Assembly: GCF_015354335.1 (NCBI RefSeq)
Contig: NZ_JADKYR010000001.1
Span: 496,001 to 560,000 of the forward strand
DNA: 64,000 nucleotides
Direction: 5' to 3'
Source: Methylophilus sp. 13
GTDB lineage: Bacteria > Pseudomonadota > Gammaproteobacteria > Burkholderiales > Methylophilaceae
Shown here: piece by piece, positions 1-64,000 of the stretch
How positions within the stretch are numbered: the first letter of the stretch is position 1
Layout: each line of letters begins with the position of its first letter
Position numbers and translations under genes: made by a program
Notes under the pieces: model-generated
What the model was told of the DNA's origin: nothing
Seen by the model: the letters and a program-made list of their open reading frames with translations, nothing else
The model's database searches: none

Positions 1-2804
1 GCAAAATAGCTATCCATTTTAATGCCGAGATTCACGGCCGAGGGCAGCAGTAGCGCTTGTGTGGCTGCCGTCAATATCTGGCCGTTGGGGTCGGCATATT
101 CCATCTCCACCTGCAAGGCATGGGGGGTACGTACACCAGGTAAACGGTCAAAGGTGACACGCGCACCGCCACTGCCATCCAGCGTCACCGCCTGCGTGCG
201 GGGCGGGTAGCGCTTGTCACTGTCAGCAGATGCTGGATCCGAGGATTGCCCATCACTCCAGCCTTCTTCCGGGTCATAAGAAAAAGGTTGTATGGCGTGC
301 AGCCCTTCCTGTGGCCGCTCGCCGCCAAAACGAAACGCCTCATACTGCGCAAACTGCATGATATAAGGCTCTAGCCGACTGCGGAACTTGACCGGCAAGC
401 CAGCCGCAGGCCCGCCCGCCAGATAGTTGAGTTGCACATCCACCTGTAATTGACGCTGGTTGACCACCGGTGCGGCGGGCGGTTTGAGGCTGGCATGCAT
501 CAAGGGCACGCGATATTGCTCAACCCGGAAATGCCCCGTCGTTACCTCCATGCCTTCCACCGTCATGGTCACCACATAGTTACCCAGCTTGGCTTCTTTG
601 GGAATCGCCCAGCTAGACGTACCGGCCGCATTGGCCCAGCGCACCGCGCGCGTCTCGCTTTCGCCGCTGCCCTGATGCGTCAAGGTGATCTCATCCGGCA
701 ACCGCTCGGGCAGGCGCAGTCCTTTGCCGGTGTGCAAGCGCACAAAGTGCTTCATGGAGACGGTTTCACCGGCACGGAACAAGGGGCGGTCAAATACCGT
801 ATGCGCCAGTACCGGGCCCGCGCTCTCGCCGCCGCCCAGGTTGAATTGCCAGGGGCTGAGGCCATCGTCCCACTGTGAAAACATAAACGACAAATCATCG
901 TCTTTGCGTGCCGTGACCAGATGACCATAACAACTTTTGCGGTAGCTGTCTTCAAGGGCCTGTGCAATATTCGCGCGGCCCTGGCGGTCGGTTTTGCCTT
1001 GCCAGAGCAAGACGCCATCGCAGGTGGATACCCTGACTTCGGCCCCCGAGACCGGTTTGGCATTATCCAGCCGCGTCACCCACACCAGGGATGACTCATG
1101 GCCTTTTTTATAATGCACGGCCAGGTTGGTGACCAGCGCGCTGGAGGAGACAAAATAAGGTTTTTGTTCGCCATGCAACGCCGCCCCCAGGCGGTCACTG
1201 GCAAACTCGACCACATAAAATCCAGGCTTTTGCAGCGGGATGCCCAACACCTCAAACGTTTTTTGCCCTTGCCTGCGCGGCAGGCGGATCTCACTGGAAG
1301 CTACGTCCTGGTTGCCTATTAGCAGGGGGATTTCCCCCTCACGCGGGTAACGGTCATGCGCTTGCAAAAAGGCGTCAGACTCGCCACTGCTGTAAGGATG
1401 CTGGGTGACTTTAAAATACCAGGCCGCCAGTTCAGCATCATTCTCAGGTTGCAAGTGGCCCACACGGCCAGATTGCTCGGCATTGGCGCTGGGGGTGATG
1501 CGCGCGCCTTGCAAGGTGACCTCGACATTACGCACCGTCACCGGCAAGGCAGGTTGTGCATACCGCTCCAAAATGCCAAATTTTGCCGGGAACTTGATCA
1601 GGGGCGGATCGACATCCATTGTCATCGCCAACGGGAAAGCGCGCGCATTGACCGGTACGCGCCCGGCATCGTCTTTAAAGTCACCTGGCAATTGCAGCAC
1701 CACCCGGCTATTGGCGGTAAACGGTCCTTTGAACTGCACGGCCTCCAAGGTCTCGCCTTGTGCATAGTCTGCAATCACCGGCTTTTGCGTGCTGCCATCC
1801 GGCAGCTTGAGGCGAATCGCTTCAGCCTGGCGACGACTGACGGGCGCATTAAATTGCACCTGTATTGGCAACACCGGAATACAGCCAGCCTTGGCATTGG
1901 TGCGCGTGCAGCTGGCATTCACTTTAAACGCATCGCGGACTTTAAATCTCAGCACTTGCGGCTTGTTGGCAACCACACCACTGACGGAGGTGATGCCTGC
2001 GTCCCAATGCACACTCACCTCACTGCCCGCAGGCAACGGGCGGCTGCACTGTGCCACGACAATATTCGCCTGCTGCATACGGCGGTCTTTGACCGAGAGC
2101 AGACCCTGCTGCGCATTTTTAAACAACACCAAAAACAACTGGCTGGCGCGGTCTTTTTGCTCGCGCAGTATCTGCTCACGTGCCTGGCCAGTGATCAACT
2201 TGAGCGGAAACAGCTCACCTACACCTTGTATGCTGCAAGCCGCATGCTGCTTGACGCTGTCTTCATTGACAGGGGCATCCAGCCCCAGCAAAAACACCTG
2301 CGACTCATCGATATATTCAATGCCCTCTTCCGGCAGCGAGGTGACGATGGCCGGCCCCCCGGTTGAAAAACTGAAAGATTGCGACGAAACCGGTATGCCC
2401 GCGACGCTTTGCAAACCTTTTTTAACAGAGAAGCGGCATTGCAAACCGGCTGGTAAATCGGCTTCAAAGTCATACACCCACTGCCTGTCATCCAGCCAAT
2501 GCCCCTGGCCTTTGGCATCGCATTGAATGTCAAACGGTGCAGGCAGACGCGGATCGCCAAAAGCCACCATGGGCAGCGAAAACCGGGCGCTGACTTGTCT
2601 AACCGCCTTCACCTCGCCTTGCGGTGCAAAGATCACGCGCGCTTGCGTGTCCGCGTCTGCAGCTAAGACATTTCCTGCCAGCGACCCTTGCCAGAGCACA
2701 CAACAGGCAGCCAGCCAACTTGCAGTCATCCAGCCGGTGGCAAGGCGCTCAGAAAACCGCGCCGGTTGTGCGCGCACAGCGTGTGTCAAAAAACGGGCCA
2801 GCAT
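1..2804 (-). CDS. Bacterial alpha-2-macroglobulin family protein (3' end outside window)
   Basis: About 934 N-terminal residues are visible and the frame is still open at base 1, so the C-terminal part is missing. Translation from the ATG at 2804 gives a basic, hydrophobic N-terminus ending near NVLAAD, which suits export. An LAAC tetrapeptide near residue 30 could be a lipobox but is followed by more hydrophobic sequence, so its use is uncertain. Around residue 670 the segment VFDRPLFRAGETVSMKHF is the typical MG2-domain signature of bacterial alpha-2-macroglobulins. These large periplasmic proteins are thought to trap foreign proteases and are often paired with penicillin-binding protein PbpC, which could lie beyond the left edge. 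Whether a thioester (CxEQ) is present cannot be seen. The gene is divergent from the AddB-like gene, with a 247-bp shared upstream region. Confidence 0.85.
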   Translation of the reverse strand, partial: MLARFLTHAVRAQPARFSERLATGWMTASWLAACCVLWQGSLAGNVLAADADTQARVIFAPQGEVKAVRQVSARFSLPMVAFGDPRLPAPFDIQCDAKGQGHWLDDRQWVYDFEADLPAGLQCRFSVKKGLQSVAGIPVSSQSFSFSTGGPAIVTSLPEEGIEYIDESQVFLLGLDAPVNEDSVKQHAACSIQGVGELFPLKLITGQAREQILREQKDRASQLFLVLFKNAQQGLLSVKDRRMQQANIVVAQCSRPLPAGSEVSVHWDAGITSVSGVVANKPQVLRFKVRDAFKVNASCTRTNAKAGCIPVLPIQVQFNAPVSRRQAEAIRLKLPDGSTQKPVIADYAQGETLEAVQFKGPFTANSRVVLQLPGDFKDDAGRVPVNARAFPLAMTMDVDPPLIKFPAKFGILERYAQPALPVTVRNVEVTLQGARITPSANAEQSGRVGHLQPENDAELAAWYFKVTQHPYSSGESDAFLQAHDRYPREGEIPLLIGNQDVASSEIRLPRRQGQKTFEVLGIPLQKPGFYVVEFASDRLGAALHGEQKPYFVSSSALVTNLAVHYKKGHESSLVWVTRLDNAKPVSGAEVRVSTCDGVLLWQGKTDRQGRANIAQALEDSYRKSCYGHLVTARKDDDLSFMFSQWDDGLSPWQFNLGGGESAGPVLAHTVFDRPLFRAGETVSMKHFVRLHTGKGLRLPERLPDEITLTHQGSGESETRAVRWANAAGTSSWAIPKEAKLGNYVVTMTVEGMEVTTGHFRVEQYRVPLMHASLKPPAAPVVNQRQLQVDVQLNYLAGGPAAGLPVKFRSRLEPYIMQFAQYEAFRFGGERPQEGLHAIQPFSYDPEEGWSDGQSSDPASADSDKRYPPRTQAVTLDGSGGARVTFDRLPGVRTPHALQVEMEYADPNGQILTAATQALLLPSAVNLGIKMDSYF

Positions 2805-3051
2805 AGCGTGATCCTTAATATGGCAAAAACGCGGACGAAAGGGCAGCTCTCATCATTCAAATTGCCAAGCCAGACTAAGCTCGATTAAAAAATGGCGCGA
2901 TTAAAAAATTCAGTCGCCGCATATCGTTGATACGGGAGGAAAAATTTTTTATGCGCAACGCAATATCGCGACGCAAGTTGATTGATTAGAGGTGCCCGAA
3001 AAGGACATTATCTTATAAAATGACCTGTTGGTTAATGACACTTTGCTGAAC

Positions 3052-5793
3052 ATGCCTAGCGCTTCTCTCCCTCCTTCACCCACGCCAGCGGCGACCATCC
3101 TCTGCGCCTCTGCCCGTCTGGCGCAAGGCATCCGGCAATGGTTATCGTCCAGCTACCAGCAGCAAGGGCTGTTGCAATGGCAGGCACCGCAGGTGTTTCC
3201 GCTGCAAGACTGGCTGCAACAACGCACGGAAGAGGCCATTTTATGTGGCCGAATTGCCGTGGCGGATGCCCCGGCGGGCATGCTGTCCTCCACGCAAGAG
3301 GCGTTGCTGTGGGAGCAAGCGATTCAGCATTGTCTGCGCCAGTATGACCACCTCGATTTATTGAACACTAACGGCCTCGCCAGCGCGGCCATGGAGGCGA
3401 ACCGCTACCTGATTGAGTGGAATATCAGCCTGGATATGGATGCAGCCAGTGAGGAAACCCGCCAGTTCATGCAGTGGCGCCAGCAATTTCAGATGCTGTG
3501 CAAGCAAAGTGGCTATCTTGAGGGCGTGCGTTACCAAGCCTGGCAATTGGCGCAACTGCAACAGGGCTTGCTACCGTTGCCCGAGCGCATTGCCCTGGCC
3601 GGGTTTGACCGCATCAATCCGCATTTGCAACGTCTGATCGACCGTTTGCAAGCCGCAGGTGTGACCGTAGAGCCCTTTGAACATCGCATCACCGCGCAGC
3701 AGGTGCAGCGCATGGCCTTTGCTGAGAGCCTGGACGAAATGCGCGCTGCCGTGCATTGGGCCAAGCAGACACTCAGCACCCACAAACAGGCCAGGCTGGC
3801 CATCGTGGTGCCAGACCTGGAAGCTGTGCGCGACACACTGGCCAATCTGCTGGATGACACCTTTCATCCTGAGGCCTTGCATCCTGCGCATGCCGAAATC
3901 CCCCGCTGTTATGAGTTTTCGCTGGGCACGCCGTTAACGCGCTGGCCGCTGGTGAATACCGCCTTAACCTTGCTACGACTGGCTTTTCAACACACGCCGC
4001 TGGCACAAACCGAGCTATCGGCGCTGCTGGCGGATGTGTATTGGTCACAAGCCCTGTTTGAAGCCGATGCACGCGCCGCGCTGGACGCCGAAATGCGCCG
4101 CCAGTTGCCCTTGCAAGTCAAGGCCACGACCTTTGCGCGGTTTATTACCCGCAAGCAGCAAGATGAGCATGCAATTCATAGTCCGGCGCTATTACAAGAC
4201 CTCAACGCCTTGCTGACCACGGCCAGACAGCTGCCGGCCAAACAACTGCCTTCGGCCTGGGCCAAGAGCCTGACGGCATTGCTCACCGCCAGCCATTGGC
4301 CAGGCGAGCGCAGCCTGTCCAGCCATGAGTACCAGTGCCAGCAATCGTTTTACAAGGTGATTGCGCAACTTGGTGCGCTGGATGCCTGGCTGGGCCCCAT
4401 CCCGGCCACTACTGCCATCCAGCGGCTGACACAATTATGTCAGGCACAGATTTTTCAACCGCAAACCGTGCGCCAGCCCAACCTCACCGTCATGGGCATG
4501 CTGGAAGCCAGTGCCCAGCCGCTGGACGGGGTGTGGGTGATGGGCATGAATGACCACGTATGGCCCCCGCTGTCGCGCACCAATGCCCTGATCCCGGCCG
4601 AGCTGCAACGGCAGGCAGGCACGCCCAATGCCAGCAGTGAGGTGCAAATTGCCTTTGCCAGCCAAATTCACCAGCGCCTGCTGGGCACGGCGCACCAGGT
4701 CATTTTTTCTTATGCGCAAAAAGAAGGCGACCGCCTGTTGCGCATGAGCCCGCTGATTCAAGACATTGCCGAAGTTGCTGCCAGTGCCGGGGTCGCCACG
4801 CTGGCGGAAACCCTGGCCACCAGCCAGCCCGAGCACTGGCAATGGCTGGACGACCACCAGGCCCCGCCCGTACAAGATGGCGAACATGTGAGCGGCGGCA
4901 CTGGCCTGCTGCGTGCACAAGCGATTTGCCCGGCGTGGGCGTTTTACCAATACCGGCTTAAAGCCCGCAAACTGGAGACGCCGCATAACGGGCTGGATGT
5001 CATGCAGCGCGGCGACCTCATCCACCGCGTGATGGCGGCATTTTGGCAACAACCGCGCGAGGACTGGCAAAGCTGTGCTGAAGAGGAATTGAAAAGTCAG
5101 CTGGACGCCCTTGCCGCACAAGTCATGGCCGAATTCAATACCGAGTTTTCGCAGCCGTTTACAGAGGTGTTTTGCCAGCTCGAAGCCGAGCGCCTGAGCA
5201 AACTCGCCCTGACCTGGCTGCTGCAAGTCGAACGCGAGCGCATGCAACCGTTTACCGTGTCACTGGTTGAAAAAACCTTTAAGCCGCTGATTGAAGGCAT
5301 CCAGGTCAAACTGGTGATAGACCGCGTGGATACGCTGGCAGATGGCCGCCTGGTGGTGATTGATTACAAAACCGGCAGCATGCCAGACACTAAAAATTGG
5401 GCCAGCGATAAAATCACCGAACCACAACTGCCCATTTATGCCGCCTTTATTTTGCAAGACGCCGAGATTGCGGCGGTCTGCTTTGGCAAGCTGCGGCTGA
5501 CGGATGGTGGCTTTGCCGGCATCGCCGCCGAAGAAGATATTGTGCCCGGCGTCAAAGCGTTTAATCACGAAAAAAACAAATTGTTTGACCCGACAGAATT
5601 CCCAGACTGGCCGTCGATTCTGCAGCACTGGCGGACGCAAATCACGCTGACCGCGCAAGCTCTCAAGGCGGGCGAGGCGGCAGTGCTATTTGAGGCGGAG
5701 CAGGATCTGGATTATTGCGATGTGTTGCCTTTGCTCAGATTGCCAGAGCGGCAATTGCAGTTTGAGCACTTGCAATCAAAAGGTGCCGCATGA
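3052..5793 (+). CDS. AddB-like PD-(D/E)XK nuclease, probable DNA repair protein (TIGR03623 type)
   Basis: This 913-aa protein resembles the AddB-like family that is encoded next to a UvrD-type helicase in beta- and gammaproteobacteria. The C-terminal nuclease core is visible at about residues 754-775: VIDRVD, then VVIDYKTGS, with D771 and K773 as metal and catalytic residues of the PD-(D/E)XK fold. The N-terminal two thirds resemble an inactivated helicase, as in AddB, and I see no Walker A motif. The ATG at 3052 is chosen over an in-frame TTG at 3028; neither has a clear Shine-Dalgarno sequence. The stop overlaps the next start (ATGA), so the two proteins are probably made in fixed ratio and act together on double-strand ends. 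The family match and nuclease are secure; the exact pathway is inferred. Confidence 0.85.
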   Translation: MPSASLPPSPTPAATILCASARLAQGIRQWLSSSYQQQGLLQWQAPQVFPLQDWLQQRTEEAILCGRIAVADAPAGMLSSTQEALLWEQAIQHCLRQYDHLDLLNTNGLASAAMEANRYLIEWNISLDMDAASEETRQFMQWRQQFQMLCKQSGYLEGVRYQAWQLAQLQQGLLPLPERIALAGFDRINPHLQRLIDRLQAAGVTVEPFEHRITAQQVQRMAFAESLDEMRAAVHWAKQTLSTHKQARLAIVVPDLEAVRDTLANLLDDTFHPEALHPAHAEIPRCYEFSLGTPLTRWPLVNTALTLLRLAFQHTPLAQTELSALLADVYWSQALFEADARAALDAEMRRQLPLQVKATTFARFITRKQQDEHAIHSPALLQDLNALLTTARQLPAKQLPSAWAKSLTALLTASHWPGERSLSSHEYQCQQSFYKVIAQLGALDAWLGPIPATTAIQRLTQLCQAQIFQPQTVRQPNLTVMGMLEASAQPLDGVWVMGMNDHVWPPLSRTNALIPAELQRQAGTPNASSEVQIAFASQIHQRLLGTAHQVIFSYAQKEGDRLLRMSPLIQDIAEVAASAGVATLAETLATSQPEHWQWLDDHQAPPVQDGEHVSGGTGLLRAQAICPAWAFYQYRLKARKLETPHNGLDVMQRGDLIHRVMAAFWQQPREDWQSCAEEELKSQLDALAAQVMAEFNTEFSQPFTEVFCQLEAERLSKLALTWLLQVERERMQPFTVSLVEKTFKPLIEGIQVKLVIDRVDTLADGRLVVIDYKTGSMPDTKNWASDKITEPQLPIYAAFILQDAEIAAVCFGKLRLTDGGFAGIAAEEDIVPGVKAFNHEKNKLFDPTEFPDWPSILQHWRTQITLTAQALKAGEAAVLFEAEQDLDYCDVLPLLRLPERQLQFEHLQSKGAA

Positions 5794-8700
5794 TGCACTC
5801 AAAAACACCACCAACGATGACAGCAGAGACCGTTTTGTCAGAGGCGCTGGCACTGGATGCCGCCAACCGTGAACGCGCGCTGGCGCTGGAGTCCTTTATT
5901 GTCGAGGCCCCGGCGGGCGCGGGCAAAACCGAGTTGCTGACCCAGCGTTTTCTCAAGTTGCTGCAAACCGTGCAGGCCCCCGAAGAAATTATCGCCATCA
6001 CCTTTACCAACAAGGCCGCTTCGGAGATGCGCGTACGGATTCTGGATAGCCTGTTGCTGGCGGCCAGTGGCGTGGCGCCCGAAGCCGCGCACAAGAAAAT
6101 CACGTTTGCGCTGGGCCAGCAAGCCTTGCAGCGCTCGGCCGCGCTCAACTGGCAATTGCTGCAAAGTCCGGCCCGTTTGCGGATTTACACCATAGACTCC
6201 TTATGTGCCAACCTGGCGCGGCAAATGCCGTTGCTGAGCCGCTTTGGCACGCAACCGGCGGTGACAGAAGATGCCTGGCCTTATTACCGCGAAGCCGCCG
6301 GGCTGGCGCTGCAAAGCATGGATGAGCCGGTGCTGGGCGAACCGGTGCGGCGAGTGTTGCGCTATATGGATAATGACCAGGCCAGGCTGGAAGCCCTGCT
6401 CATGTCCATGCTGGCCAAGCGCGAACAATGGCTGCATCACAGCCAGATCGGGCACACACTGTCTGGGCAAATGGCACTGGTGCATTTAATTGAAGGTGAG
6501 CTGGCGCAGATTCACCAGCATCTGCCCGCCCGTTTGCAACAGGCGCTGATGCCCATTGCGCGCTATGCTGGCAGTCAACTCCCAGACACGCACGCCATCG
6601 CTCTGCTACGCGATTGGCAAGTGGCCTTGCAACCTCGCCTGGCCGATTTGCCGAACTGGCGCGCCCTGGCCGAGTTGTTATTGACCGGCACGGGGGGGCT
6701 GCGCAAACGGCTGGATAAAAACATGGGACTGCCTGCCACCGACGAAGCCAAGCCTTACAAGGAGGCCTTGACCGAGATTCTGGACGGCCTGGCACAAGAT
6801 CGCCGCGCAGAAATCAGCCTGGCGCGCATCCGCATGCTGCCAGACCCCAACGCCCGTGACGAAGCGCTGATTGCAGACTTGAGCCAGCTGTTGAATATTG
6901 CGGCGGCCCAGCTCTGGCTGCACTTTCAGTCACAAAACGAAGTCGATTTTGTCGAGATCGCCCAGCGCGCCTTGCAAGCGCTGGTAGAAGGCGGCGAAGC
7001 GAGCGAGCTGGCTATGCGGCTGGACTACCGCATACAGCATCTGCTGGTCGATGAGTTTCAGGATACCAGCCCGATGCAGATCGACCTGCTCAAGGCGCTG
7101 ACGCGCGGCTGGCAAGCGGGCGATGGCCGTACCCTGTTTACCGTGGGCGATCCCATGCAGTCGATTTACCGCTTTCGCAAAGCCAATGTTGGCCTGTTTT
7201 TGAATGCGGCCGAATTCGGCATCGGCGACATCGCGCTGACCCCGCTCAAATTGTGGCGTAATAACCGCTCGTGCCCGGCAGTGGTCGAGTGGATCAACCA
7301 GACCTTTAAAGGCATGCTGCCGTCTGAGGATGCCCCGCAGCAAGGGGCGATTGCCTATCGTCCCTTTGTCGCCACGCGCCCGTCCCTGGCTGGCGAGGGC
7401 GTATTTGTGCATCCGCTGATCCAGCCGGTCAGCGAACATGAAGAAGAGGAACCGGCAGACCTGCGCCGACTCGAAGCCGAACAGATTATCCGCATTATCC
7501 AGCAGACACGTGCCGAACAGCCAGATGCCACCATTGCCGTGCTGGTGCGTGCACGCAAGCACTTGCATGCGCTGGTCACCGAAATGCGGCGCAACCATGC
7601 CGAGTTGAGCTTTCAGGCGGTGGAGATTGAAGAGCTGGCAAACCGCCAGATTGTCCAAGACCTGCTGACGCTGACCTACGCCCTGCACCAGCGGGCTGAC
7701 CGTGTGCATTGGCTGGCCTTGCTGCGCGCACCCTGGTGCGGGCTGACGCTGGCCGACCTGCATGCCTTGATCGGCCAGGACGGGCAACGCAGCGTCATGA
7801 GTCTGCTCGAAGACGAACAAGTGATGGCACGCCTGAGTGCAGATGGCCAGACCCGCGCCCGCCATGTGCGTGAGGTCATGCAAACGGCCTTGCAATGGCG
7901 GTCCCGCACCGCCACCAGCCGCTGGGTGCACAACACCTGGTTGCGGCTGGGCGGCGCACACTGCTTATGGAACGAAAACGATGTGCAAGACGTGCAGGCG
8001 TTTTTTGCCCGCATTGCCGCGCTCGAGCAACACGGCCAGTTCAGCCCGCAAAGCTTGGCCGAAGATGTGAAAAAACTGTATGCGGCCCCCGATGCCAAAG
8101 CCGATGACCGCTTGCAATTCATGACCATCCACAAATCCAAGGGTCTGGAGTTTGACACGGTCATTCTGCCAGGCCTGGATGGCAGCAACCCGCCCGATGA
8201 CGCCAAGCTGGTGATTTGGGAAGAAGTCACGACGGCCGATGGTGACGTCGCACTGGTCGCGGCACCCTTTGTACCCACAGCCCTCAAGCGGCAGCACTCC
8301 GGTGTCACGCCCTACGATTACCTGAATGACCTCGACAAAACCCGTGCGGCCTATGAAGACGCCCGCGTGCTGTATGTGGCTGCAACCAGGGCCGAGCGCC
8401 AGTTGCATCTGCTTGGCATTGCCAAACCGGATAAAAATGGTGACCCACAACCCCGTAAAAATACGTTTTTACAGCTGCTGTGGCCAGCCGTGAGTACGCA
8501 TTTCAATCGCGAACAAGATATCGTGATCCGCTACCCGCAACAAAGCCAGCAGGCAGATATCCGGCAGTTTGTGCCCAAGCTGATCCGCTTGCCGCAAGCC
8601 ACCAGTCCCGCCCTCTTGCAACCCAGCACCGATCTCGCGCGCGCTTATGATGCCACGCCCCCCGCAGACAGCACGGTCAGCAGCCTGGAGGCCGATATCG

Positions 8701-9191
8701 GCACCCTCGCCCACCTTTACCTGCAACTGATCGCCGAGCAAGGCCTGGCCGCCTGGCAAGCCCACACCAGCACGGGTTGCCAATCATTGCTGACAGCCAT
8801 GCAACGCTGGTTTTCGCAACAAGGTTATGCTGAAGCGGAGGCCGTGCCAGCCAGCCAGCAAGTGGCGACGCTGCTCACCACCACGCTGCAATCAGCGGAT
8901 GGCCGCTGGGTGCTCGCTGACTATCCGCAAGCAGCCTCTGAGCTGGCGATTGAGCAACTTGCCGCCAATAAAAAAGTCATAGACCGTACTTTTGTTGCCG
9001 AGGGTGTCCGCTGGATTGTCGATTACAAATCGGCCCCCGTCAAAGCAAGTGACGAGTTACGCAGTCTGGCGGCCACGTTCAAGCCGCAATTAGCCGCCTA
9101 TGCCCAGTTGTTTGCGGCCGAAGGCTTGCCGGTGAAAACGGCTATTTTATTTTTAAGCGCAGGCAAACTCGTGCCTGTGGAGATTCTTTGA
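5790..9191 (+). CDS. AddA/RecB-like UvrD-family helicase-nuclease
   Basis: This 1133-aa superfamily 1 helicase carries the ordered motifs: Walker A APAGAGKTELL (about residues 41-51), motif Ia AITFTNKAASEMR, motif II LLVDEFQDTSPMQ (about 420), motif III VGDPMQSIYRFRKA (about 451), motif V IHKSKGLEFDTVILPG and motif VI YVAATRAERQLHLLG (about 864). A second nuclease motif, IVDYKSAP, lies near residue 1076, so both subunits of the pair appear to carry nuclease chemistry. That is the AddAB rather than RecBCD plan. The gene begins inside the stop of the AddB-like gene (4-bp overlap), consistent with a heterodimer. The likely role is processing of double-strand breaks before RecA loading. Whether the cell also has RecBCD cannot be seen here. 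Confidence 0.88.
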   Translation: MMHSKTPPTMTAETVLSEALALDAANRERALALESFIVEAPAGAGKTELLTQRFLKLLQTVQAPEEIIAITFTNKAASEMRVRILDSLLLAASGVAPEAAHKKITFALGQQALQRSAALNWQLLQSPARLRIYTIDSLCANLARQMPLLSRFGTQPAVTEDAWPYYREAAGLALQSMDEPVLGEPVRRVLRYMDNDQARLEALLMSMLAKREQWLHHSQIGHTLSGQMALVHLIEGELAQIHQHLPARLQQALMPIARYAGSQLPDTHAIALLRDWQVALQPRLADLPNWRALAELLLTGTGGLRKRLDKNMGLPATDEAKPYKEALTEILDGLAQDRRAEISLARIRMLPDPNARDEALIADLSQLLNIAAAQLWLHFQSQNEVDFVEIAQRALQALVEGGEASELAMRLDYRIQHLLVDEFQDTSPMQIDLLKALTRGWQAGDGRTLFTVGDPMQSIYRFRKANVGLFLNAAEFGIGDIALTPLKLWRNNRSCPAVVEWINQTFKGMLPSEDAPQQGAIAYRPFVATRPSLAGEGVFVHPLIQPVSEHEEEEPADLRRLEAEQIIRIIQQTRAEQPDATIAVLVRARKHLHALVTEMRRNHAELSFQAVEIEELANRQIVQDLLTLTYALHQRADRVHWLALLRAPWCGLTLADLHALIGQDGQRSVMSLLEDEQVMARLSADGQTRARHVREVMQTALQWRSRTATSRWVHNTWLRLGGAHCLWNENDVQDVQAFFARIAALEQHGQFSPQSLAEDVKKLYAAPDAKADDRLQFMTIHKSKGLEFDTVILPGLDGSNPPDDAKLVIWEEVTTADGDVALVAAPFVPTALKRQHSGVTPYDYLNDLDKTRAAYEDARVLYVAATRAERQLHLLGIAKPDKNGDPQPRKNTFLQLLWPAVSTHFNREQDIVIRYPQQSQQADIRQFVPKLIRLPQATSPALLQPSTDLARAYDATPPADSTVSSLEADIGTLAHLYLQLIAEQGLAAWQAHTSTGCQSLLTAMQRWFSQQGYAEAEAVPASQQVATLLTTTLQSADGRWVLADYPQAASELAIEQLAANKKVIDRTFVAEGVRWIVDYKSAPVKASDELRSLAATFKPQLAAYAQLFAAEGLPVKTAILFLSAGKLVPVEIL

Positions 9192-9201
9192 AGGACAGAT
9201 G

Positions 9202-9861
9202 ATGATAGATACACAAGCGATTCTCGATGCATTTCAATTCCGCCATGCCTGTAAAGAATTTGATGCCAGCAAACAGATTCCTGCAGAAGAATTTGAATTG
9301 ATTCTCGAAGCCGCCCGCCTCTCACCCAGCTCATTCGGCTTTGAGCCCTGGCATTTTATTGTGGTGCAAGATAAAACCCTGCGCGAAAGCCTGAAGCAGC
9401 ATGCCTGGGGCGCGCCGCTCAAGCTGGATACCGCCAGCCACTTTGTCTTGTGTCTGGCCATGAAATCTCCCTTTCTGGACGCAGACAGCCCCTACCTGCC
9501 GCAATTCATGCGTGAAGTGCAGCACCATCCGGACGACATCGCCAACATGCGACTGGGCTTTTACAAACAGTTTCAACAGTCTGACTTTGGCCTCACCGAC
9601 GAGCGCAAACTGTTCGACTGGGCCAGCAAACAATGCTACATCGCGCTGGCCAACATGATGACCGTCGCCGCCATGCGTGGCATAGACAGCTGCCCGATTG
9701 AAGGCTTTAAACAACAAGAAACCGAGACCTTGCTGGCAGAGCAGTTTGGCGTAAACCTGCAAGAATATGGACTAGCCTATATGGTCGCCTTTGGTTACCG
9801 CAAACATGCACCCAAAGCGAAAACACGCCGGGCCATGGCGCAGGTAGTCACCTGGAAGTGA
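9202..9861 (+). CDS. NAD(P)H-dependent nitroreductase family oxidoreductase (NfsB-like)
   Basis: This 219-aa FMN-dependent oxidoreductase has the N-terminal pattern RHACKEFD, then LSPSSFGFEPWHFIVV, and later GIDSCPIEGF, all characteristic of the NfsB/NfnB branch of the nitroreductase fold. These homodimeric flavoenzymes reduce nitroaromatics and quinones with NAD(P)H. Length agrees with E. coli NfsB (217 aa). Of two adjacent ATGs (9199 and 9202), the second is better placed behind AAGGA at 9191-9195. It follows the helicase gene by only 10 bp, so it may be co-transcribed, although no functional link to DNA repair is evident. The physiological substrate is unknown. Confidence 0.85.
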   Translation: MIDTQAILDAFQFRHACKEFDASKQIPAEEFELILEAARLSPSSFGFEPWHFIVVQDKTLRESLKQHAWGAPLKLDTASHFVLCLAMKSPFLDADSPYLPQFMREVQHHPDDIANMRLGFYKQFQQSDFGLTDERKLFDWASKQCYIALANMMTVAAMRGIDSCPIEGFKQQETETLLAEQFGVNLQEYGLAYMVAFGYRKHAPKAKTRRAMAQVVTWK

Positions 9862-10021
9862 GCTTACTTGGAGCGTTCGGATACCCCTGCTGAATACTAC
9901 GCAGTGACACCTTGATTGTTCACGCACGGCGACGCTTCAAGCATTGGCCTCAAAGGGCTATTTAAATGACTTGCCACCCTTTGCTACAGTCTGGTTTCAA
10001 AATAAATCAAAGGGGTGACGG

Positions 10022-10264
10022 ATGAAATCAGTATTTAAAAATATGTTCGCTTGCAGTGTGCTCATGTTGGCAAGTGTTGCGGCCAATGCAACTACAGATC
10101 ACTGGGCGTTATCGCATGAGATTGCCTTCAAGCATGACCTTGCTAGATACTCGTTTGCGTTGGATGCTTCGACAAAGGTATCTTCCAATAGCCTCGTAGA
10201 CAGAATGGCTGCTAAGGATGAGGATCAGGCAGACAGTTCAGATGCGGAAACCATGCTTGCATAA
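10022..10264 (+). CDS. Small secreted protein of unknown function
   Basis: This 80-aa protein has a clear Sec signal peptide (MKSVFKNMFACSVLMLASVAANA, cleaved about residue 23). The mature part is short and acidic toward the end (AAKDEDQADSSDAETMLA), with no recognised domain. The ATG is preceded by a purine-rich AAAGGGGTGACGG stretch that can serve as ribosome-binding site. A strong intrinsic terminator follows about 75 bp after the stop, which supports this as a real single-gene unit. I do not recognise the family. Confidence 0.6.
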   Translation: MKSVFKNMFACSVLMLASVAANATTDHWALSHEIAFKHDLARYSFALDASTKVSSNSLVDRMAAKDEDQADSSDAETMLA

Positions 10265-10338
10265 ACCTGCACAAGTGCCGCAAACGCTTGGTAGGCACTT
10301 GCTGATATCTAATGTGGTTGACCGATCTAGCGCAAATA

Positions 10339-10369
10339 AAAAAGGCCAATGAATGGCCTTTTTATTTTT
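10339..10369. terminator. Intrinsic terminator, usable in both directions
   Basis: A perfect 10-bp stem (AAAAAGGCCA / TGGCCTTTTT) with a 5-nt loop (ATGAA) is followed by TTATTTTT. It lies between the small secreted gene (+) and dedA (-), which converge here, and its A- and T-flanks would allow it to stop transcription from either side. Confidence 0.85.
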
Positions 10370-10426
10370 GTGCATCAGATTCTGATGAACCGCAGCCAGT
10401 TTTAGACACTCACTCAAGCTGACTGA

Positions 10427-11044
10427 TTACGCAGTCTCGTTTTTAAAATGCCTGCGCACATACCAGGCAAAAAACACCACGCCGAGGGCGGCAATCACGT
10501 AGTGGGATTCATGGAAATACACTTTCAAATCTTCCCAATGCTCACCCGCCTTCATGCCCACGTACCCTAGCACCCAGCACCAGATCAGTGAGCCAACAAA
10601 GGTGTAAGCCACAAACCGCGTCATGTTCATGCGCGCCACCCCGGCCGGGAAAGCGATAAATGTGCGCACGGCAGGCAACAGGCGGGCAATAAAAATAATG
10701 ATTTCACCATGATCTGCAAACCAGCGGTCTGCCATGTCGAGGTCTTTTTTGCTGATCAGCACATATTTGCCGAATTTCTCCACCAGCGGACGACCGCCGT
10801 ACATGCCCAGGTAATAAGCGGGGATCGAGCCGACCACACAGCCTACCGCCCCTGCCAGCGCAATACCCCACAGCGTTAAATCGCCCTTGCTGACCAGAAA
10901 CCCGGCAAATGGCATGATGATTTCAGAGGGCAAAGGAATACAGGCAGATTCAATCGCCATCAGCAACACAATGCCACCATAGCCCATGCTGGCAATCACG
11001 GCAATAATCCAGCCCGCCACGGCAGCCACTAATTTTTCTAACAT
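10427..11044 (-). CDS. DedA family membrane protein
   Basis: This 205-aa inner-membrane protein has several hydrophobic segments. It shows the DedA/SNARE-associated (PF09335) hallmarks: an acidic residue before a reentrant loop (ESACIPLPSEIIMPFAGF, about residues 32-49) and the arginine-containing motif ARLLPAVRTFIAFPAGVARM. DedA proteins are implicated in lipid scrambling, undecaprenyl-phosphate recycling and membrane-potential homeostasis; which of these applies is not decidable here. Its start codon overlaps the stop of mfd by one base (TAATG), so it is translationally coupled to mfd. Confidence 0.9.
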   Translation of the reverse strand: MLEKLVAAVAGWIIAVIASMGYGGIVLLMAIESACIPLPSEIIMPFAGFLVSKGDLTLWGIALAGAVGCVVGSIPAYYLGMYGGRPLVEKFGKYVLISKKDLDMADRWFADHGEIIIFIARLLPAVRTFIAFPAGVARMNMTRFVAYTFVGSLIWCWVLGYVGMKAGEHWEDLKVYFHESHYVIAALGVVFFAWYVRRHFKNETA

Positions 11045-14000
11045 TACATAAATTCCTTCAAAAGGGTTTTCACTAATTCTACACGGTGATTGAGGTTACC
11101 AAGCTGCACGGTGACACGTAATTTATCCGGCCCGTTCATGCGGCAGCGCTTGTCGCGTTGCAGCAGATTGATCAGCTTGAGCGGATCGAGGTCGGCTTTG
11201 ACATTAAACTGCAACTGAATGGCTGCGTCAGAGGCATCGATTTTAATAATGCCCAAGGCTTTGGCGGCGATGCGCAAACGGTGGCAGGCAATCAGCGCCT
11301 CGCCGGGCTCAGGCAACAGGCCAAAACGATCGATCAGCTCTTCCTGCATGGCATCCAGCGCGTCATCATCTTCGCAGTTGGCCAGGCGTTTATAAATCAC
11401 CAGCCGCTCGTGCACGTCAGGACAATAATTGTTGGGCAACAAGGCCGGGGTGTGCAGATTGATTTCGGTGGTCACCCCCAGTGGCGCGTCAAGGTCAGGC
11501 TCTTTGCCGGCCTTGAGCTGTTTAACGGCATGATTCAGCATATCGGAATACAAGTTAAAACCGATTTCCTGCATTTCACCGCTCTGGCTGTCGCCCAGCA
11601 ATTCACCGGCACCGCGGATTTCAAGGTCGTGCATGGCGAGGTGAAAGCCTGCCCCCAGGTCTTCCAGCAGTTGAATCGCGTCTAGCCGTTTTTGTGCTTG
11701 CGGCGTGATATTACGGTGCGGATCGGTCAGCAGATAGGTGTAAGCCTGGTGGTGACTGCGACCCACGCGGCCACGTAACTGGTGCAATTGCGCCAGGCCA
11801 AACATATCGGCCTTGTTGATGATCATGGTGTTGGCAGTGGGCACGTCGATGCCGGTTTCGACGATGGTCGTACACAGCAACAGGTTGGCGCGTTGCTGGT
11901 AAAAGTCGCGCATCACGTGTTCCAGCTCGCGCTCGCGTAACTGGCCGTGGCCAATGACAATGCGGGCTTCGGGCACGATTTTCTCCAGCTTTTCCTTCAT
12001 GACATAGATGGTATCCACCTCGTTATGCAGAAAATACACCTGGCCACCGCGCTTGAATTCACGCATGACCGCCTCGCGGATAATGCCGTCCGAATACGGG
12101 GTATGGAAGGTTTTAATGGCCAACCGTTTTTGCGGCGGGGTCGAAATCACCGAGAACTCACGCAGGCCTTCCATGGCCATGCTCAAGGTACGCGGAATCG
12201 GCGTGGCGGTCAGCGTCAGCACATCCACCTCGGCACGTAGTGCTTTCATCTGTTCTTTTTGTCGCACGCCAAAACGGTGCTCTTCATCCAGAATCGCTAA
12301 ACCCAGGTTCTTGAATTTGACGTCTTTCTGAATCAGCCGGTGTGTGCCGATGATGATGTCTATGCTGCCATCGGCCAACCCCTTGATGGCTTCGGCCTGC
12401 TCTTTAGCGGTGCGGAAACGGGAAATTTCGGCAACCTTGATTGGCCACTCGGCAAAGCGGTCGACAAAGTTCTGGTAATGCTGCTCGGCCAGCAAGGTGG
12501 TCGGCACCAGCACCGCCACCTGGCGGCCACCCATCACTGCGACAAAAGCGGCACGCAGCGCGACCTCTGTTTTGCCAAAGCCAACATCACCGCACACCAG
12601 GCGGTCCATGGGGCGGCCAGATTGCATGTCTTTGATGACGGCTTCGATAGCATCGAGCTGGTCTGGCGTCTCTTCAAACGGAAAGCCTTCACAAAAGGCC
12701 TCGTAATCATGCAGGCCCAAGGTAAAGGCATGGCCTTTGCGCGCAGCGCGTTGCGCATATAGGTTAAGCAACTCGGCTGCGGTATCGCGAATCTGTTTGA
12801 GGGCTTTTTTCTTGGCTTTTTCCCACTGGCCGCTACCTAGTCTGTGCAATGGTGCACTCTCGGGCGGCCCACCGGAATAACGTGAAATCAGAAACAGTTG
12901 CGACACCGGCACATACAGTTTGTCTTCGCCAAAATACTCAATCAGCAACAGCTCAGTCTCGCCCTCGCCAAAATCGATATTGACCAGGCCCTTGTAACGC
13001 CCCACCCCGTGCTGCTCATGTACCACCGGGTCATCCAGCCGCAGTTCGGACAAGTCTTTGAGCATGCCTTCGGCATTGCGCGCTTTCTCCTGATTGCGGC
13101 GGCGCTGCTGGCGCACGGTGCTGGCATACAGCTCGGCCTCGGTGACCACCGCCAATGCGCCCTCGCGCGCATCCTTATCCACCATGCCCTGATGCAAGGG
13201 CGCCACGCCCAGCATAACCGGGAAGTTGGATTGTGCAAAGGCGGCCCAGTCTTCAGCCAGTGAAAAACTCAGGCCATGATCGCTGAACAGTTGCGCAATG
13301 GTCTCGCGGCGGCCCAGGCTTTCTGCGGCAATCAGCACCCGCCCGTCAAATTGCTGGATAAAGGCTTGCAGTTTGTGCAAGGGCTGCTCGGCACGTCGAT
13401 CTACATCGACAGGCGGTAAAACGGTTTGTTGGGCAATTTGCTGAGTGACCAGCGCGAAGTCATGCGTGCGCTTAAAAAATTCATCGGCTTTTTGCAACAA
13501 TGTTTCCGGGCGCAAGATGGGTTTTTCCGCATCATGCGCCATCAGGCGGTAACGCGTACTGGCATCGGCCCAGAATGTTTGTGCGGCCTTGTCCAGGTCC
13601 CCATGCAGGCAAAGGACCGTTTGCGCGGGCAAATAATCAAATAGTGTGGCCGTCTGCTCAAAAAATAGCGGCAAATACCATTCGACCCCGCCGCTGGGCG
13701 TGCCTTTACTCACATCTTTATATATTTTGGCGCGTTGCGGGTCGCCCTCAAAGTACTCGCGAAACTGGCTGCGGAAGCGCGTAATCGCCGCTTCATCCAT
13801 AGGGAACTCGCGCGCAGGCAGCATGCGAATTTCGGGCACCGGATAGACGCTACGCTGGGTGTCGATATCAAACGTGCGTATGGTTTCGATTTCGTCATCG
13901 AACAGGTCTATGCGGTAGGGAAAGGCGCTGCCCATGGGGAACAAATCCACCAGTCCGCCGCGTACGCTGAACTCGCCAGGCGCCATCACCTGGCTCACGT

Positions 14001-14451
14001 GGTGGTAACCCGCCTGCGCACACTGGTTGCGCAAGGCCTCCACATCCAGCCGTTGGCCTTTTTTGAGCATAAACGAGTGCGCGGCCAGGTAAGCCACCGG
14101 CGGCAGGCGCAATAATGCAGTCGCCATCGGCACAATCACCACATTGCTCTGGTTCTGGCTCAGTTGATACAAGGTTGCCAGGCGCTCAGAAATCAAGTCT
14201 GGATGCGGGGAAAACACGTCATACGGCAGGGTTTCCCAGTCTGGCAGCAAATGTACGGCAATCTCTTTGCCAAAAAACGGGATTTCGTCCATCAGCCGTT
14301 GCGCTTCAAACGCACTCGCCGTTAAAACGACCAGGGGCGTGTTTGTTGCTTTTAAACCACAAGCCAGCTCAGCTAATGCCTGGCTATCCAGGCCCTGACT
14401 TTGAAAAGAAAAGCGCTGCGGATGCCCGATCACGGGGAGTGAAACTGCCAT
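11044..14451 (-). CDS. mfd: Transcription-repair coupling factor Mfd
   Basis: This 1135-aa protein is close to the usual Mfd length. The N-terminal UvrB-homology region is followed by the RNA polymerase-interacting region (DPVVHEQHGVGRYKGL, about residue 480), the translocase Walker A GDVGFGKTEVALRAAF (about 620), the DEEH box LDEEHRFGVRQKEQM (about 724) and the conserved RGRVGR element of helicase motif VI. Mfd removes stalled RNA polymerase at lesions and recruits UvrA. It is divergent from rpiA and is followed by dedA with a one-base overlap. Confidence 0.97.
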   Translation of the reverse strand: MAVSLPVIGHPQRFSFQSQGLDSQALAELACGLKATNTPLVVLTASAFEAQRLMDEIPFFGKEIAVHLLPDWETLPYDVFSPHPDLISERLATLYQLSQNQSNVVIVPMATALLRLPPVAYLAAHSFMLKKGQRLDVEALRNQCAQAGYHHVSQVMAPGEFSVRGGLVDLFPMGSAFPYRIDLFDDEIETIRTFDIDTQRSVYPVPEIRMLPAREFPMDEAAITRFRSQFREYFEGDPQRAKIYKDVSKGTPSGGVEWYLPLFFEQTATLFDYLPAQTVLCLHGDLDKAAQTFWADASTRYRLMAHDAEKPILRPETLLQKADEFFKRTHDFALVTQQIAQQTVLPPVDVDRRAEQPLHKLQAFIQQFDGRVLIAAESLGRRETIAQLFSDHGLSFSLAEDWAAFAQSNFPVMLGVAPLHQGMVDKDAREGALAVVTEAELYASTVRQQRRRNQEKARNAEGMLKDLSELRLDDPVVHEQHGVGRYKGLVNIDFGEGETELLLIEYFGEDKLYVPVSQLFLISRYSGGPPESAPLHRLGSGQWEKAKKKALKQIRDTAAELLNLYAQRAARKGHAFTLGLHDYEAFCEGFPFEETPDQLDAIEAVIKDMQSGRPMDRLVCGDVGFGKTEVALRAAFVAVMGGRQVAVLVPTTLLAEQHYQNFVDRFAEWPIKVAEISRFRTAKEQAEAIKGLADGSIDIIIGTHRLIQKDVKFKNLGLAILDEEHRFGVRQKEQMKALRAEVDVLTLTATPIPRTLSMAMEGLREFSVISTPPQKRLAIKTFHTPYSDGIIREAVMREFKRGGQVYFLHNEVDTIYVMKEKLEKIVPEARIVIGHGQLRERELEHVMRDFYQQRANLLLCTTIVETGIDVPTANTMIINKADMFGLAQLHQLRGRVGRSHHQAYTYLLTDPHRNITPQAQKRLDAIQLLEDLGAGFHLAMHDLEIRGAGELLGDSQSGEMQEIGFNLYSDMLNHAVKQLKAGKEPDLDAPLGVTTEINLHTPALLPNNYCPDVHERLVIYKRLANCEDDDALDAMQEELIDRFGLLPEPGEALIACHRLRIAAKALGIIKIDASDAAIQLQFNVKADLDPLKLINLLQRDKRCRMNGPDKLRVTVQLGNLNHRVELVKTLLKEFM

Positions 14452-14492
14452 AAAAAATTAGACTCTTATTGCTCAGGTTAGATGAGTATTTG

Positions 14493-14520
14493 TTGGCGAA
14501 TCTGCCGAGTTTGCTATTAT
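14493..14520 (+). promoter_or_regulatory. Candidate sigma-70 promoter for rpiA
   Basis: TTGGCG (14493-14498) and TATTAT (14515-14520) are 16 bp apart, and the -10 is preceded by TGC, giving an extended -10 (TGnTATTAT). It sits about 90 bp before the chosen rpiA start in the mfd-rpiA divergent region. This is sequence match only. Confidence 0.5.
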
Positions 14521-14608
14521 AACTGCAAGCGTCGATCGGCTGTCATGGAATGACACCTAAGACGCCCGAGCGAATAAAATGTATGACCCCAGCACGGAGA
14601 TGATAAAG

Positions 14609-15280
14609 ATGAATGACAAACAAGCCGTCGCGCTGGAAGCTGCCAGCTACGTCAAAGACGAGATGATCGTAGGCCTGGGCACAGGATCTACCGCCAATTA
14701 CTTTATTGAAGCGCTGGCGCAACGCCAGCAGCAAGGCCTGCGGGTGACCACGGTTGCCAGCTCCACCATCAGCATGATCAAGGCGCAAAGCGTTGGCTTG
14801 ACCGTGCTGGGCCTGCAACAGCTCAGCCAGATAGATCTTTATGTGGACGGCGCGGATGAAATCACGCCCGACAACACCCTGCTCAAAGGCCGCGGCTATG
14901 ATCTGGTCATGGAAAAACTGCTGGCCAAGGCGGCCAAACAGTTTATTGTTGTGGCAGATAAGAGCAAGCTGGTGCCTCATATTGGCCAGAACTATCCTAT
15001 CCCGATTGAAGTGATGCCTTTTGCCTGGCAAGCGGCCAAGCGCAGCATTGAAGCCATCGGAGGCACGGGAGAGCTACGGCCTAATGTAGCCAAAGACGGC
15101 TTGTGCATGACCAGCCACGGCAGTCTGGTGCTGGATATGCGCTTTGAGGCTGGCCTGGATGCACATAGCCTCAACGCAGCACTGAACAATATTCCCGGCG
15201 TGGTTGAGCATGGTATTTTTGCCAAACTAGCTACAACCATCCTGATTGCAGATCAGGGCCAGATCGCAACACGGGTTTAA
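14609..15280 (+). CDS. rpiA: Ribose-5-phosphate isomerase A
   Basis: This protein interconverts ribose 5-phosphate and ribulose 5-phosphate in the pentose phosphate pathway; in methylotrophs with a ribulose monophosphate cycle it also feeds formaldehyde fixation (context inferred). Visible signatures are the phosphate loop IVGLGTGSTANYF (about residues 20-32), DLYVDGADEI and LLKGRGYDLVMEKLLA, plus a C-terminal NIPGVVEHGIFA typical of RpiA. The start at 14609 (MNDKQAV) is preferred over ATGs at 14579 and 14600 because GGAG at 14596-14599 lies 9 bp upstream; this gives 223 aa, matching the family. Confidence 0.95.
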   Translation: MNDKQAVALEAASYVKDEMIVGLGTGSTANYFIEALAQRQQQGLRVTTVASSTISMIKAQSVGLTVLGLQQLSQIDLYVDGADEITPDNTLLKGRGYDLVMEKLLAKAAKQFIVVADKSKLVPHIGQNYPIPIEVMPFAWQAAKRSIEAIGGTGELRPNVAKDGLCMTSHGSLVLDMRFEAGLDAHSLNAALNNIPGVVEHGIFAKLATTILIADQGQIATRV

Positions 15281-15312
15281 CTGGCGGCATTTCACTGCCG
15301 CTTTGCTGGCTC

Positions 15313-16773
15313 ATGCGTTTTCTCTCTGCCCATTTGGTTCGCGCCGCATGGTTAACGGCCCTGCTCTGCCTGGGGCTCAGTGCGTGTAGCGATAATAGTG
15401 ATACAAAGCCAGCCACACGCGCCAAACCCAAGCCGGATCCTTACACCATTCGCTTTGTCACGATCAATAGCCCCAGCACCTACTTTATCGACAGCCAGAA
15501 CAATTACGCCGGACTGGAATATGACCTGGCCAAACGCTTTGTCGAGTTTTTGGGGCCGCCGTATAAACTCGAATTCGTGGTGGTAGACAGCTTTTCCAAA
15601 GTGTTCCCTACCCTGCTCAAAGGCGACGCCGACATTGCCGCCGCCGACATCAGCATCACCCCTGCGCGTAAACGCCAAGTGCTGTTTGGACCGGCGTTTA
15701 ACCAGGTGCAGTCCATGGTGGTGTTTAACCGCGACAAAAACAGTGAGCCGACTCATGCCAATGCACTTTTGAATAAACGCATTGTGCTGCCCAAAAGCAC
15801 CAGTTTTGTTGAACGCATGCGCGAGCTGCAGGCCAAGTATCCGGGCCTGACCTGGAAAGAGTCCGACAAAATGAGCTCGGAGCAACTGATTGAAGCGGTG
15901 GCACGCAATGAGATCGACTTTACCGTGGCAGACAATCACCTGCTGGCGATCTTGCAATATAACTATCCGCAGCTGGATGCTGGCATGATGCTGGGCCAGG
16001 CCGACAAAATCGCCTGGGCACTAAACAAACTGCATGGCGAACCGCGGCTCAAACAAGTGCAGGCTTTTTTCAAGCAGATCGAAAAAAATGGTGTACTGCG
16101 CAACCTGGTTGACCGCTATCACGGCCATACCAAACGTTTAAAACCGGTCGATGTGGTTACCTTCCTCACAAAATCGCAAACCTTGCTGCCCAGGTATATC
16201 CGCCTGTTTAAAAACGCGCAAGAAATCACCGACATCGACTGGCGACTGCTGGCCGCGCTCAGCTACCAGGAATCTCACTGGGATAATTACAGCACCTCGC
16301 CCACCAATGTACGCGGGCTCATGATGCTCACCGAACAAACCTCTAACATGATGAACGTCACCGACCGGCTCGACCCCAAGCAAAGCGTGATGGCTGGCGC
16401 CAAGTTTTTTCTATGGATGAAAGACCGCATTCCCGCACGCATCCCAGAACCTGACCGTACCTTTATGACTCTGGCCGCCTATAACAACGGCGTCGGCCAC
16501 CTCGAAGATGCACGCATCATTGCCCAGCGCCTGGGCCTCAACCCCGATAGCTGGGCAGACGTCAAACGCGGCTACCAACTGCTCAATGACCCCACCCACT
16601 ACGTTAACGCCAAACATGGCTACTGTAGCTGCGGCGCCCCCGTGATCTATACCGAGCTGGTCAGAAGCTATTACCAGATCATGCAAAAATACTTCCCGCC
16701 TTACGACCCTGGCGTAGACCCATACAAAATTGCAGACTTAAAAATGCCCTGGTTGTTGGCCAGGGCATCTTGA
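15313..16773 (+). CDS. mltF: Membrane-bound lytic murein transglycosylase F
   Basis: This 486-aa lipoprotein has a lipobox LSAC (C25) after a hydrophobic N-terminus. Residues about 45-270 form a periplasmic solute-binding-like (SBP_bac_3) domain. Residues about 300-460 form the SLT lytic transglycosylase domain, with the catalytic glutamate in SYQESHWD (about E320) and the later AAYNNGVGH motif. MltF cleaves peptidoglycan with formation of 1,6-anhydromuramic acid, and its binding domain modulates activity. It follows rpiA by 32 bp and may share its transcript. The last codons double as a terminator hairpin for the convergent serS operon. Confidence 0.94.
   Translation: MRFLSAHLVRAAWLTALLCLGLSACSDNSDTKPATRAKPKPDPYTIRFVTINSPSTYFIDSQNNYAGLEYDLAKRFVEFLGPPYKLEFVVVDSFSKVFPTLLKGDADIAAADISITPARKRQVLFGPAFNQVQSMVVFNRDKNSEPTHANALLNKRIVLPKSTSFVERMRELQAKYPGLTWKESDKMSSEQLIEAVARNEIDFTVADNHLLAILQYNYPQLDAGMMLGQADKIAWALNKLHGEPRLKQVQAFFKQIEKNGVLRNLVDRYHGHTKRLKPVDVVTFLTKSQTLLPRYIRLFKNAQEITDIDWRLLAALSYQESHWDNYSTSPTNVRGLMMLTEQTSNMMNVTDRLDPKQSVMAGAKFFLWMKDRIPARIPEPDRTFMTLAAYNNGVGHLEDARIIAQRLGLNPDSWADVKRGYQLLNDPTHYVNAKHGYCSCGAPVIYTELVRSYYQIMQKYFPPYDPGVDPYKIADLKMPWLLARAS
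16740..16768 (-). terminator. Terminator of the serS operon inside the mltF coding end
   Basis: A perfect 9-bp inverted repeat (ATGCCCTGG / CCAGGGCAT, 7-nt loop) spans 16744-16768. Read on the minus strand it is followed by TTTTTAA. It lies 25 bp past the serS stop but within the last codons of mltF on the other strand. The T-run is short, so efficiency is uncertain. Confidence 0.6.
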
Positions 16774-16792
16774 GTTTGCAAAACCGGACGAA

Positions 16793-18079
<1,287 letters not shown>

Positions 18080-18083
18080 TTAT

Positions 18084-18117
18084 TTTAGCCACAGAGCACA
18101 CAGAGTTCACAGAGAAA
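18084..18117 (+). repeat. Left terminal inverted repeat of the GxxExxY cassette
   Basis: 34 bp beginning TTTAGCCACAGAG and ending CACAGAGAAA. It is built from three CACAGAG heptamers spaced 9-10 bp apart. Its inner part encodes the last codons and the stop of the GxxExxY gene (stop TGA at 18107-18109 read on the minus strand). Confidence 0.8.
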
Positions 18118-18469
18118 CCCGTTTGACTCCATTGACCAGTTTAGGCTCTGCAAAATTAATTAACAGGCCACGCTTCAAGCCTGTCGATTTTAAATATGAA
18201 ATCAGTTGTGCATAGGCAAAATCAGGCAATTTTGTTTGTGCTTTCAGCTCCACAACAACCTCACCTTGCACCAGTAAATCCAGCCGCTGACCTTGAATCA
18301 CAACGTTTTTATAGCGCACATTTACTTCAACCTGGCGTTGATATGCAATGCTACGCAACGAAAGCTCATGGCAAAGTGCGCTTTCGTAAACAGACTCTAG
18401 TAAACCCACACCAAGTTCACGATGTACCTCAATGGCTGCCCCAATAATCTGACCAGTCAAATCGTCCAT
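18107..18469 (-). CDS. GxxExxY protein (PD-(D/E)XK-like, PDDEXK_3)
   Basis: This 120-aa protein contains the family motif in GVGLLESVYE (G-x-x-E-x-x-Y). It is followed by RLDLLVQGEVVVELKA, where D, E and K match the PD-(D/E)XK nuclease-fold catalytic triad. The family is widespread and of unknown function. The ATG at 18469 is preferred; an upstream GTG at 18487 would place the start inside the terminal repeat. Stop codon and last codons are supplied by the other repeat, so gene and element ends are fused. It is inserted between rarA and serS in the same orientation. Nuclease activity is predicted from motif only. It could be the mobility factor of the cassette or a passenger. Confidence 0.85.
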   Translation of the reverse strand: MDDLTGQIIGAAIEVHRELGVGLLESVYESALCHELSLRSIAYQRQVEVNVRYKNVVIQGQRLDLLVQGEVVVELKAQTKLPDFAYAQLISYLKSTGLKRGLLINFAEPKLVNGVKRVSL

Positions 18470-18474
18470 TTGGT

Positions 18475-18508
18475 TTTCTCTGTGCACTCTGCGTCCTCTG
18501 TGGCTAAA
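18475..18508 (-). repeat. Right terminal inverted repeat of the GxxExxY cassette
   Basis: Reverse complement of the left repeat with three mismatches in 34 positions. The middle heptamer is CGCAGAG instead of CACAGAG. Its inner edge lies just upstream of the preferred GxxExxY start codon and includes an alternative GTG start at 18487. Confidence 0.8.
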
Positions 18509-19819
18509 TTATTTTTTAGCTTTTTTATCCAGTTCCTTCAGGTGCTTTAATTTTTCACCTATTTTACCTTCCAAACCGCGTGGTGTGGGTTGGTAAAAGG
18601 ATTGCGGTGCTAAATCGTCAGGGAAATAACTTTCACCTGCCGCATAGGCCTCAGGCTCGTTATGGGCATAGCGGTATTCTTTGCCGTAATCCAATGCTTT
18701 CATTAGCTTGGTGGGAGCGTTACGCAAATGCAGCGGCACGGTGCGGGATTTATCCTGTGCAACAAAGGCTTTGGCCTGGTTATAAGCCATATAGCCCGCA
18801 TTACTTTTGGCCGCCACGGCCAGATAAATCACTGCCTGGGCCAGGGCCAGCTCGCCTTCTGGGCTACCCAACCGCTCAAACGTCAAAGCGGCATCATTGG
18901 CAATCTGCATGGCGCGTGGATCAGCCAATCCAATATCTTCCCAAGCCATGCGGATAATGCGACGGGCCAGATACAGTGGCTCAGCGCCGCCATCGAGCAT
19001 GCGCATGAGCCAGTACAAGGCGGCATCCGGATTGGAGCCGCGCACGGATTTGTGCAGTGCAGAAATCTGGTCGTAGAAGGCTTCACCGCCTTTATCAAAG
19101 CGGCGCAGCTTGCTAGCCATGGTGGACTGCAAAAAGGACTCATCTATGCGATCGACTTTGGCTGCAATGGCGCCGTTAAACAGGCCTTCAGCAAAGTTCA
19201 GCAGGCGTCTGGCGTCACCATCGGCATAGGCGAGCACCTGTTCTTGCACCGCCTCATCTAGGGCAACAGCAGGTGCGACTTTTAAGCGCGCACGCTCAAG
19301 CAATTGCGCCAGCTCGTCTTCATTAAGTGCATTGAGTACAAACACCTGCGCCCGGCTCAGCAACGCGCTATTGACTTCAAATGAGGGGTTTTCGGTGGTG
19401 GCGCCAATAAAGGTGATCAGCCCACTTTCGACATAAGGCAAAAACGCATCCTGCTGCCCTTTGTTAAAGCGGTGAACCTCATCGACAAACAGGATAGTAT
19501 TGCGACCCGTTTGTTGCAAGGTGAGTTCTGCACGCTCAACGGCTTCGCGGATATCTTTAATGCCGGATAGCACGGCAGAGAGCGGCACAAATTCGGTATC
19601 CGCAGTTTGCGCAATCAGGCGCGCCAATGTGGTTTTACCCACCCCTGGTGGGCCCCATAAAATCATCGAGGGCAACTTGCCGGATTCAAATGCGCGTCGC
19701 AACGGCTTGCCCTCACCGAGCAGGTGGGTTTGCCCGACCACTTCAGACAATGTTTTTGGTCGTAGCTGCTCAGCAAGTGGAATACTGGAGGGAGTTTGCG
19801 GTTCAAACAGGGATGACAT
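18509..19819 (-). CDS. rarA: Replication-associated recombination protein A (MgsA/RarA)
   Basis: This 436-aa AAA+ ATPase acts at stalled replication forks. It has Walker A (LWGPPGVGKTTLARLIA), Walker B (TILFVDEVHRFNKGQQD), sensor 1 (FIGATTENPSFEVN) and the C-terminal MgsA tetramerisation region (YGKEYRYAHNEPEAYAAG). The stop codon TAA directly abuts the right repeat of the GxxExxY cassette, so the protein ends at its natural terminus (KKAKK). It follows lolA by 24 bp in the ftsK-lolA-rarA group. Confidence 0.96.
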   Translation of the reverse strand: MSSLFEPQTPSSIPLAEQLRPKTLSEVVGQTHLLGEGKPLRRAFESGKLPSMILWGPPGVGKTTLARLIAQTADTEFVPLSAVLSGIKDIREAVERAELTLQQTGRNTILFVDEVHRFNKGQQDAFLPYVESGLITFIGATTENPSFEVNSALLSRAQVFVLNALNEDELAQLLERARLKVAPAVALDEAVQEQVLAYADGDARRLLNFAEGLFNGAIAAKVDRIDESFLQSTMASKLRRFDKGGEAFYDQISALHKSVRGSNPDAALYWLMRMLDGGAEPLYLARRIIRMAWEDIGLADPRAMQIANDAALTFERLGSPEGELALAQAVIYLAVAAKSNAGYMAYNQAKAFVAQDKSRTVPLHLRNAPTKLMKALDYGKEYRYAHNEPEAYAAGESYFPDDLAPQSFYQPTPRGLEGKIGEKLKHLKELDKKAKK

Positions 19820-19843
19820 GATGATTCTGGCGCGGTCTACTGG

Positions 19844-20467
19844 CTACTCGCCAACGACATCCACCCCTTTGGGCACAGTAAACAGAAACTGGTTGGCGTT
19901 GAGGTTGGGGTTCACTTCCACATTTGAAAACACGATATGCGTGCTTTGACCAAACGCATCCACCAGCCGCATTTCTGCCAGCTTGCCCTGGCTGAAGGAA
20001 ATAATCACCACCTGAAAACCACTGTCTTTTTGAATTGGCTTGGCCTGTACGCGTTGCAAGCCCTCAAAATCGAGCAAGCGCGTGAGACGGAAGCTCTCTT
20101 CGACATTAGGACCACCTGCCAGCAAAGCCGCGGGACTGGTGCCTAATACTTTATCTACCGTACGCAGGGTGACTTGCTGCAAGTCGACATCAAACAAAAA
20201 TACCTGACGGCCATCGCTGATGATTTGCTGCTCGTAAGGCTTTTGATAATCCCAGCGGAATTTGTTGGGCCGCTGCAATAGCATGGTGCCGTTGACCTCT
20301 TGCAGCTTGCGGCCTTTTTGGTCAAACACGGTCTGCTTGAAGTTGGCGCGCATGGCATGCGTGCTCTGGTAGAACTGCTTTAAATCATCGACACCATCGG
20401 CAAATGCCGTTGAAATGAGACATACGCTACATAACGCCAGCAGCACTCGGGTAAATACTTTATTCAT
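19844..20467 (-). CDS. lolA: Outer-membrane lipoprotein carrier protein LolA
   Basis: This 207-aa periplasmic chaperone escorts lipoproteins from LolCDE to LolB. It has an N-terminal signal peptide ([23 protein letters not shown]). The LolA pattern follows: [18 protein letters not shown], then [20 protein letters not shown] with the conserved arginine and tryptophan, then the C-terminal [14 protein letters not shown]. Its start overlaps the ftsK end by 8 bp, so it is translationally coupled to ftsK, an arrangement widely conserved in proteobacteria. Confidence 0.95.
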
Positions 20468-22775
20468 GGTCTCCTCCGGCTTTTACTAATACCTCACGGT
20501 TGCCATTGCTTTGCATGGCAGAGACAAGTCCGGCACGTTCCATATCTTCTATCAGGCGGGCAGCGCGGTTGTAGCCTATGCGCAATTGACGCTGCACCGA
20601 TGAGATAGAGGCGCGGCGTGTTTTGAGCACAATCGCCACCGCTTCATCATACAGCGGGTCTTTTTCGCCGCCCGCACTGGCCTCGCCACCACCCAGGCTA
20701 TCCAGGTCGCCGCCTTCGGTCTCATTGGTGAGAATGCCTTCAATGTAGTTTGGTTCGCCTTGCGCCTTGAGGAAGTTAACCACGTTATGCACTTCGCCAT
20801 CACTGACGAATGCACCGTGAATCCGTTGCGGATAGCCGCTACCGGGCGGCAGATACAGCATATCCCCCTGGCCGAGCAAAGTTTCGGCGCCCATTTGGTC
20901 GAGAATGGTACGCGAGTCTATCTTGCTCGATACCTGGAATGCCACGCGTGTGGGCACGTTGGCTTTAATCAGGCCGGTAATCACATCTACCGAAGGGCGT
21001 TGCGTGGCCAACACCAGATGAATGCCTGAGGCACGGGCTTTTTGCGCCAAGCGTGCAATCAGTTCTTCTACCTTTTTGCCTACCACCATCATCAAGTCAG
21101 CCAGCTCATCAATCACAACGACGATCAACGGCATTTCATCGAGTGGCTCCGGCTCGTCCGGTGTCAAACTAAATGGATGCGGGATCGAAGTACCCTGTTT
21201 TTTCGCATCGACAATTTTCTGGTTATAGCCAGCCAGGTTACGCACACCCAGCGTAGACATCAGTTTATAGCGACGCTCCATCTCGGCCACACACCAGTTG
21301 AGAGCATTGGCGGCCTGGCGCATATCGGTCACCACCGGCGCCAACAAATGCGGAATGCCTTCATATACAGACAATTCCAGCATTTTCGGGTCAATCAGGA
21401 TCATGCGCACGCGGCTGGCTTCCGCTTTGTACAACAAACTCAAAATCAGCGCATTAATCGCCACCGACTTACCAGAACCGGTGGTCCCCGCCACCAGCAC
21501 ATGCGGCATTTTCGCCAGGTCGGCCACAATCGGCTTGCCGGCAATGTCTTTACCCATGGCAATCGCGAGCGGCGAATTTAAATCGGCATAAGCCTGGCTA
21601 CCCATAATCTCGGTGAGTGAGACGATCTGGCGTTTGGGGTTAGGGATTTCAAGCCCCATATAGCTTTTGCCAGGAATCGTCTCGACCACCCGCACGCTAA
21701 TCACGGACAAGGCCCGCGCCAAATCTTTAGACAGGTTAGTGATCTGGCTGCCTTTCACACCAGGTGCCGGATCCAGCTCATAGCGCGTAATCACCGGCCC
21801 GGGTTGCGCGGTCACCACCTTAACCTCGATGCCAAAATCCATGAGCTTGCGCTCAATCAGGCGCGAGGTGAAGTCCAGAGTTTCTGCCGATTGCAACTCC
21901 ACCGACTGGTTAGGCGCATCCAGCAAATGCAACGGTGGCAGGCCTTCCTGCTCTATGGCCTCAAACAACACCGCCTGTTTCTCTTTGACCACGCGCTCGC
22001 TTGGCGCGATGGCAACCTCAGGCACAGTAATCTCCACCGGCTTGCGGTCTTCAATGCGCTTGCGTTCCGCCTCGACAAACTCTTCACGCGCCTGCAACAC
22101 CTGACGGCCGACTTGACGGTCTTGCCAGTCCTGGTATTTCAATACGCTCCATTGGTAAAACTGAATGACCCACTCACCGAGCCGTTCGCTCATGGTGATC
22201 AGCGACCAGCCAGTAAACAGGCTAAAGGCCGTTGCAAATAACACCAGCAACAACATGGTCGATCCGGCAAAACCAAACATATTGCGCAGGAGATGGTCGA
22301 TGCCGCTACCGATCACCCCACCCTGCTTGAGTGGAAAATCAGCAGGTAAACTCACCAGATGCCCAGACTCCAGGGCTGCAGAGGCAAGCAGCATCAAGGC
22401 AAACCCTACTGCATTCAACCACCAATCCTGCTTTTCAGCCGCATTCTGGTGCAGCCGCTGATACATGAGCCACACCACAAAAAAAGCCAACACCACAAAC
22501 CACCAGGAAGAAAATCCAAACAGAGACAGAAAAATATCGGCCATCCAGGCGCCTACCGTGCCGCCTGCATTGTGAATGCGGTCACTCTCCCCCACCGCGT
22601 GCGTCCAGCCTGGATCTTCATGCGAGTAAGTCAGTAAAATCACCGCAAAAAAAACACCGAGTGCCGCCAGCGCAATCCAGGCAACTTCACGGATAAGCTT
22701 GGCGTCGCGCAGCTGTTTTTCCGTCGAGACTTTTTCCAGACGGACATTAGCGGCTTTTTTCTTATTAAAAAACAA
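20460..22775 (-). CDS. ftsK: DNA translocase FtsK
   Basis: This 771-aa protein has four N-terminal transmembrane helices (about residues 25-200), a linker, the motor with Walker [20 protein letters not shown] (about 435), Walker [15 protein letters not shown], and a C-terminal winged-helix gamma domain (about 705-765, [20 protein letters not shown]) that reads KOPS and contacts XerD. It resolves chromosome dimers and pumps the terminus at the septum. The linker is short compared with the 1300-aa E. coli protein, as is usual outside enterics. Confidence 0.97.
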
Positions 22776-22829
22776 TATGTTGTCTCTTTCTCTGCAAGAG
22801 TGAACTTAAATGATTATAGCAAAATCAAA

Positions 22830-22858
22830 TTGCAGACAGGGGAACGAGGTTCTAAAAT
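22830..22858 (+). promoter_or_regulatory. Sigma-70 promoter of the dps-like gene
   Basis: TTGCAG (22830-22835) and TAAAAT (22853-22858) are separated by exactly 17 bp, about 27 bp before the start codon, giving a very short leader that contains the ribosome-binding site AAGGAG. One of the best promoter matches in the window; no OxyR-like site is obvious. Confidence 0.65.
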
Positions 22859-22884
22859 ACCCTAATCACTCACAAGGAGAGCTC

Positions 22885-23349
22885 ATGGATATCGGAATTA
22901 ACAATGAAAACCGCCAGGAAATCGCGCAAGGCTTGTCCAAGCTGCTGGCAGACACTTACACGTTATATCTCAAAACGCACTATTTTCATTGGAACGTCAC
23001 TGGCCCGATGTTCAATACCTTGCATTTGATGTTTGAAACACAGTACACCGAGCTCGCATTGGCCGTAGACCTGGTGGCTGAGCGTATCCGTTCACTGGGC
23101 GTGTATGCGCCTGGTACTTACGCACAATTCTCCAAGTTGACTTCGATTGAAGAAACCGTGGATGTGCCTAAAGCCAACGACATGATCAGCGAACTGGTGG
23201 CTGGTCACGAAGCGGTTTGCCGCACAGCACGTAGCGTGTTCCCGGCAGCCGAGAAAGCCTCTGATGAAGCCACGGCTGACTTGCTGACTCAACGCCTGCA
23301 GGTGCATGAAAAGACTGCTTGGATGCTAAGAAGCCTGTTGGAAAAATAA
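22885..23349 (+). CDS. dps: Dps family ferritin-like DNA-binding/iron-storage protein
   Basis: This 154-aa protein belongs to the Dps branch of ferritins: [20 protein letters not shown] supplies the ferroxidase histidine and [16 protein letters not shown] supplies the partner Asp/Glu. Dodecameric Dps oxidises Fe(II) with H2O2, stores iron and can protect DNA. The start at 22885 ([11 protein letters not shown]) is set by AAGGAG directly upstream; an in-frame upstream extension to 22810 is ignored. Transcription likely starts from the promoter at 22830. A decayed copy of its last codons is repeated about 105 bp downstream. Confidence 0.9.
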
Positions 23350-23418
23350 TTCCGAGCAGTCTTTCGTTGTAGGCTCACTCGGCTTAGCCGATGTTAAGCA
23401 AAGCCGCCTAAGCCACAA

Positions 23419-23453
23419 AACTGCTTGGATGCTAAGAAGCTTGCTGAAAAAAT
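23419..23453 (+). repeat. Duplicated remnant of the dps 3' end
   Basis: The bases match the last codons of the dps gene (23313-23347): 21 consecutive identical bases starting ACTGCTTGG, then several differences and a shared A-rich end. Read in frame it gives [11 protein letters not shown] against [11 protein letters not shown] of Dps, but no stop follows. It is a relic of a tandem copy or a recombination scar, with about 70 bp of unrelated sequence between. Confidence 0.65.
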
Positions 23454-23480
23454 CTTTATATATTGATCACTTGACTGGAA

Positions 23481-23508
23481 GATGACCATTTAAAAACCCA
23501 TGGTCATC
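23481..23508. promoter_or_regulatory. Perfect inverted repeat upstream of trxB
   Basis: GATGACCAT (23481-23489) and ATGGTCATC (23500-23508) are perfect 9-bp arms around a 10-nt A-rich spacer, 42 bp before the trxB start. It may be an operator for a dimeric regulator or an RNA hairpin in the leader. No poly-T follows, so it is not a standard terminator. Confidence 0.45.
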
Positions 23509-23517
23509 CCCATCTGA

Positions 23518-24501
<984 letters not shown>

Positions 24502-24521
24502 ATCCAGCAGCAATCGTGAAG

Positions 24522-24550
24522 AAGCGCACCCCGGTGCGCTTTTTTATTTT
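24522..24550 (+). terminator. Intrinsic terminator after trxB
   Basis: AAGCGCAC / GTGCGCTT stem with a 4-nt loop (CCCG), followed by TTTTTATTTT. It ends 12 bp before the next start codon, separating trxB from the Smr-domain gene. Confidence 0.9.
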
Positions 24551-24561
24551 AAAATCGGGTT

Positions 24562-25107
24562 ATGTCACAAGAACACCCGGACAATGACGAAAATGACGTA
24601 TCCCTGTTTTACGAAGCAGTCAAAGGCGCACGTCCGGTCAAAACCAACCGCGTTTCCCATGCGCCAAAAAAACCCAAACCGATTCCGCGCCAACTGATCC
24701 GCGATGAAAAACAGGCACTGATCGATTCGCTCAGCGACCACTACATCCCTGCCTACGAACTCGAAAGCGGCGAAGAGTTATTGTATTTACGCGAAGGCCA
24801 ATCGCCGATGGTGTTAAGCAAACTGCGCCGTGGTCATTGGGTGGTGCAAGCGCATATCGACTTGCATGGCCTGATCAGTGATGAGGCCAGGGTCACCGTC
24901 TCCGAATTTATTGCCGGCTGTAAAAAACGTGGGCTGCGTTGTGTACGCATCGTGCATGGCAAAGGCCTGGGCTCGCGCAATAAAGAGCCTGTGCTTAAAC
25001 ACAAATTACGCAACTGGCTCATGCAAAAAGACGAAGTGATTGCCTATGCCCAGGCTCGGGCCAATGATGGCGGCAGCGGGGCCGTGATCGTCTTGCTCAA
25101 AGCATAA
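24562..25107 (+). CDS. Smr-domain protein (Smr/MutS2 C-terminal type)
   Basis: This 181-aa protein has a basic, low-complexity N-terminus (RPVKTNRVSHAPKKPKPIPR) and a C-terminal Smr domain: HIDLHGLISDEARVTVSEFI (DLHG box), CVRIVHGKGLGS (HGKG box) and a final GAVIVLLKA. Stand-alone Smr proteins such as E. coli SmrA/SmrB are endonucleases; SmrB cleaves mRNA at collided ribosomes. Which role applies is not decidable. It starts just after the trxB terminator and converges with the glycine-zipper gene. Confidence 0.88.
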   Translation: MSQEHPDNDENDVSLFYEAVKGARPVKTNRVSHAPKKPKPIPRQLIRDEKQALIDSLSDHYIPAYELESGEELLYLREGQSPMVLSKLRRGHWVVQAHIDLHGLISDEARVTVSEFIAGCKKRGLRCVRIVHGKGLGSRNKEPVLKHKLRNWLMQKDEVIAYAQARANDGGSGAVIVLLKA

Positions 25108-25133
25108 ACGCGCTGCCATCTCTGGCAACGCGT
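25108..25133. terminator. Strong hairpin between convergent genes
   Basis: ACGCG-C-TGCCA, loop TCTC, TGGCA-A-CGCGT forms a 10-bp stem with one mismatch directly after the Smr gene stop. It lacks a U-tract, so it may stop transcription weakly or protect transcript ends. Confidence 0.4.
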
Positions 25134-25153
25134 CATGAGCCTCAATCAGAAAC

Positions 25154-25756
25154 TTACCAATATTGTGGATATGGCTGGTGGCGCGGACCATGTCCTCTCA
25201 TGGCGGCTGGACGGTAGACTGGTGCTGGCATCGGCTGTACCTGTGCGACATTTGGCCTCACCATCACAGCCACTTCCAGCGTTGGGCCGGGATCGCGGTC
25301 CATCATGGTAGCGTATTGGCGGCCCTGATATTCATAATTCACCAGATAGCCCGTGGTCACGGTTTGCCACTGGTCCACCATCACACATTGCTGCACGGGG
25401 CGGGTGACAACACGCTCATTGCCATAGGGATTATGGTTGTCCACGCGGTCACCGACAATGGCGCCTACCCCGGCACCAACAGCGGCAGCAGCCACACGGC
25501 CACCACCCCGGCCTATGGTGCTGCCCAGCAAACCACCTGCTACGCCACCAATAATGGCGCCGGTGTTAGATCGCGCCGGCGCCTGATAAACACTTTCATT
25601 AATGTACTCAGTCCGGCATTCCTGACGTGGCTGATTGACTTGTTGCACCTGGGGCGCCACAGACAGCACCCGCGCCCGGTCTATATATTCGGCATCGGCA
25701 AATGCAGCCTGGCTGGCCAGCAACATCCAGGCACTGATTGCGATAGTTTTACGCAC
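25154..25756 (-). CDS. Glycine-zipper 2TM-domain exported protein
   Basis: This 200-aa protein has a signal peptide (VRKTIAISAWMLLASQAAFA) and a glycine-zipper segment TGAIIGGVAGGLLGSTIGRG followed by AAAVGAGVGAIVGD. This is the 17-kDa antigen/SlyB-like pattern that forms tightly packed helices in the outer membrane or periplasm. Several flanking cysteines (QECRTE, QQCVMV) may form a disulfide. The GTG at 25756 is preferred to an ATG at 25780 because AGGAG lies just upstream and the signal peptide then begins immediately. Related proteins affect envelope integrity; a specific role is unknown. Confidence 0.8.
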   Translation of the reverse strand: MRKTIAISAWMLLASQAAFADAEYIDRARVLSVAPQVQQVNQPRQECRTEYINESVYQAPARSNTGAIIGGVAGGLLGSTIGRGGGRVAAAAVGAGVGAIVGDRVDNHNPYGNERVVTRPVQQCVMVDQWQTVTTGYLVNYEYQGRQYATMMDRDPGPTLEVAVMVRPNVAQVQPMPAPVYRPAAMRGHGPRHQPYPQYW

Positions 25757-25885
25757 GTTGTTTCTCCTCTCAACATTCACACTGCATGTGGCAGTTGAGA
25801 TTGATAACGTGCAGGCTGTGCAGTGCGATGACGCACAGACAGGACGCCGTGAGCGAAATTTTGTATCAGCGTGGATACAAGCAGG

Positions 25886-26551
25886 TTATTGATTGCTATT
25901 GGCCAGCTTGAGCAACTCGCCGCGTTGCTGGATTTCAATCACACCGCGGCCCATAGTCAACCAGCCCTTTTGTTCCAGGCGCTTAAGCTGGCGGCTGATG
26001 ACTTCACGAGCGGTGCCCAATTCGTCAGCGATCTGCTGATGAGTGCGCTGTATGGTGTTATTGCCCATGTCCAGCAACCACTTGGCCAGGCGTGCATCCA
26101 GCGTCTGAAAAGCAACTTCATCCAGCAACACAATGAGGTCGCTGATCAGTGCGCCGTAGTTCTGCATGACGTACTGCCTGAACACCGGCGAATCAATCAT
26201 GAGTTTATGAAAAATGGCTTCCGGGATAATCACATCCTGAATGTCATCCTCAACCACGGTAGAGGCCGGATATTGGCTATTGCCTAACAGGCAAGTTGTC
26301 GTGATCACACAGGTTTCACCGGCACCCACGCGATAAAGCACGATTTCACGCCCGCTGGCTGACATTTTATAAACGCGCGAGCGCCCTTTTAAACGCAGCA
26401 CATAGCCGCCGCAATGGTCACCTTCGCGATAGCCAATCGCACCAACCGGCGCCTCTACAATGCGCGCATACTGCGAAACCAGTTTTTTTGCAGAGTCTTC
26501 CAATGCTTCCAGTTCTGGAAACAGACTGATCCATCCTAATGATTGCATCAT
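25886..26551 (-). CDS. Crp/Fnr-family transcriptional regulator
   Basis: This 221-aa regulator has a cyclic-nucleotide-binding-like beta-barrel (about residues 25-140) and a C-terminal HTH_Crp domain (RTHQQIADELGTAREVISRQLKRLEQKG, recognition helix AREVISRQLKRL). It has no N-terminal cysteine cluster like FNR, so it does not look like an oxygen-sensing Fe-S form; two cysteines sit in the barrel (DHCGGYV and ETCVITTTCLL). It is divergent from the sulfide-response operon across a 364-bp gap and could regulate it or itself. Confidence 0.88.
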   Translation of the reverse strand: MMQSLGWISLFPELEALEDSAKKLVSQYARIVEAPVGAIGYREGDHCGGYVLRLKGRSRVYKMSASGREIVLYRVGAGETCVITTTCLLGNSQYPASTVVEDDIQDVIIPEAIFHKLMIDSPVFRQYVMQNYGALISDLIVLLDEVAFQTLDARLAKWLLDMGNNTIQRTHQQIADELGTAREVISRQLKRLEQKGWLTMGRGVIEIQQRGELLKLANSNQ

Positions 26552-26915
26552 CCCAATATCCCCATTCGTTCATTTTTTTTGCTTGTCATACCTGCATGAC
26601 AGCCACTTTTTTTATGTACTGCACTTTATCACAGTTTGATTTGCATCCCTGTTTCAGATGGATTTGGCATGTGAACGTGCGATGGCAACTTGGTAGAGGT
26701 CGAGGGTCATCGTCATAGGATTGACCGCAAGCTTGCCCCAAAAATATCCAAATTGGATTAAGTTGATAACGCACCCCGTCAGTCCATCATCCGCAACACA
26801 CAAAAAGTCATGCCCAGATAAGTGTTAAAGCGTACACAATCTGTGACAACAGGTTTATGATTGAATTTCAACGTACAAAGAAAATAAAAATATAAATGAT
26901 TATGCAAGGGGTAAT
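26552..26915. promoter_or_regulatory. Intergenic region between the Crp/Fnr-type and ArsR-type regulator genes
   Basis: 364 bp without a credible gene. It holds two palindromes: ATCCAAATTGGAT (26746-26758) and TTGAATTTCAA (26861-26871). The latter is 45 bp before the ArsR-type start and overlaps a possible -35 (TTGAAT, with TAAAAA 18 bp downstream), which is a sensible position for autoregulation by the ArsR-type repressor. CACAATCTGTG near 26836 is another short inverted repeat. None is assigned with certainty. Confidence 0.4.
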
Positions 26916-27233
26916 ATGCAAACTTCAGAAATTGCGGTGGATCTGTTTGATCAGCTAAGGGCCTCGGCCGATCAAGCCAGTCAGTTAATGAAGGCCATGG
27001 CCAATACAGACCGCTTGATGCTGTTGTGCCAACTGTCACAGGGCGAAAAATCCGTCAGTGAATTAGAGGCCTGCCTGAATCTCAGGCAACCCAGCTTGTC
27101 ACAACAGTTAACCGTGTTGCGCGAAGCGCAGCTGGTGACCACCCGCCGCGAAGGTAAAAACGTGTTTTACCGCATAGGCAGCCCCGCCGCGCTTGCGGTG
27201 ATCCAAGTGTTACACCACGAGTTTTGCAAATAA
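26916..27233 (+). CDS. ArsR-family persulfide-sensing repressor (SqrR/BigR-like)
   Basis: This 105-aa winged-helix protein has the HTH core SVSELEACLNLRQPSLSQQLTVLREAQLV. Two cysteines, C38 (LLCQL) and C104 (HEFCK), are placed like the C41/C107 pair of SqrR and the BigR pair, which form an intramolecular tetrasulfide when reactive sulfur species accumulate. A third cysteine, C53, lies in the HTH. The metal-binding ELCVCDL motif of arsenic-sensing ArsR proteins is absent. It heads an operon with a DUF442 protein and sulfide:quinone reductase, which is the known SqrR/BigR context. AAGGGG precedes the ATG. Confidence 0.87.
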   Translation: MQTSEIAVDLFDQLRASADQASQLMKAMANTDRLMLLCQLSQGEKSVSELEACLNLRQPSLSQQLTVLREAQLVTTRREGKNVFYRIGSPAALAVIQVLHHEFCK

Positions 27234-27271
27234 TCCGGCGGGGACCATGCATCATTGCCGAGGACGTCACG

Positions 27272-27703
27272 ATGAATCTCAAACAAATCGACCAACATTA
27301 CAGTATCAGCGACCAACTCACGCCTGAAGATTTAAATGCGCTGGCTGCGCAAGGCACGACCTTGGTGGTCAACTTCAGGCCTGATGGCGAGGGCGGCGAA
27401 TCGCAGCCTGTCAGCCAGGCCTTGGCCTCGCAAGCAGCAGCGCTAGGCATAGCCTATGCGTACATCCCGGTAGTCCCCAACCAGATCTCAACCGAGCATG
27501 TGGCTCAACTGCAAACCTTGCTGACCAGCCACCCGGGACCCGTCGTCGGCTTTTGCCGTACTGGCAACCGGGCCAATCAAGTCTACCAACTGGCCTTGCA
27601 GTCGCCCGCTGTGGCTGCCCAAAGCAAACCTGCTTGTTGCGGTGGATCAGCTGAGACCAAAGAGGGCTTACTGGATAAAGTCAAAGGCTGGTTCAAAGAA
27701 TAA
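27272..27703 (+). CDS. TIGR01244/DUF442 (Blh-like) sulfur transferase or phosphatase-like protein
   Basis: This 143-aa protein has the cysteine-loop motif GFCRTGNRANQVYQ (CxxGxR, resembling protein tyrosine phosphatase and rhodanese loops) and the N-terminal YSISDQLTPEDLNALAAQG typical of the DUF442 domain. In Xylella and Agrobacterium this domain is part of Blh in the BigR operon and is linked to H2S detoxification. The ATG at 27272 follows AGGA with suitable spacing. A C-terminal CC pair (KPACCGG) is unusual and could bind metal or carry sulfur. Likely partner: the downstream SQR. Confidence 0.82.
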   Translation: MNLKQIDQHYSISDQLTPEDLNALAAQGTTLVVNFRPDGEGGESQPVSQALASQAAALGIAYAYIPVVPNQISTEHVAQLQTLLTSHPGPVVGFCRTGNRANQVYQLALQSPAVAAQSKPACCGGSAETKEGLLDKVKGWFKE

Positions 27704-27731
27704 AATCAATAAGAGAAGACGGTTTCACACC

Positions 27732-28958
27732 ATGCAAAAAAATAACTTTGATATTGTGATTGTCGGTGGTGGCGCGGCGGGTTGTGCTATGGCTGCCAGC
27801 CTGAAAAAACGCGATAACACACTTGCGATTGCCATTATTGAGCCGGCAGCGCAGCATTATTACCAGCCAGCCTGGACCTTAGTCGGCGCGGGCGAGTTTG
27901 ACGCAGCGAATACGGTACGCCCCATGGCTGACTGCATCCCGCACGGTGTCACCTGGCTACACGCGGCAGCGACCGGCTTTATGCTTGAAGAAAAACACGT
28001 TGTCACTGACCGCCTGGGCAAGATTCAATATCAACAACTGGTGGTTGCCGCAGGCCTTAAACTGCATTGGGAGGGCATTAAAGGTTTGCCAGAAACGCTG
28101 GGCAAACATGGGGTGACCTCAAACTACCGCTTTGACCTGGCGCCTTACACCTGGCAACTGGTGCAGCAATTACAGTCGGGCAAAGCCCTGTTCACTCAGC
28201 CCCCCATGCCAATCAAATGTGCAGGCGCACCGCAAAAAGCGCTCTATCTTTCTTGTGCAGAATGGTTGGCACAGGGTCGGCTAGGCCAGATCAAGGCCTC
28301 GTTTTACAGTGCCGCACCCGCTTTGTTTGGCGTGAAAGAGTATGTGGAGCCGCTGATGCAGTATATCCGTCGCTATCAGGTGGATTTGCATTTGAATAGC
28401 ACGCTGGTAGAAGTGGACGGCCCCAACAAAACCGCCTGGTTTAATATCAAGGATGCCGACGGCAACGTGCAGCGCATCAGCGAAACGTTTGACATGCTGC
28501 ATGTGGTGCCGCCACAAACGGCGCCCGACTTTATCAAGCAAAGCCCGTTAGCGAATGCGGATGGCTGGGTGGAAGTCGATCAGCACAGTTTGCAACATGT
28601 GCGCTATCCAGATATTTTCGGCGTGGGTGACTGCACCAACACCCCCAATGCCAAAACCGCAGCGGCAGCTCGCAAACAAGTGGTCATTGCCGCAGAAAAC
28701 CTGTTGGCGGCGCGGGCGGGCCTGGCACTGCCCTCGCGTTATGACGGTTATGGTTCCTGCCCGCTGACGGTTGAAAAAGGCAAAATCATCCTGGCGGAAT
28801 TTGGCTATGGTGGCAAAATTGTCCCTACCTTCCCTTGGGATTCAACCAAAGCCCGCCGTTCTGCCTGGTGGCTCAAGAAATACCTGTTACCAAAGGTCTA
28901 TTGGCACCTGATGCTCAAAGGACGCGAATGGCTGGCCAGATGCGGGGCGTGTGGCTAG
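27732..28958 (+). CDS. sqr: Sulfide:quinone oxidoreductase (type II-like)
   Basis: This 408-aa FAD enzyme of the two-dinucleotide-binding fold has an N-terminal FAD motif IVIVGGGAAGCAMAASL. Two redox cysteines appear in the SQR context (IKCAGAPQKALYLS and YGSCPLTVEKGK), and the C-terminal FAD contact is FGVGDCTNTPNAKTAAA. It oxidises sulfide at the membrane, passes electrons to quinone and leaves persulfide or polysulfide, which the ArsR-type sensor upstream would detect. The C-terminal WWLKKYLLPKVYWHLMLKG helix is suited to membrane attachment. The ATG at 27732 follows AAGAGAAG. Confidence 0.9.
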   Translation: MQKNNFDIVIVGGGAAGCAMAASLKKRDNTLAIAIIEPAAQHYYQPAWTLVGAGEFDAANTVRPMADCIPHGVTWLHAAATGFMLEEKHVVTDRLGKIQYQQLVVAAGLKLHWEGIKGLPETLGKHGVTSNYRFDLAPYTWQLVQQLQSGKALFTQPPMPIKCAGAPQKALYLSCAEWLAQGRLGQIKASFYSAAPALFGVKEYVEPLMQYIRRYQVDLHLNSTLVEVDGPNKTAWFNIKDADGNVQRISETFDMLHVVPPQTAPDFIKQSPLANADGWVEVDQHSLQHVRYPDIFGVGDCTNTPNAKTAAAARKQVVIAAENLLAARAGLALPSRYDGYGSCPLTVEKGKIILAEFGYGGKIVPTFPWDSTKARRSAWWLKKYLLPKVYWHLMLKGREWLARCGACG

Positions 28959-28972
28959 CACGCACGCCCAAA

Positions 28973-30439
28973 TTAACGTTTAGCTTTGCTGGCGAGAAAC
29001 TGCTTGAGCCATTGCAAGGTGAGGGCCACACCAAAGCCATTCACCTCACTGCCGACCGCACCCAAACCGTCCTTGTGTGTATAAGACGACAAGTCTATGT
29101 GGCACCAATCGACCTCATGCTCGATAAACCTGCCTAAAAACCGTGCAGCAAGCATATGGTCCGCATCACTGTCCATGGTGCACTGCTTGATGTCGGCAAT
29201 CTCGCTGTCCAACTCGCTGTCGTAATCTTCTGCATATGGAAACGCCACCACTCGCTCGCCACTCTCAGTACCGGCCTCGACCATCTGCTGCGCCAGGCTG
29301 GGCTGGTTGGCAATAATGCCGCTCATGCGCGACCCCAGCGCGGTTTGCATGCTGCCGGTGAGTGTGGCGTAATCAAGCATGACATCCGGTTTGCTGCGGC
29401 TGGCCAGGGTCAGGGTGTCAGCCAGCACCATACGGCCTTCGGCATCGGTATGCACGATTTCGATGGTCATGCCATTGAGCGCCGTGACCACATCATTTTG
29501 CTTGTAAGCGTTGGGGCCAATATGGTTTTGCGCCAGGGCCAGCCAGCAGTCCACATTCACAGCCAACTGTTGTGCGCTAATTGCCTGCAACACGCCAACC
29601 GCCACCGCGCTGCCGTTCATGTCCTGATGCATGCCTTGCATATATTTGGCCGATTTCAAATTATGGCCGCCGGTATCAAAGCAAATGCCCTTGCCCACCA
29701 GCGCCAGTGTTTTTTTCGCCTGCGGATGGCGATAGCTCAACCTCACAATCGCGGCATCCTGCGGCTCAGAGCCTTGCGCGACGGCCACAAAAGCACCTGC
29801 GCCCAACGCCCTTAGCCTATCAATATCAAACGCCTCATATTGCCACCCTTTTTCGCTGGCCATCGATTGCAAGCACTGTTGATACAGCGATGGCGTCAAC
29901 ATATTAGGCGGCGTCATGGTCAAGGCGCGGCACACGGTATTGCCAGCGACCAAGGCGGTGACTTCTTCCGTCCAGTCCAGGGCATCGACACCAAACAGAC
30001 CGATTTCTCGTAAGGACTGACCCTTGTGCTTTTTCTTGAGCATCGGCAAAGCTTGCGCATTCACCAGCGTGACATACGCCGCCTGCCGGGCGAGCACGGT
30101 GGCCTGTTTTTTTGCATACACACCAATAGCGATGCGCGCAGGATGCTCCTCCAGCAACGGCTTTACCGCACTGCGTAACAGGCTATTCAACGCAAAACGA
30201 GGACTACTGGCCTCGACCTGTACCAGACTCACCAGGCGGCCATCTGGCCATTCAAGCGTGACCGGCTTTTGTGCCAAATCAGCGGCAGTGAGGCCAGCCC
30301 GCGCCAGTTTTGCGGCTAATGCTTCGCCAAATGGCAGGGTAGAAAAGTATTTTTCTTCAAATACCAGCAAAATATGCTGCGCAAATGCGGACAACACGGT
30401 TGAATTGACTTCAGAATTTTGGGACCACTCGATGCGCAT
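28973..30439 (-). CDS. M17 family leucyl aminopeptidase
   Basis: This 488-aa cytosolic metallopeptidase removes N-terminal residues from peptides. The metal and catalytic signatures are LVGKGICFDTGGHNLKSAK (metal lysine and aspartate, catalytic lysine), HQDMNGSA and the family signature HTDAEGRMVLADTL, with the arginine that positions bicarbonate. The sequence is a divergent M17 member (CFDTGGHNL where PepA has TFDSGG), close to the group often annotated only as leucyl aminopeptidase family. The ATG at 30439 is chosen over an upstream start at 30499, whose first 20 residues look non-coding. Confidence 0.88.
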   Translation of the reverse strand: MRIEWSQNSEVNSTVLSAFAQHILLVFEEKYFSTLPFGEALAAKLARAGLTAADLAQKPVTLEWPDGRLVSLVQVEASSPRFALNSLLRSAVKPLLEEHPARIAIGVYAKKQATVLARQAAYVTLVNAQALPMLKKKHKGQSLREIGLFGVDALDWTEEVTALVAGNTVCRALTMTPPNMLTPSLYQQCLQSMASEKGWQYEAFDIDRLRALGAGAFVAVAQGSEPQDAAIVRLSYRHPQAKKTLALVGKGICFDTGGHNLKSAKYMQGMHQDMNGSAVAVGVLQAISAQQLAVNVDCWLALAQNHIGPNAYKQNDVVTALNGMTIEIVHTDAEGRMVLADTLTLASRSKPDVMLDYATLTGSMQTALGSRMSGIIANQPSLAQQMVEAGTESGERVVAFPYAEDYDSELDSEIADIKQCTMDSDADHMLAARFLGRFIEHEVDWCHIDLSSYTHKDGLGAVGSEVNGFGVALTLQWLKQFLASKAKR

Positions 30440-30724
30440 ACAGTCAGAAAACACTCTTATATAAAATATTAAATAAACGTAGCAAAAGCCAGTAGACAAG
30501 CGTGTCTAGCTGATGCAAAACTTGACCAAAAGCGTCAAAAAAGAGACACTTACAGCTAATTGATAGCTTGCTGAGACTCATCACTTGAGTGCAGCAACGT
30601 GATACCATAAAAGTAGTGTCCAATTTCGGAATCCCTTCTTGGTAATCAACACTTTCTCAGCTCTAGGCATTGCTCGAAGCTAGATTATACGCATAGCGAC
30701 TTAAAACTCGGAGAATCCTCACGC
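30440..30724 (+). promoter_or_regulatory. lap-aceE divergent region with hairpins
   Basis: 285 bp without a gene. A perfect palindrome TAGACA-AGCG-TGTCTA lies at 30493-30508. Downstream, three nested pairings can form: GACACT (30545-30550) with AGTGTC (30615-30620), AGCTA with TAGCT (30554-30568), and an 11-bp bulged hairpin TTGCTG..ACTCA / TGAGT..CAGCAA (30568-30597). Together they resemble a three-way junction. No convincing promoter was found; TTGACC at 30522 lacks a good -10. GGAG precedes the aceE start. An RNA role depends on transcription beginning upstream of 30545. Confidence 0.4.
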
Positions 30725-33394
30725 ATGGCAACGCATTCGCAAGCACACCTCAATGAAACAGACGCACAAGAAACCCAGGAGTGGTTAGAAGCCCTCAGCG
30801 CAGTCATTGAGAATGAAGGGCCAGAACGTGCCCACTTTCTGTTGGAAGCAATGATTGATCAGGCCCGCCGTTCTGGCGGCCATTTGCCTTACAAAGCGAC
30901 CACCGCTTATGTGAATACCATCCCCACCCACTTGCAGGCTAAACTGCAAGGCGATCCCGAGATGGAGCGCCGTATCCGTGCCCTGATCCGCTGGAATGCG
31001 ATCATGACTGTGTTGCGTGCCAATGAAAAATCCCCCGGCATTGGCGGTCACATCGCCAGCTTCCAGTCGGCAGCCACTTTATATGATGTGGGCTTTAACC
31101 ACTTTTTCCGTGCAGCCAACGAGAGCTTTGGCGGCGACTGTGTGTATTTCCAGGGCCACTCCTCACCAGGCGTGTACGCACGTGCCTTCCTTGAAGGCCG
31201 CATCACTGAAGAGCAGATGGATAACTTCCGTCAGGAAACCGGTGGCAATGGCCTGTCCAGCTACCCGCACCCCTGGCTGATGCCTGACTTCTGGCAGTTC
31301 CCTACCGTGTCCATGGGTTTAGGCCCATTGGCCGGGATTTACCAGGCACGTTTCCTCAAGTACCTGCATAACCGTGGCATTGCCGATACCTCAGACCGCA
31401 AAGTCTGGGTATTCTGTGGCGATGGCGAGATGGATGAGCCAGAATCACAAGGCGCGATCTCGCTGGCGGCGCGTGAAGGTCTGGATAACCTGATTTTCGT
31501 GATCAACTGTAACTTGCAGCGCTTGGATGGCCCGGTACGCGGTAACGGCAAGATTATTCAGGAACTCGAATCCAACTTCCGCGGTGCAGGCTGGAACGCG
31601 ATCAAGGTCATTTGGGGTTCTTACTGGGATCCGCTGCTGGCGATGGATAAAGACGGCCTTCTGCGCAAACGCATGGAAGAGTGCGTGGACGGTGAATACC
31701 AGAACTTTAAACAAAAAGGCGGCGCCTATACCCGCGAGCATTTCTTTGGCAAATATCCTGAGCTGCGTGAAATGGTGGCTGCGATGTCTGATGCCGACAT
31801 CTGGCGTCTGAACCGTGGTGGTCACGATCCGCACAAAGTATTTGCGGCTTACCAGGCTGCAGTGACTCATAAAGGTCAACCTACTGTCATCCTCGCCAAA
31901 ACTGTTAAGGGTTATGGCATGGGTGAAGCCGGCGAAGGCCAGAATACCACCCACCAGCAAAAGAGCATGGATATTGCCTCACTGAAGGCGTTCCGTGACC
32001 GTTTTGACCTGCCATTGACCGATGAACAGGTAGAAAACCTGTCTTACTACCGTCCGGCGGAAGACAGCCCGGAAATCAAGTACATGATGGAACGCCGCGC
32101 AGCTTTAGGTGGCTTTGTACCTAGCCGCCGCCGTAAAGGCAACGAGCTGACCGTGCCTGAACTGTCGGCGTTTGAAAATATGCTGGGCGCCACCGGTGAC
32201 CGTGAAATCTCCACCACTATGGCCTTTGTGCGTATCCTGTCTACCCTGGTGCGTGACAAACAAGTCGGCAAATATGTGGTGCCTATCGTGCCGGATGAAG
32301 CGCGTACATTTGGCATGGAAGGCATGTTCCGTCAATTAGGCATTTACTCTTCTGTCGGCCAGCTCTATGAGCCACAAGATTCTGATCAGGTGATGTTCTA
32401 CAAGGAATCACAAAGCGGCCAGATTCTGGAAGAAGGCATTAACGAAGCGGGTTCATTCGCAAGCTGGCTGGCCGCGGCGACGTCTTACAGCGTCACTGGC
32501 ACGCAGATGATTCCGTTCTACATCTACTACTCCATGTTTGGCTTCCAGCGTATTGGCGACTTTGCCTGGGCCGCGGGCGACAGCCGTGCCCGTGGTTTCT
32601 TGCTGGGCGCGACTGCTGGCCGTACCACCCTCAACGGTGAAGGCTTGCAACATGAAGATGGTCATAGCCACTTGATGTCCGCGACCATTCCTAACTGTAT
32701 CTCCTACGATCCTACCTTTGCTTACGAGCTGGCCGTGATCATCCAGGAAGGCATGCGCCGCATGGTACAAAATCAGGAAGATGTGTATTACTACATCACC
32801 CTGATGAACGAAAACTATAGCCATCCGGCCATGCCGGAAGGCAGTGCCGAGGGCATCCTCAAAGGCATGTACAGCTTCAGCAAGTCGAAAGCCAAAGGCC
32901 CGAAAGTACAATTGATGGGTTCCGGTGTGATTCTGCGTGAAGTGATTGCTGCCGCCGAGTTGCTGGAACAAGACTGGGGCGTGTCTGCGGATGTTTGGAG
33001 TGTGACTAGCTTTACCGAGCTGCGTCGCGACGGTATTGACGCCGAGCGTCACAACCTGCTGCATCCAGAAGCGAAACCTAAGTTGAGCTTCGTTGAAGCC
33101 TCGCTGCAAAAAGCCGAAGGCCCTGTGATTGCCTCTACGGATTACATGCGCAGCTTTGCCGACCAGATTCGTCCATTTGTACCCAACAGATTCGTGACAC
33201 TGGGTACAGACGGTTACGGCCGCTCTGACTCCCGTGAAGCCCTGCGCAGCTTCTTTGAAGTTGACCGTTACTATGTGACGCTGGCCGCTCTGAAAGCCCT
33301 GGCGGACGACGGCAAGCTGCCAGCCAGCAAGGCGGCCGAAGCCATTAAAAAATACAATATCGACATTAGTCGTGCCAACCCGGCTACGATCTAA
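30725..33394 (+). CDS. aceE: Pyruvate dehydrogenase E1 component (homodimeric type)
   Basis: This 889-aa thiamine-diphosphate enzyme decarboxylates pyruvate and acetylates the lipoyl arm of E2. The ThDP/magnesium motif is GDGEMDEPESQGA with NCNLQRLDGPVRGNG (about residues 230-275). The length matches the single-chain E1 of gamma- and betaproteobacteria. It is followed after 27 bp by aceF, and the E3 gene (lpdA) lies separately about 10 kb downstream. In an obligate methylotroph the complex would serve acetyl-CoA supply for biosynthesis rather than a full oxidative cycle (inference). Confidence 0.97.
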   Translation: MATHSQAHLNETDAQETQEWLEALSAVIENEGPERAHFLLEAMIDQARRSGGHLPYKATTAYVNTIPTHLQAKLQGDPEMERRIRALIRWNAIMTVLRANEKSPGIGGHIASFQSAATLYDVGFNHFFRAANESFGGDCVYFQGHSSPGVYARAFLEGRITEEQMDNFRQETGGNGLSSYPHPWLMPDFWQFPTVSMGLGPLAGIYQARFLKYLHNRGIADTSDRKVWVFCGDGEMDEPESQGAISLAAREGLDNLIFVINCNLQRLDGPVRGNGKIIQELESNFRGAGWNAIKVIWGSYWDPLLAMDKDGLLRKRMEECVDGEYQNFKQKGGAYTREHFFGKYPELREMVAAMSDADIWRLNRGGHDPHKVFAAYQAAVTHKGQPTVILAKTVKGYGMGEAGEGQNTTHQQKSMDIASLKAFRDRFDLPLTDEQVENLSYYRPAEDSPEIKYMMERRAALGGFVPSRRRKGNELTVPELSAFENMLGATGDREISTTMAFVRILSTLVRDKQVGKYVVPIVPDEARTFGMEGMFRQLGIYSSVGQLYEPQDSDQVMFYKESQSGQILEEGINEAGSFASWLAAATSYSVTGTQMIPFYIYYSMFGFQRIGDFAWAAGDSRARGFLLGATAGRTTLNGEGLQHEDGHSHLMSATIPNCISYDPTFAYELAVIIQEGMRRMVQNQEDVYYYITLMNENYSHPAMPEGSAEGILKGMYSFSKSKAKGPKVQLMGSGVILREVIAAAELLEQDWGVSADVWSVTSFTELRRDGIDAERHNLLHPEAKPKLSFVEASLQKAEGPVIASTDYMRSFADQIRPFVPNRFVTLGTDGYGRSDSREALRSFFEVDRYYVTLAALKALADDGKLPASKAAEAIKKYNIDISRANPATI

Positions 33395-33421
33395 GGTCAC
33401 GACATAAGGAACATACACAAT

Positions 33422-34765
33422 ATGTCTATCAAAGAAGTACTGGTGCCGGATATCGGCAACTTTGACAGCGTCGACGTCATTGAAGTCCTGGTCAGCGTCG
33501 GTGACACCGTCGCCAAGGAAGATTCATTAATCACCGTAGAGTCTGACAAAGCCTCTATGGATATCCCCTCCTCGCTGTCTGGCGTGGTCAAGGAAATTCA
33601 CATCAAAGTGGGCGACAAAACCAAGCAAGGCGCCCTGATTCTGACATTGGATACCGCTGGCGAAGCGGCACCGGCAGAAAAAGTGGCCCCGCAGCCGACC
33701 GCCACACCCGTGGTGGCGACCGTGACGGTGGATGAAGCCAAGGTTGCGATTCCTGAGCCTACCCGCCCGGTGGCTGAAGTTCCCCAAGTCATCCAGCCGC
33801 AAGCCACGCCTAACCCGGTTGCTGCCAGCACCGTAGCCAGCAGCGGCAAACTGGCACATGCCAGCCCGTCTGTCCGCAAGTTTGCGCGTGAACTGGGGGT
33901 GAGCCTGTCACTGGTGAAAGCCAGCGGCCCTAAAAACCGTATTTTGCAAAGTGATGTACAAGCCTACGTCAAAGGTGAACTGTCTAAACCACGCTCTGAA
34001 AGCATGAGTACTAGCGGTGCTTTAAGCACCTTGCCCATGCCGGTGATTGATTTCAGCCAGTTCGGCAATATCGAGACCAAACCGCTTTCCCGCATCAAGA
34101 AGCTGTCTGGCGCCAACTTGCACCGCAACTGGGTCACCGCTCCGCATGTCACACAGTTTGATGAGGCTGACATTACCGACCTCGAAGACTTCCGTAAGTC
34201 CATGCTGGCCGAAGCCGAGAAGCGTGGCGTGAAATTGACTTTGCTGGCTTTTCTGATGAAAGCAGTGGTCAACGCCCTGCGTACTTACCCTAACTTTAAC
34301 GCCTCCTTGTCCCCTGAAGGCGATAGCCTGATCCTCAAGCAGTATTACAACATTGGCTTCGCCTGCGATACACCGGACGGCCTGGTCGTGCCTGTGGTAC
34401 GTGACGTGAACCAGAAAGACGTGATGGACATTGCACGTGACCTGGCGGACCTGTCTGCCAAGGCCCGTGAGCGCAAGCTGAAAGTTGAGGAAATGCAAGG
34501 CGGCTGCTTTACCATTTCAAGCCTCGGTGGCATTGGCGGCACCATGTTTACGCCGATTATCAACTGCCCTGAAGTCGCGATTCTGGGAGTTTCCCGCGCG
34601 GCCATGCAGCCGGTGTACAACAAAGACACGGGCGGCTTTGACCCACGCCTGATCATGCCGCTGTCATTGTCATACGATCACCGCGTCATCGACGGCGCGG
34701 ACGGCGCACGCTTTACCAGCCATTTGCGTGTGATGCTGAGTGATGTGAGACGCTTGTTGCTCTAA
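33422..34765 (+). CDS. aceF: Dihydrolipoamide acetyltransferase, pyruvate dehydrogenase E2
   Basis: This 447-aa protein has one N-terminal lipoyl domain (lysine in [13 protein letters not shown], about residue 42), a Pro/Ala/Val-rich linker, an E1/E3-binding domain (ASPSVRKFARELGVSLSLV) and a C-terminal catalytic domain ending in SLSYDHRVIDGADGARF with the active-site histidine. A single lipoyl domain is fewer than the three of E. coli. Its lipoyl domain is almost identical to the one fused to lpdA. The gene ends in a strong bidirectional terminator. Confidence 0.97.
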   Translation: MSIKEVLVPDIGNFDSVDVIEVLVSVGDTVAKEDSLITVESDKASMDIPSSLSGVVKEIHIKVGDKTKQGALILTLDTAGEAAPAEKVAPQPTATPVVATVTVDEAKVAIPEPTRPVAEVPQVIQPQATPNPVAASTVASSGKLAHASPSVRKFARELGVSLSLVKASGPKNRILQSDVQAYVKGELSKPRSESMSTSGALSTLPMPVIDFSQFGNIETKPLSRIKKLSGANLHRNWVTAPHVTQFDEADITDLEDFRKSMLAEAEKRGVKLTLLAFLMKAVVNALRTYPNFNASLSPEGDSLILKQYYNIGFACDTPDGLVVPVVRDVNQKDVMDIARDLADLSAKARERKLKVEEMQGGCFTISSLGGIGGTMFTPIINCPEVAILGVSRAAMQPVYNKDTGGFDPRLIMPLSLSYDHRVIDGADGARFTSHLRVMLSDVRRLLL

Positions 34766-34780
34766 TTTTTAGACGGGTAA

Positions 34781-34817
34781 AAAACACAAAGGGCGCGGAA
34801 AGCGCCCTTTGTGTTTT
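34781..34817. terminator. Strong bidirectional terminator after aceF
   Basis: A perfect 16-bp stem (AAAACACAAAGGGCGC with its complement) and 5-nt loop GGAAA lie between convergent aceF and the GGCT-like gene. The A-rich 5' arm and T-rich 3' arm let it act in both directions; the GGCT-like stop codon overlaps its right arm. Confidence 0.92.
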
Positions 34818-35226
34818 AAGCCATCTGCATCGGCTGCATAAAGTCCCCGGTCACTATCCTGGACTTATCAGCTACAGGCCATTGGTAGAGGTATATCCAT
34901 ACTGGCTCAAGCAGCTGATCATCTATCGTGAGAATCTGTGTTTTAACCCGTTGATATTCGGCGGGTTGTGGATGCCGGGCACTGCATTCTTCATACTCAT
35001 CCAGCATGGTCAACACACTTTGCGTATCTCGGAGGCGATATACCTCTCCATATACACGATGACAGTGGTCGTTAGAAGCCACAACGCCAGGATAGAAGCT
35101 GATCTGATACATCAGCCCCTGAAACCAGCCATAGGCGACAAAATCAGCCTGCTGAGCCAGATACAGCGCAATCGCATTAGTATTGCCCTGACGCAGGGTG
35201 CCATAGACAAACAATAAATCATTCAT
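34816..35226 (-). CDS. Gamma-glutamylcyclotransferase-like (AIG2/GGCT fold) protein
   Basis: This 136-aa protein has the N-terminal substrate loop LLFVYGTLRQGNTNA, a central VYGEVYRL strand and the acidic catalytic motif LDEYEEC of the GGCT-like fold. Members cyclise gamma-glutamyl amino acids or gamma-glutamylamines to 5-oxoproline, but many bacterial members are uncharacterised. Single gene in a convergent position with aceF; substrate unknown. Confidence 0.8.
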   Translation of the reverse strand: MNDLLFVYGTLRQGNTNAIALYLAQQADFVAYGWFQGLMYQISFYPGVVASNDHCHRVYGEVYRLRDTQSVLTMLDEYEECSARHPQPAEYQRVKTQILTIDDQLLEPVWIYLYQWPVADKSRIVTGDFMQPMQMA

Positions 35227-35290
35227 GCTGCAATCTTAACTGCGTTTAATGCGCTGATCCATGGTCAGCCTGCATCATGTCTTGCCTAAA

Positions 35291-37417
35291 TTATTTAAAT
35301 GCGTAATTTGCAGTCAACAATAACATTTGCGGGTCGCCGGTAAAACAAACGGATTGGCTGGAGCAGCCAGCCATATAGCGTTTATTCGCCAGGTTTTTGC
35401 CGTTGAGTGCAAATCGCCATGCGTCTCGTGTGTAATAAATGCCCGCATCAAACAAGGTGTAGTCGGGAACATCAAATGTATTGGTCTCATTGCCCGCTTG
35501 TTTACCGATATGACGCACCCCTGCTCCGACGCTTAAGCCAGGCAGAATTGCACTCAGTTTGTAATTAAGCCAGGCATTCGCCATATGATTTGCGACCAGA
35601 ATGGGCCGCTTACCCAGATTGGTCGAGTTGCTTTTGGTCACTTCCGCATCAATGTAGGTATAGCTGGCGACCAAATTGAGATCATCAGTCACTTGACCCG
35701 TCGCCTCCCACTCAAAACCGCGGTGGCGCTGTTCGCCTGTTTGCACACTAAAGCTGGGGCCATTAACCGGATCATTGGTGGTCACATTCTGCCGCTTTAA
35801 CTCATACACAGAGAAAGTTGTGGAAAAGCGCTGATCAGGAGAGGCGTACTTAAGACCGGCTTCCTTTTGCTGCCCGGTTTCTGGCACAAAAGGTGTTCCC
35901 GCAAAGGTACTCCCAACCAAAGGGACAAACGATTCACTGTAACTGACATAAGGCGACCAGCCATTTTCAAACGCATATAGCAGGCCCAGCTTGCCAGTGG
36001 TTTTGTGTGCGTTACTCTGGATATTGATTCCGGTGATCCGGTTCTGATTAATTTCGGAGCGGTCATGACGCAAGCCCAGTTGCAGATTCCAGCCTTCTCC
36101 AAATTTAACCAGATCTTGCCAATAAAGGCCCTGCTGAGTCAGCTCATCCGTACCAGTACTATCGGCTTTAGTCACAACATTACCCAGCACTGCTGCAGAA
36201 TAATTAGGGCTGTAAAGATTTAATGGCGTCACGCTGCGATTGGCATAGTAGCGATTAAGATAGTAACGTATGTTATCAACCCCGAATAACATCTGATGCT
36301 TGAACCCAGCCAAATCAAAATTTGCTGCTAATTGGTGATCAATCGTCCACATTTGTGCGGAGAGTTGGCGAATAGAAATTGCTCGTCTGTAGTCTTGCTT
36401 GTTAGCTAATAAACCCTGATTACTAGGTTCAGTAAATGTGCCATCAAGATTGAGGGTGTTATAGCGTACGTTTTGCCTAAAACTCAAATGCGCATTAAAA
36501 GCATGCGAGAACTCATAACCGAGCAAAGTTTGTTCTGTATCGTAATGGTCCAGGCCGGGCACACCGACAAAACGTTTGAAGGAAATATCGCCATTTATGT
36601 TAGGCAAGATGGTGCCATCGGCAGGTAATCCGCGTATCGGCACATAACTGCTCTTTTGATAGCTGGTCAATACCGTCAAACTGGTATTGTCACTGATATC
36701 CCAAGTCAGTGAAGGGGCCACATACTGGCGCTTTCTATCGACAAAATCGACCTGATCATCACTGCTGGCAGTCAAGGCCACCAAGCGGTAACGCAGGGTT
36801 TTATCCTGATTCAGCGCATCAGAAATATCTGCCGTGTATTGCTGTTGCTGATAATTGCCAAAAGCCATGCCAAAACGGGCCATAGGGGTATCGGTTGGAC
36901 GCTTGCTGACTAAATTGACAAAGCCGCCCGGACCGGTCTGGCCATAAAGCACAGAAGAAGGCCCTTTAAGCACTTCTACCCGTTCCAGGCCGAAAGGCTC
37001 AGCTTGTATCCAGGAGAGGTCATACGCCATCCGCATCCCATCTCTGAGCACATAATCACTTTGCACAAAGCCACGAATCGAAAAGTCATCCAGTCCGCGC
37101 CGGCCTCGTTGACCGGCATCCACCCCCGCCACAAAACGTAGTGATTCTGCCAGTGTTTGTGTCGCTTGATCTCGCATTTGCTCACTGCTGACCACCGAGA
37201 TGGATTGGCTGGTTTCGTTTATTGGCAGATCAGTTTTTGTTGCGGTACGTGCCTGACTGGCTCGATATTTTTTAATCGGGGCAGTGGTTGACTCTGCGAT
37301 TTTGTTTGTTTTGACGGCCACTTCTGGCAAGGTTTGATGGTCGGGCTGCAACGCTTCTGCATTTGCCATGGATGTAGACAAGGTGGCTGCGACCAGGGCC
37401 GCGGTCTGGAACTTCAT
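35291..37417 (-). CDS. TonB-dependent siderophore receptor
   Basis: This 708-aa outer-membrane protein has a signal peptide (MKFQTAALVAATLSTSMANA), a plug domain (about residues 70-190, with SQSISVVSSEQMRDQ and VEVLKGPSSVLYGQTGPGGFVNLVSKRP) and a 22-strand barrel. The plug resembles the FhuE/FpvA/ferrichrome receptor branch. Ligand is likely an iron-hydroxamate or similar siderophore, inferred only. A 14/15 match to the Fur box lies 20 bp upstream, so iron-limited induction is expected. A PepSY protein gene lies directly upstream on the same strand, a frequent pairing in iron-reductive uptake. No cobalamin riboswitch is seen. Confidence 0.92.
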   Translation of the reverse strand: MKFQTAALVAATLSTSMANAEALQPDHQTLPEVAVKTNKIAESTTAPIKKYRASQARTATKTDLPINETSQSISVVSSEQMRDQATQTLAESLRFVAGVDAGQRGRRGLDDFSIRGFVQSDYVLRDGMRMAYDLSWIQAEPFGLERVEVLKGPSSVLYGQTGPGGFVNLVSKRPTDTPMARFGMAFGNYQQQQYTADISDALNQDKTLRYRLVALTASSDDQVDFVDRKRQYVAPSLTWDISDNTSLTVLTSYQKSSYVPIRGLPADGTILPNINGDISFKRFVGVPGLDHYDTEQTLLGYEFSHAFNAHLSFRQNVRYNTLNLDGTFTEPSNQGLLANKQDYRRAISIRQLSAQMWTIDHQLAANFDLAGFKHQMLFGVDNIRYYLNRYYANRSVTPLNLYSPNYSAAVLGNVVTKADSTGTDELTQQGLYWQDLVKFGEGWNLQLGLRHDRSEINQNRITGINIQSNAHKTTGKLGLLYAFENGWSPYVSYSESFVPLVGSTFAGTPFVPETGQQKEAGLKYASPDQRFSTTFSVYELKRQNVTTNDPVNGPSFSVQTGEQRHRGFEWEATGQVTDDLNLVASYTYIDAEVTKSNSTNLGKRPILVANHMANAWLNYKLSAILPGLSVGAGVRHIGKQAGNETNTFDVPDYTLFDAGIYYTRDAWRFALNGKNLANKRYMAGCSSQSVCFTGDPQMLLLTANYAFK

Positions 37418-37437
37418 GGATCACTCTCTATATTAAA

Positions 37438-37452
37438 TAATAATCATTATCA
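37438..37452 (-). promoter_or_regulatory. Fur box upstream of the TonB receptor
   Basis: TAATAATCATTATCA matches the 7-1-7 Fur consensus TGATAATnATTATCA at 14 of 15 fixed positions (A for G at position 2). It lies 20 bp before the receptor start codon, where bound Fur would block initiation. Confidence 0.8.
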
Positions 37453-37520
37453 TTCAACATATTAACATAAATCCAACTAACCACAGCGTAAGCGCTACTT
37501 AAATACTTTCCAAGCAATGG

Positions 37521-38180
37521 TTACAACATCGCCAGTGTCAACCACACGCCCACTATCAAAGAACTTCCCATCAATCCCGCCAATATCAATCTTGACTGAC
37601 GCATTTTGGTCCAGAGCAATACACCCGTGATAGACAACACAATCAGCCCACCCGCCAACGTATCAGCCATAAGTACCCACCCCACACTTGCGCCCGTCCC
37701 TTTGTGCAGGTTGGTCAAAAATCCCCAGGCATTTACCTCTTCCTTGCGTACCAGCGCATATTCATTACCCACCACGTACTCTGCGGTGAGTTTTAGTTGC
37801 GGCATACGGAATTCGACTTCCCATTTTTCTGGCTGCGCTAAGGTTTTACCCATAAACCGTGCGGAAGATTGGGTCTTGAATGCAGGCTTGGCCTTCTTTT
37901 GAAAAGGCGCATGGTCAATCTCAAATGTCTGTTGCAGGTATCGAACAAAGTCTTGCTTTGTCGCGGTATAAGCAGCAGGGACTGTCAGCTGAATTTCTTT
38001 TTGCTCGATTTGAACTGCAGGGATTTTAAGGGTATTGCGGTGATCCAGCAGAATACCGGTGACGCCAAACAGCAACCCCAGTAATGCTCCCCATAAACCT
38101 AACCATCCATGCACCTGTCGTAACCAGCGAATGGTTTTTGCACGTCGGACATTGGCTGAGAGTTGGCGTGGATGTTGCAC
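37521..38180 (-). CDS. PepSY-associated transmembrane protein
   Basis: This 219-aa protein begins with a PepSY-TM helix (RWLRQVHGWLGLWGALLGLLFGVTGILL), carries a periplasmic region of about 110 residues, and ends with two more hydrophobic helices (ADTLAGGLIVLSITGVLLW and LILAGLMGSSLIVGVWLTLAML). Related proteins act with TonB siderophore receptors, probably in periplasmic iron reduction. Upstream, ATTGAGA (38261-38267) and TCTCAAT (38284-38290) form an inverted pair that resembles Fur half-sites, but no full box is present. Confidence 0.78.
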   Translation of the reverse strand: MQHPRQLSANVRRAKTIRWLRQVHGWLGLWGALLGLLFGVTGILLDHRNTLKIPAVQIEQKEIQLTVPAAYTATKQDFVRYLQQTFEIDHAPFQKKAKPAFKTQSSARFMGKTLAQPEKWEVEFRMPQLKLTAEYVVGNEYALVRKEEVNAWGFLTNLHKGTGASVGWVLMADTLAGGLIVLSITGVLLWTKMRQSRLILAGLMGSSLIVGVWLTLAML

Positions 38181-38322
38181 TAAGCGCTTTCTGAGAATGA
38201 TGTGAAAATCTCAACCAGCGACAATCGTGTCTTTCGATAAAACATTTCGGGTTGCTATTAATTGAGAATAAGACGCAATTATATCTCAATCAACGCATAC
38301 CGACGATAGTGATCAATATTTT

Positions 38323-39483
38323 TTAGAACAATGAGAATTGCTGTTGAAGCTTAGTAGCACACCCCCAGCTAGGATCTGCAGAAAACAAATCCGTGCGCAA
38401 ATCAAGCCGCTCGCCTGACATGCCCAATTTCTGGCAACTAAGTTTAAAACGATGCGCCAGCAGGTCGGCAAATATGCCCTCACCACGCATGCGCTGACCA
38501 AAACCACTTTGGTAGTCTTTACCACCACGGCTTTGCCTGACGATGCTCATGACATGCTGGGCTTTGAGCGGAAAATATTGTTGTAGCCACTCCTGAAATA
38601 AATCACTTAATTCATGCGGCAAACGCAGGAACACATAGCCGGCTTTGCGGGCGCCGGCCTCATGTGCTTTTTCCAGGATATGCTCCATATCACAATCTGT
38701 GAGCGCCGGAATGACAGGCGCCACCATCACGCCGGTTGGAATGCCCGCCGCACTCAGTTTACGCAGCGTTTCAAAACGACGCTCAGGCGCGGCTGCCCGC
38801 GGTTCAAGCCGTCTGGCAATCTGACGATCTAACGTGGTAATACTCAGATAAATACTGGCCAACCCCTTGGCAGCCATAGGCGCAATCAGGTCAATATCAC
38901 GCTCAACCAGTGAGGACTTGGTGACAAGGCTAAACGGATGATTGGTGTCACTCAGCACCTGAATCACCTGGCGCGTCAGTTGATATTCACGCTCTATGGG
39001 TTGGTAGCTATCCGTATTCATACCGATGGCAATCGGCGCACAGCGGTATTTGGGGTGTGCCAATTCCTTTTTCAGGAGCTCAGCAGCCTCCGCCTTCATG
39101 AGCAAGCGTGACTCAAAATCGAGGCCGGGAGAAAGCCCCAGATAGGCATGCGTGGGTCTGGCATAGCAATAAATACAGCCATGCTCACAGCCACGGTAAT
39201 GATTCAAGGTGCGGTCAAACGGCAGGTCTGGAGATTGAATGTAATTGATGATGCTTTTAGCCGCATCCAGCATGACTTCTGTGCGTAGGGCCGGCGCCTC
39301 TTCATCCAGACTGCCCCAGCCGTCATCTATGATTTCGCGGCGATGTGGATCAAAGCGGCTGTCCTGATTGCTGCTGGCCGCACGCCCTTTGTATATAAGT
39401 GGCTTTTCCACCCGCTCGGGTGGAAAAGCATCAAGATGGTCTTGCGCTAATTGGTCTACTTGCGTTCCGATATCCACTGGCAT
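38323..39483 (-). CDS. PA0069-family radical SAM protein (SplB-like)
   Basis: This 386-aa protein has the radical SAM cluster in RGCEHGCIYCYARPTHAYLG (CxxxCxxC), typical of the spore photoproduct lyase-like/PA0069 family. An N-terminal 60-residue extension precedes KGRAASSNQDSRFDPH. These proteins use S-adenosylmethionine and a 4Fe-4S cluster; their reaction is unknown. The ATG at 39483 is preferred over an upstream start at 39534 because GGAG lies 10 bp before it and homologues begin near there. It overlaps the end of the glucan synthase gene by 28 bp, so it is likely co-transcribed, without an obvious functional link. Confidence 0.83.
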   Translation of the reverse strand: MPVDIGTQVDQLAQDHLDAFPPERVEKPLIYKGRAASSNQDSRFDPHRREIIDDGWGSLDEEAPALRTEVMLDAAKSIINYIQSPDLPFDRTLNHYRGCEHGCIYCYARPTHAYLGLSPGLDFESRLLMKAEAAELLKKELAHPKYRCAPIAIGMNTDSYQPIEREYQLTRQVIQVLSDTNHPFSLVTKSSLVERDIDLIAPMAAKGLASIYLSITTLDRQIARRLEPRAAAPERRFETLRKLSAAGIPTGVMVAPVIPALTDCDMEHILEKAHEAGARKAGYVFLRLPHELSDLFQEWLQQYFPLKAQHVMSIVRQSRGGKDYQSGFGQRMRGEGIFADLLAHRFKLSCQKLGMSGERLDLRTDLFSADPSWGCATKLQQQFSLF

Positions 39484-42017
39484 GCCAATGCACTCCAGTA
39501 CGGCAGGGATTGCAGCGCCAGCATGGATACCCACAATTGCGCATCCAGGTTGCTAAAACCGCGCGAATACAGCATGGCTGCTGCGCTGAGCAACAGAGAG
39601 ATCAGAATCGTCAACTCCTCCTTGATTGGCGCGATCAGCTGCCAATTACTAAGTTTGGCTTTGGTTTTATTCGTCACGACAAAGACGCCTGCCTTGTGTG
39701 TCAGGCCACTGATGATACCCCGAGCAATGGCATGTGATAAACCCAAGCTGGCCAGTGAAGCGCCAAAGATATCCATCCAGCTGCACTGCATGGTTTTGCG
39801 GTACAAGACTGGTCCCAGAATGGCCTTGATCGCCAGGAAACACAGTATGGGAACAATCATGACCACCACTGGCAAACTGAAGTATTTAGGGAATGCCAAC
39901 ATGGCAATCGTCCAGCCGATAGAACCGATGGTGAATATCAGTTGCAAGGCCTCCCCAAACCAGCCAAACCAGCCAGTCAAAAAGTGGTAGCGCTGACTAA
40001 AGTTGAGTGATGATTTACCCAACAACTTTGGCATGTGATGTTTAAGTATTTGCATCGCCCCAAATGCCCAGCGATTACGTTGTGATTTCAAGGCTTTGAA
40101 GTTGGCCGGTGTTAAGCCACGCCCAAAGGTTTCATCAATATAACGCAACTCCATGTTTCTCTCGAGCAATCGCAACCCAAGTTCGGTATCCTCACAAATA
40201 CACCACTCAGACCAGCCGCCCAGCGTTTGCAACGACTCACGGCGGATCAGTGTCATGGTGCCATGCTGGATCAGCGCATTACGCTCATGGCGGTGATGCA
40301 TGCCAATACGGAAGAAACCTTCAAACTCCCAGTTACACATGCGGTGGAAGAAATGATTTTCCCATTCACGGTGGGCTTGTGGTGCTTGTACGACCGCCAC
40401 TTGCGATTCCTGAAAATGAGGGACGAGGTCGGACAACCAGTCTGGTGTCACCACATAGTCAGCATCGACTACCCCCACCACTTGCGCATCCGGGTGGGTT
40501 TTATCCAGTGCAAAATTCAGCGCGCCCGCTTTAAAGCCTGGCCAGGAAGGCAAGTGATAAAAATGGAAGTTATCCGGCATATTCGCCATATAAGCCTCAA
40601 GCGGCTTCCATTTCGCCTCATCCTTGGTGTTGTTATCCACCACGATCACCTCATAATGCGTGTAGTTCAGATTACGCAGGCTATCAATCGTGGCAATCAC
40701 CATTTCTGGCGGCTCGTTGTAACAGGCCAGGTGGATAGAGACAAATAACTCCTGATCGGCAGGTAATGGCTGGGCGCGTTTAAAGAACCGCCGCCAGTAC
40801 GGTTTAAACATTACCTCACTAAACTCGGCGGCGTAGATCATCAACACCATCGAGGTCAGCGCAATACCCAATATCAGCCCGATCAGCACCACAAAATCGC
40901 GTAAGGTGTAGTAGTAGTCCCCTGGCAGATTCCAGGCAATGGTCAAGGTCGTGATACAGGCCTGAAACAACACCGCCATCGACAATACGCCCCCTATGCC
41001 CCAGTGTTTAAAGCGCCAGGCAATAAACATCATCGGGATAAATGCCAGCACCGTAGACCAAGTGGCTTTGGCAATCCAGCGCGTATTCGGTGGCACCGCG
41101 TCTTGCAGGGAGTATTTCTGGTGGCGATCAGCGTTATACATGCCCCAATAGGCACCCGCCCAGCCTTCCAGCGCAACTTTCCAGGGCTGGTCAAACGCTT
41201 CCATCAGGTAAAAATCCAGATCCTCAATGGAGTTACGAGCCAGGAACTCGCGGATAAAACGCGCCTGGTTGACTTCGCTGGCGACAGAAGCACCAATCGC
41301 TGGACCACGACTGGGCCAGCCTACCTCGGTGATCACGATTTTTTTACGGGGATAAGCTTCCATGAGCTGGTTATAGCGTTCAATGGTGTATTGCACGGCT
41401 TTTTCAACCGGCACGCCTTCATGGTAAGGCAGCAGGTGTACCGCAATATAATCCACATGCTTCACCAACTCCGGGTGTTTGAGCCAGACATGCCAAGGCT
41501 CGGCGGTAGACACCGGCACATTGCTATGTTCGCGGACAAAATCCAGGTATTCAATCAAGGACGGAACCGGCAAATCGTTACGCAACAGCGATTCGTTGCC
41601 AACAATCACACGGTCAATATTGCTGTAGTTTTCCAGCTTTTCGAGCAAGGCAGACACTTCCCGCGTATTTTTCTGCTTGTCTGCATCTATCCAGGCCCCC
41701 GCAATCACATTCATATTGCGCTTGGCGGCCAGCGGGATCACCTCGTTCAAATCCAGTGATGAATACATACGAATGTGGCGCGTATGTTTATGCATGAGGT
41801 CGAGATCTTGCGCCAGTTCGGCGGTGTTCGGATGCTGCCCTTCGAGCGGGCTTTGGTTGGCCCGGTAACCGGTATAGGCAAATCCATTGACTTCCGGCTT
41901 GACACTGATCAGTGGCAGCGCCCGGTTGGCCAGCGTCCAGAGGCCAAAATGCAACGCTGAAAAGACTATCGCAAACGCCAGACTTGGCAGCAATTTTTTA
42001 AACCATGAAACGATCAC
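39456..42017 (-). CDS. GH17-GT2 membrane beta-glucan synthase (NdvB-like)
   Basis: This 853-aa protein has an N-terminal transmembrane helix, then a glycoside hydrolase 17-like domain (about residues 45-310). Both catalytic glutamates are in place: VIVGNESLLR (about 141) and ITEVGWPSRG (about 230). Transmembrane helices (about 320-400) precede a GT2 domain with VVDNNTKDE, VVDADYVVTPDWL, CEDTELGLRLL and QRNRWAFGAM (the D, DxD, ED and QxxRW motifs), followed by further helices. Similar fusions make cyclic or linear beta-1,3(1,6)-glucans in Bradyrhizobium and Pseudomonas NdvB. It is cotranscribed with the upstream GH17 gene (34-bp gap). Confidence 0.88.
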   Translation of the reverse strand: MIVSWFKKLLPSLAFAIVFSALHFGLWTLANRALPLISVKPEVNGFAYTGYRANQSPLEGQHPNTAELAQDLDLMHKHTRHIRMYSSLDLNEVIPLAAKRNMNVIAGAWIDADKQKNTREVSALLEKLENYSNIDRVIVGNESLLRNDLPVPSLIEYLDFVREHSNVPVSTAEPWHVWLKHPELVKHVDYIAVHLLPYHEGVPVEKAVQYTIERYNQLMEAYPRKKIVITEVGWPSRGPAIGASVASEVNQARFIREFLARNSIEDLDFYLMEAFDQPWKVALEGWAGAYWGMYNADRHQKYSLQDAVPPNTRWIAKATWSTVLAFIPMMFIAWRFKHWGIGGVLSMAVLFQACITTLTIAWNLPGDYYYTLRDFVVLIGLILGIALTSMVLMIYAAEFSEVMFKPYWRRFFKRAQPLPADQELFVSIHLACYNEPPEMVIATIDSLRNLNYTHYEVIVVDNNTKDEAKWKPLEAYMANMPDNFHFYHLPSWPGFKAGALNFALDKTHPDAQVVGVVDADYVVTPDWLSDLVPHFQESQVAVVQAPQAHREWENHFFHRMCNWEFEGFFRIGMHHRHERNALIQHGTMTLIRRESLQTLGGWSEWCICEDTELGLRLLERNMELRYIDETFGRGLTPANFKALKSQRNRWAFGAMQILKHHMPKLLGKSSLNFSQRYHFLTGWFGWFGEALQLIFTIGSIGWTIAMLAFPKYFSLPVVVMIVPILCFLAIKAILGPVLYRKTMQCSWMDIFGASLASLGLSHAIARGIISGLTHKAGVFVVTNKTKAKLSNWQLIAPIKEELTILISLLLSAAAMLYSRGFSNLDAQLWVSMLALQSLPYWSALACQWISERK

Positions 42018-42051
42018 TTCTCACACTTCCCGTTATTGATGAGTTATTGTT

Positions 42052-43665
42052 TTAAACTGAATGATACGCTGAATCAGCAGCGTTGGCTGTCAGCGGAATA
42101 CCTACTTGTAGGCTTCTGAGAGGTAATATCAGCAAGGCAACACCGCAGACAGCAGTCCACCACCAGGCCATGGTATTCCCTGGCTCCATGATCGCCACGG
42201 CCACGGCGCAATTGGCAGCCATGACCAGCAGTGCAGCCACCAGCCAGAATCCAGCATTGACGGCCCCTGTTTGACCAGTCTGAGCGCGTGGCATCAATAA
42301 AGAAATCGTGATCGCGACCAATGGCAGGCAGACCAAGATGATAGGGAAATCCAGATAGCGCCCATTGACGGCAAGCGCGCCACTGGTCAGCAAGAATCCG
42401 ACCGCCAGCAGTCGGAGCGCGGCTTGTTCCAGGCAAGCTTTTGCGTTCAACCCCAGCCATTGCCTGAGTTGCAAGCCAAGCAGGCCCCACCCCAGCACGG
42501 CAAGCCCAGCCAGCATGCTCAGCTCTAGAGAATTACGGGCCGCCAAGTGTACATATTCCAGTTGCAGATAGGCATGCAAGCCCAGCAGCATGCCGCTTAA
42601 TGCGAGTACAGCCAATTGATTCGCTGGGCGATGGCGATAAAATCCATAGGCAACGAATAGCAGCCCCAGCCCGAGCGCGGGCAGATAGGGTTGCAAGCCA
42701 TCTGCACGCTCAGCCATCGCCCCCTGCAAGCTGAATTTGGGTTTTAGGTCCGTATCAAGCACGCCCCAATACCCCCCGACCGTGCCCTCCAGCTCACGCT
42801 TCCAAGGCTGATCCACGGCTTCAATCACGTTATATTGCCATTGACTCTGCTTGGCGGCCTGCAAAAAACCACGCATATATTTGGCTTGATTGATCGCGCT
42901 CGGCTTGGCCCAGAAACGTTGACGACCTTGCGATGGCCAGCCGGTTTCACCAATCAAAATAGGTTTTTTAAAGACTGTGCCCAAATGTCCCATCACCGAG
43001 GCGGTATGGGCAACCGCCTGATCAATGGCAACCGGCTTATCTTCCCAATAGGGCAGAATATGCACGGTGACGAAGTCCACGTCCTGCTCTAAAGTAGGAT
43101 GCTTGAGCCAAAACTCCCACACATCGGCATAGGTGACTGGCACCTTGGTATTGGCTTTCACCCATTGCAGGTAGCCATGCATCTTGGGCTCGGACTGCTC
43201 GCCGCGCAACAAGACCTCGTTCCCTACCACAATGCCACGCACGGTCTCCGGATACTGGTTCGCTTGCTGCACCGCTAGCTTGAGCTCTGCCTGGTTGAGA
43301 TCTTCCAGCCAGCCGATCCAGACGCCAAGAATGACTTTCATGCCCAGTTTTTGCGCAGCCTTGGGCACATAATCCATCCCCTGGCCGACCGAATAAGTGC
43401 GCACACAGCGCGTGACTTTGGACAAGGCTTGTAAATCCTGCTCAATCTGCAGCGGATCGACATGCATATCCTTGACCAGCGGACTCATGCCAGGCTTGTA
43501 ATAAGGCGAATAAGAGATGCATTGCAGGGGCAACGCATCCGCATCCACCTCAAGCAACACTTGTGGTTGCTGCAATCGCCAGACGTAGTAAACGGAGCCC
43601 AGTAAAAACAAGGTCAGCCAGACGATGGGTGAAATTCTTGATAACAAACGCTGCAATATGGTCAC
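42052..43665 (-). CDS. GH17-family membrane protein (beta-1,3-glucan hydrolase/transglycosylase)
   Basis: This 537-aa protein has an N-terminal anchor helix (PIVWLTLFLLGSVYYVW). A GH17 domain follows with paired glutamates GIVVGNEVLLRGE (about 146) and LIGETGWPSQGRQR (about 238). A C-terminal half of about seven transmembrane helices (about 345-520) has no glycosyltransferase domain. Its GH17 part is related to that of the neighbouring GH17-GT2 protein. It probably cuts, branches or cyclises the glucan made by that synthase. First gene of the GH17/GT2/radical SAM transcript. Confidence 0.83.
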   Translation of the reverse strand: MTILQRLLSRISPIVWLTLFLLGSVYYVWRLQQPQVLLEVDADALPLQCISYSPYYKPGMSPLVKDMHVDPLQIEQDLQALSKVTRCVRTYSVGQGMDYVPKAAQKLGMKVILGVWIGWLEDLNQAELKLAVQQANQYPETVRGIVVGNEVLLRGEQSEPKMHGYLQWVKANTKVPVTYADVWEFWLKHPTLEQDVDFVTVHILPYWEDKPVAIDQAVAHTASVMGHLGTVFKKPILIGETGWPSQGRQRFWAKPSAINQAKYMRGFLQAAKQSQWQYNVIEAVDQPWKRELEGTVGGYWGVLDTDLKPKFSLQGAMAERADGLQPYLPALGLGLLFVAYGFYRHRPANQLAVLALSGMLLGLHAYLQLEYVHLAARNSLELSMLAGLAVLGWGLLGLQLRQWLGLNAKACLEQAALRLLAVGFLLTSGALAVNGRYLDFPIILVCLPLVAITISLLMPRAQTGQTGAVNAGFWLVAALLVMAANCAVAVAIMEPGNTMAWWWTAVCGVALLILPLRSLQVGIPLTANAADSAYHSV

Positions 43666-43767
43666 CTTGTCAAGAGGTTGCTAAAAATAGCGGCTATTCT
43701 CTCATAAATCACCTAGGCTTGCGCCCTGCTTTTACAAGCCGCAAGCGACAAAAACACTAAAAGAGAC

Positions 43768-43796
43768 TTGGTAAATTATGTAATTGCAATTATGAT
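43768..43796 (+). promoter_or_regulatory. Sigma-70 promoter of the periplasmic protein gene
   Basis: TTGGTA (43768-43773) and TATGAT (43791-43796) with a 17-bp spacer. It predicts a leader of about 70 nt before the start at 43873. Confidence 0.55.
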
Positions 43797-43872
43797 GAAA
43801 TGTATTCAAAAGTCTCGCAAAAAACTCAGGCTTTTAAACTTTCTCACGCCAAAAATTTATTTCAGAAGTCAT

Positions 43873-44346
43873 ATGAACGTTAAATCCTGTTTAATCACCT
43901 TTAGTCTGTTCGCAATCTTTTCATCCACTGCGTTTTCAGCCCCTGCCGCGTCACCGGATTACAGTGGTGAATATTTGTGCAAAGGCAACAATATTGCTGT
44001 CGGCGATTATGAAGTGACCATTTATCTCAAAAAGAACCGCCGCAACAGCACAGCACAAGTTTCCGTCTACGAGCTGGCAACACACACGGAAAACAAGCAA
44101 AGCTACACTGGCCAGGCCATTACCCGTGGCAAACAGTTGGCAATGACCTTTAAACTGTCTGATGCCAAATATGCAGAATTCTCCACCGGCATGGGTCAAT
44201 TCAGCAAAGTGGGCAAGGCCGGCTGGACCTTTAAAAACGATTATTACGAACCAGATGATACGGGCGGTAATTACGGCCATGAAACCTGCACCATGAAGCC
44301 AGCCACAGCGGTTAAACCGGTCACAACCGCCCCCGCCAAACGCTGA
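43873..44346 (+). CDS. Exported protein of unknown function
   Basis: This 157-aa protein has a signal peptide (MNVKSCLITFSLFAIFSSTAFSA) and a mature domain with YSGEYLCKGNNIAVGDYEVTIYL, two cysteines (EYLC and HETC) that may form a disulfide, and a Thr/Pro/Ala/Lys tail. It looks like a small beta-rich periplasmic protein; no family is recognised. The start at 43873 is chosen because the signal peptide begins there; a longer in-frame extension to 43768 would overlap the promoter. It lies 110 bp upstream of lpdA on the same strand. Confidence 0.7.
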   Translation: MNVKSCLITFSLFAIFSSTAFSAPAASPDYSGEYLCKGNNIAVGDYEVTIYLKKNRRNSTAQVSVYELATHTENKQSYTGQAITRGKQLAMTFKLSDAKYAEFSTGMGQFSKVGKAGWTFKNDYYEPDDTGGNYGHETCTMKPATAVKPVTTAPAKR

Positions 44347-44456
44347 TGCACGATGTGATTGAAACATCTATCGGGACAATCAAGCAGTGACAAGCCAAAA
44401 GTGCGGTTGTTCTTTTGGTGATAAAATAGCAAAACTAACGCATACATAAGGTTTTC

Positions 44457-46244
44457 ATGAGTCAAATGGTTGAAATAGTGGTGCCGGATATCGGCAATTT
44501 TGACAGTGTCGATGTGATTGAAGTGCTGGTCGCCGTCGGCGATACCGTGGCCAAAGAAGATTCCCTCATTACCGTGGAGTCTGACAAAGCTTCCATGGAT
44601 ATTCCTTCCTCACATGCTGGCGTGGTCAAGGAGTTAAAAATCAAGGTGGGTGACAAAGTCGCCAAAGGTAGCCTGATCTTGCTGCTGGAAAGTGCTGAAT
44701 CAACCACGACCGCAGCACAACCTGCCGTAGCACCTGCTGCTACACCCGCCACACAAACCACCGCCACAGCGGCGCCCGCTGCCCCAGTTTCGGCAGCCCC
44801 TGCCCCAGCGGTACCGACAGGTAATCATGATGTCACCTGTCAGGTCATGGTATTGGGCTCCGGGCCTGGCGGCTACACTGCCGCCTTCCGTGCTGCCGAC
44901 CTTGGCCTGAAAGTGGTTCTGGTAGAACGCTATCCAACACTTGGTGGCGTCTGCCTCAATGTAGGCTGTATCCCTTCCAAAGCCTTGTTACACACGGCTA
45001 AAGTCATTACTGAAGCGCAAGAAACCGAACACCATGGCTTGCGCTTTGGCAAACCGGAGATTGATCTCGACAAACTGCGCAACTGGAAAGCTAACGATGT
45101 CGTCAGCAAGCTGACTGGTGGCTTGGCCCAGATGGCTAAGGCGCGCGGTGTCACTGTGGTCAATGGCGTCGGTAAATTCACCAGCCCACACCAGATTGCC
45201 GTTACCGGCGCCGATGGCAAAGTCACCCTGGTCGGTTTTGAGAATGCGATTATTGCCGCAGGTTCACAAGCCACCAAATTTCCGGGGGCGCCTGAAGATG
45301 AACGCATCATGGACTCCACTGGCGCACTCGCTTTGGCCGATATCCCAGGCCGTATGCTGGTGATTGGCGGCGGCATTATCGGCCTCGAAATGGGGACGGT
45401 CTACGACGCGCTGGGCTCTAAAGTGAGCGTGGTGGAATTTATGGACGGCCTGATTACCGGTTGTGACCGCGACCTGGTGCGTCCACTGCAAAAACGCATG
45501 GAAAAACGTTTTGAAAGCATTATGTTGTCGACCAAAGTCACCAAGATCGAAGCCAAGGCAGATGGGATTTATGTAGACTTTGAAGGTGCAAATGCGCCGC
45601 AAGAGACGCAAAAATATGACCGCGTGCTCGTTTCTATCGGTCGCCGCCCGAATGGTAAAAATATTGGTGCCGAAAATGCTGGCGTGGCCGTCGATGACCG
45701 TGGCTTCATTAGCGTCGACAAACAAATGCGTACCAATGTCCCACACATTTTTGCGATTGGTGATATTGTTGGCCAACCCATGCTGGCCCATAAAGCCACG
45801 CATGAAGCGAAAGTAGCCGCAGAAGTGATTGCCGGTCACAAGGTCGAATTTGTCGCCAGTGTTATCCCTTCCGTCGCCTATACGGACCCAGAAGTGGCCT
45901 GGGTGGGCCTCACCGAAACCGAAGCCAAAGCCAAAGGCATTGAGATCGAAAAAGCCAGCTTCCCGTGGGCTGCCAGTGGCCGCGCCTTGTCTATCGCGCG
46001 TACCGAAGGCGCAACCAAACTGATTTTCGACAAAGACACTCACCGTGTGATTGGTGCCGGAATCGTTGGCGTCAATGCTGGCGAGTTGCTGGCTGAAGCT
46101 GTGCTGGCGATTGAAATGGGCGCCGATGCGCATGACCTGGGTCTGACCATTCATGCTCACCCCACCTTGTCTGAAACAGTATGCTTTGCCGCTGAACTCA
46201 AGGAAGGCACCATCACCGATATGCTGCCACCGAAAAAGCGGTAA
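44457..46244 (+). CDS. lpdA: Dihydrolipoamide dehydrogenase with N-terminal lipoyl domain (E3)
   Basis: This 595-aa protein is longer than canonical E3 (about 475 aa) because of an N-terminal lipoyl domain (lysine in [13 protein letters not shown]) and an Ala/Pro/Thr-rich linker. The flavoenzyme part has [19 protein letters not shown] (FAD), the redox disulfide [17 protein letters not shown], an NAD motif [15 protein letters not shown] and the dimer-interface HAHPTLSE. It reoxidises the lipoyl arms of E2 with NAD. Lipoylated E3 is known in beta- and some other bacteria. The gene is not in the aceEF operon, and no other E3-using complex is visible nearby. Confidence 0.96.
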
Positions 46245-46265
46245 ACATAAATTTATTAACATCTC

Positions 46266-46294
46266 TTACTAAAAATATACCTGCCCTCTATAAT
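46266..46294 (+). promoter_or_regulatory. Promoter of the lipoprotein gene
   Basis: A perfect -10 TATAAT (46289-46294) with a weak -35 TTACTA (46266-46271) at 17 bp. Transcription would start near 46301, inside the twin-octamer operator. Confidence 0.55.
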
Positions 46295-46295
46295 A

Positions 46296-46327
46296 TTAGT
46301 TAACTCCTGCTCACGGGAGTTAACTAA
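46296..46327. promoter_or_regulatory. Twin-octamer inverted repeat overlapping the transcription start
   Basis: Perfect 12-bp arms TTAGTTAACTCC (46296-46307) and GGAGTTAACTAA (46316-46327). Each arm contains the self-complementary octamer AGTTAACT (46298-46305 and 46318-46325), so the two octamers are 20 bp apart centre to centre, about two helical turns. The site sits just downstream of a TATAAT and fits a repressor operator better than a terminator; it could also form a 5'-UTR hairpin. Confidence 0.6.
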
Positions 46328-46346
46328 TAACAACATAAGGGAGTAT

Positions 46347-46895
46347 ATGAAATATCATCACGTCGCTTTTGTGATGGCAAGCAGCCTTCTTTTTTCGGGT
46401 TGTGCGTCGATTACCAAAGATTCAAATCAACCGATTCGCGTTGAAACATACAACAAACAAGATCAACTCGTTGAAGATGCCAAATGTACGGCAAAAAATG
46501 AGCGCGGTGAGTGGTCCACCAAAACACCGGGTAGCCTGGTTGTGCATCGCTCTGGTCAAAACCTCGAAATTAAATGTCAAAAGGATAATGCAGAGTCTGG
46601 TTTTGCTGTTCTGGTCTCCAGAGCCAATGGCGGGATGTGGGGTAACATTCTGTTTGGCGGTGGCATAGGCGCGATTGTTGATCACAACAAGGGGACGGCT
46701 TACAGCTATCCAGACTGGGTAAAAGTGATTTTAGGCGATAGTCTTGTGTTTGATCGTAAAAACAATGTAGATAATCAAATCATGACAGGCCTGAAAGCCA
46801 ATGGGGATTTGCTGAAGAAAATTCAAGAAGATAAAGCCAAGGAAGAAGAAGCGGCCAAAAAAGCAGCAGAAGCTCAAAAAGCAGCACAACAGTAG
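46347..46895 (+). CDS. Lipoprotein of unknown function
   Basis: This 182-aa protein has a lipobox LFSGC (C19). After it comes a beta-rich region (VETYNKQDQLVEDAKCTAKN, then SLVVHRSGQNLEIKCQKDN), a glycine-rich hydrophobic stretch (GGMWGNILFGGGIGAIVDHNKG) and a Lys/Glu/Ala coiled-coil tail. The pattern resembles small envelope lipoproteins seen near stress loci, but no named family is assigned. Regulation by the twin-octamer site upstream is likely. A bidirectional terminator follows. Confidence 0.75.
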   Translation: MKYHHVAFVMASSLLFSGCASITKDSNQPIRVETYNKQDQLVEDAKCTAKNERGEWSTKTPGSLVVHRSGQNLEIKCQKDNAESGFAVLVSRANGGMWGNILFGGGIGAIVDHNKGTAYSYPDWVKVILGDSLVFDRKNNVDNQIMTGLKANGDLLKKIQEDKAKEEEAAKKAAEAQKAAQQ

Positions 46896-46905
46896 GATTG
46901 ATTAT

Positions 46906-46933
46906 CAAAAAACCCGCGAATGCGGGTTTTTTG
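46906..46933. terminator. Bidirectional intrinsic terminator
   Basis: A perfect 12-bp stem (CAAAAAACCCGC with its complement), loop GAAT. It lies between the lipoprotein gene (+) and the SPOR gene (-), which converge. Confidence 0.92.
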
Positions 46934-46962
46934 ATGTCTATCGTTTTAACGCCTTGTGAATT

Positions 46963-47844
46963 TTAATTACAAGGTATTTCTTTAAGCACGGCATCTGGAA
47001 ACTGCGAACGCGCTTTTTGTAAACCGGCAAGTTGTTGTGGCGAGACCTGTTGCATTTTGATGACCGCCTGACCGCCATTACGGGTCGCTTTAATCAACAA
47101 TTTTACCCCCTTATTTTTGAGGTCTAGCATGAGCTTATCGGCCAGTTTTTCATCACGAAAAACTCCGAACGAGATTGCGTTGCGCCATTTGGGGTCGTCT
47201 TGCACAACAAAGAAATCCTCCACACCGAGTTTACGTAATTCATCGGCTTTGATTTGCGCAGCCTCGGCAGTTGGTAGCGGCGGTTTATAAATCCAGTAGC
47301 GCACATTATCCTGCGGACTGCCGATCAGATTGGTATGAGTCTTGATATTGAGTTGCTGTGCCAGGCTCAAGGCTTCATTCAAGCGCGCGGTGTTGAAGCT
47401 GCTCCACTCATAGCATGCGCCAGCCGTCGCGGCATGTTGTTCTGCGGGCTTAGCCGACGGGGCTTTTTCTGCCTGCTTTGCTTCAGCGGGTCTCGCTTCC
47501 ACCACGTTGGAGCTCACGGGCTTGTTAGGCTCAGGAGATTTTTGCTCAGATGGCTTGGTTTCAGGCAGTTTAGCTTCAGCACCCTGGGCATCTGGTTTTG
47601 ACACTGGCTCACTGGCAGGCACATGGCTATCAGCAGGCTGCACTACCGAATCGGAAGGCTCGTTTACCGCCGCCTCTGGATGGCGTGTGGGGTAAGACAG
47701 CAACGACTGCTCGGTGAGGATTTTAATTTGCTGTGGCTGGAGCTCTGGTTTGAGGCTACTGACGGCAGGTGACAGGGCATTGCGCTCAAAATAAGCAAAC
47801 ACCACCACATTCAGCAATACCAATATCCAGAATATTTTTTTCAT
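46963..47844 (-). CDS. SPOR-domain-like membrane-anchored protein
   Basis: This 293-aa protein has an N-terminal transmembrane anchor (KKIFWILVLLNVVVFAYFE), a long Pro/Glu/Ala/Lys-rich periplasmic linker (about residues 40-140) and a C-terminal folded region (about 145-290, YWIYKPPLPTAEAAQIKADELRKLGVEDFFVV) with the RNP-like pattern of SPOR domains. SPOR domains bind denuded peptidoglycan at division sites. It is the last gene of birA-coaX-SPOR, a common betaproteobacterial order. Confidence 0.75.
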   Translation of the reverse strand: MKKIFWILVLLNVVVFAYFERNALSPAVSSLKPELQPQQIKILTEQSLLSYPTRHPEAAVNEPSDSVVQPADSHVPASEPVSKPDAQGAEAKLPETKPSEQKSPEPNKPVSSNVVEARPAEAKQAEKAPSAKPAEQHAATAGACYEWSSFNTARLNEALSLAQQLNIKTHTNLIGSPQDNVRYWIYKPPLPTAEAAQIKADELRKLGVEDFFVVQDDPKWRNAISFGVFRDEKLADKLMLDLKNKGVKLLIKATRNGGQAVIKMQQVSPQQLAGLQKARSQFPDAVLKEIPCN

Positions 47845-47857
47845 TCTCTTATACTTT

Positions 47858-48658
47858 TCATTCGTCTGAACACTCAGCCAGGCAGGCCAATCCCTTTAAT
47901 ACCAGATTATCCACAATAATCGCCTGTGCTGACAATGCGTGCGGCAAATATCTGGCGATTAAATCTGCATCGCCGCCACTCATGAACAATAATGGCACAT
48001 GATCCAGTTGCTGGCACAAGCGCGCATGTTGGGCAGCTACCGAAGCAGCCAGCGTCTGCACGCAGCCCACCCACATGGCATGCTGGCTATTTTTCGCAAA
48101 GCTATCGGTAGCAGTTTCAAGGTCGGGATAGGCATAATCGAGTTGCGCCGCCCCTTGTTGCAAACTTTGCCACATCAGTCGCAAGCCAGGCTGGATACTG
48201 CCGCCAGCAAACATCGCCTGTACTTGTTTGAGCTCTTGCTTAACTTCTTGTTTAACTAGCAGCGCATCCATCGTCATTGCGGTACCCGCGCTGACGACCA
48301 ATGCTGATTGGCCCTCGCTACGCCATACCGCTAACAGGCTGCACCAGCGGTCGCTACCCAGTTGCGAAGGTTGACTGTAGCCGTTTTGCAAACCCAAGGC
48401 TGAAGAGGTGGCAACAATAGCTTGCAAACGTTGATCCCGCTGGGACAAGGCTTGCAGCCAGCGCTCGCCCGCCACATTGCTTAAATAGATTTGGCTCGCC
48501 TTAGCAATTGCGGCGTGCAAGGCTTGCGCCTGTGCGGTGCCCTCAAACCAGTATTGATTATCCAGGGTATTGATCTGCAGCGCTGTCGGCTGGCTCGATT
48601 GCTCTGGGCACCAGGCCCATTTGGTGCGGCTATTACCTGCATCAATCAACAGTTTCAT
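47858..48658 (-). CDS. coaX: Type III pantothenate kinase
   Basis: This 266-aa enzyme carries out the first step of coenzyme A synthesis. The ASKHA-fold nucleotide motif is LLIDAGNSRTKWAW, followed by LVVSAGTAMTMDALL and MFAGGSIQPGLRLMWQSL, all characteristic of CoaX rather than CoaA. Type III enzymes need a monovalent cation and are not feedback-inhibited by CoA. The start overlaps birA by 4 bp (ATGA), so translation is coupled; biotin and CoA metabolism are often linked this way. Confidence 0.94.
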   Translation of the reverse strand: MKLLIDAGNSRTKWAWCPEQSSQPTALQINTLDNQYWFEGTAQAQALHAAIAKASQIYLSNVAGERWLQALSQRDQRLQAIVATSSALGLQNGYSQPSQLGSDRWCSLLAVWRSEGQSALVVSAGTAMTMDALLVKQEVKQELKQVQAMFAGGSIQPGLRLMWQSLQQGAAQLDYAYPDLETATDSFAKNSQHAMWVGCVQTLAASVAAQHARLCQQLDHVPLLFMSGGDADLIARYLPHALSAQAIIVDNLVLKGLACLAECSDE

Positions 48659-49644
48659 GCCGCACTCCGCACGCTGATTTCGCCTGCGTTAAAGCGCTGA
48701 ATACCGGCAGCGGTTTCCACCAGCAAACTGCCCTCTTCAGCTACGCCAACCACGCGACCGGGAACCGACTGGCCATTGGCTAACAGCAGATTCACAGCTT
48801 GCTGCTCAAAAGCATGATACGCCGTCCACTCGGGCTGAAAATAGGCAAAACCATGCTCGGCAAACAGGCTTAAGTGTTGCGCCAACTGGTTCAAGCAGTG
48901 GCCGAGCAAGTGGTTAGGGTCTACAGGCGCACCCGCCAACTGATTTAGGCCCATCGCCGCCTGGTCAATCTGCTGTTGTAAATCGGCCTCCAATTCCAAA
49001 TTGAGGCCTATGCCGATCACGGCTGCACTTGGGCCTTCCATATCCCCTTGCAGCTCAATCAGAATCCCGCCCAACTTGTGCCAACTGCCCGCTTGCAACA
49101 CCAGCAAGTCATTCGGCCATTTTAAGCGCACGCTGGTTAAGCCCATCGTGTGCAACGCCCGTACTAAAGCCAAACCGACCACTAGGCTCAAGCCAGACAA
49201 GCCCGCCGCGCCACATTGAAAGCGCCAGAGCAATGAAAAAGTCAGGCTACCACCCAATTGAGAATGCCAGGAACGGCCGCGTCGACCGCGCCCGGCTGTC
49301 TGCATATGCGCCGCCACACAGGTCGCATGGGCAATACCGCGCGCACTCTCCTGCATTAAATAGCGGTTAGTAGAATCGACCTGCGCCAGCACTTGCACAT
49401 GAAACCAGGGCGCATACTCGCCACAGGCCTCGGTAATTTGATCCGCATCGAGCAAGGTCAGCGGCTTGGGCAAGCGATATCCGCGTCCACGGACTGAAAA
49501 CACCTTGATGCCTAGCTGCTCAGCGGATTGAATCGCGTTATATACCGTGGCGCGCGTGACGCCAAAACGCTGGGCCAAGTCTTCACCAGAGTGAAATTTA
49601 CCATCCGCCAGCACGGCCAGAATAGGAAATGCCAGCTTGTTCAT
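48655..49644 (-). CDS. birA: Biotin--[acetyl-CoA-carboxylase] ligase / biotin repressor
   Basis: This 329-aa bifunctional type has an N-terminal winged helix (GEDLAQRFGVTRATVYNAIQSAEQLG), a ligase domain with the biotinyl-AMP loop GRGRRGRSWHSQLGGSLTFS (about residue 120), LKWPNDLLV, and a C-terminal SH3-like domain (GRVVGVAEEGSLLVE). It biotinylates acetyl-CoA carboxylase, and the HTH suggests it can also repress biotin genes. It is divergent from glnS. Confidence 0.94.
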   Translation of the reverse strand: MNKLAFPILAVLADGKFHSGEDLAQRFGVTRATVYNAIQSAEQLGIKVFSVRGRGYRLPKPLTLLDADQITEACGEYAPWFHVQVLAQVDSTNRYLMQESARGIAHATCVAAHMQTAGRGRRGRSWHSQLGGSLTFSLLWRFQCGAAGLSGLSLVVGLALVRALHTMGLTSVRLKWPNDLLVLQAGSWHKLGGILIELQGDMEGPSAAVIGIGLNLELEADLQQQIDQAAMGLNQLAGAPVDPNHLLGHCLNQLAQHLSLFAEHGFAYFQPEWTAYHAFEQQAVNLLLANGQSVPGRVVGVAEEGSLLVETAAGIQRFNAGEISVRSAA

Positions 49645-49753
49645 AACAACCGGTGAGTGGCGATAATCATGCGTATATTCATAGCCCGAAGTGTAGCATA
49701 CCCGCCCTGTCAGGCCGGGCGATAAAAGCCCGAAACGCTCTGTATTAAGCGTT

Positions 49754-49781
49754 TTGGGTCAGGTCGCTAACCGTGTAAAAT
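49754..49781 (+). promoter_or_regulatory. Candidate promoter of glnS
   Basis: TTGGGT (49754-49759) and TAAAAT (49776-49781), spacer 16 bp, 30 bp before the glnS start. The -35 match is modest. Confidence 0.4.
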
Positions 49782-49811
49782 AAGCACACTTTAGCAACTT
49801 CAAGAACCGCC

Positions 49812-51593
49812 ATGTCTACACAAAAAGAACCGATCCCCGCCGCCTCCAATTTTATTCGTGCCATTATCGAAAAAGATCTGGCCGAGCACAAATATGCGAC
49901 TAAAAAGTGGGCAGGTAGCCCCGGTGATGCTGCACACCAATCTACAGGGCAGGTCGATTTTGCCAAAATCCGCACACGCTTTCCGCCAGAGCCTAACGGC
50001 TACCTGCACATTGGCCATGCCAAATCCATCTTTTTAAACTTTGGTCTGGCGCGTGATTACGGCGGCGTTTGCCATTTGCGCTTTGACGACACCAACCCGG
50101 AAAAAGAAAGCCAGGAATATGTAGACAGCATCTCTGACATGGTGCAATGGCTGGGCTTTGGCTGGGACAACGCCACGCCCAATGGCAGCAAAGAAAATAA
50201 CCTTTATTTTGCCTCGGATTATTTTGATGTCATGTACCAAGCCGCAGAAGCGCTGATTAGCAATGGTCACGCCTATGTCGACGAACAAACCGCCGAAGAG
50301 GTACGTATCAACCGTGGCACACTGACTGAGCCAGGTAAAGATTCGCCTTACCGCAACCGCAGCGTAGAAGACAACTTGCGTATTTTCCGTGAAATGCGCG
50401 ATGGCAAGCACCCAGATGGCAGCATGTTGTTGCGCGCCAAAATCGACATGGCCTCGCCCAACATCAATATGCGCGACCCGGCTATTTACCGCATTCGCCG
50501 CGCGCACCACCACAACACCGGTGACCAATGGTGCATCTACCCGATGTATACCTTCGCCCACCCGATTGAAGATGCACTGGAGCAAATCACCCACTCCATC
50601 TGCACGCTCGAGTTTGAAGATCAACGCCCATTTTATGACTGGCTGATGGCACGCCTGGTTGAAGCTGGCTTGCTGGCCAATCCGGTGCCTTACCAATATG
50701 AATTTGCACGCCTGAACCTGACCTATGTCGTGCTCTCCAAGCGCAAGCTGATTCAGTTAGTCGAAGAAAAACATGTCTCTGGCTGGGATGACCCACGCCT
50801 GCCAACGCTGGCCGGTGCTCGCCGTCGCGGTTACACGCCAGAAGGCTTTAAGCTGTTTACAGACCGTATCGGCGTCTCCAAGGCAGATTCCTGGATCGAC
50901 TACAGTATCCTCGAAGACTGCATGCGCGAAGTCCTTAACGAATCTGCCCCGCGCAAAATCGGCGTACTCGACCCGATCAAACTGGTGATTGATAATTACC
51001 CAGAAGGCCAAGACGAAGATTGCTACGCCCCTAACCACCCGCAAAACCCTGAGCTGGGCAAACGCGTGGTCAAACTCTCCAAAGAGCTGTGGATTGAGCG
51101 CGAAGACTTTATGGAAGAGCCCTCAAAAGGCTACTTCCGCCTGTTCCCCGGCAACATGGTGCGTTTGCGCTATGGTTATGTGGTCAAATGCCTGAGCTGT
51201 GAAAAAGATGCAGCTGGCAACGTCACCACCGTGCATTGCGAATACCTGCCAGACACCAAGTCCGGCACGCCGGGGGCTGATAGCGTCAAGGTCAAAGGCA
51301 ATATCCACTGGGTCAGCGCTAACCACGCTTACACTGCCGAAATCCGCCTGTATGACCGCCTGTTTAAAGACCCGCATCCAGGCAGCGGCGATAAAGACTT
51401 TTTAGAAGACATTAACCCGGATTCTGTCAAAGTCATCACCGCCCAGCTTGAGCAAAGCGCCCAGGAAGCCAACCCAGGTGACAGCTACCAGTTTGAGCGT
51501 CACGGCTATTTTGTCGCAGATCGCAAAGACAGCGTGGCAGGTAAGCCAGTGTTTAACAGAACGGTGACATTGAAGGATACTTGGCAGAAATAA
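49812..51593 (+). CDS. glnS: Glutaminyl-tRNA synthetase
   Basis: This 593-aa class I synthetase charges tRNA-Gln directly, so the transamidation route is not required for Gln. The HIGH motif is [20 protein letters not shown] (about residue 60) and the KMSKS-type motif is [27 protein letters not shown]. The C-terminal anticodon-binding beta-barrels are intact ([25 protein letters not shown]). Its stop shares one base with the next start (TAATG), coupling it to an antitoxin-like gene that is probably an acquired neighbour. Confidence 0.97.
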
Positions 51594-51769
51594 TGGATAA
51601 GAGCCACGCCGATCATTCATCTTTGACTGATAATCGGGAACTCAGCTTGGATGAGCAAGCGTGGCTAACTATTTCCAAGCAACGTCTGGATGACATCCTT
51701 TCCAACAAAGTAAAAACCATCCCAGCCGAAGTCGTTTTTGAAAGAATTGACCAACTTCTAGGCCGATGA
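51593..51769 (+). CDS. Small antitoxin-like protein of a zeta-type toxin pair
   Basis: This 58-aa intact frame ([18 protein letters not shown]...) contains a helical segment [20 protein letters not shown] and ends [12 protein letters not shown]. It overlaps the start of the toxin remnant by 4 bp (ATGA), the arrangement of two-gene toxin-antitoxin operons, and starts within the glnS stop. I do not recognise a named antitoxin family; the call rests on size, coupling and the downstream kinase-like toxin. The toxin is broken, so the antitoxin may be without a target. Confidence 0.6.
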
Positions 51770-52193
51770 AAAAAGTCATCATTATTGCAGGTCCAAACGG
51801 CGCAGGAAAAACTACCTTTGCCTGTGAATACTTGCCTAATGAGGCCAATTGTCCAATCTTGCCGACCTGATTGCTGCTGGGTTGGCGCTCCCCGACCCCT
51901 AAAACGACTGCTGATGGCCACAATACCCCAGCCCTACCAGTAAGCGTAGACTCAAAACAGGTTTAAAAAAACTTACATCAGCTTTACAGCGCTCTATCAA
52001 ATTCATGGTCTTTGTATGACAATTCAGCCAATGAACCTAAATTACTCTCACGAGGCGTAAATCTATGACTGAAAAAGAAAAGTTGATAGAAAAAAGTTTG
52101 AGGCCATTGATCAAGCCCTACGTCGCGCAGCTCAAAGCTGCAAAAACGCTAGCAGAGCAAACTGGTATACATTATGTAGTTACTAAAAAATAA
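51766..52193 (+). pseudogene. Degraded zeta-toxin-like AAA kinase
   Basis: The frame at 51766 reads [19 protein letters not shown] (Walker A) and stops after 34 codons. A frame shift near 51860 restores [13 protein letters not shown], then a stop at 51900. After an apparent internal deletion, fragments in changing frames give KRRLKTGLKKL (51942 on), WSLYDNSANEPKLLSRG (52006 on) and finally KAAKTLAEQTGIHYVV (up to 52193). These are the order and wording of the C-terminal half of chromosomal zeta-like toxins (RRY..G...LY, YDNS..P.LL). Multiple frameshifts plus a deletion mean it cannot be functional. The 42-codon open frame at 52065-52193 is taken as part of this remnant. Confidence 0.75.
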
Positions 52194-52219
52194 GGATGAT
52201 AGCCTGCAACAACATGTCC

Positions 52220-52232
52220 TTAATTACTAAAG
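52220..52232 (+). repeat. Direct repeat flanking the KAP gene, left copy
   Basis: TTAATTACTAAAG; the partner at 54137-54149 differs at one of 13 positions. It lies 42 bp before the KAP start codon. Chance is possible in AT-rich DNA. Confidence 0.35.
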
Positions 52233-52274
52233 AATAATTTAAGCTAACTGTAAGTTCATCCGCGCTAATCGTCT

Positions 52275-54140
52275 ATGCTCTCTCACAACCAAAAAATCTT
52301 TGAATTTCTCGAATACTATTGTCAGCTATCTGAATCACCTCAGTATGCTGTGCTTTTAAAAGGTGCTTGGGGTAGTGGAAAAACTCAATTTATCAATCAA
52401 TTTATTGAGAAAAGAAATAGTCAATCTCTCAAAAGTCTTTTAGTGAGTACCTATGGTATGTCCTCTTTTAAGGATATAGAGGATGAATTTTTCAGATTAC
52501 TCCACCCTAAATTATCTTCAAAAAAAGCAGTCCTCGCTGGCAAAGTTGTGAAAGGCTTTTTAAAGGGTGCCTTAAAGATCGACTTGAATAATGACGGTAG
52601 AGAGGATGGAACTATATCTCCCACCATACCTGATATTAATTTGCCAGATTATCTTACAAACTTAGAAGACTTTGTAATTGTTTTCGATGATTTAGAGCGA
52701 AGTAATATCAACATTCTTAAGCTTTTTGGCTACATAAATCATCTCGTTGAACATGGTGGTCACAAAGTTATTCTGATTGCTAATGAGGATGAAATCAGGA
52801 GTGAAGAGCAAATTAACAAAGATGATATCTCTTACCAGAGGGCTAAGGAAAAGTTAATTGGTAAAACTTTCGAACTACAACCAGAAACTGATATCGCTTT
52901 AAAAGCTTTCATTGATAAATATCCAGAGAATCAAAAAGAAATATTTACAAGACTCACGCCTGAAATTGTAAGAATATATAACCAGTCGCTTTATCAGAAC
53001 TTGAGGCATATAAGACAAGCCCTTGATGATTTTTTGAGACTACTCAATTCTCTTCCTGAGAATTTAAAAAGCCATAATGATTTAATTCAAGCTTTGTTGA
53101 CGAACTATCTGATATTTAGTTTTGAAATAAAAAGCGGGCATTTAAAACCAGCTCAATTAAGAAAACTAACCATGAGCGATTGGGTTTCTTTTATGAATGG
53201 CAAAGGAACTGAAGATCCGGAACAACCAATCTCAATAATTACCAAAAAATATCCTGACTTTTCTTTGTATGACCTTGTACTGAGTCTTGAACTATGGGAA
53301 CAACTTTTTGAAAAAGGCATTTTCGATACAGAAAAACTAATATCTGAAGTTGAAAATAGTAAGTATTTTTTTACAGAAGATACTCCAACCTGGAAAAAGC
53401 TTTGGTATGCCTATGAACTCACTGATGAGGAAATCAAAAGCTATCTTGACATCGTTCACGAGGAGTTTGTGTCATTTAAGCATCATGAAGTTGAGGTTTT
53501 TTTACATATTTTTGGCAATCTATTATTTTTGTCTGAATGCAAAATATATCCAAAATCAAGAGCTCAGATTCTTAAACTTGGGAAGAAATATATTGATCAT
53601 TTGAAAAAGAATAATTTATTAGCTATTCAAGCTGATAATTTAAAAAGTCATTTCGCTCAAGAGTCCTCCCATAACCTAGGGTATCAGGAAAGAGACTCCG
53701 CAGAATTCAAAGAAATATACGAGTACTTAATCGAAAAAATTAACCAAGCTGTACTTGATGACTATCCACAAGTTGCAAATTATTTACTTGATCTAATGAG
53801 CAGCGATAATTTTAAATTTTGCCAACACCTTCAATTAAACAATGATAAAGATAATCTTTATTACAAAATTCCAATCCTAATTTACATTGATCCTCGGAGG
53901 TTTGCTAACAAATTCATTTCCTTATCTCAAAGGAATAAATGGAATATTGAAAGTTTACTAAAGAATAGATATGGATTCGTAGACTTCAATCAGGAGTTAA
54001 AAGACGAAGCCGACTGGCTGGTAAAGGTCGCCAGAATTTTTACTACTGAAGCAAATAAACATCCTAAGACTATGAAGAAAAGAAATTTATTGATAGCCGC
54101 ACAAACTTTTAAAGCTGCTGCAGAACATCTAAGAAATTAA
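52275..54140 (+). CDS. KAP-type P-loop NTPase, solitary and AT-rich
   Basis: This 621-aa protein has Walker A GAWGSGKT (G30-T37), a Walker B FDDLE (D138, D139) preceded by DFVIV, and a sensor-like KVILIANEDE. This is the KAP family pattern (STAND/AAA+-related). The usual transmembrane pair between the Walker motifs is reduced to a weakly hydrophobic stretch (AVLAGKVVKGFLKGALKI). Residues 250-621 are helical and match nothing I know. GC is far lower than in neighbours: 13 G/C in 60 bases at 53581-53640 against 29 in 60 at 50161-50220 (glnS). It sits between a toxin-antitoxin relic and a core gene. KAP proteins occur in phage-defence contexts, so defence is plausible but unproven. Confidence 0.8.
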   Translation: MLSHNQKIFEFLEYYCQLSESPQYAVLLKGAWGSGKTQFINQFIEKRNSQSLKSLLVSTYGMSSFKDIEDEFFRLLHPKLSSKKAVLAGKVVKGFLKGALKIDLNNDGREDGTISPTIPDINLPDYLTNLEDFVIVFDDLERSNINILKLFGYINHLVEHGGHKVILIANEDEIRSEEQINKDDISYQRAKEKLIGKTFELQPETDIALKAFIDKYPENQKEIFTRLTPEIVRIYNQSLYQNLRHIRQALDDFLRLLNSLPENLKSHNDLIQALLTNYLIFSFEIKSGHLKPAQLRKLTMSDWVSFMNGKGTEDPEQPISIITKKYPDFSLYDLVLSLELWEQLFEKGIFDTEKLISEVENSKYFFTEDTPTWKKLWYAYELTDEEIKSYLDIVHEEFVSFKHHEVEVFLHIFGNLLFLSECKIYPKSRAQILKLGKKYIDHLKKNNLLAIQADNLKSHFAQESSHNLGYQERDSAEFKEIYEYLIEKINQAVLDDYPQVANYLLDLMSSDNFKFCQHLQLNNDKDNLYYKIPILIYIDPRRFANKFISLSQRNKWNIESLLKNRYGFVDFNQELKDEADWLVKVARIFTTEANKHPKTMKKRNLLIAAQTFKAAAEHLRN

Positions 54141-54149
54141 TTACAAAAG
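54137..54149 (+). repeat. Direct repeat flanking the KAP gene, right copy
   Basis: TTAATTACAAAAG overlaps the KAP stop codon and matches the left copy at 52220-52232 in 12 of 13 positions. Together they bracket the AT-rich gene almost exactly. Confidence 0.35.
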
Positions 54150-54155
54150 CATAAA

Positions 54156-54707
54156 ATGAATCTTGAGTTAAAAAATTCAAATCGGTTACTAAACCACGGC
54201 CCTACAACCATCATCACCTCCGCCCATGCAGACAAACGAGACATCATGGCCGCCGCCTGGGTCTGCGCTTTAGACTTTAATCCACCCAAAGTCACCGTCG
54301 TCATTGATAGCAAAACCTACACCCGCGAACTGATGGAAGCGGAAGGGACTTTTGCCATCAACCTGCCCTGCGTCAAGCAAATCGAGATGGTAAAAAAGGT
54401 GGGGAGTATCAGCGGCCGTGATTTGCCAGGCGCAGACAAGTTTTCTGAATACGGCATTGAAACCTTTGCTGCAGACAAGATCAGCGCGCCACTGGTGAAG
54501 GATTGCGTGGCGTGGCTGGAATGCAAAATCATCCCCGAGCCGCATAACCAGAACACTTACGATTTGTTTATTGCTGAAGTGATCGCGGCGCATGCTGATG
54601 AGCGTGTATTTTCTGACGGCCGCTGGCATTTTGAAGGGCATGACGAGTTACGCACCATCCACCATATTGCTGGCGGCGTATTCTTTGCCACGGGCCAAGC
54701 CTACTAG
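54156..54707 (+). CDS. Flavin reductase family protein (FMN-binding split barrel)
   Basis: This 183-aa protein has the flavin reductase-like pattern: TTIITSAHADKRDIMAAAWVCALDFNPPKVTVVI (binding of FMN phosphate and isoalloxazine), FAINLPCVKQIEMV and a C-terminal IHHIAGGVFFATGQAY. Related proteins reduce or bind FMN for monooxygenases, but many stand alone. The first ten codons are AT-rich like the preceding KAP gene and the rest has core composition, so the insert may end at this start. No good ribosome-binding site is seen. A terminator follows. Confidence 0.82.
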   Translation: MNLELKNSNRLLNHGPTTIITSAHADKRDIMAAAWVCALDFNPPKVTVVIDSKTYTRELMEAEGTFAINLPCVKQIEMVKKVGSISGRDLPGADKFSEYGIETFAADKISAPLVKDCVAWLECKIIPEPHNQNTYDLFIAEVIAAHADERVFSDGRWHFEGHDELRTIHHIAGGVFFATGQAY

Positions 54708-54729
54708 CTTCTAACTCATGCAAAAAATC

Positions 54730-54757
54730 AGCCCTGCCCTGTTGGTCAGGGCTTTTT
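54730..54757 (+). terminator. Intrinsic terminator after the flavin reductase gene
   Basis: AGCCCTG / CAGGGCT stem with a 10-nt loop, followed by TTTTTAT. Confidence 0.75.
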
Positions 54758-54796
54758 TATTGCCTGCAATCTTGTTAAAAGTGGAAACTTTTTATT

Positions 54797-54816
54797 TTAA
54801 ATTGATGTCAATTTAA
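54797..54816. promoter_or_regulatory. 20-bp palindrome upstream of the sucrose genes
   Basis: TTAAATTGA-TG-TCAATTTAA has perfect 9-bp arms around a 2-bp centre, about 10 bp upstream of a possible -35 of the sps promoter. Its shape suits a MarR- or LacI-type dimer. Neither regulator is encoded here. Confidence 0.5.
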
Positions 54817-55008
54817 TAGCCTGTAGTTGAAATAGGGGTATTACAGGCCTGATATCCCGCTTATTTCCCTTGCGGAAAACATGGATGCGAGCAGCATCTT
54901 TCAATCTAATGGACGTGAAGTCCTGCAGCATTTTTCATCATGATCAATTGCAGTTGCCAGGCCTGAGGTGCAATTGCCTTGCTTTGTGGTGAGCCAGTGG
55001 AGGTACAC

Positions 55009-57171
55009 ATGCGTGTGAATAAAAAAGAACCCTCAGAATCCTTGTACGTGCTGCTAATCAGCGTACATGGTTTGATTCGTGGCCACCAACTTGAGCTGGG
55101 CGTGGATGCCGATACCGGCGGGCAATGCACTTATGTACTGGATTTGGCAAATGCGTTGGCGGAGCATCCGCAAGTCGGCAAGGTCGACCTGATGACGCGG
55201 TTGATCGACGACCCGCAGGTGGCGAGCGATTATGCGCAGCCTGAAGAGAAACTCAGCGATAAGGCGCGTATTATCCGCTTTCCATGCGGGCCCAAGCGCT
55301 ATATCCGCAAAGAGTTGTTATGGCCGCACTTGGACCAAATGGTGGACCGTTGCCTACACTATTTACGTCAACAAGGACGCTTGCCAGATGTGATTCACTC
55401 GCATTATGCCGACGCCGGCTATGTGGGCCGCCAGTTGTCTATGCTGCTGGGCATTCCGCTCATTCATACCGGCCATTCACTGGGCAAACCCAAGCAGGCG
55501 CGGCTGCTTTCCAGTGGACGCAAGGCAGACAAGATTGAAAAGCAGTTTAATTTTGAGCGCCGCATTGCCGAGGAGGATGCGCTGATTCAGCATGCTTCGA
55601 TGATCGTGACCAGCACACGCCAGGAGGTTGAGCTTCAATATGGCATGTATGCGCAAGCCGATCATCAGCGCTTCCGCGTGATCCCGCCCGGCACAGACAC
55701 ATCGCGCTTTTCGCCGCCAGGCCGCCGGGCAATACCAGCAACGCTGGAGCAAAGTATCCATCGCTTTTTGCATGACCCGAAAAAGCCGATGATTTTGTGT
55801 ATTTGCCGGCCCGAGGTGCGCAAAAACATCAAGGGTTTGCTAGCCGCCTATGGCAGCCACCCGGCGCTGCAAAAGAAGGCTAACCTGGTGCTGGTCGCCG
55901 GTAGCCGAGAGCGCATTCGAGACCTGGAAAAATCGCAGGCACAGGTGTTGAATGAATTGCTGCTGGATATTGATGCCTATGACTTATGGGGCAAAGTAGC
56001 AATTCCCAAAAGTCATGCGCAAGAAGATATCCCAGAGCTGTACCGCATGGCGGCCAAAAGCCGTGGCGTATTTATCAACGCCGCCTTTACCGAGCCTTTT
56101 GGGCTGACCTTGCTCGAAGCCGCGGCTTGCGGCCTGCCGGTGATTGCGCCAGATGATGGCGGCCCGCGCGATATTCTGGCCAATTGTCATCATGGCCTGC
56201 TTGTAGACACACTCAATAGCGATGCGATTGCAGACGCACTGCTCTCAGCCCTCACGGATAAAGCACGCTGGCGCAAATGGGCCAAGAGCGGCGTCTTGAA
56301 CGTCAAACGCCATTACACCTGGGCGGGTCATGTGAACAAATATGTCAGAGAGGTACACCAACTGCTAAGAAAACAACGCAAAAATCTGCGCAAGCAGCAA
56401 GTCGCGCTGCATCAAGGCAAGTCACCGATCCCGCTGGCAAAATATGCATTTATCACAGACATAGACAACACCTTGCTTGGCAACCAACAGGGGCAGCTTG
56501 ACCTGGTGGAATGGCTGGTGGCCAATGTCGGCTATAACATTTTTGGCATCGCCACCGGGCGCCCGCTGGAGAGTGCGATTGAGATATTGCGTAAAAACAA
56601 TATTCCTATCCCGGATGTGCTCATTACCTCCGTCGGCTCGGAAATTCACTATGGGCTCAACCGCACGCCAGATATCGGCTGGGCTAACCATATCCGCCAT
56701 TTATGGCGACGTGATGACTTGCTAAAAGCGTTAGCGGAGTTGCCTGGGCTACGTCTGCAATCTGCTGAAAACCAGCGTGAATTCAAAATTTCTTATGTGG
56801 TGGATGCCAGCAAGATGCCGCCTGTGAAAAAAATCCGCCAGCATCTGCGCAAGCAGGGGCTGCACGCGCAAATCATTTATTCACATGGTGAGTTTCTGGA
56901 TATCTTGCCGGTTCGCGCTTCCAAAGGCCATGCCATTCGCTATTTGTCTTACAAATGGGATTTGCCACTGGCCAACTTCTTGGTGGCAGGCGACTCTGGC
57001 AATGATATTGAGATGCTGATGGGCGACACCATGGCCGTCGTAGTGGGTAACCATAGCGAAGAACTGGCACATTTAAAAGGCATGCCAAGGATCTTTTTTG
57101 CCGAGGCCACGCATGCGCACGGCATTCTGGAGGGCATGCGCCATTATAAATTCGGCAGCGCAACAGCCTGA
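55009..57171 (+). CDS. sps: Sucrose-phosphate synthase with C-terminal HAD phosphatase domain
   Basis: This 720-aa protein combines a GT4 glycosyltransferase (about residues 10-460; LISVHGLIRGHQLELGVDADTGGQCTYVLDLANAL, later TEPFGLTLLEAAACGLPVIAPDDGGPRDI with the nucleotide-binding EX7E) and a HAD-IIB phosphatase (about 480-710; FITDIDNTLLG, SVGSEIHYG, VAGDSGNDIEML). It condenses UDP-glucose and fructose 6-phosphate and may dephosphorylate the product itself. The ATG at 55009 is set by GGAGG; an upstream TTG is ignored. It is followed by amylosucrase after 29 bp. Sucrose is a compatible solute in many methylotrophs. Confidence 0.92.
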   Translation: MRVNKKEPSESLYVLLISVHGLIRGHQLELGVDADTGGQCTYVLDLANALAEHPQVGKVDLMTRLIDDPQVASDYAQPEEKLSDKARIIRFPCGPKRYIRKELLWPHLDQMVDRCLHYLRQQGRLPDVIHSHYADAGYVGRQLSMLLGIPLIHTGHSLGKPKQARLLSSGRKADKIEKQFNFERRIAEEDALIQHASMIVTSTRQEVELQYGMYAQADHQRFRVIPPGTDTSRFSPPGRRAIPATLEQSIHRFLHDPKKPMILCICRPEVRKNIKGLLAAYGSHPALQKKANLVLVAGSRERIRDLEKSQAQVLNELLLDIDAYDLWGKVAIPKSHAQEDIPELYRMAAKSRGVFINAAFTEPFGLTLLEAAACGLPVIAPDDGGPRDILANCHHGLLVDTLNSDAIADALLSALTDKARWRKWAKSGVLNVKRHYTWAGHVNKYVREVHQLLRKQRKNLRKQQVALHQGKSPIPLAKYAFITDIDNTLLGNQQGQLDLVEWLVANVGYNIFGIATGRPLESAIEILRKNNIPIPDVLITSVGSEIHYGLNRTPDIGWANHIRHLWRRDDLLKALAELPGLRLQSAENQREFKISYVVDASKMPPVKKIRQHLRKQGLHAQIIYSHGEFLDILPVRASKGHAIRYLSYKWDLPLANFLVAGDSGNDIEMLMGDTMAVVVGNHSEELAHLKGMPRIFFAEATHAHGILEGMRHYKFGSATA

Positions 57172-57200
57172 AATAATCAGATCAACAAGGACCTTGATAC

Positions 57201-59150
57201 ATGTACGAACAAATTTCCCACGCGGTGTTGAACGAGATTCTGTCTTCGTTCAAACAACCGGCTGGCAAAGACTGGCACTATTTTTATACCCGGCTGGGCG
57301 CTAACTTTTACGCCATTTATTCGCTGTTTCAGCATCTGTATGGTCAGCGCGAAGACTTTAAGCCACAACTGGGGCGGCTGGTGGAAGTGCTGGCGACACA
57401 ATATGCACAGCGCGCGCCACATTTGCGTGCAAAAGACCTGGAGCGCGAAAAAAACCATGACTGGTTTATGCAGCAAAAGTGGGTGGGTATGGCGCTCTAC
57501 AGCCAGGGCTTTGCGGGCAGCCTGGCAAATATGCGTGACAAGCTGCCCTATATGCAAGATCTCGGCATCAACCTCGTCCATATCATGCCGATTTGTGACT
57601 GCCCCCCACATGAGAATGATGGCGGCTATGCAGTACGCGACTTCAGGAAAGTGGATGCGCGCCATGGCACGATGGAGGATTTGGAACAGTTGATTGCCGC
57701 CATGCAGCAGTGCGGAATCCTGCTAACGCTGGATGTGGTGGTCAACCATACCTCAGATGAGCATGCCTGGGCGCAACAAGCCAAACAAGGCAACCAGACC
57801 TATCAGGATTATTACTTCATGTATCCTGACCGCACGATGCCTGACTTATTTGAAAGCGCCATGCCGGAAGTGTTTCCTGAACAGGCCCCAGGCAGTTTTA
57901 CCTTTAACGCAGACACCGGCAAATGGGTGATGACGGTCTTTAATCATTACCAGTGGGACCTCAACTACACCAACCCTGCTGTGTTCATTGAGATGGTGGA
58001 CATCATCCTGTTTTGGGCAAACAAGGGCGTAGATATTCTACGGCTGGATGCCGTAGCGTTTTTGTGGAAAAAAATCGGTAGCAGTTGCCAGAACGAGCGC
58101 GAAGCCCACCTGATTTTGCAATTGCTCAAGGATTGTTGCCAGATTGCAGCCCCCGGCGTGATCTTTATTGCCGAGGCGATAGTTTCGCCGACCGAAATTA
58201 TCAAATACTTTGGTGAAGATGCCATCAACGCCAAGGAATGTGAAATTGCCTATAACGCCACATTTATGGCACTGCTTTGGGATGCAGTCGCCACCAAACG
58301 TACCGTATTACTGACCAAGGGCGTGGAGGACTTGCCGGAAAAACTGGACCGCGCAACCTGGCTCAATTATGTGCGCTGCCATGATGATATTGGTCTGGGC
58401 TTTAGTGATAAAGCCATTATCGAAGCCGGATTTGAACCGGTGTCACATCGCCGCTTTTTGGTCGATTATTACACCGGACATTACCCTGAATCGAATGCAC
58501 GCGGCTTTGCCTTTGGCGTCAACAAAAAAACCGGCGATGCCCGCATATCTGGTGCGCTGGCGTCACTGGCCGGGCTGGAAATGGCCCTGCAAACACAGGA
58601 TCCGCTGGCGATTGAAAATGCGATCAAAACCATCGTCTTGTTGCATAACCTGATTTTGTCGTTTGGCGGGATCCCGCTGATTTACTATGGCGATGCGGTT
58701 GGTACGCTCAATAACGACAGTTATCTGCAAGATGAAAACAAAATGCACGACAACCGCTGGGTACACAGACCGACACTGGACTGGGAGGTGATGGCGCGTC
58801 GTCACCAGCCAGGCACCGTCGAACAACGGATTTTCAGCCAGATCAAGCAACTGATTGCGATCCGCAAGGAGACTTCAGCCTTTGCCGATTTAAACAACCG
58901 CGCATTGATTACACAAGACAATCCGCACCTGTTCGCCTTCCACCGCTATGTGCCCTCTGGCATGCATGCCAACGTGGTGGTAATTGCCAACTTTGCCACA
59001 CAAGCGCAACAGGTCAACCTGCAGCCGTTTAAGCAACGCGGCCTGTTTAAAGCCAGGATGATGACGGATTTGTGCAGTGGTTCAACGATCTCCACCGAGC
59101 AGGAGACTCTAGAAATCCCTACCCTCACCGCTTACTGGCTATCCAGTTAG
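57201..59150 (+). CDS. ams: Amylosucrase
   Basis: This 649-aa GH13 enzyme is close to Neisseria amylosucrase (636 aa). The catalytic aspartate is in DILRLDAVAFLWK, the acid/base glutamate in VIFIAEAIVSP, and the third acidic residue in RCHDDIGLGF. It transfers glucose from sucrose to an alpha-1,4-glucan with release of fructose, so it can recycle the sucrose made by the upstream synthase or store it as glucan. It is part of the sps-ams operon; no fructokinase gene is present between or after them. Confidence 0.93.
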   Translation: MYEQISHAVLNEILSSFKQPAGKDWHYFYTRLGANFYAIYSLFQHLYGQREDFKPQLGRLVEVLATQYAQRAPHLRAKDLEREKNHDWFMQQKWVGMALYSQGFAGSLANMRDKLPYMQDLGINLVHIMPICDCPPHENDGGYAVRDFRKVDARHGTMEDLEQLIAAMQQCGILLTLDVVVNHTSDEHAWAQQAKQGNQTYQDYYFMYPDRTMPDLFESAMPEVFPEQAPGSFTFNADTGKWVMTVFNHYQWDLNYTNPAVFIEMVDIILFWANKGVDILRLDAVAFLWKKIGSSCQNEREAHLILQLLKDCCQIAAPGVIFIAEAIVSPTEIIKYFGEDAINAKECEIAYNATFMALLWDAVATKRTVLLTKGVEDLPEKLDRATWLNYVRCHDDIGLGFSDKAIIEAGFEPVSHRRFLVDYYTGHYPESNARGFAFGVNKKTGDARISGALASLAGLEMALQTQDPLAIENAIKTIVLLHNLILSFGGIPLIYYGDAVGTLNNDSYLQDENKMHDNRWVHRPTLDWEVMARRHQPGTVEQRIFSQIKQLIAIRKETSAFADLNNRALITQDNPHLFAFHRYVPSGMHANVVVIANFATQAQQVNLQPFKQRGLFKARMMTDLCSGSTISTEQETLEIPTLTAYWLSS

Positions 59151-59188
59151 TGCATTTATTTTATTGATCGAAAGGAGTGTTTGACACC

Positions 59189-60052
59189 ATGTCTTGGTTT
59201 ACATACTTAGGAATAGAGCAACCTGCGGAAATACTGGCGCTAGTAAAAACCCTGCTGCGTATTTTTTTCATTATTGGCGTGGCTTATTTTCTCAACCGGC
59301 TGAGCAAAAGCCTGATTGTGAAACTCAGGGATAAGCTCAACTCCAGGCAAGTAGATAATCTGGAAGAGATTAAACGCCTCAACACGCTCAGCATGGTGCT
59401 GCGGTATATCGTCACCACCGTGATTCTGGCGATTACCGTGGTTGAAATCCTGCATGAGCTTGGGATTTCTATTGCGCCGGTACTGGCGGCAGCCGGGGTT
59501 GTTGGTTTGGCAGTGGGCTTTGGCGCACAGAGCTTGGTCAAGGATTATTTTAATGGCTTTTTTCTGCTACTCGAAAACCAGATTCGCAAAGATGATGTCG
59601 TGGAAATTGCCGACAAAGCTGGCTTGGTGGAAGAAATTACGCTGCGTTATGTGAAGATGCGCGATTACGAAGGCAATGTGCATTATGTGCCCAATGGCCA
59701 GATCACCACGGTAACCAATCGCTCGCGGGATTTTGCTTATGCGGTAATGGATATTGGTGTAGCTTACAAAGAGAATGTGGCACGCGTCATACAAGTCATG
59801 CTTCAAGTTGGAGCAGACTTATGTATGGACGACGAATTTAAACCTATTATTTTGGATAATCTGGAGATGGCTGGAGTCGACAATCTTGCAGACTCTGCTG
59901 TTGTCATTCGCTGTCGTTTAAAGGTACTTCCTTTACAGCAGTGGACCATCAAACGTGAGTACCTGAAACGGATCAAGAATGCCTTTGATGCAGAAGGTAT
60001 TGAGATTCCCTTTCCACATCTTACGGTTTATCAAGGCAAACAGGCCGCATGA
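59189..60052 (+). CDS. MscS family mechanosensitive channel
   Basis: This 287-aa protein has three N-terminal transmembrane helices; the third is the glycine/alanine-rich pore helix (VLAAAGVVGLAVGFGAQSLVKDYFNGFFLLLENQIRKDDVV). The beta domain follows and ends with the cytoplasmic vestibule. Small MscS channels release solutes during hypo-osmotic shock. It starts at the ATG at 59189 behind AAAGGAG, 38 bp after amylosucrase, so it likely shares the transcript; release of sucrose fits the context. Confidence 0.9.
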   Translation: MSWFTYLGIEQPAEILALVKTLLRIFFIIGVAYFLNRLSKSLIVKLRDKLNSRQVDNLEEIKRLNTLSMVLRYIVTTVILAITVVEILHELGISIAPVLAAAGVVGLAVGFGAQSLVKDYFNGFFLLLENQIRKDDVVEIADKAGLVEEITLRYVKMRDYEGNVHYVPNGQITTVTNRSRDFAYAVMDIGVAYKENVARVIQVMLQVGADLCMDDEFKPIILDNLEMAGVDNLADSAVVIRCRLKVLPLQQWTIKREYLKRIKNAFDAEGIEIPFPHLTVYQGKQAA

Positions 60053-60263
60053 TAAAAAGTGAGAAATCTTCCGCTTTCTTGTGGCTGCCAAAGTGATATT
60101 TTGACAACGCAGGTAAAACAACCTCAAGAGAATGCCAGATACACTCGACCACAAAATATGCAAGCCGAAAGGCTGAAGGTAGCTGATAAATTCAGATATT
60201 ACAGACCCATCCAGCAAACTGAGGCATTTGTGAAAATAGAAAATTCGTCTATATGTTGTTTGC

Positions 60264-61616
60264 TCAATTAGTCAGTTGACGGATCACTTGTGCTAAATGC
60301 TCGGCCTGGGCTTGCACCAAACTCTGGTTCAACCCTTCGACCATCACGCGGATTTTGGGCTCAGTGCCAGAAGCGCGTAACAAGACCCTGCCTTCTCCAT
60401 TTAGCGCAGCCTCAGCTTGTTGCACAGCAGTTTGCACGGCCGCCTGGTTCAAGTCCAGCTTTTGTTTGGTGGTTACATTAATCAACACCTGCGGATATAG
60501 CGTCAGGTCAGCACCCAGCTGTTGCAAGGACTTGCCGCTTTCACGCAAGGACTGCAACACCTGCAGGGCCGCAATAATCGCATCACCACTCGAGTGTTTA
60601 TCCAGCGTGAGGATATGGCCAGAATTCTCCCCGCCCAGTTTCCAGTTTTTTTCCTGCAACAGCTCCAACACATAGCGGTCGCCGACATTGGCACGGCCAA
60701 ACGGAATCTGATGCTTTTGCAAGGCGTGTTCCAGGGCCAAATTTGTCATGAGGGTACCAGCCACGCCGCCCTTGAGTTTGCCTTTTGCATACAGGCCCAT
60801 GGCAATAATGTAAAGCAACTGGTCACCATCCAGCAGCTTACCTGCACCATCGACCATCATGACACGGTCGCCATCGCCATCAAAGGCAATGCCTAAATCT
60901 GCCTGATGTTCCACCACGGCTTTTTGCAGGGCTTGCGGGTGAGTGGAACCCACCTGCTCGTTAATATTGAGGCCATCAGGATGATTGCCTATAGCGATGA
61001 CGTCTGCCCCCAACTCATGGAACACCGGCGGCGCGACATGGTAGGTGGCGCCATGCGCACAATCGAGCACAATTTTGAGGCCACGCAGATCAAGGTGATT
61101 GGGAAACGTGCTTTTACAGAATTCGACATAGCGGCCCGCTGCGTCATCGACACGCTTCGCTTTGCCCAGTTGCGCTGAATCCATGACCTGCATGGGCTGG
61201 GCCAGCGCAGCCTCAATCGCATACTCGATCTCGTCCGGTAACTTGGTGCCCTGCGCAGAGAAAAACTTGATCCCGTTATCATAGTAAGGGTTGTGTGAAG
61301 CAGAAATCACAATACCGGCCTGCGCGCGCAAGGCACGCGTTAGATAGGCCACGGCAGGCGTCGGCATGGGGCCAGTCAGCAGCACATCCACCCCAGCAGC
61401 AGACAATCCGGCCTCCAGGGACGCTTCCAGCATATAGCCAGAAATCCGCGTATCTTTGCCTATCAGTACCGTAGGGCGTTTACCCGCAGGCAAGTGTTCA
61501 TGGCTGGCCAGTACACGTCCGGCTGCATAGCCCAAGCGCATGACAAACTCTGGCGTAATCACCGACTCTCCAACGCGTCCGCGAATGCCATCTGTACCGA
61601 AATATTGCTTACCCAT
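60264..61616 (-). CDS. glmM: Phosphoglucosamine mutase
   Basis: This 450-aa enzyme converts glucosamine 6-phosphate to glucosamine 1-phosphate for UDP-GlcNAc. The phosphoserine loop is [19 protein letters not shown], the metal loop is [12 protein letters not shown], and the C-terminal phosphate-binding segment is [19 protein letters not shown]. It is the distal gene of the classic ftsH-folP-glmM order. About 210 bp to mscS (convergent) shows no gene or clear terminator. Confidence 0.96.
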
Positions 61617-61664
61617 GTGTGTATCCTTTAATCGTTATGCTTGTGTATGGTCATGCTGAGCTGG

Positions 61665-62489
61665 CTATTTAAGTGCAGCAACCACCTTGAGTGCTTCAAC
61701 CGTTGCCTTGACATCGTGCACGCGTAACAGATGTGCCCCTTGCATGGCACTAATTACGGCAGCAGCTACACTGGCGTGCAATCTGGCGTCGACATCGTTG
61801 CCCGTCATTTGTCCCAATACCGATTTACGCGACAGGCCAACCAGCAATGGGCAGCCCAGCTCGCTAAACTCAGGTAAAGCCTTGGCCAGGGCAATATTGT
61901 GCGCGCGGGTTTTACCAAAGCCAAAGCCTGGATCCAGCATAATCCGGTCTTGGGCAATGCCTGCCGCCAGACACATATCACGCTGGGTCTGCAAAAACAG
62001 TTTCACCTCCACCACCACATCCTCATAGCGAGGATCCAGCTGCATGGTTTGCGGCATGCCTTGCATATGCATGATGCAAACACCAGCATCGCTCTTTGCA
62101 ACCACCTCAAGCGCGCCAGGTTCCTGCAAGCCTCTTACATCATTGACGATGCTTGCGCCAGCCGCAATCGCGGCCTGCATCACGGCAGGCTTATAAGTAT
62201 CAATGGAGATCGGAACGGGAATATCGCGTGCGACCAGGGCCTCTATTACCGGCACCACGCGTTGTAATTCTTCGGTCAGGGAGACTGGCGTCGCATTAGG
62301 CCGCGTAGACTCACCACCGATATCGAGCACCGCGGCGCCTTGTTCGATCAATGTCAAGGCATGATGCACCGCGGCATCCACCTGCTGGAATTGACCGCCA
62401 TCGGAAAAGGAGTCCGGCGTAACATTGACGATACCCATGACTTGGGGCTGGTCAAAATTGAGACGAAAACGTCCACAATGAAAGAGCAT
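61665..62489 (-). CDS. folP: Dihydropteroate synthase
   Basis: This 274-aa enzyme joins p-aminobenzoate to dihydropterin pyrophosphate in folate synthesis and is the sulfonamide target. Signature 1 is MGIVNVTPDSFSDGG and signature 2 is AVLDIGGESTRPNATPV; the later SIDTYKPAVMQAAIAAGASIVNDV and DPGFGFGKTRAHNIALAK are also typical. It sits 48 bp upstream of glmM. A terminator separates it from ftsH. Confidence 0.96.
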   Translation of the reverse strand: MLFHCGRFRLNFDQPQVMGIVNVTPDSFSDGGQFQQVDAAVHHALTLIEQGAAVLDIGGESTRPNATPVSLTEELQRVVPVIEALVARDIPVPISIDTYKPAVMQAAIAAGASIVNDVRGLQEPGALEVVAKSDAGVCIMHMQGMPQTMQLDPRYEDVVVEVKLFLQTQRDMCLAAGIAQDRIMLDPGFGFGKTRAHNIALAKALPEFSELGCPLLVGLSRKSVLGQMTGNDVDARLHASVAAAVISAMQGAHLLRVHDVKATVEALKVVAALK

Positions 62490-62504
62490 AGGTCATTGAT
62501 TTCC

Positions 62505-62535
62505 AAAAAAACAAAGGCTGGCAAAAGCCAGCCTT
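62505..62535 (-). terminator. Terminator between ftsH and folP
   Basis: AAGGCTGGC / GCCAGCCTT (62514-62535, loop of 4). On the minus strand it is followed by TGTTTTTTT (the A-run at 62505-62511 on plus). It lies after the ftsH stop and just before folP, so folP-glmM would need read-through or its own promoter. Confidence 0.7.
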
Positions 62536-62603
62536 GTTATTTTAACTGAAAGCCAGGTTGTCACAAACCTGTGGCCAACCTGAACCTCAATCTTAGTTAG
62601 GCT

Positions 62604-64000
62604 TTAGGTCTCAGTATCATCGCCTTTTGCCGTTGGTTGCGGTGCCGGGTTTACCATGGTGCCCGAACCACTGCCGCCAGAACTGATGGTAGGTCCATTT
62701 TTCTGCTTGGGTGGACGCACTGGCAAACCAGCCATAATGTCATTGACCTGATCAGCATCAATGGTTTCGAACTCCATCAAGGCTTTAGTCATCGCCTCCA
62801 CTTTGTCGCGGTTATCTTCAAGCAATTTGCGCGCAATCGCATATTGCTCATCCAGGATACGGCGAATTTCAGCATCGACTTTTTGCTGCGTGGCTTCTGA
62901 GACGGTCCGTGAAGACATACTGCCCATCCAGGAATCCTGCTCGCTACCTGCATAGACCATGGTCCCCAGCGAATCGGACATCCCGAACTTGGTCACCATG
63001 TCACGCGCCATTTTTGTCGCACGCTCAAAGTCATTCGAAGCGCCGGTAGACATCTGATGCATGAAAATTTCTTCAGCAATCCGGCCACCAAACAGAATCG
63101 AAATATCTTCCAGCATTTTGTCCTTGTAATTGCTGATACGGTCATGCTCAGGCAACTGCCATGTCAAGCCCAGCGCCCAGCCACGCGGCATAATGGTGAC
63201 CTTGTGCACAGGATCCGCTTTCGGTAGCAACTTGGCAACCACCGCATGCCCGGACTCATGATAGGCCGTATTCAAACGCTCCTCTTCACGCATCACCATA
63301 GACTTGCGCTCTGGCCCCATGAAGATTTTGTCTTTGGCATCCTCAAAATCTTGCATATCTACCGTGCGTTTATTACGACGTGCAGCGAACAACGCCGCTT
63401 CGTTGACCAGGTTAGCCAGATCAGCACCACTAAAGCCTGGTGTACCACGGGCAAGAATATCCGCTCTAACATCTGGATCAATGGGCACTTTACGCATATG
63501 AACATTGAGGATTTGCTCACGACCTTTGATGTCTGGCAAGCCGACCATAACCTGACGGTCAAAACGGCCAGGACGCAATAATGCTTTATCCAGAACATCG
63601 GCACGGTTGGTTGCTGCAATCACGATCACACCGGAATTGGCCTCAAAACCATCCATCTCAACCAACATCTGGTTCAACGTTTGCTCGCGCTCATCGTTAC
63701 CGCCACCCGTACCGGCACCGCGGTGACGACCGACCGCATCAATCTCATCAATAAATACGATACAAGGGGAGTTCTTTTTGGCGGTTTCAAACATGTCACG
63801 CACACGCGCAGCACCCACGCCAACAAACATTTCCACAAAGTCAGAGCCAGAGATACTGAAGAATGGGACTTTGGCTTCACCGGCAATCGCACGGGCCAGC
63901 AATGTCTTACCGGTCCCAGGCGGGCCTACCATCAATACGCCACGCGGGATGCGGCCACCCAGTTTCTGAAACTTGCTTGGGTCCTTCAAGAACTCAACCA
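62604..64000 (-). CDS. ftsH: ATP-dependent zinc metalloprotease FtsH (5' end outside window)
   Basis: The N-terminal membrane part is beyond the right edge; about 465 C-terminal residues are seen. The AAA+ module has Walker [19 protein letters not shown], Walker [17 protein letters not shown] and the second region of homology ([22 protein letters not shown]), followed by the zinc protease site HESGHAVV. The tail is Gly/Ser/Pro-rich ([16 protein letters not shown]). FtsH degrades membrane proteins and regulators such as sigma-32 and LpxC. Confidence 0.97.

Follow-up and report, generated by a model that had tools for sequence, protein, structure and literature searches.

Tandem-heptamer arms around GxxExxY genes in distant bacteria and some archaea suggest a nuclease-based, self-spreading element

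The cassette at the rarA-serS junction

The window (the whole 64 kb stretch of Methylophilus sp. 13 DNA that we analysed, from the genome here called G000) contains a cassette of two inverted arms around one gene at 18084..18508, with the gene on the minus strand. Its neighbours are co-directional ORFs on the same strand, upstream at 18509..19819 and downstream at 16793..18067, for which we keep the names rarA and serS given in an earlier, sequence-only reading of this DNA. The low-coordinate arm (18084..18117, plus strand) consists of TTTAGC and then three CACAGAG heptamers (18090-18096, 18099-18105 and 18108-18114) separated by the spacers CA and TT. The high-coordinate arm (18475..18508, minus strand) carries CACAGAG at 18496-18502, CGCAGAG at 18487-18493 and CACAGAG at 18478-18484, with spacers GA and TG. 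The arm design is CACAGAG-NN-CACAGAG-NN-CACAGAG after TTTAGC, and one unit in six is spelled CGCAGAG.

That reading had described 31/34 inverted repeats enclosing a GxxExxY gene and nothing else, and its coordinates proved exact. The pair 18084-18117/18475-18508 is the best ungapped inverted match (31/34) and, throughout the 64 kb window, the only pair of inverted 34-mers matching at 31 or more positions and lying no more than about 700 nt apart; none of eight dinucleotide-preserving shuffles of the window held any such pair. A repeat search extends the inverted repeat to 40 nt at 88% (18081-18120/18472-18511), the next-listed inverted pair in the window being 27 nt long at 78%. The only family-matched ORF between the arms is the GxxExxY/PDDEXK_3 gene (18107..18487, minus strand), which encodes 126 aa if read from a GTG at 18487. 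The likelier start is an ATG at 18469, since its equivalent (MDDLTGQII), just inside the arm, is present in all four of the genus orthologues viewed. The overlap of gene and repeats that had also been claimed is real at one end, where the stop codon (18107-18109) runs into the start of the low-coordinate arm's third heptamer; at the start end it exists only if GTG 18487 is used. There is no transposase gene between the arms, as the same reading had noted; where an insertion sequence or transposon would carry one, this unit has only a PDDEXK_3 ORF.

The product of 18107-18487 matches TIGR04256 GxxExxY (2e-39, 134.5 bits against a cut-off of 35) and PF13366 PDDEXK_3 (2.7e-39, 134.6 bits against a cut-off of 22). 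It has no match to PF01797, the HUH Y1 transposase family, matching PF13366 and, weakly, Cas4 instead. In 78 family proteins (a count that leaves out L088, L124 and L166, whose frames contain stops) residues E31, E41, D70, E80, K82, Q94, Y98, N111, F112 and R123 are near-invariant, with the proviso that the scan pattern itself fixed motifs around positions 14-35. An AlphaFold (AF2) model of the protein has a pLDDT of 94.8, and the only Foldseek match at E ≤ 0.001 is Cas4 SSO0001 (9e-4), followed by MGME1 (4e-3), LHK-Exo (1e-2) and lambda exonuclease (0.11). Among the PADLOC defence models the best hit is a weak Cas4 similarity (E 0.0024). The cassette protein is thus predicted to be a minimal nuclease of the Cas4/lambda-exonuclease type whose active site is conserved, and the PD-(D/E)XK-type D..ExK core proposed earlier agrees with both the predicted fold and the near-invariant residues. 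Its likeness to the Cas4, lambda-exonuclease and RecB-like PD-(D/E)XK nucleases lies in that predicted fold and in the E..D..ExK..QxxxY residues, the QxxxY spacing being that of RecB-like nucleases; it differs from them in its length of only 126 aa and in having no sequence relative that we could find in the PDB. In ten genus pairs the dN/dS of the gene is 0.08-0.27, about 0.1 in most, and by these ratios the protein is under purifying selection.

Heptamer arms across the GxxExxY family

A scan of genome contigs passed 577 GxxExxY loci, of which the best-scoring 80 form our first set, a choice that leans towards the window's protein. Their record titles include Planctomycetota, Marinimicrobia, Chloroflexi, Verrucomicrobia, Acidobacteria, Spirochaetales and Parachlamydiales, along with Stenomitos (a cyanobacterium), several proteobacterial groups and three archaea, among others. 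Nearly all of these best 80 of 577 loci possess inverted arms made of units C-R-C-N-R-A-G/A placed 1-3 nt apart; with variants taken in, the grammar is C-R-C-N-R-A-G/A/T with 1-3 free spacer bases. Within 250 nt on each side of the gene, inward-facing arms flank both sides in 62 of the best 80 of 577, one side in 15 and neither in three, so that 77 of the 80 have at least one arm. The 301 other ORFs of the same loci, used as a control, show both arms in five cases, an upstream arm in 26 and a downstream arm in 21.

The arm expression behind the count of 62 was derived from those same 80 loci, and we therefore ran it without change on another 30 loci, which came from a search of 398 genomes and are mostly of one family (f57). 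Both arms were found in 16 of the 28 that could be placed, and seven others have, by eye, inverted arms in variant spelling (CRCNRAT with 3-nt spacers in five of the seven). One member of this second set, L255, is identical in sequence to L106 of the first set and is armless in both, and two pairs are near duplicates. Against a cross-locus null, 49 of the 80 first-set loci exceed the 95% point and 26 the 99% point, but this null is contaminated because the arms resemble each other across loci; therefore we put the weight on the control ORFs and the second set. Judged from these sequences, the pairing of arms and gene is a property of the GxxExxY protein family. The link proposed for the window thus holds far beyond this genome, whereas the description of the unit as unusual does not stand: enclosing arms are the rule among the family members examined.

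Neighbouring inward arm pairs in the first set enclose a GxxExxY gene in 54 cases and are gene-less in 68, all within the best 80 of 577 loci; 58 of the 68 have gaps of less than 100 nt. Five of the long gene-less gaps, viewed by eye, contain open frames that are unlike each other, and no other gene was seen to recur inside the arm pairs of these loci. Arms and proteins vary together. Over the 70 loci that have an intact frame and arms on both sides, distance between proteins rises with distance in arm spelling (Mantel r 0.34, p 2e-4) and also tracks spacer length (r 0.29, p 2e-4). All nine proteins at least 60% identical to the window's, itself included, have CACAGAG arms with 2-nt spacers, and the record titles of six of the nine name Planctomycetes, Marinimicrobia, a deltaproteobacterium and an unclassified bacterium. 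Paralogues within one genome (16 pairs in eight genomes, leaving out the copy L265) are 34-54% identical, most with an arm spelling of their own, and no recent duplicates occur among the 16 pairs. The second GxxExxY gene of G000 (L002, G000:C7:499349-499684) has CACAGAT arms with 3-nt spacers; about 3.6 kb from it, at G000:C7:503312-503635, lies a match to the Y1-type family PF01797.

Fifty-five of the best 80 of 577 loci have both neighbours within 600 nt. With ORFs called mechanically, all three genes are co-directional at 39 of these, both neighbours run against the gene at four, and the arrangement is mixed at 12. Together with arms near both gene ends, the co-directional placement suggests that GxxExxY cassettes are expressed by read-through.

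Gene-less arms and the cassette within the genus

In G000 the arm pattern CCACAGAGNNCNCAGAGNNCACAGAG has 17 matches at ≤3 mismatches and 13 at ≤2, and its reversed control has none. Two of the 17 are the cassette arms and 15 lie at neither GxxExxY gene, among them three inward pairs with 17-113 nt between arms. These 15 copies speak in part against the sequence-only reading, yet such copies are commonest in genomes that hold the gene. Nine of 61 relatives have a GxxExxY gene above cut-off (G025, with three sub-cut-off family matches, is counted as lacking one). Eight of the nine contain 13-61 arms of the CACAGAG type at ≤2 mismatches, for example 61 in G034, 19 in G002 and 17 in G008, the G014 count including overlapping matches of one long array; arms of another spelling are found in the ninth, G026. 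Of the 52 genomes without the gene, 12 hold 1-12 arms (12 each in G005 and G007) and 40 hold none. Arm number is thus associated with gene presence (Fisher p 3e-4 over the 61 genomes, with kinship ignored), and the reversed pattern yields no arms in any of the 61. Gene-less copies are most numerous in gene-holding genomes, as expected of non-autonomous copies.

What is kept in these copies appears to be the heptamer words. In 39 gene-less pairs of relatives (among the matches listed, with G034 and others left out and orthologous sites included), spacers compared in register share 44 identical bases against 52 expected, and the same spacers shifted by one unit share 63 against 49.6 (p 0.014). 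Conservation of the heptamers is partly built in, as the pattern fixes 21 of 26 positions at ≤2 mismatches; 75 of the 78 arms among the matches listed nonetheless have A at position 12, the sole heptamer position that it leaves open. Since in-register spacers are unmatched, we rejected a perfect in-register stem as the conserved feature; the unit-shifted spacers match above chance, which speaks for some pairing.

G061, which belongs to the same species as G000, has the same gene-less hairpins at the sites compared (six queries, in regions 94-99% identical), so over that span of divergence the hairpins are staying in place. Two of the gene-less hairpins, L003 and L010, stand about 2.1 kb apart at G000:C1:374600-376838, with counterparts in G061, around what are presumably propionate-catabolism genes. 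For the triple-arm site at 766 kb of G000 no close counterpart was found in the relatives, its flank being matched by G015 and G019 only, at 68-74%. At G014:C1:1403862-1403968 an arm is expanded to a long tandem array of CACAGAG-TA repeats.

The gene itself is patchily distributed. It occurs in five of 22 genus genomes, in each case at the rarA-serS junction, and is absent from the same-species genome G061; close relatives therefore do not all carry the unit at this place, and the mobility suspected earlier accords with that. serS was found in all 22 genomes, and the junction was viewed in 18. Where the gene is missing, the junction is without an insert in eight genomes and holds an unrelated spacer in one; three (G005, G007 and G017; L037, L038 and L046) have a gene-less CCGCCGAT hairpin and one has a partial arm of CCGCCGAT spelling, the remaining four of the 22 being outside this count. 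The same CCGCCGAT spelling flanks the GxxExxY gene of G026, and its presence at the junction that holds the CACAGAG cassette in other genomes of the genus means that two repeat types have occupied one place. None of the nine hairpin-free junctions has a two-unit arm within 250 nt. Neither a clean empty site of the G000 allele nor a clean target duplication could be made out in the 18 junctions viewed, and in junctions of the G061 type a different upstream-gene tail meets the serS start. In the G014 copy at this junction (L023, G014:C1:2005335-2005703) the gene contains one in-frame TAA.

Among G002, G008, G014 and G020, the gene shows less silent third-position divergence than rarA, serS and guaB in all six pairs, with p from 1e-8 to 7e-3 (the names guaB and guaA, for the genes whose junction is at L209-L230, are presumptive, given from the sequence). 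At four-fold sites the same six pairs give p <0.05 in five cases and 0.07 in one, and a local peak of identity sits on the cassette in these four genomes. The contrast is weaker in the three G014 pairs (guaB 0.24-0.26 against 0.20-0.21 for the gene). When G000 is compared with the other four carriers, the gene has diverged about as far as its neighbours have, with only G014 differing (p 0.02). Because genomes that lack the gene also show somewhat higher conservation at the serS 5' end, we rested the claim of transfer on silent sites. The gene being more alike at these sites than other genes, it has probably moved laterally between species into one junction, an interpretation of the silent-site data that is clear for G002, G008 and G020 and weaker, though likely, for G014. 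An identity peak would also be expected if a useful gene had simply recombined. With the cassette protein as the one query, matches were found in eight of 72,556 plasmid records and in none of 50,697 phage records; one viral contig is among the matches of the pattern-limited scan.

A candidate repeat-nuclease element and its rivals

Several known systems resemble the cassette in part. As part of the source describes them (PMC2817692), RAYT genes are always flanked by two inverted REPs, repeats and protein coevolve, and repeat abundance tracks the gene with no IS-like multiplication; REP doublets are known as REPINs in a second, likewise partial, account (PMC3116915). To the extent of those accounts, the likeness is close: a single GxxExxY gene stands between two inverted cognate repeats that appear to coevolve with its protein, gene-less doublets are dispersed and commoner where the gene is (kinship ignored), and the cassettes are horizontally patchy without multi-copy IS behaviour. 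In contrast to REP-RAYT pairs, the enzyme is a predicted PD-(D/E)XK nuclease rather than a HUH Y1 transposase (PF01797), the arms are tandem C-R-C-N-R-A-G heptamers with free spacers rather than an imperfect palindrome headed by GT(A/G)G, and arm copies number in the tens, not hundreds, and range over many phyla and archaea. As the enzyme is unrelated and Y1 is missing from two arm-rich genomes, the cassette is not a REP-RAYT, but by analogy it may work like one. MITEs share with it short inverted-repeat hairpins without a gene, but in their case there is a transposase partner, and our PF01797 search found none for the GxxExxY arms.

Gene and arms recur together in remote bacteria and in some archaea, which points to an element that spreads itself by means of a nuclease rather than a transposase. 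That the cassette is an autonomous repeat-nuclease element, REP-RAYT-like but with a PD-(D/E)XK nuclease doing the work of the HUH tyrosine transposase, is a reading on which our confidence is evenly balanced. A bolder form, in which GxxExxY cassettes would be a separate class of selfish element whose nuclease, acting alone on its own tandem-heptamer arms, drives spread by recombination and makes the gene-less hairpins, we advance tentatively and hold to be somewhat less probable. We infer arm recognition, cleavage and mobilisation by the GxxExxY protein. The protein would recognise its own arms, either in duplex form as iterons or folded into a hairpin when replication exposes single-stranded DNA, and would nick or trim DNA there; the host's recombination or repair might then carry copies of the cassette to homologous junctions and of the small doublets to other sites between genes. 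Such spread would be slow and mostly between genomes, without transposition bursts inside one. Of the two movers offered by the sequence-only reading, the nuclease itself is the one we favour, and the absence of PF01797 from G034 and G008 argues against mobilisation in trans by a transposase of the Y1 type.

If the proposal is true, a transposase-free counterpart of REP-RAYTs exists across many bacterial phyla and some archaea, and nuclease-only elements may be able to do what REP-RAYT pairs do. It would give the widespread GxxExxY proteins a definite DNA signature, and with it a testable form of function, and it is a possible account of many unexplained intergenic hairpins. Among the titles listed, our literature search, outside which lay most subscription journals and the comments of family databases, found no earlier description of repeats tied to GxxExxY genes, the nearest papers being those on RAYTs and palindromic repeats.

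The rival that survives best, though we consider it rather unlikely, is that GxxExxY is a host-serving nuclease gene (for repair or defence) spread by ordinary homologous recombination, its arms being cis-regulatory or mRNA-processing hairpins and the gene-less hairpins either unrelated or domesticated intergenic RNA hairpins. The low dN/dS and the operon-like placement (39 co-directional against four opposed in the best 80 of 577 loci) are in its favour, as is the evidence from the guaB-guaA junction. There, a CACAGAG hairpin with a one-unit-shifted stem is present in 15 of 22 genus genomes, and G017, G012, G016, G001 and G006 have unrelated, terminator-like hairpins in the same place, the junction having been resolved in 20 of the 22. 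The predicted stem has 16 pairs in 12 aligned genomes, and both sides have changed in four of 21 predicted pairs, the covariation term being weak (+0.18). The stem changes and the unrelated hairpins in five genomes make some hairpins look recruited, and the host may plausibly have put some gene-less hairpins to use. We looked for a local identity peak here as well and rejected a general one, finding nothing comparable to that on the cassette save in one pair of seven. One heptamer grammar in many phyla, or dozens of gene-less doublets that are most abundant where the gene is, would be surprising for a regulatory site; the unmatched in-register spacers also speak against this rival, though the unit-shifted match argues for some pairing.

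The cassette could instead be a strict homing endonuclease gene, the protein cutting the empty rarA-serS junction and repair copying the cassette in. All five genus copies do lie at one junction and silent-site similarity is local to the cassette in three or four genomes, so that lateral spread into one conserved allelic junction is common to both at the genus level, clear for G002, G008 and G020, weaker for G014 and not seen for G000. We judge this improbable all the same: family members lie in unlike surroundings in which the common sequence is the arms, the cassettes are not tied to one target sequence, and the nine hairpin-free junctions are without a two-unit arm. Dispersed cognate doublets are not a known trait of homing endonuclease genes, and we count them against homing.

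Equally doubtful is an RNA-level element in the manner of the 23S rRNA intervening sequences (IVSs), with paired arms cut from the operon transcript and a protein that acts on or protects RNA. The ends of such IVSs are complementary. The cassette, at about 425 nt with one small ORF between paired ends, does resemble the Coxiella IVS, which is given as 428 nt with one ORF in the part of the source bearing on it (PMC4990558), and an IVS with its S23 ORF is a selfish element without a transposase, as the cassette may be; co-directional placement also fits. But the cassette is situated between two protein-coding ORFs and not in precursor 23S rRNA, the nearest folds of its modelled protein are DNA nucleases, its ends are heptamers whose spacers would leave mismatches between in-register units, gene-less copies are dispersed, and Rfam has no match in 17900-18700 at E ≤ 1.

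Least credible of the rivals is that the cassette is passive cargo, moved in trans by a transposase, whether Y1 (RAYT/IS200-type) or another, that recognises the arms. In a search that covered PF01797 (Y1) only, G000 has one such gene but the arm-rich G034 and G008 have no match at E ≤ 1e-3 and G002 only a sub-cut-off one, by which we rejected Y1 as the general mover; no other gene was seen to recur inside the arms.

As a minor observation, some contigs, those of L096, L113 and L155, are dense with gene-less heptamer hairpins, in one or several spellings.
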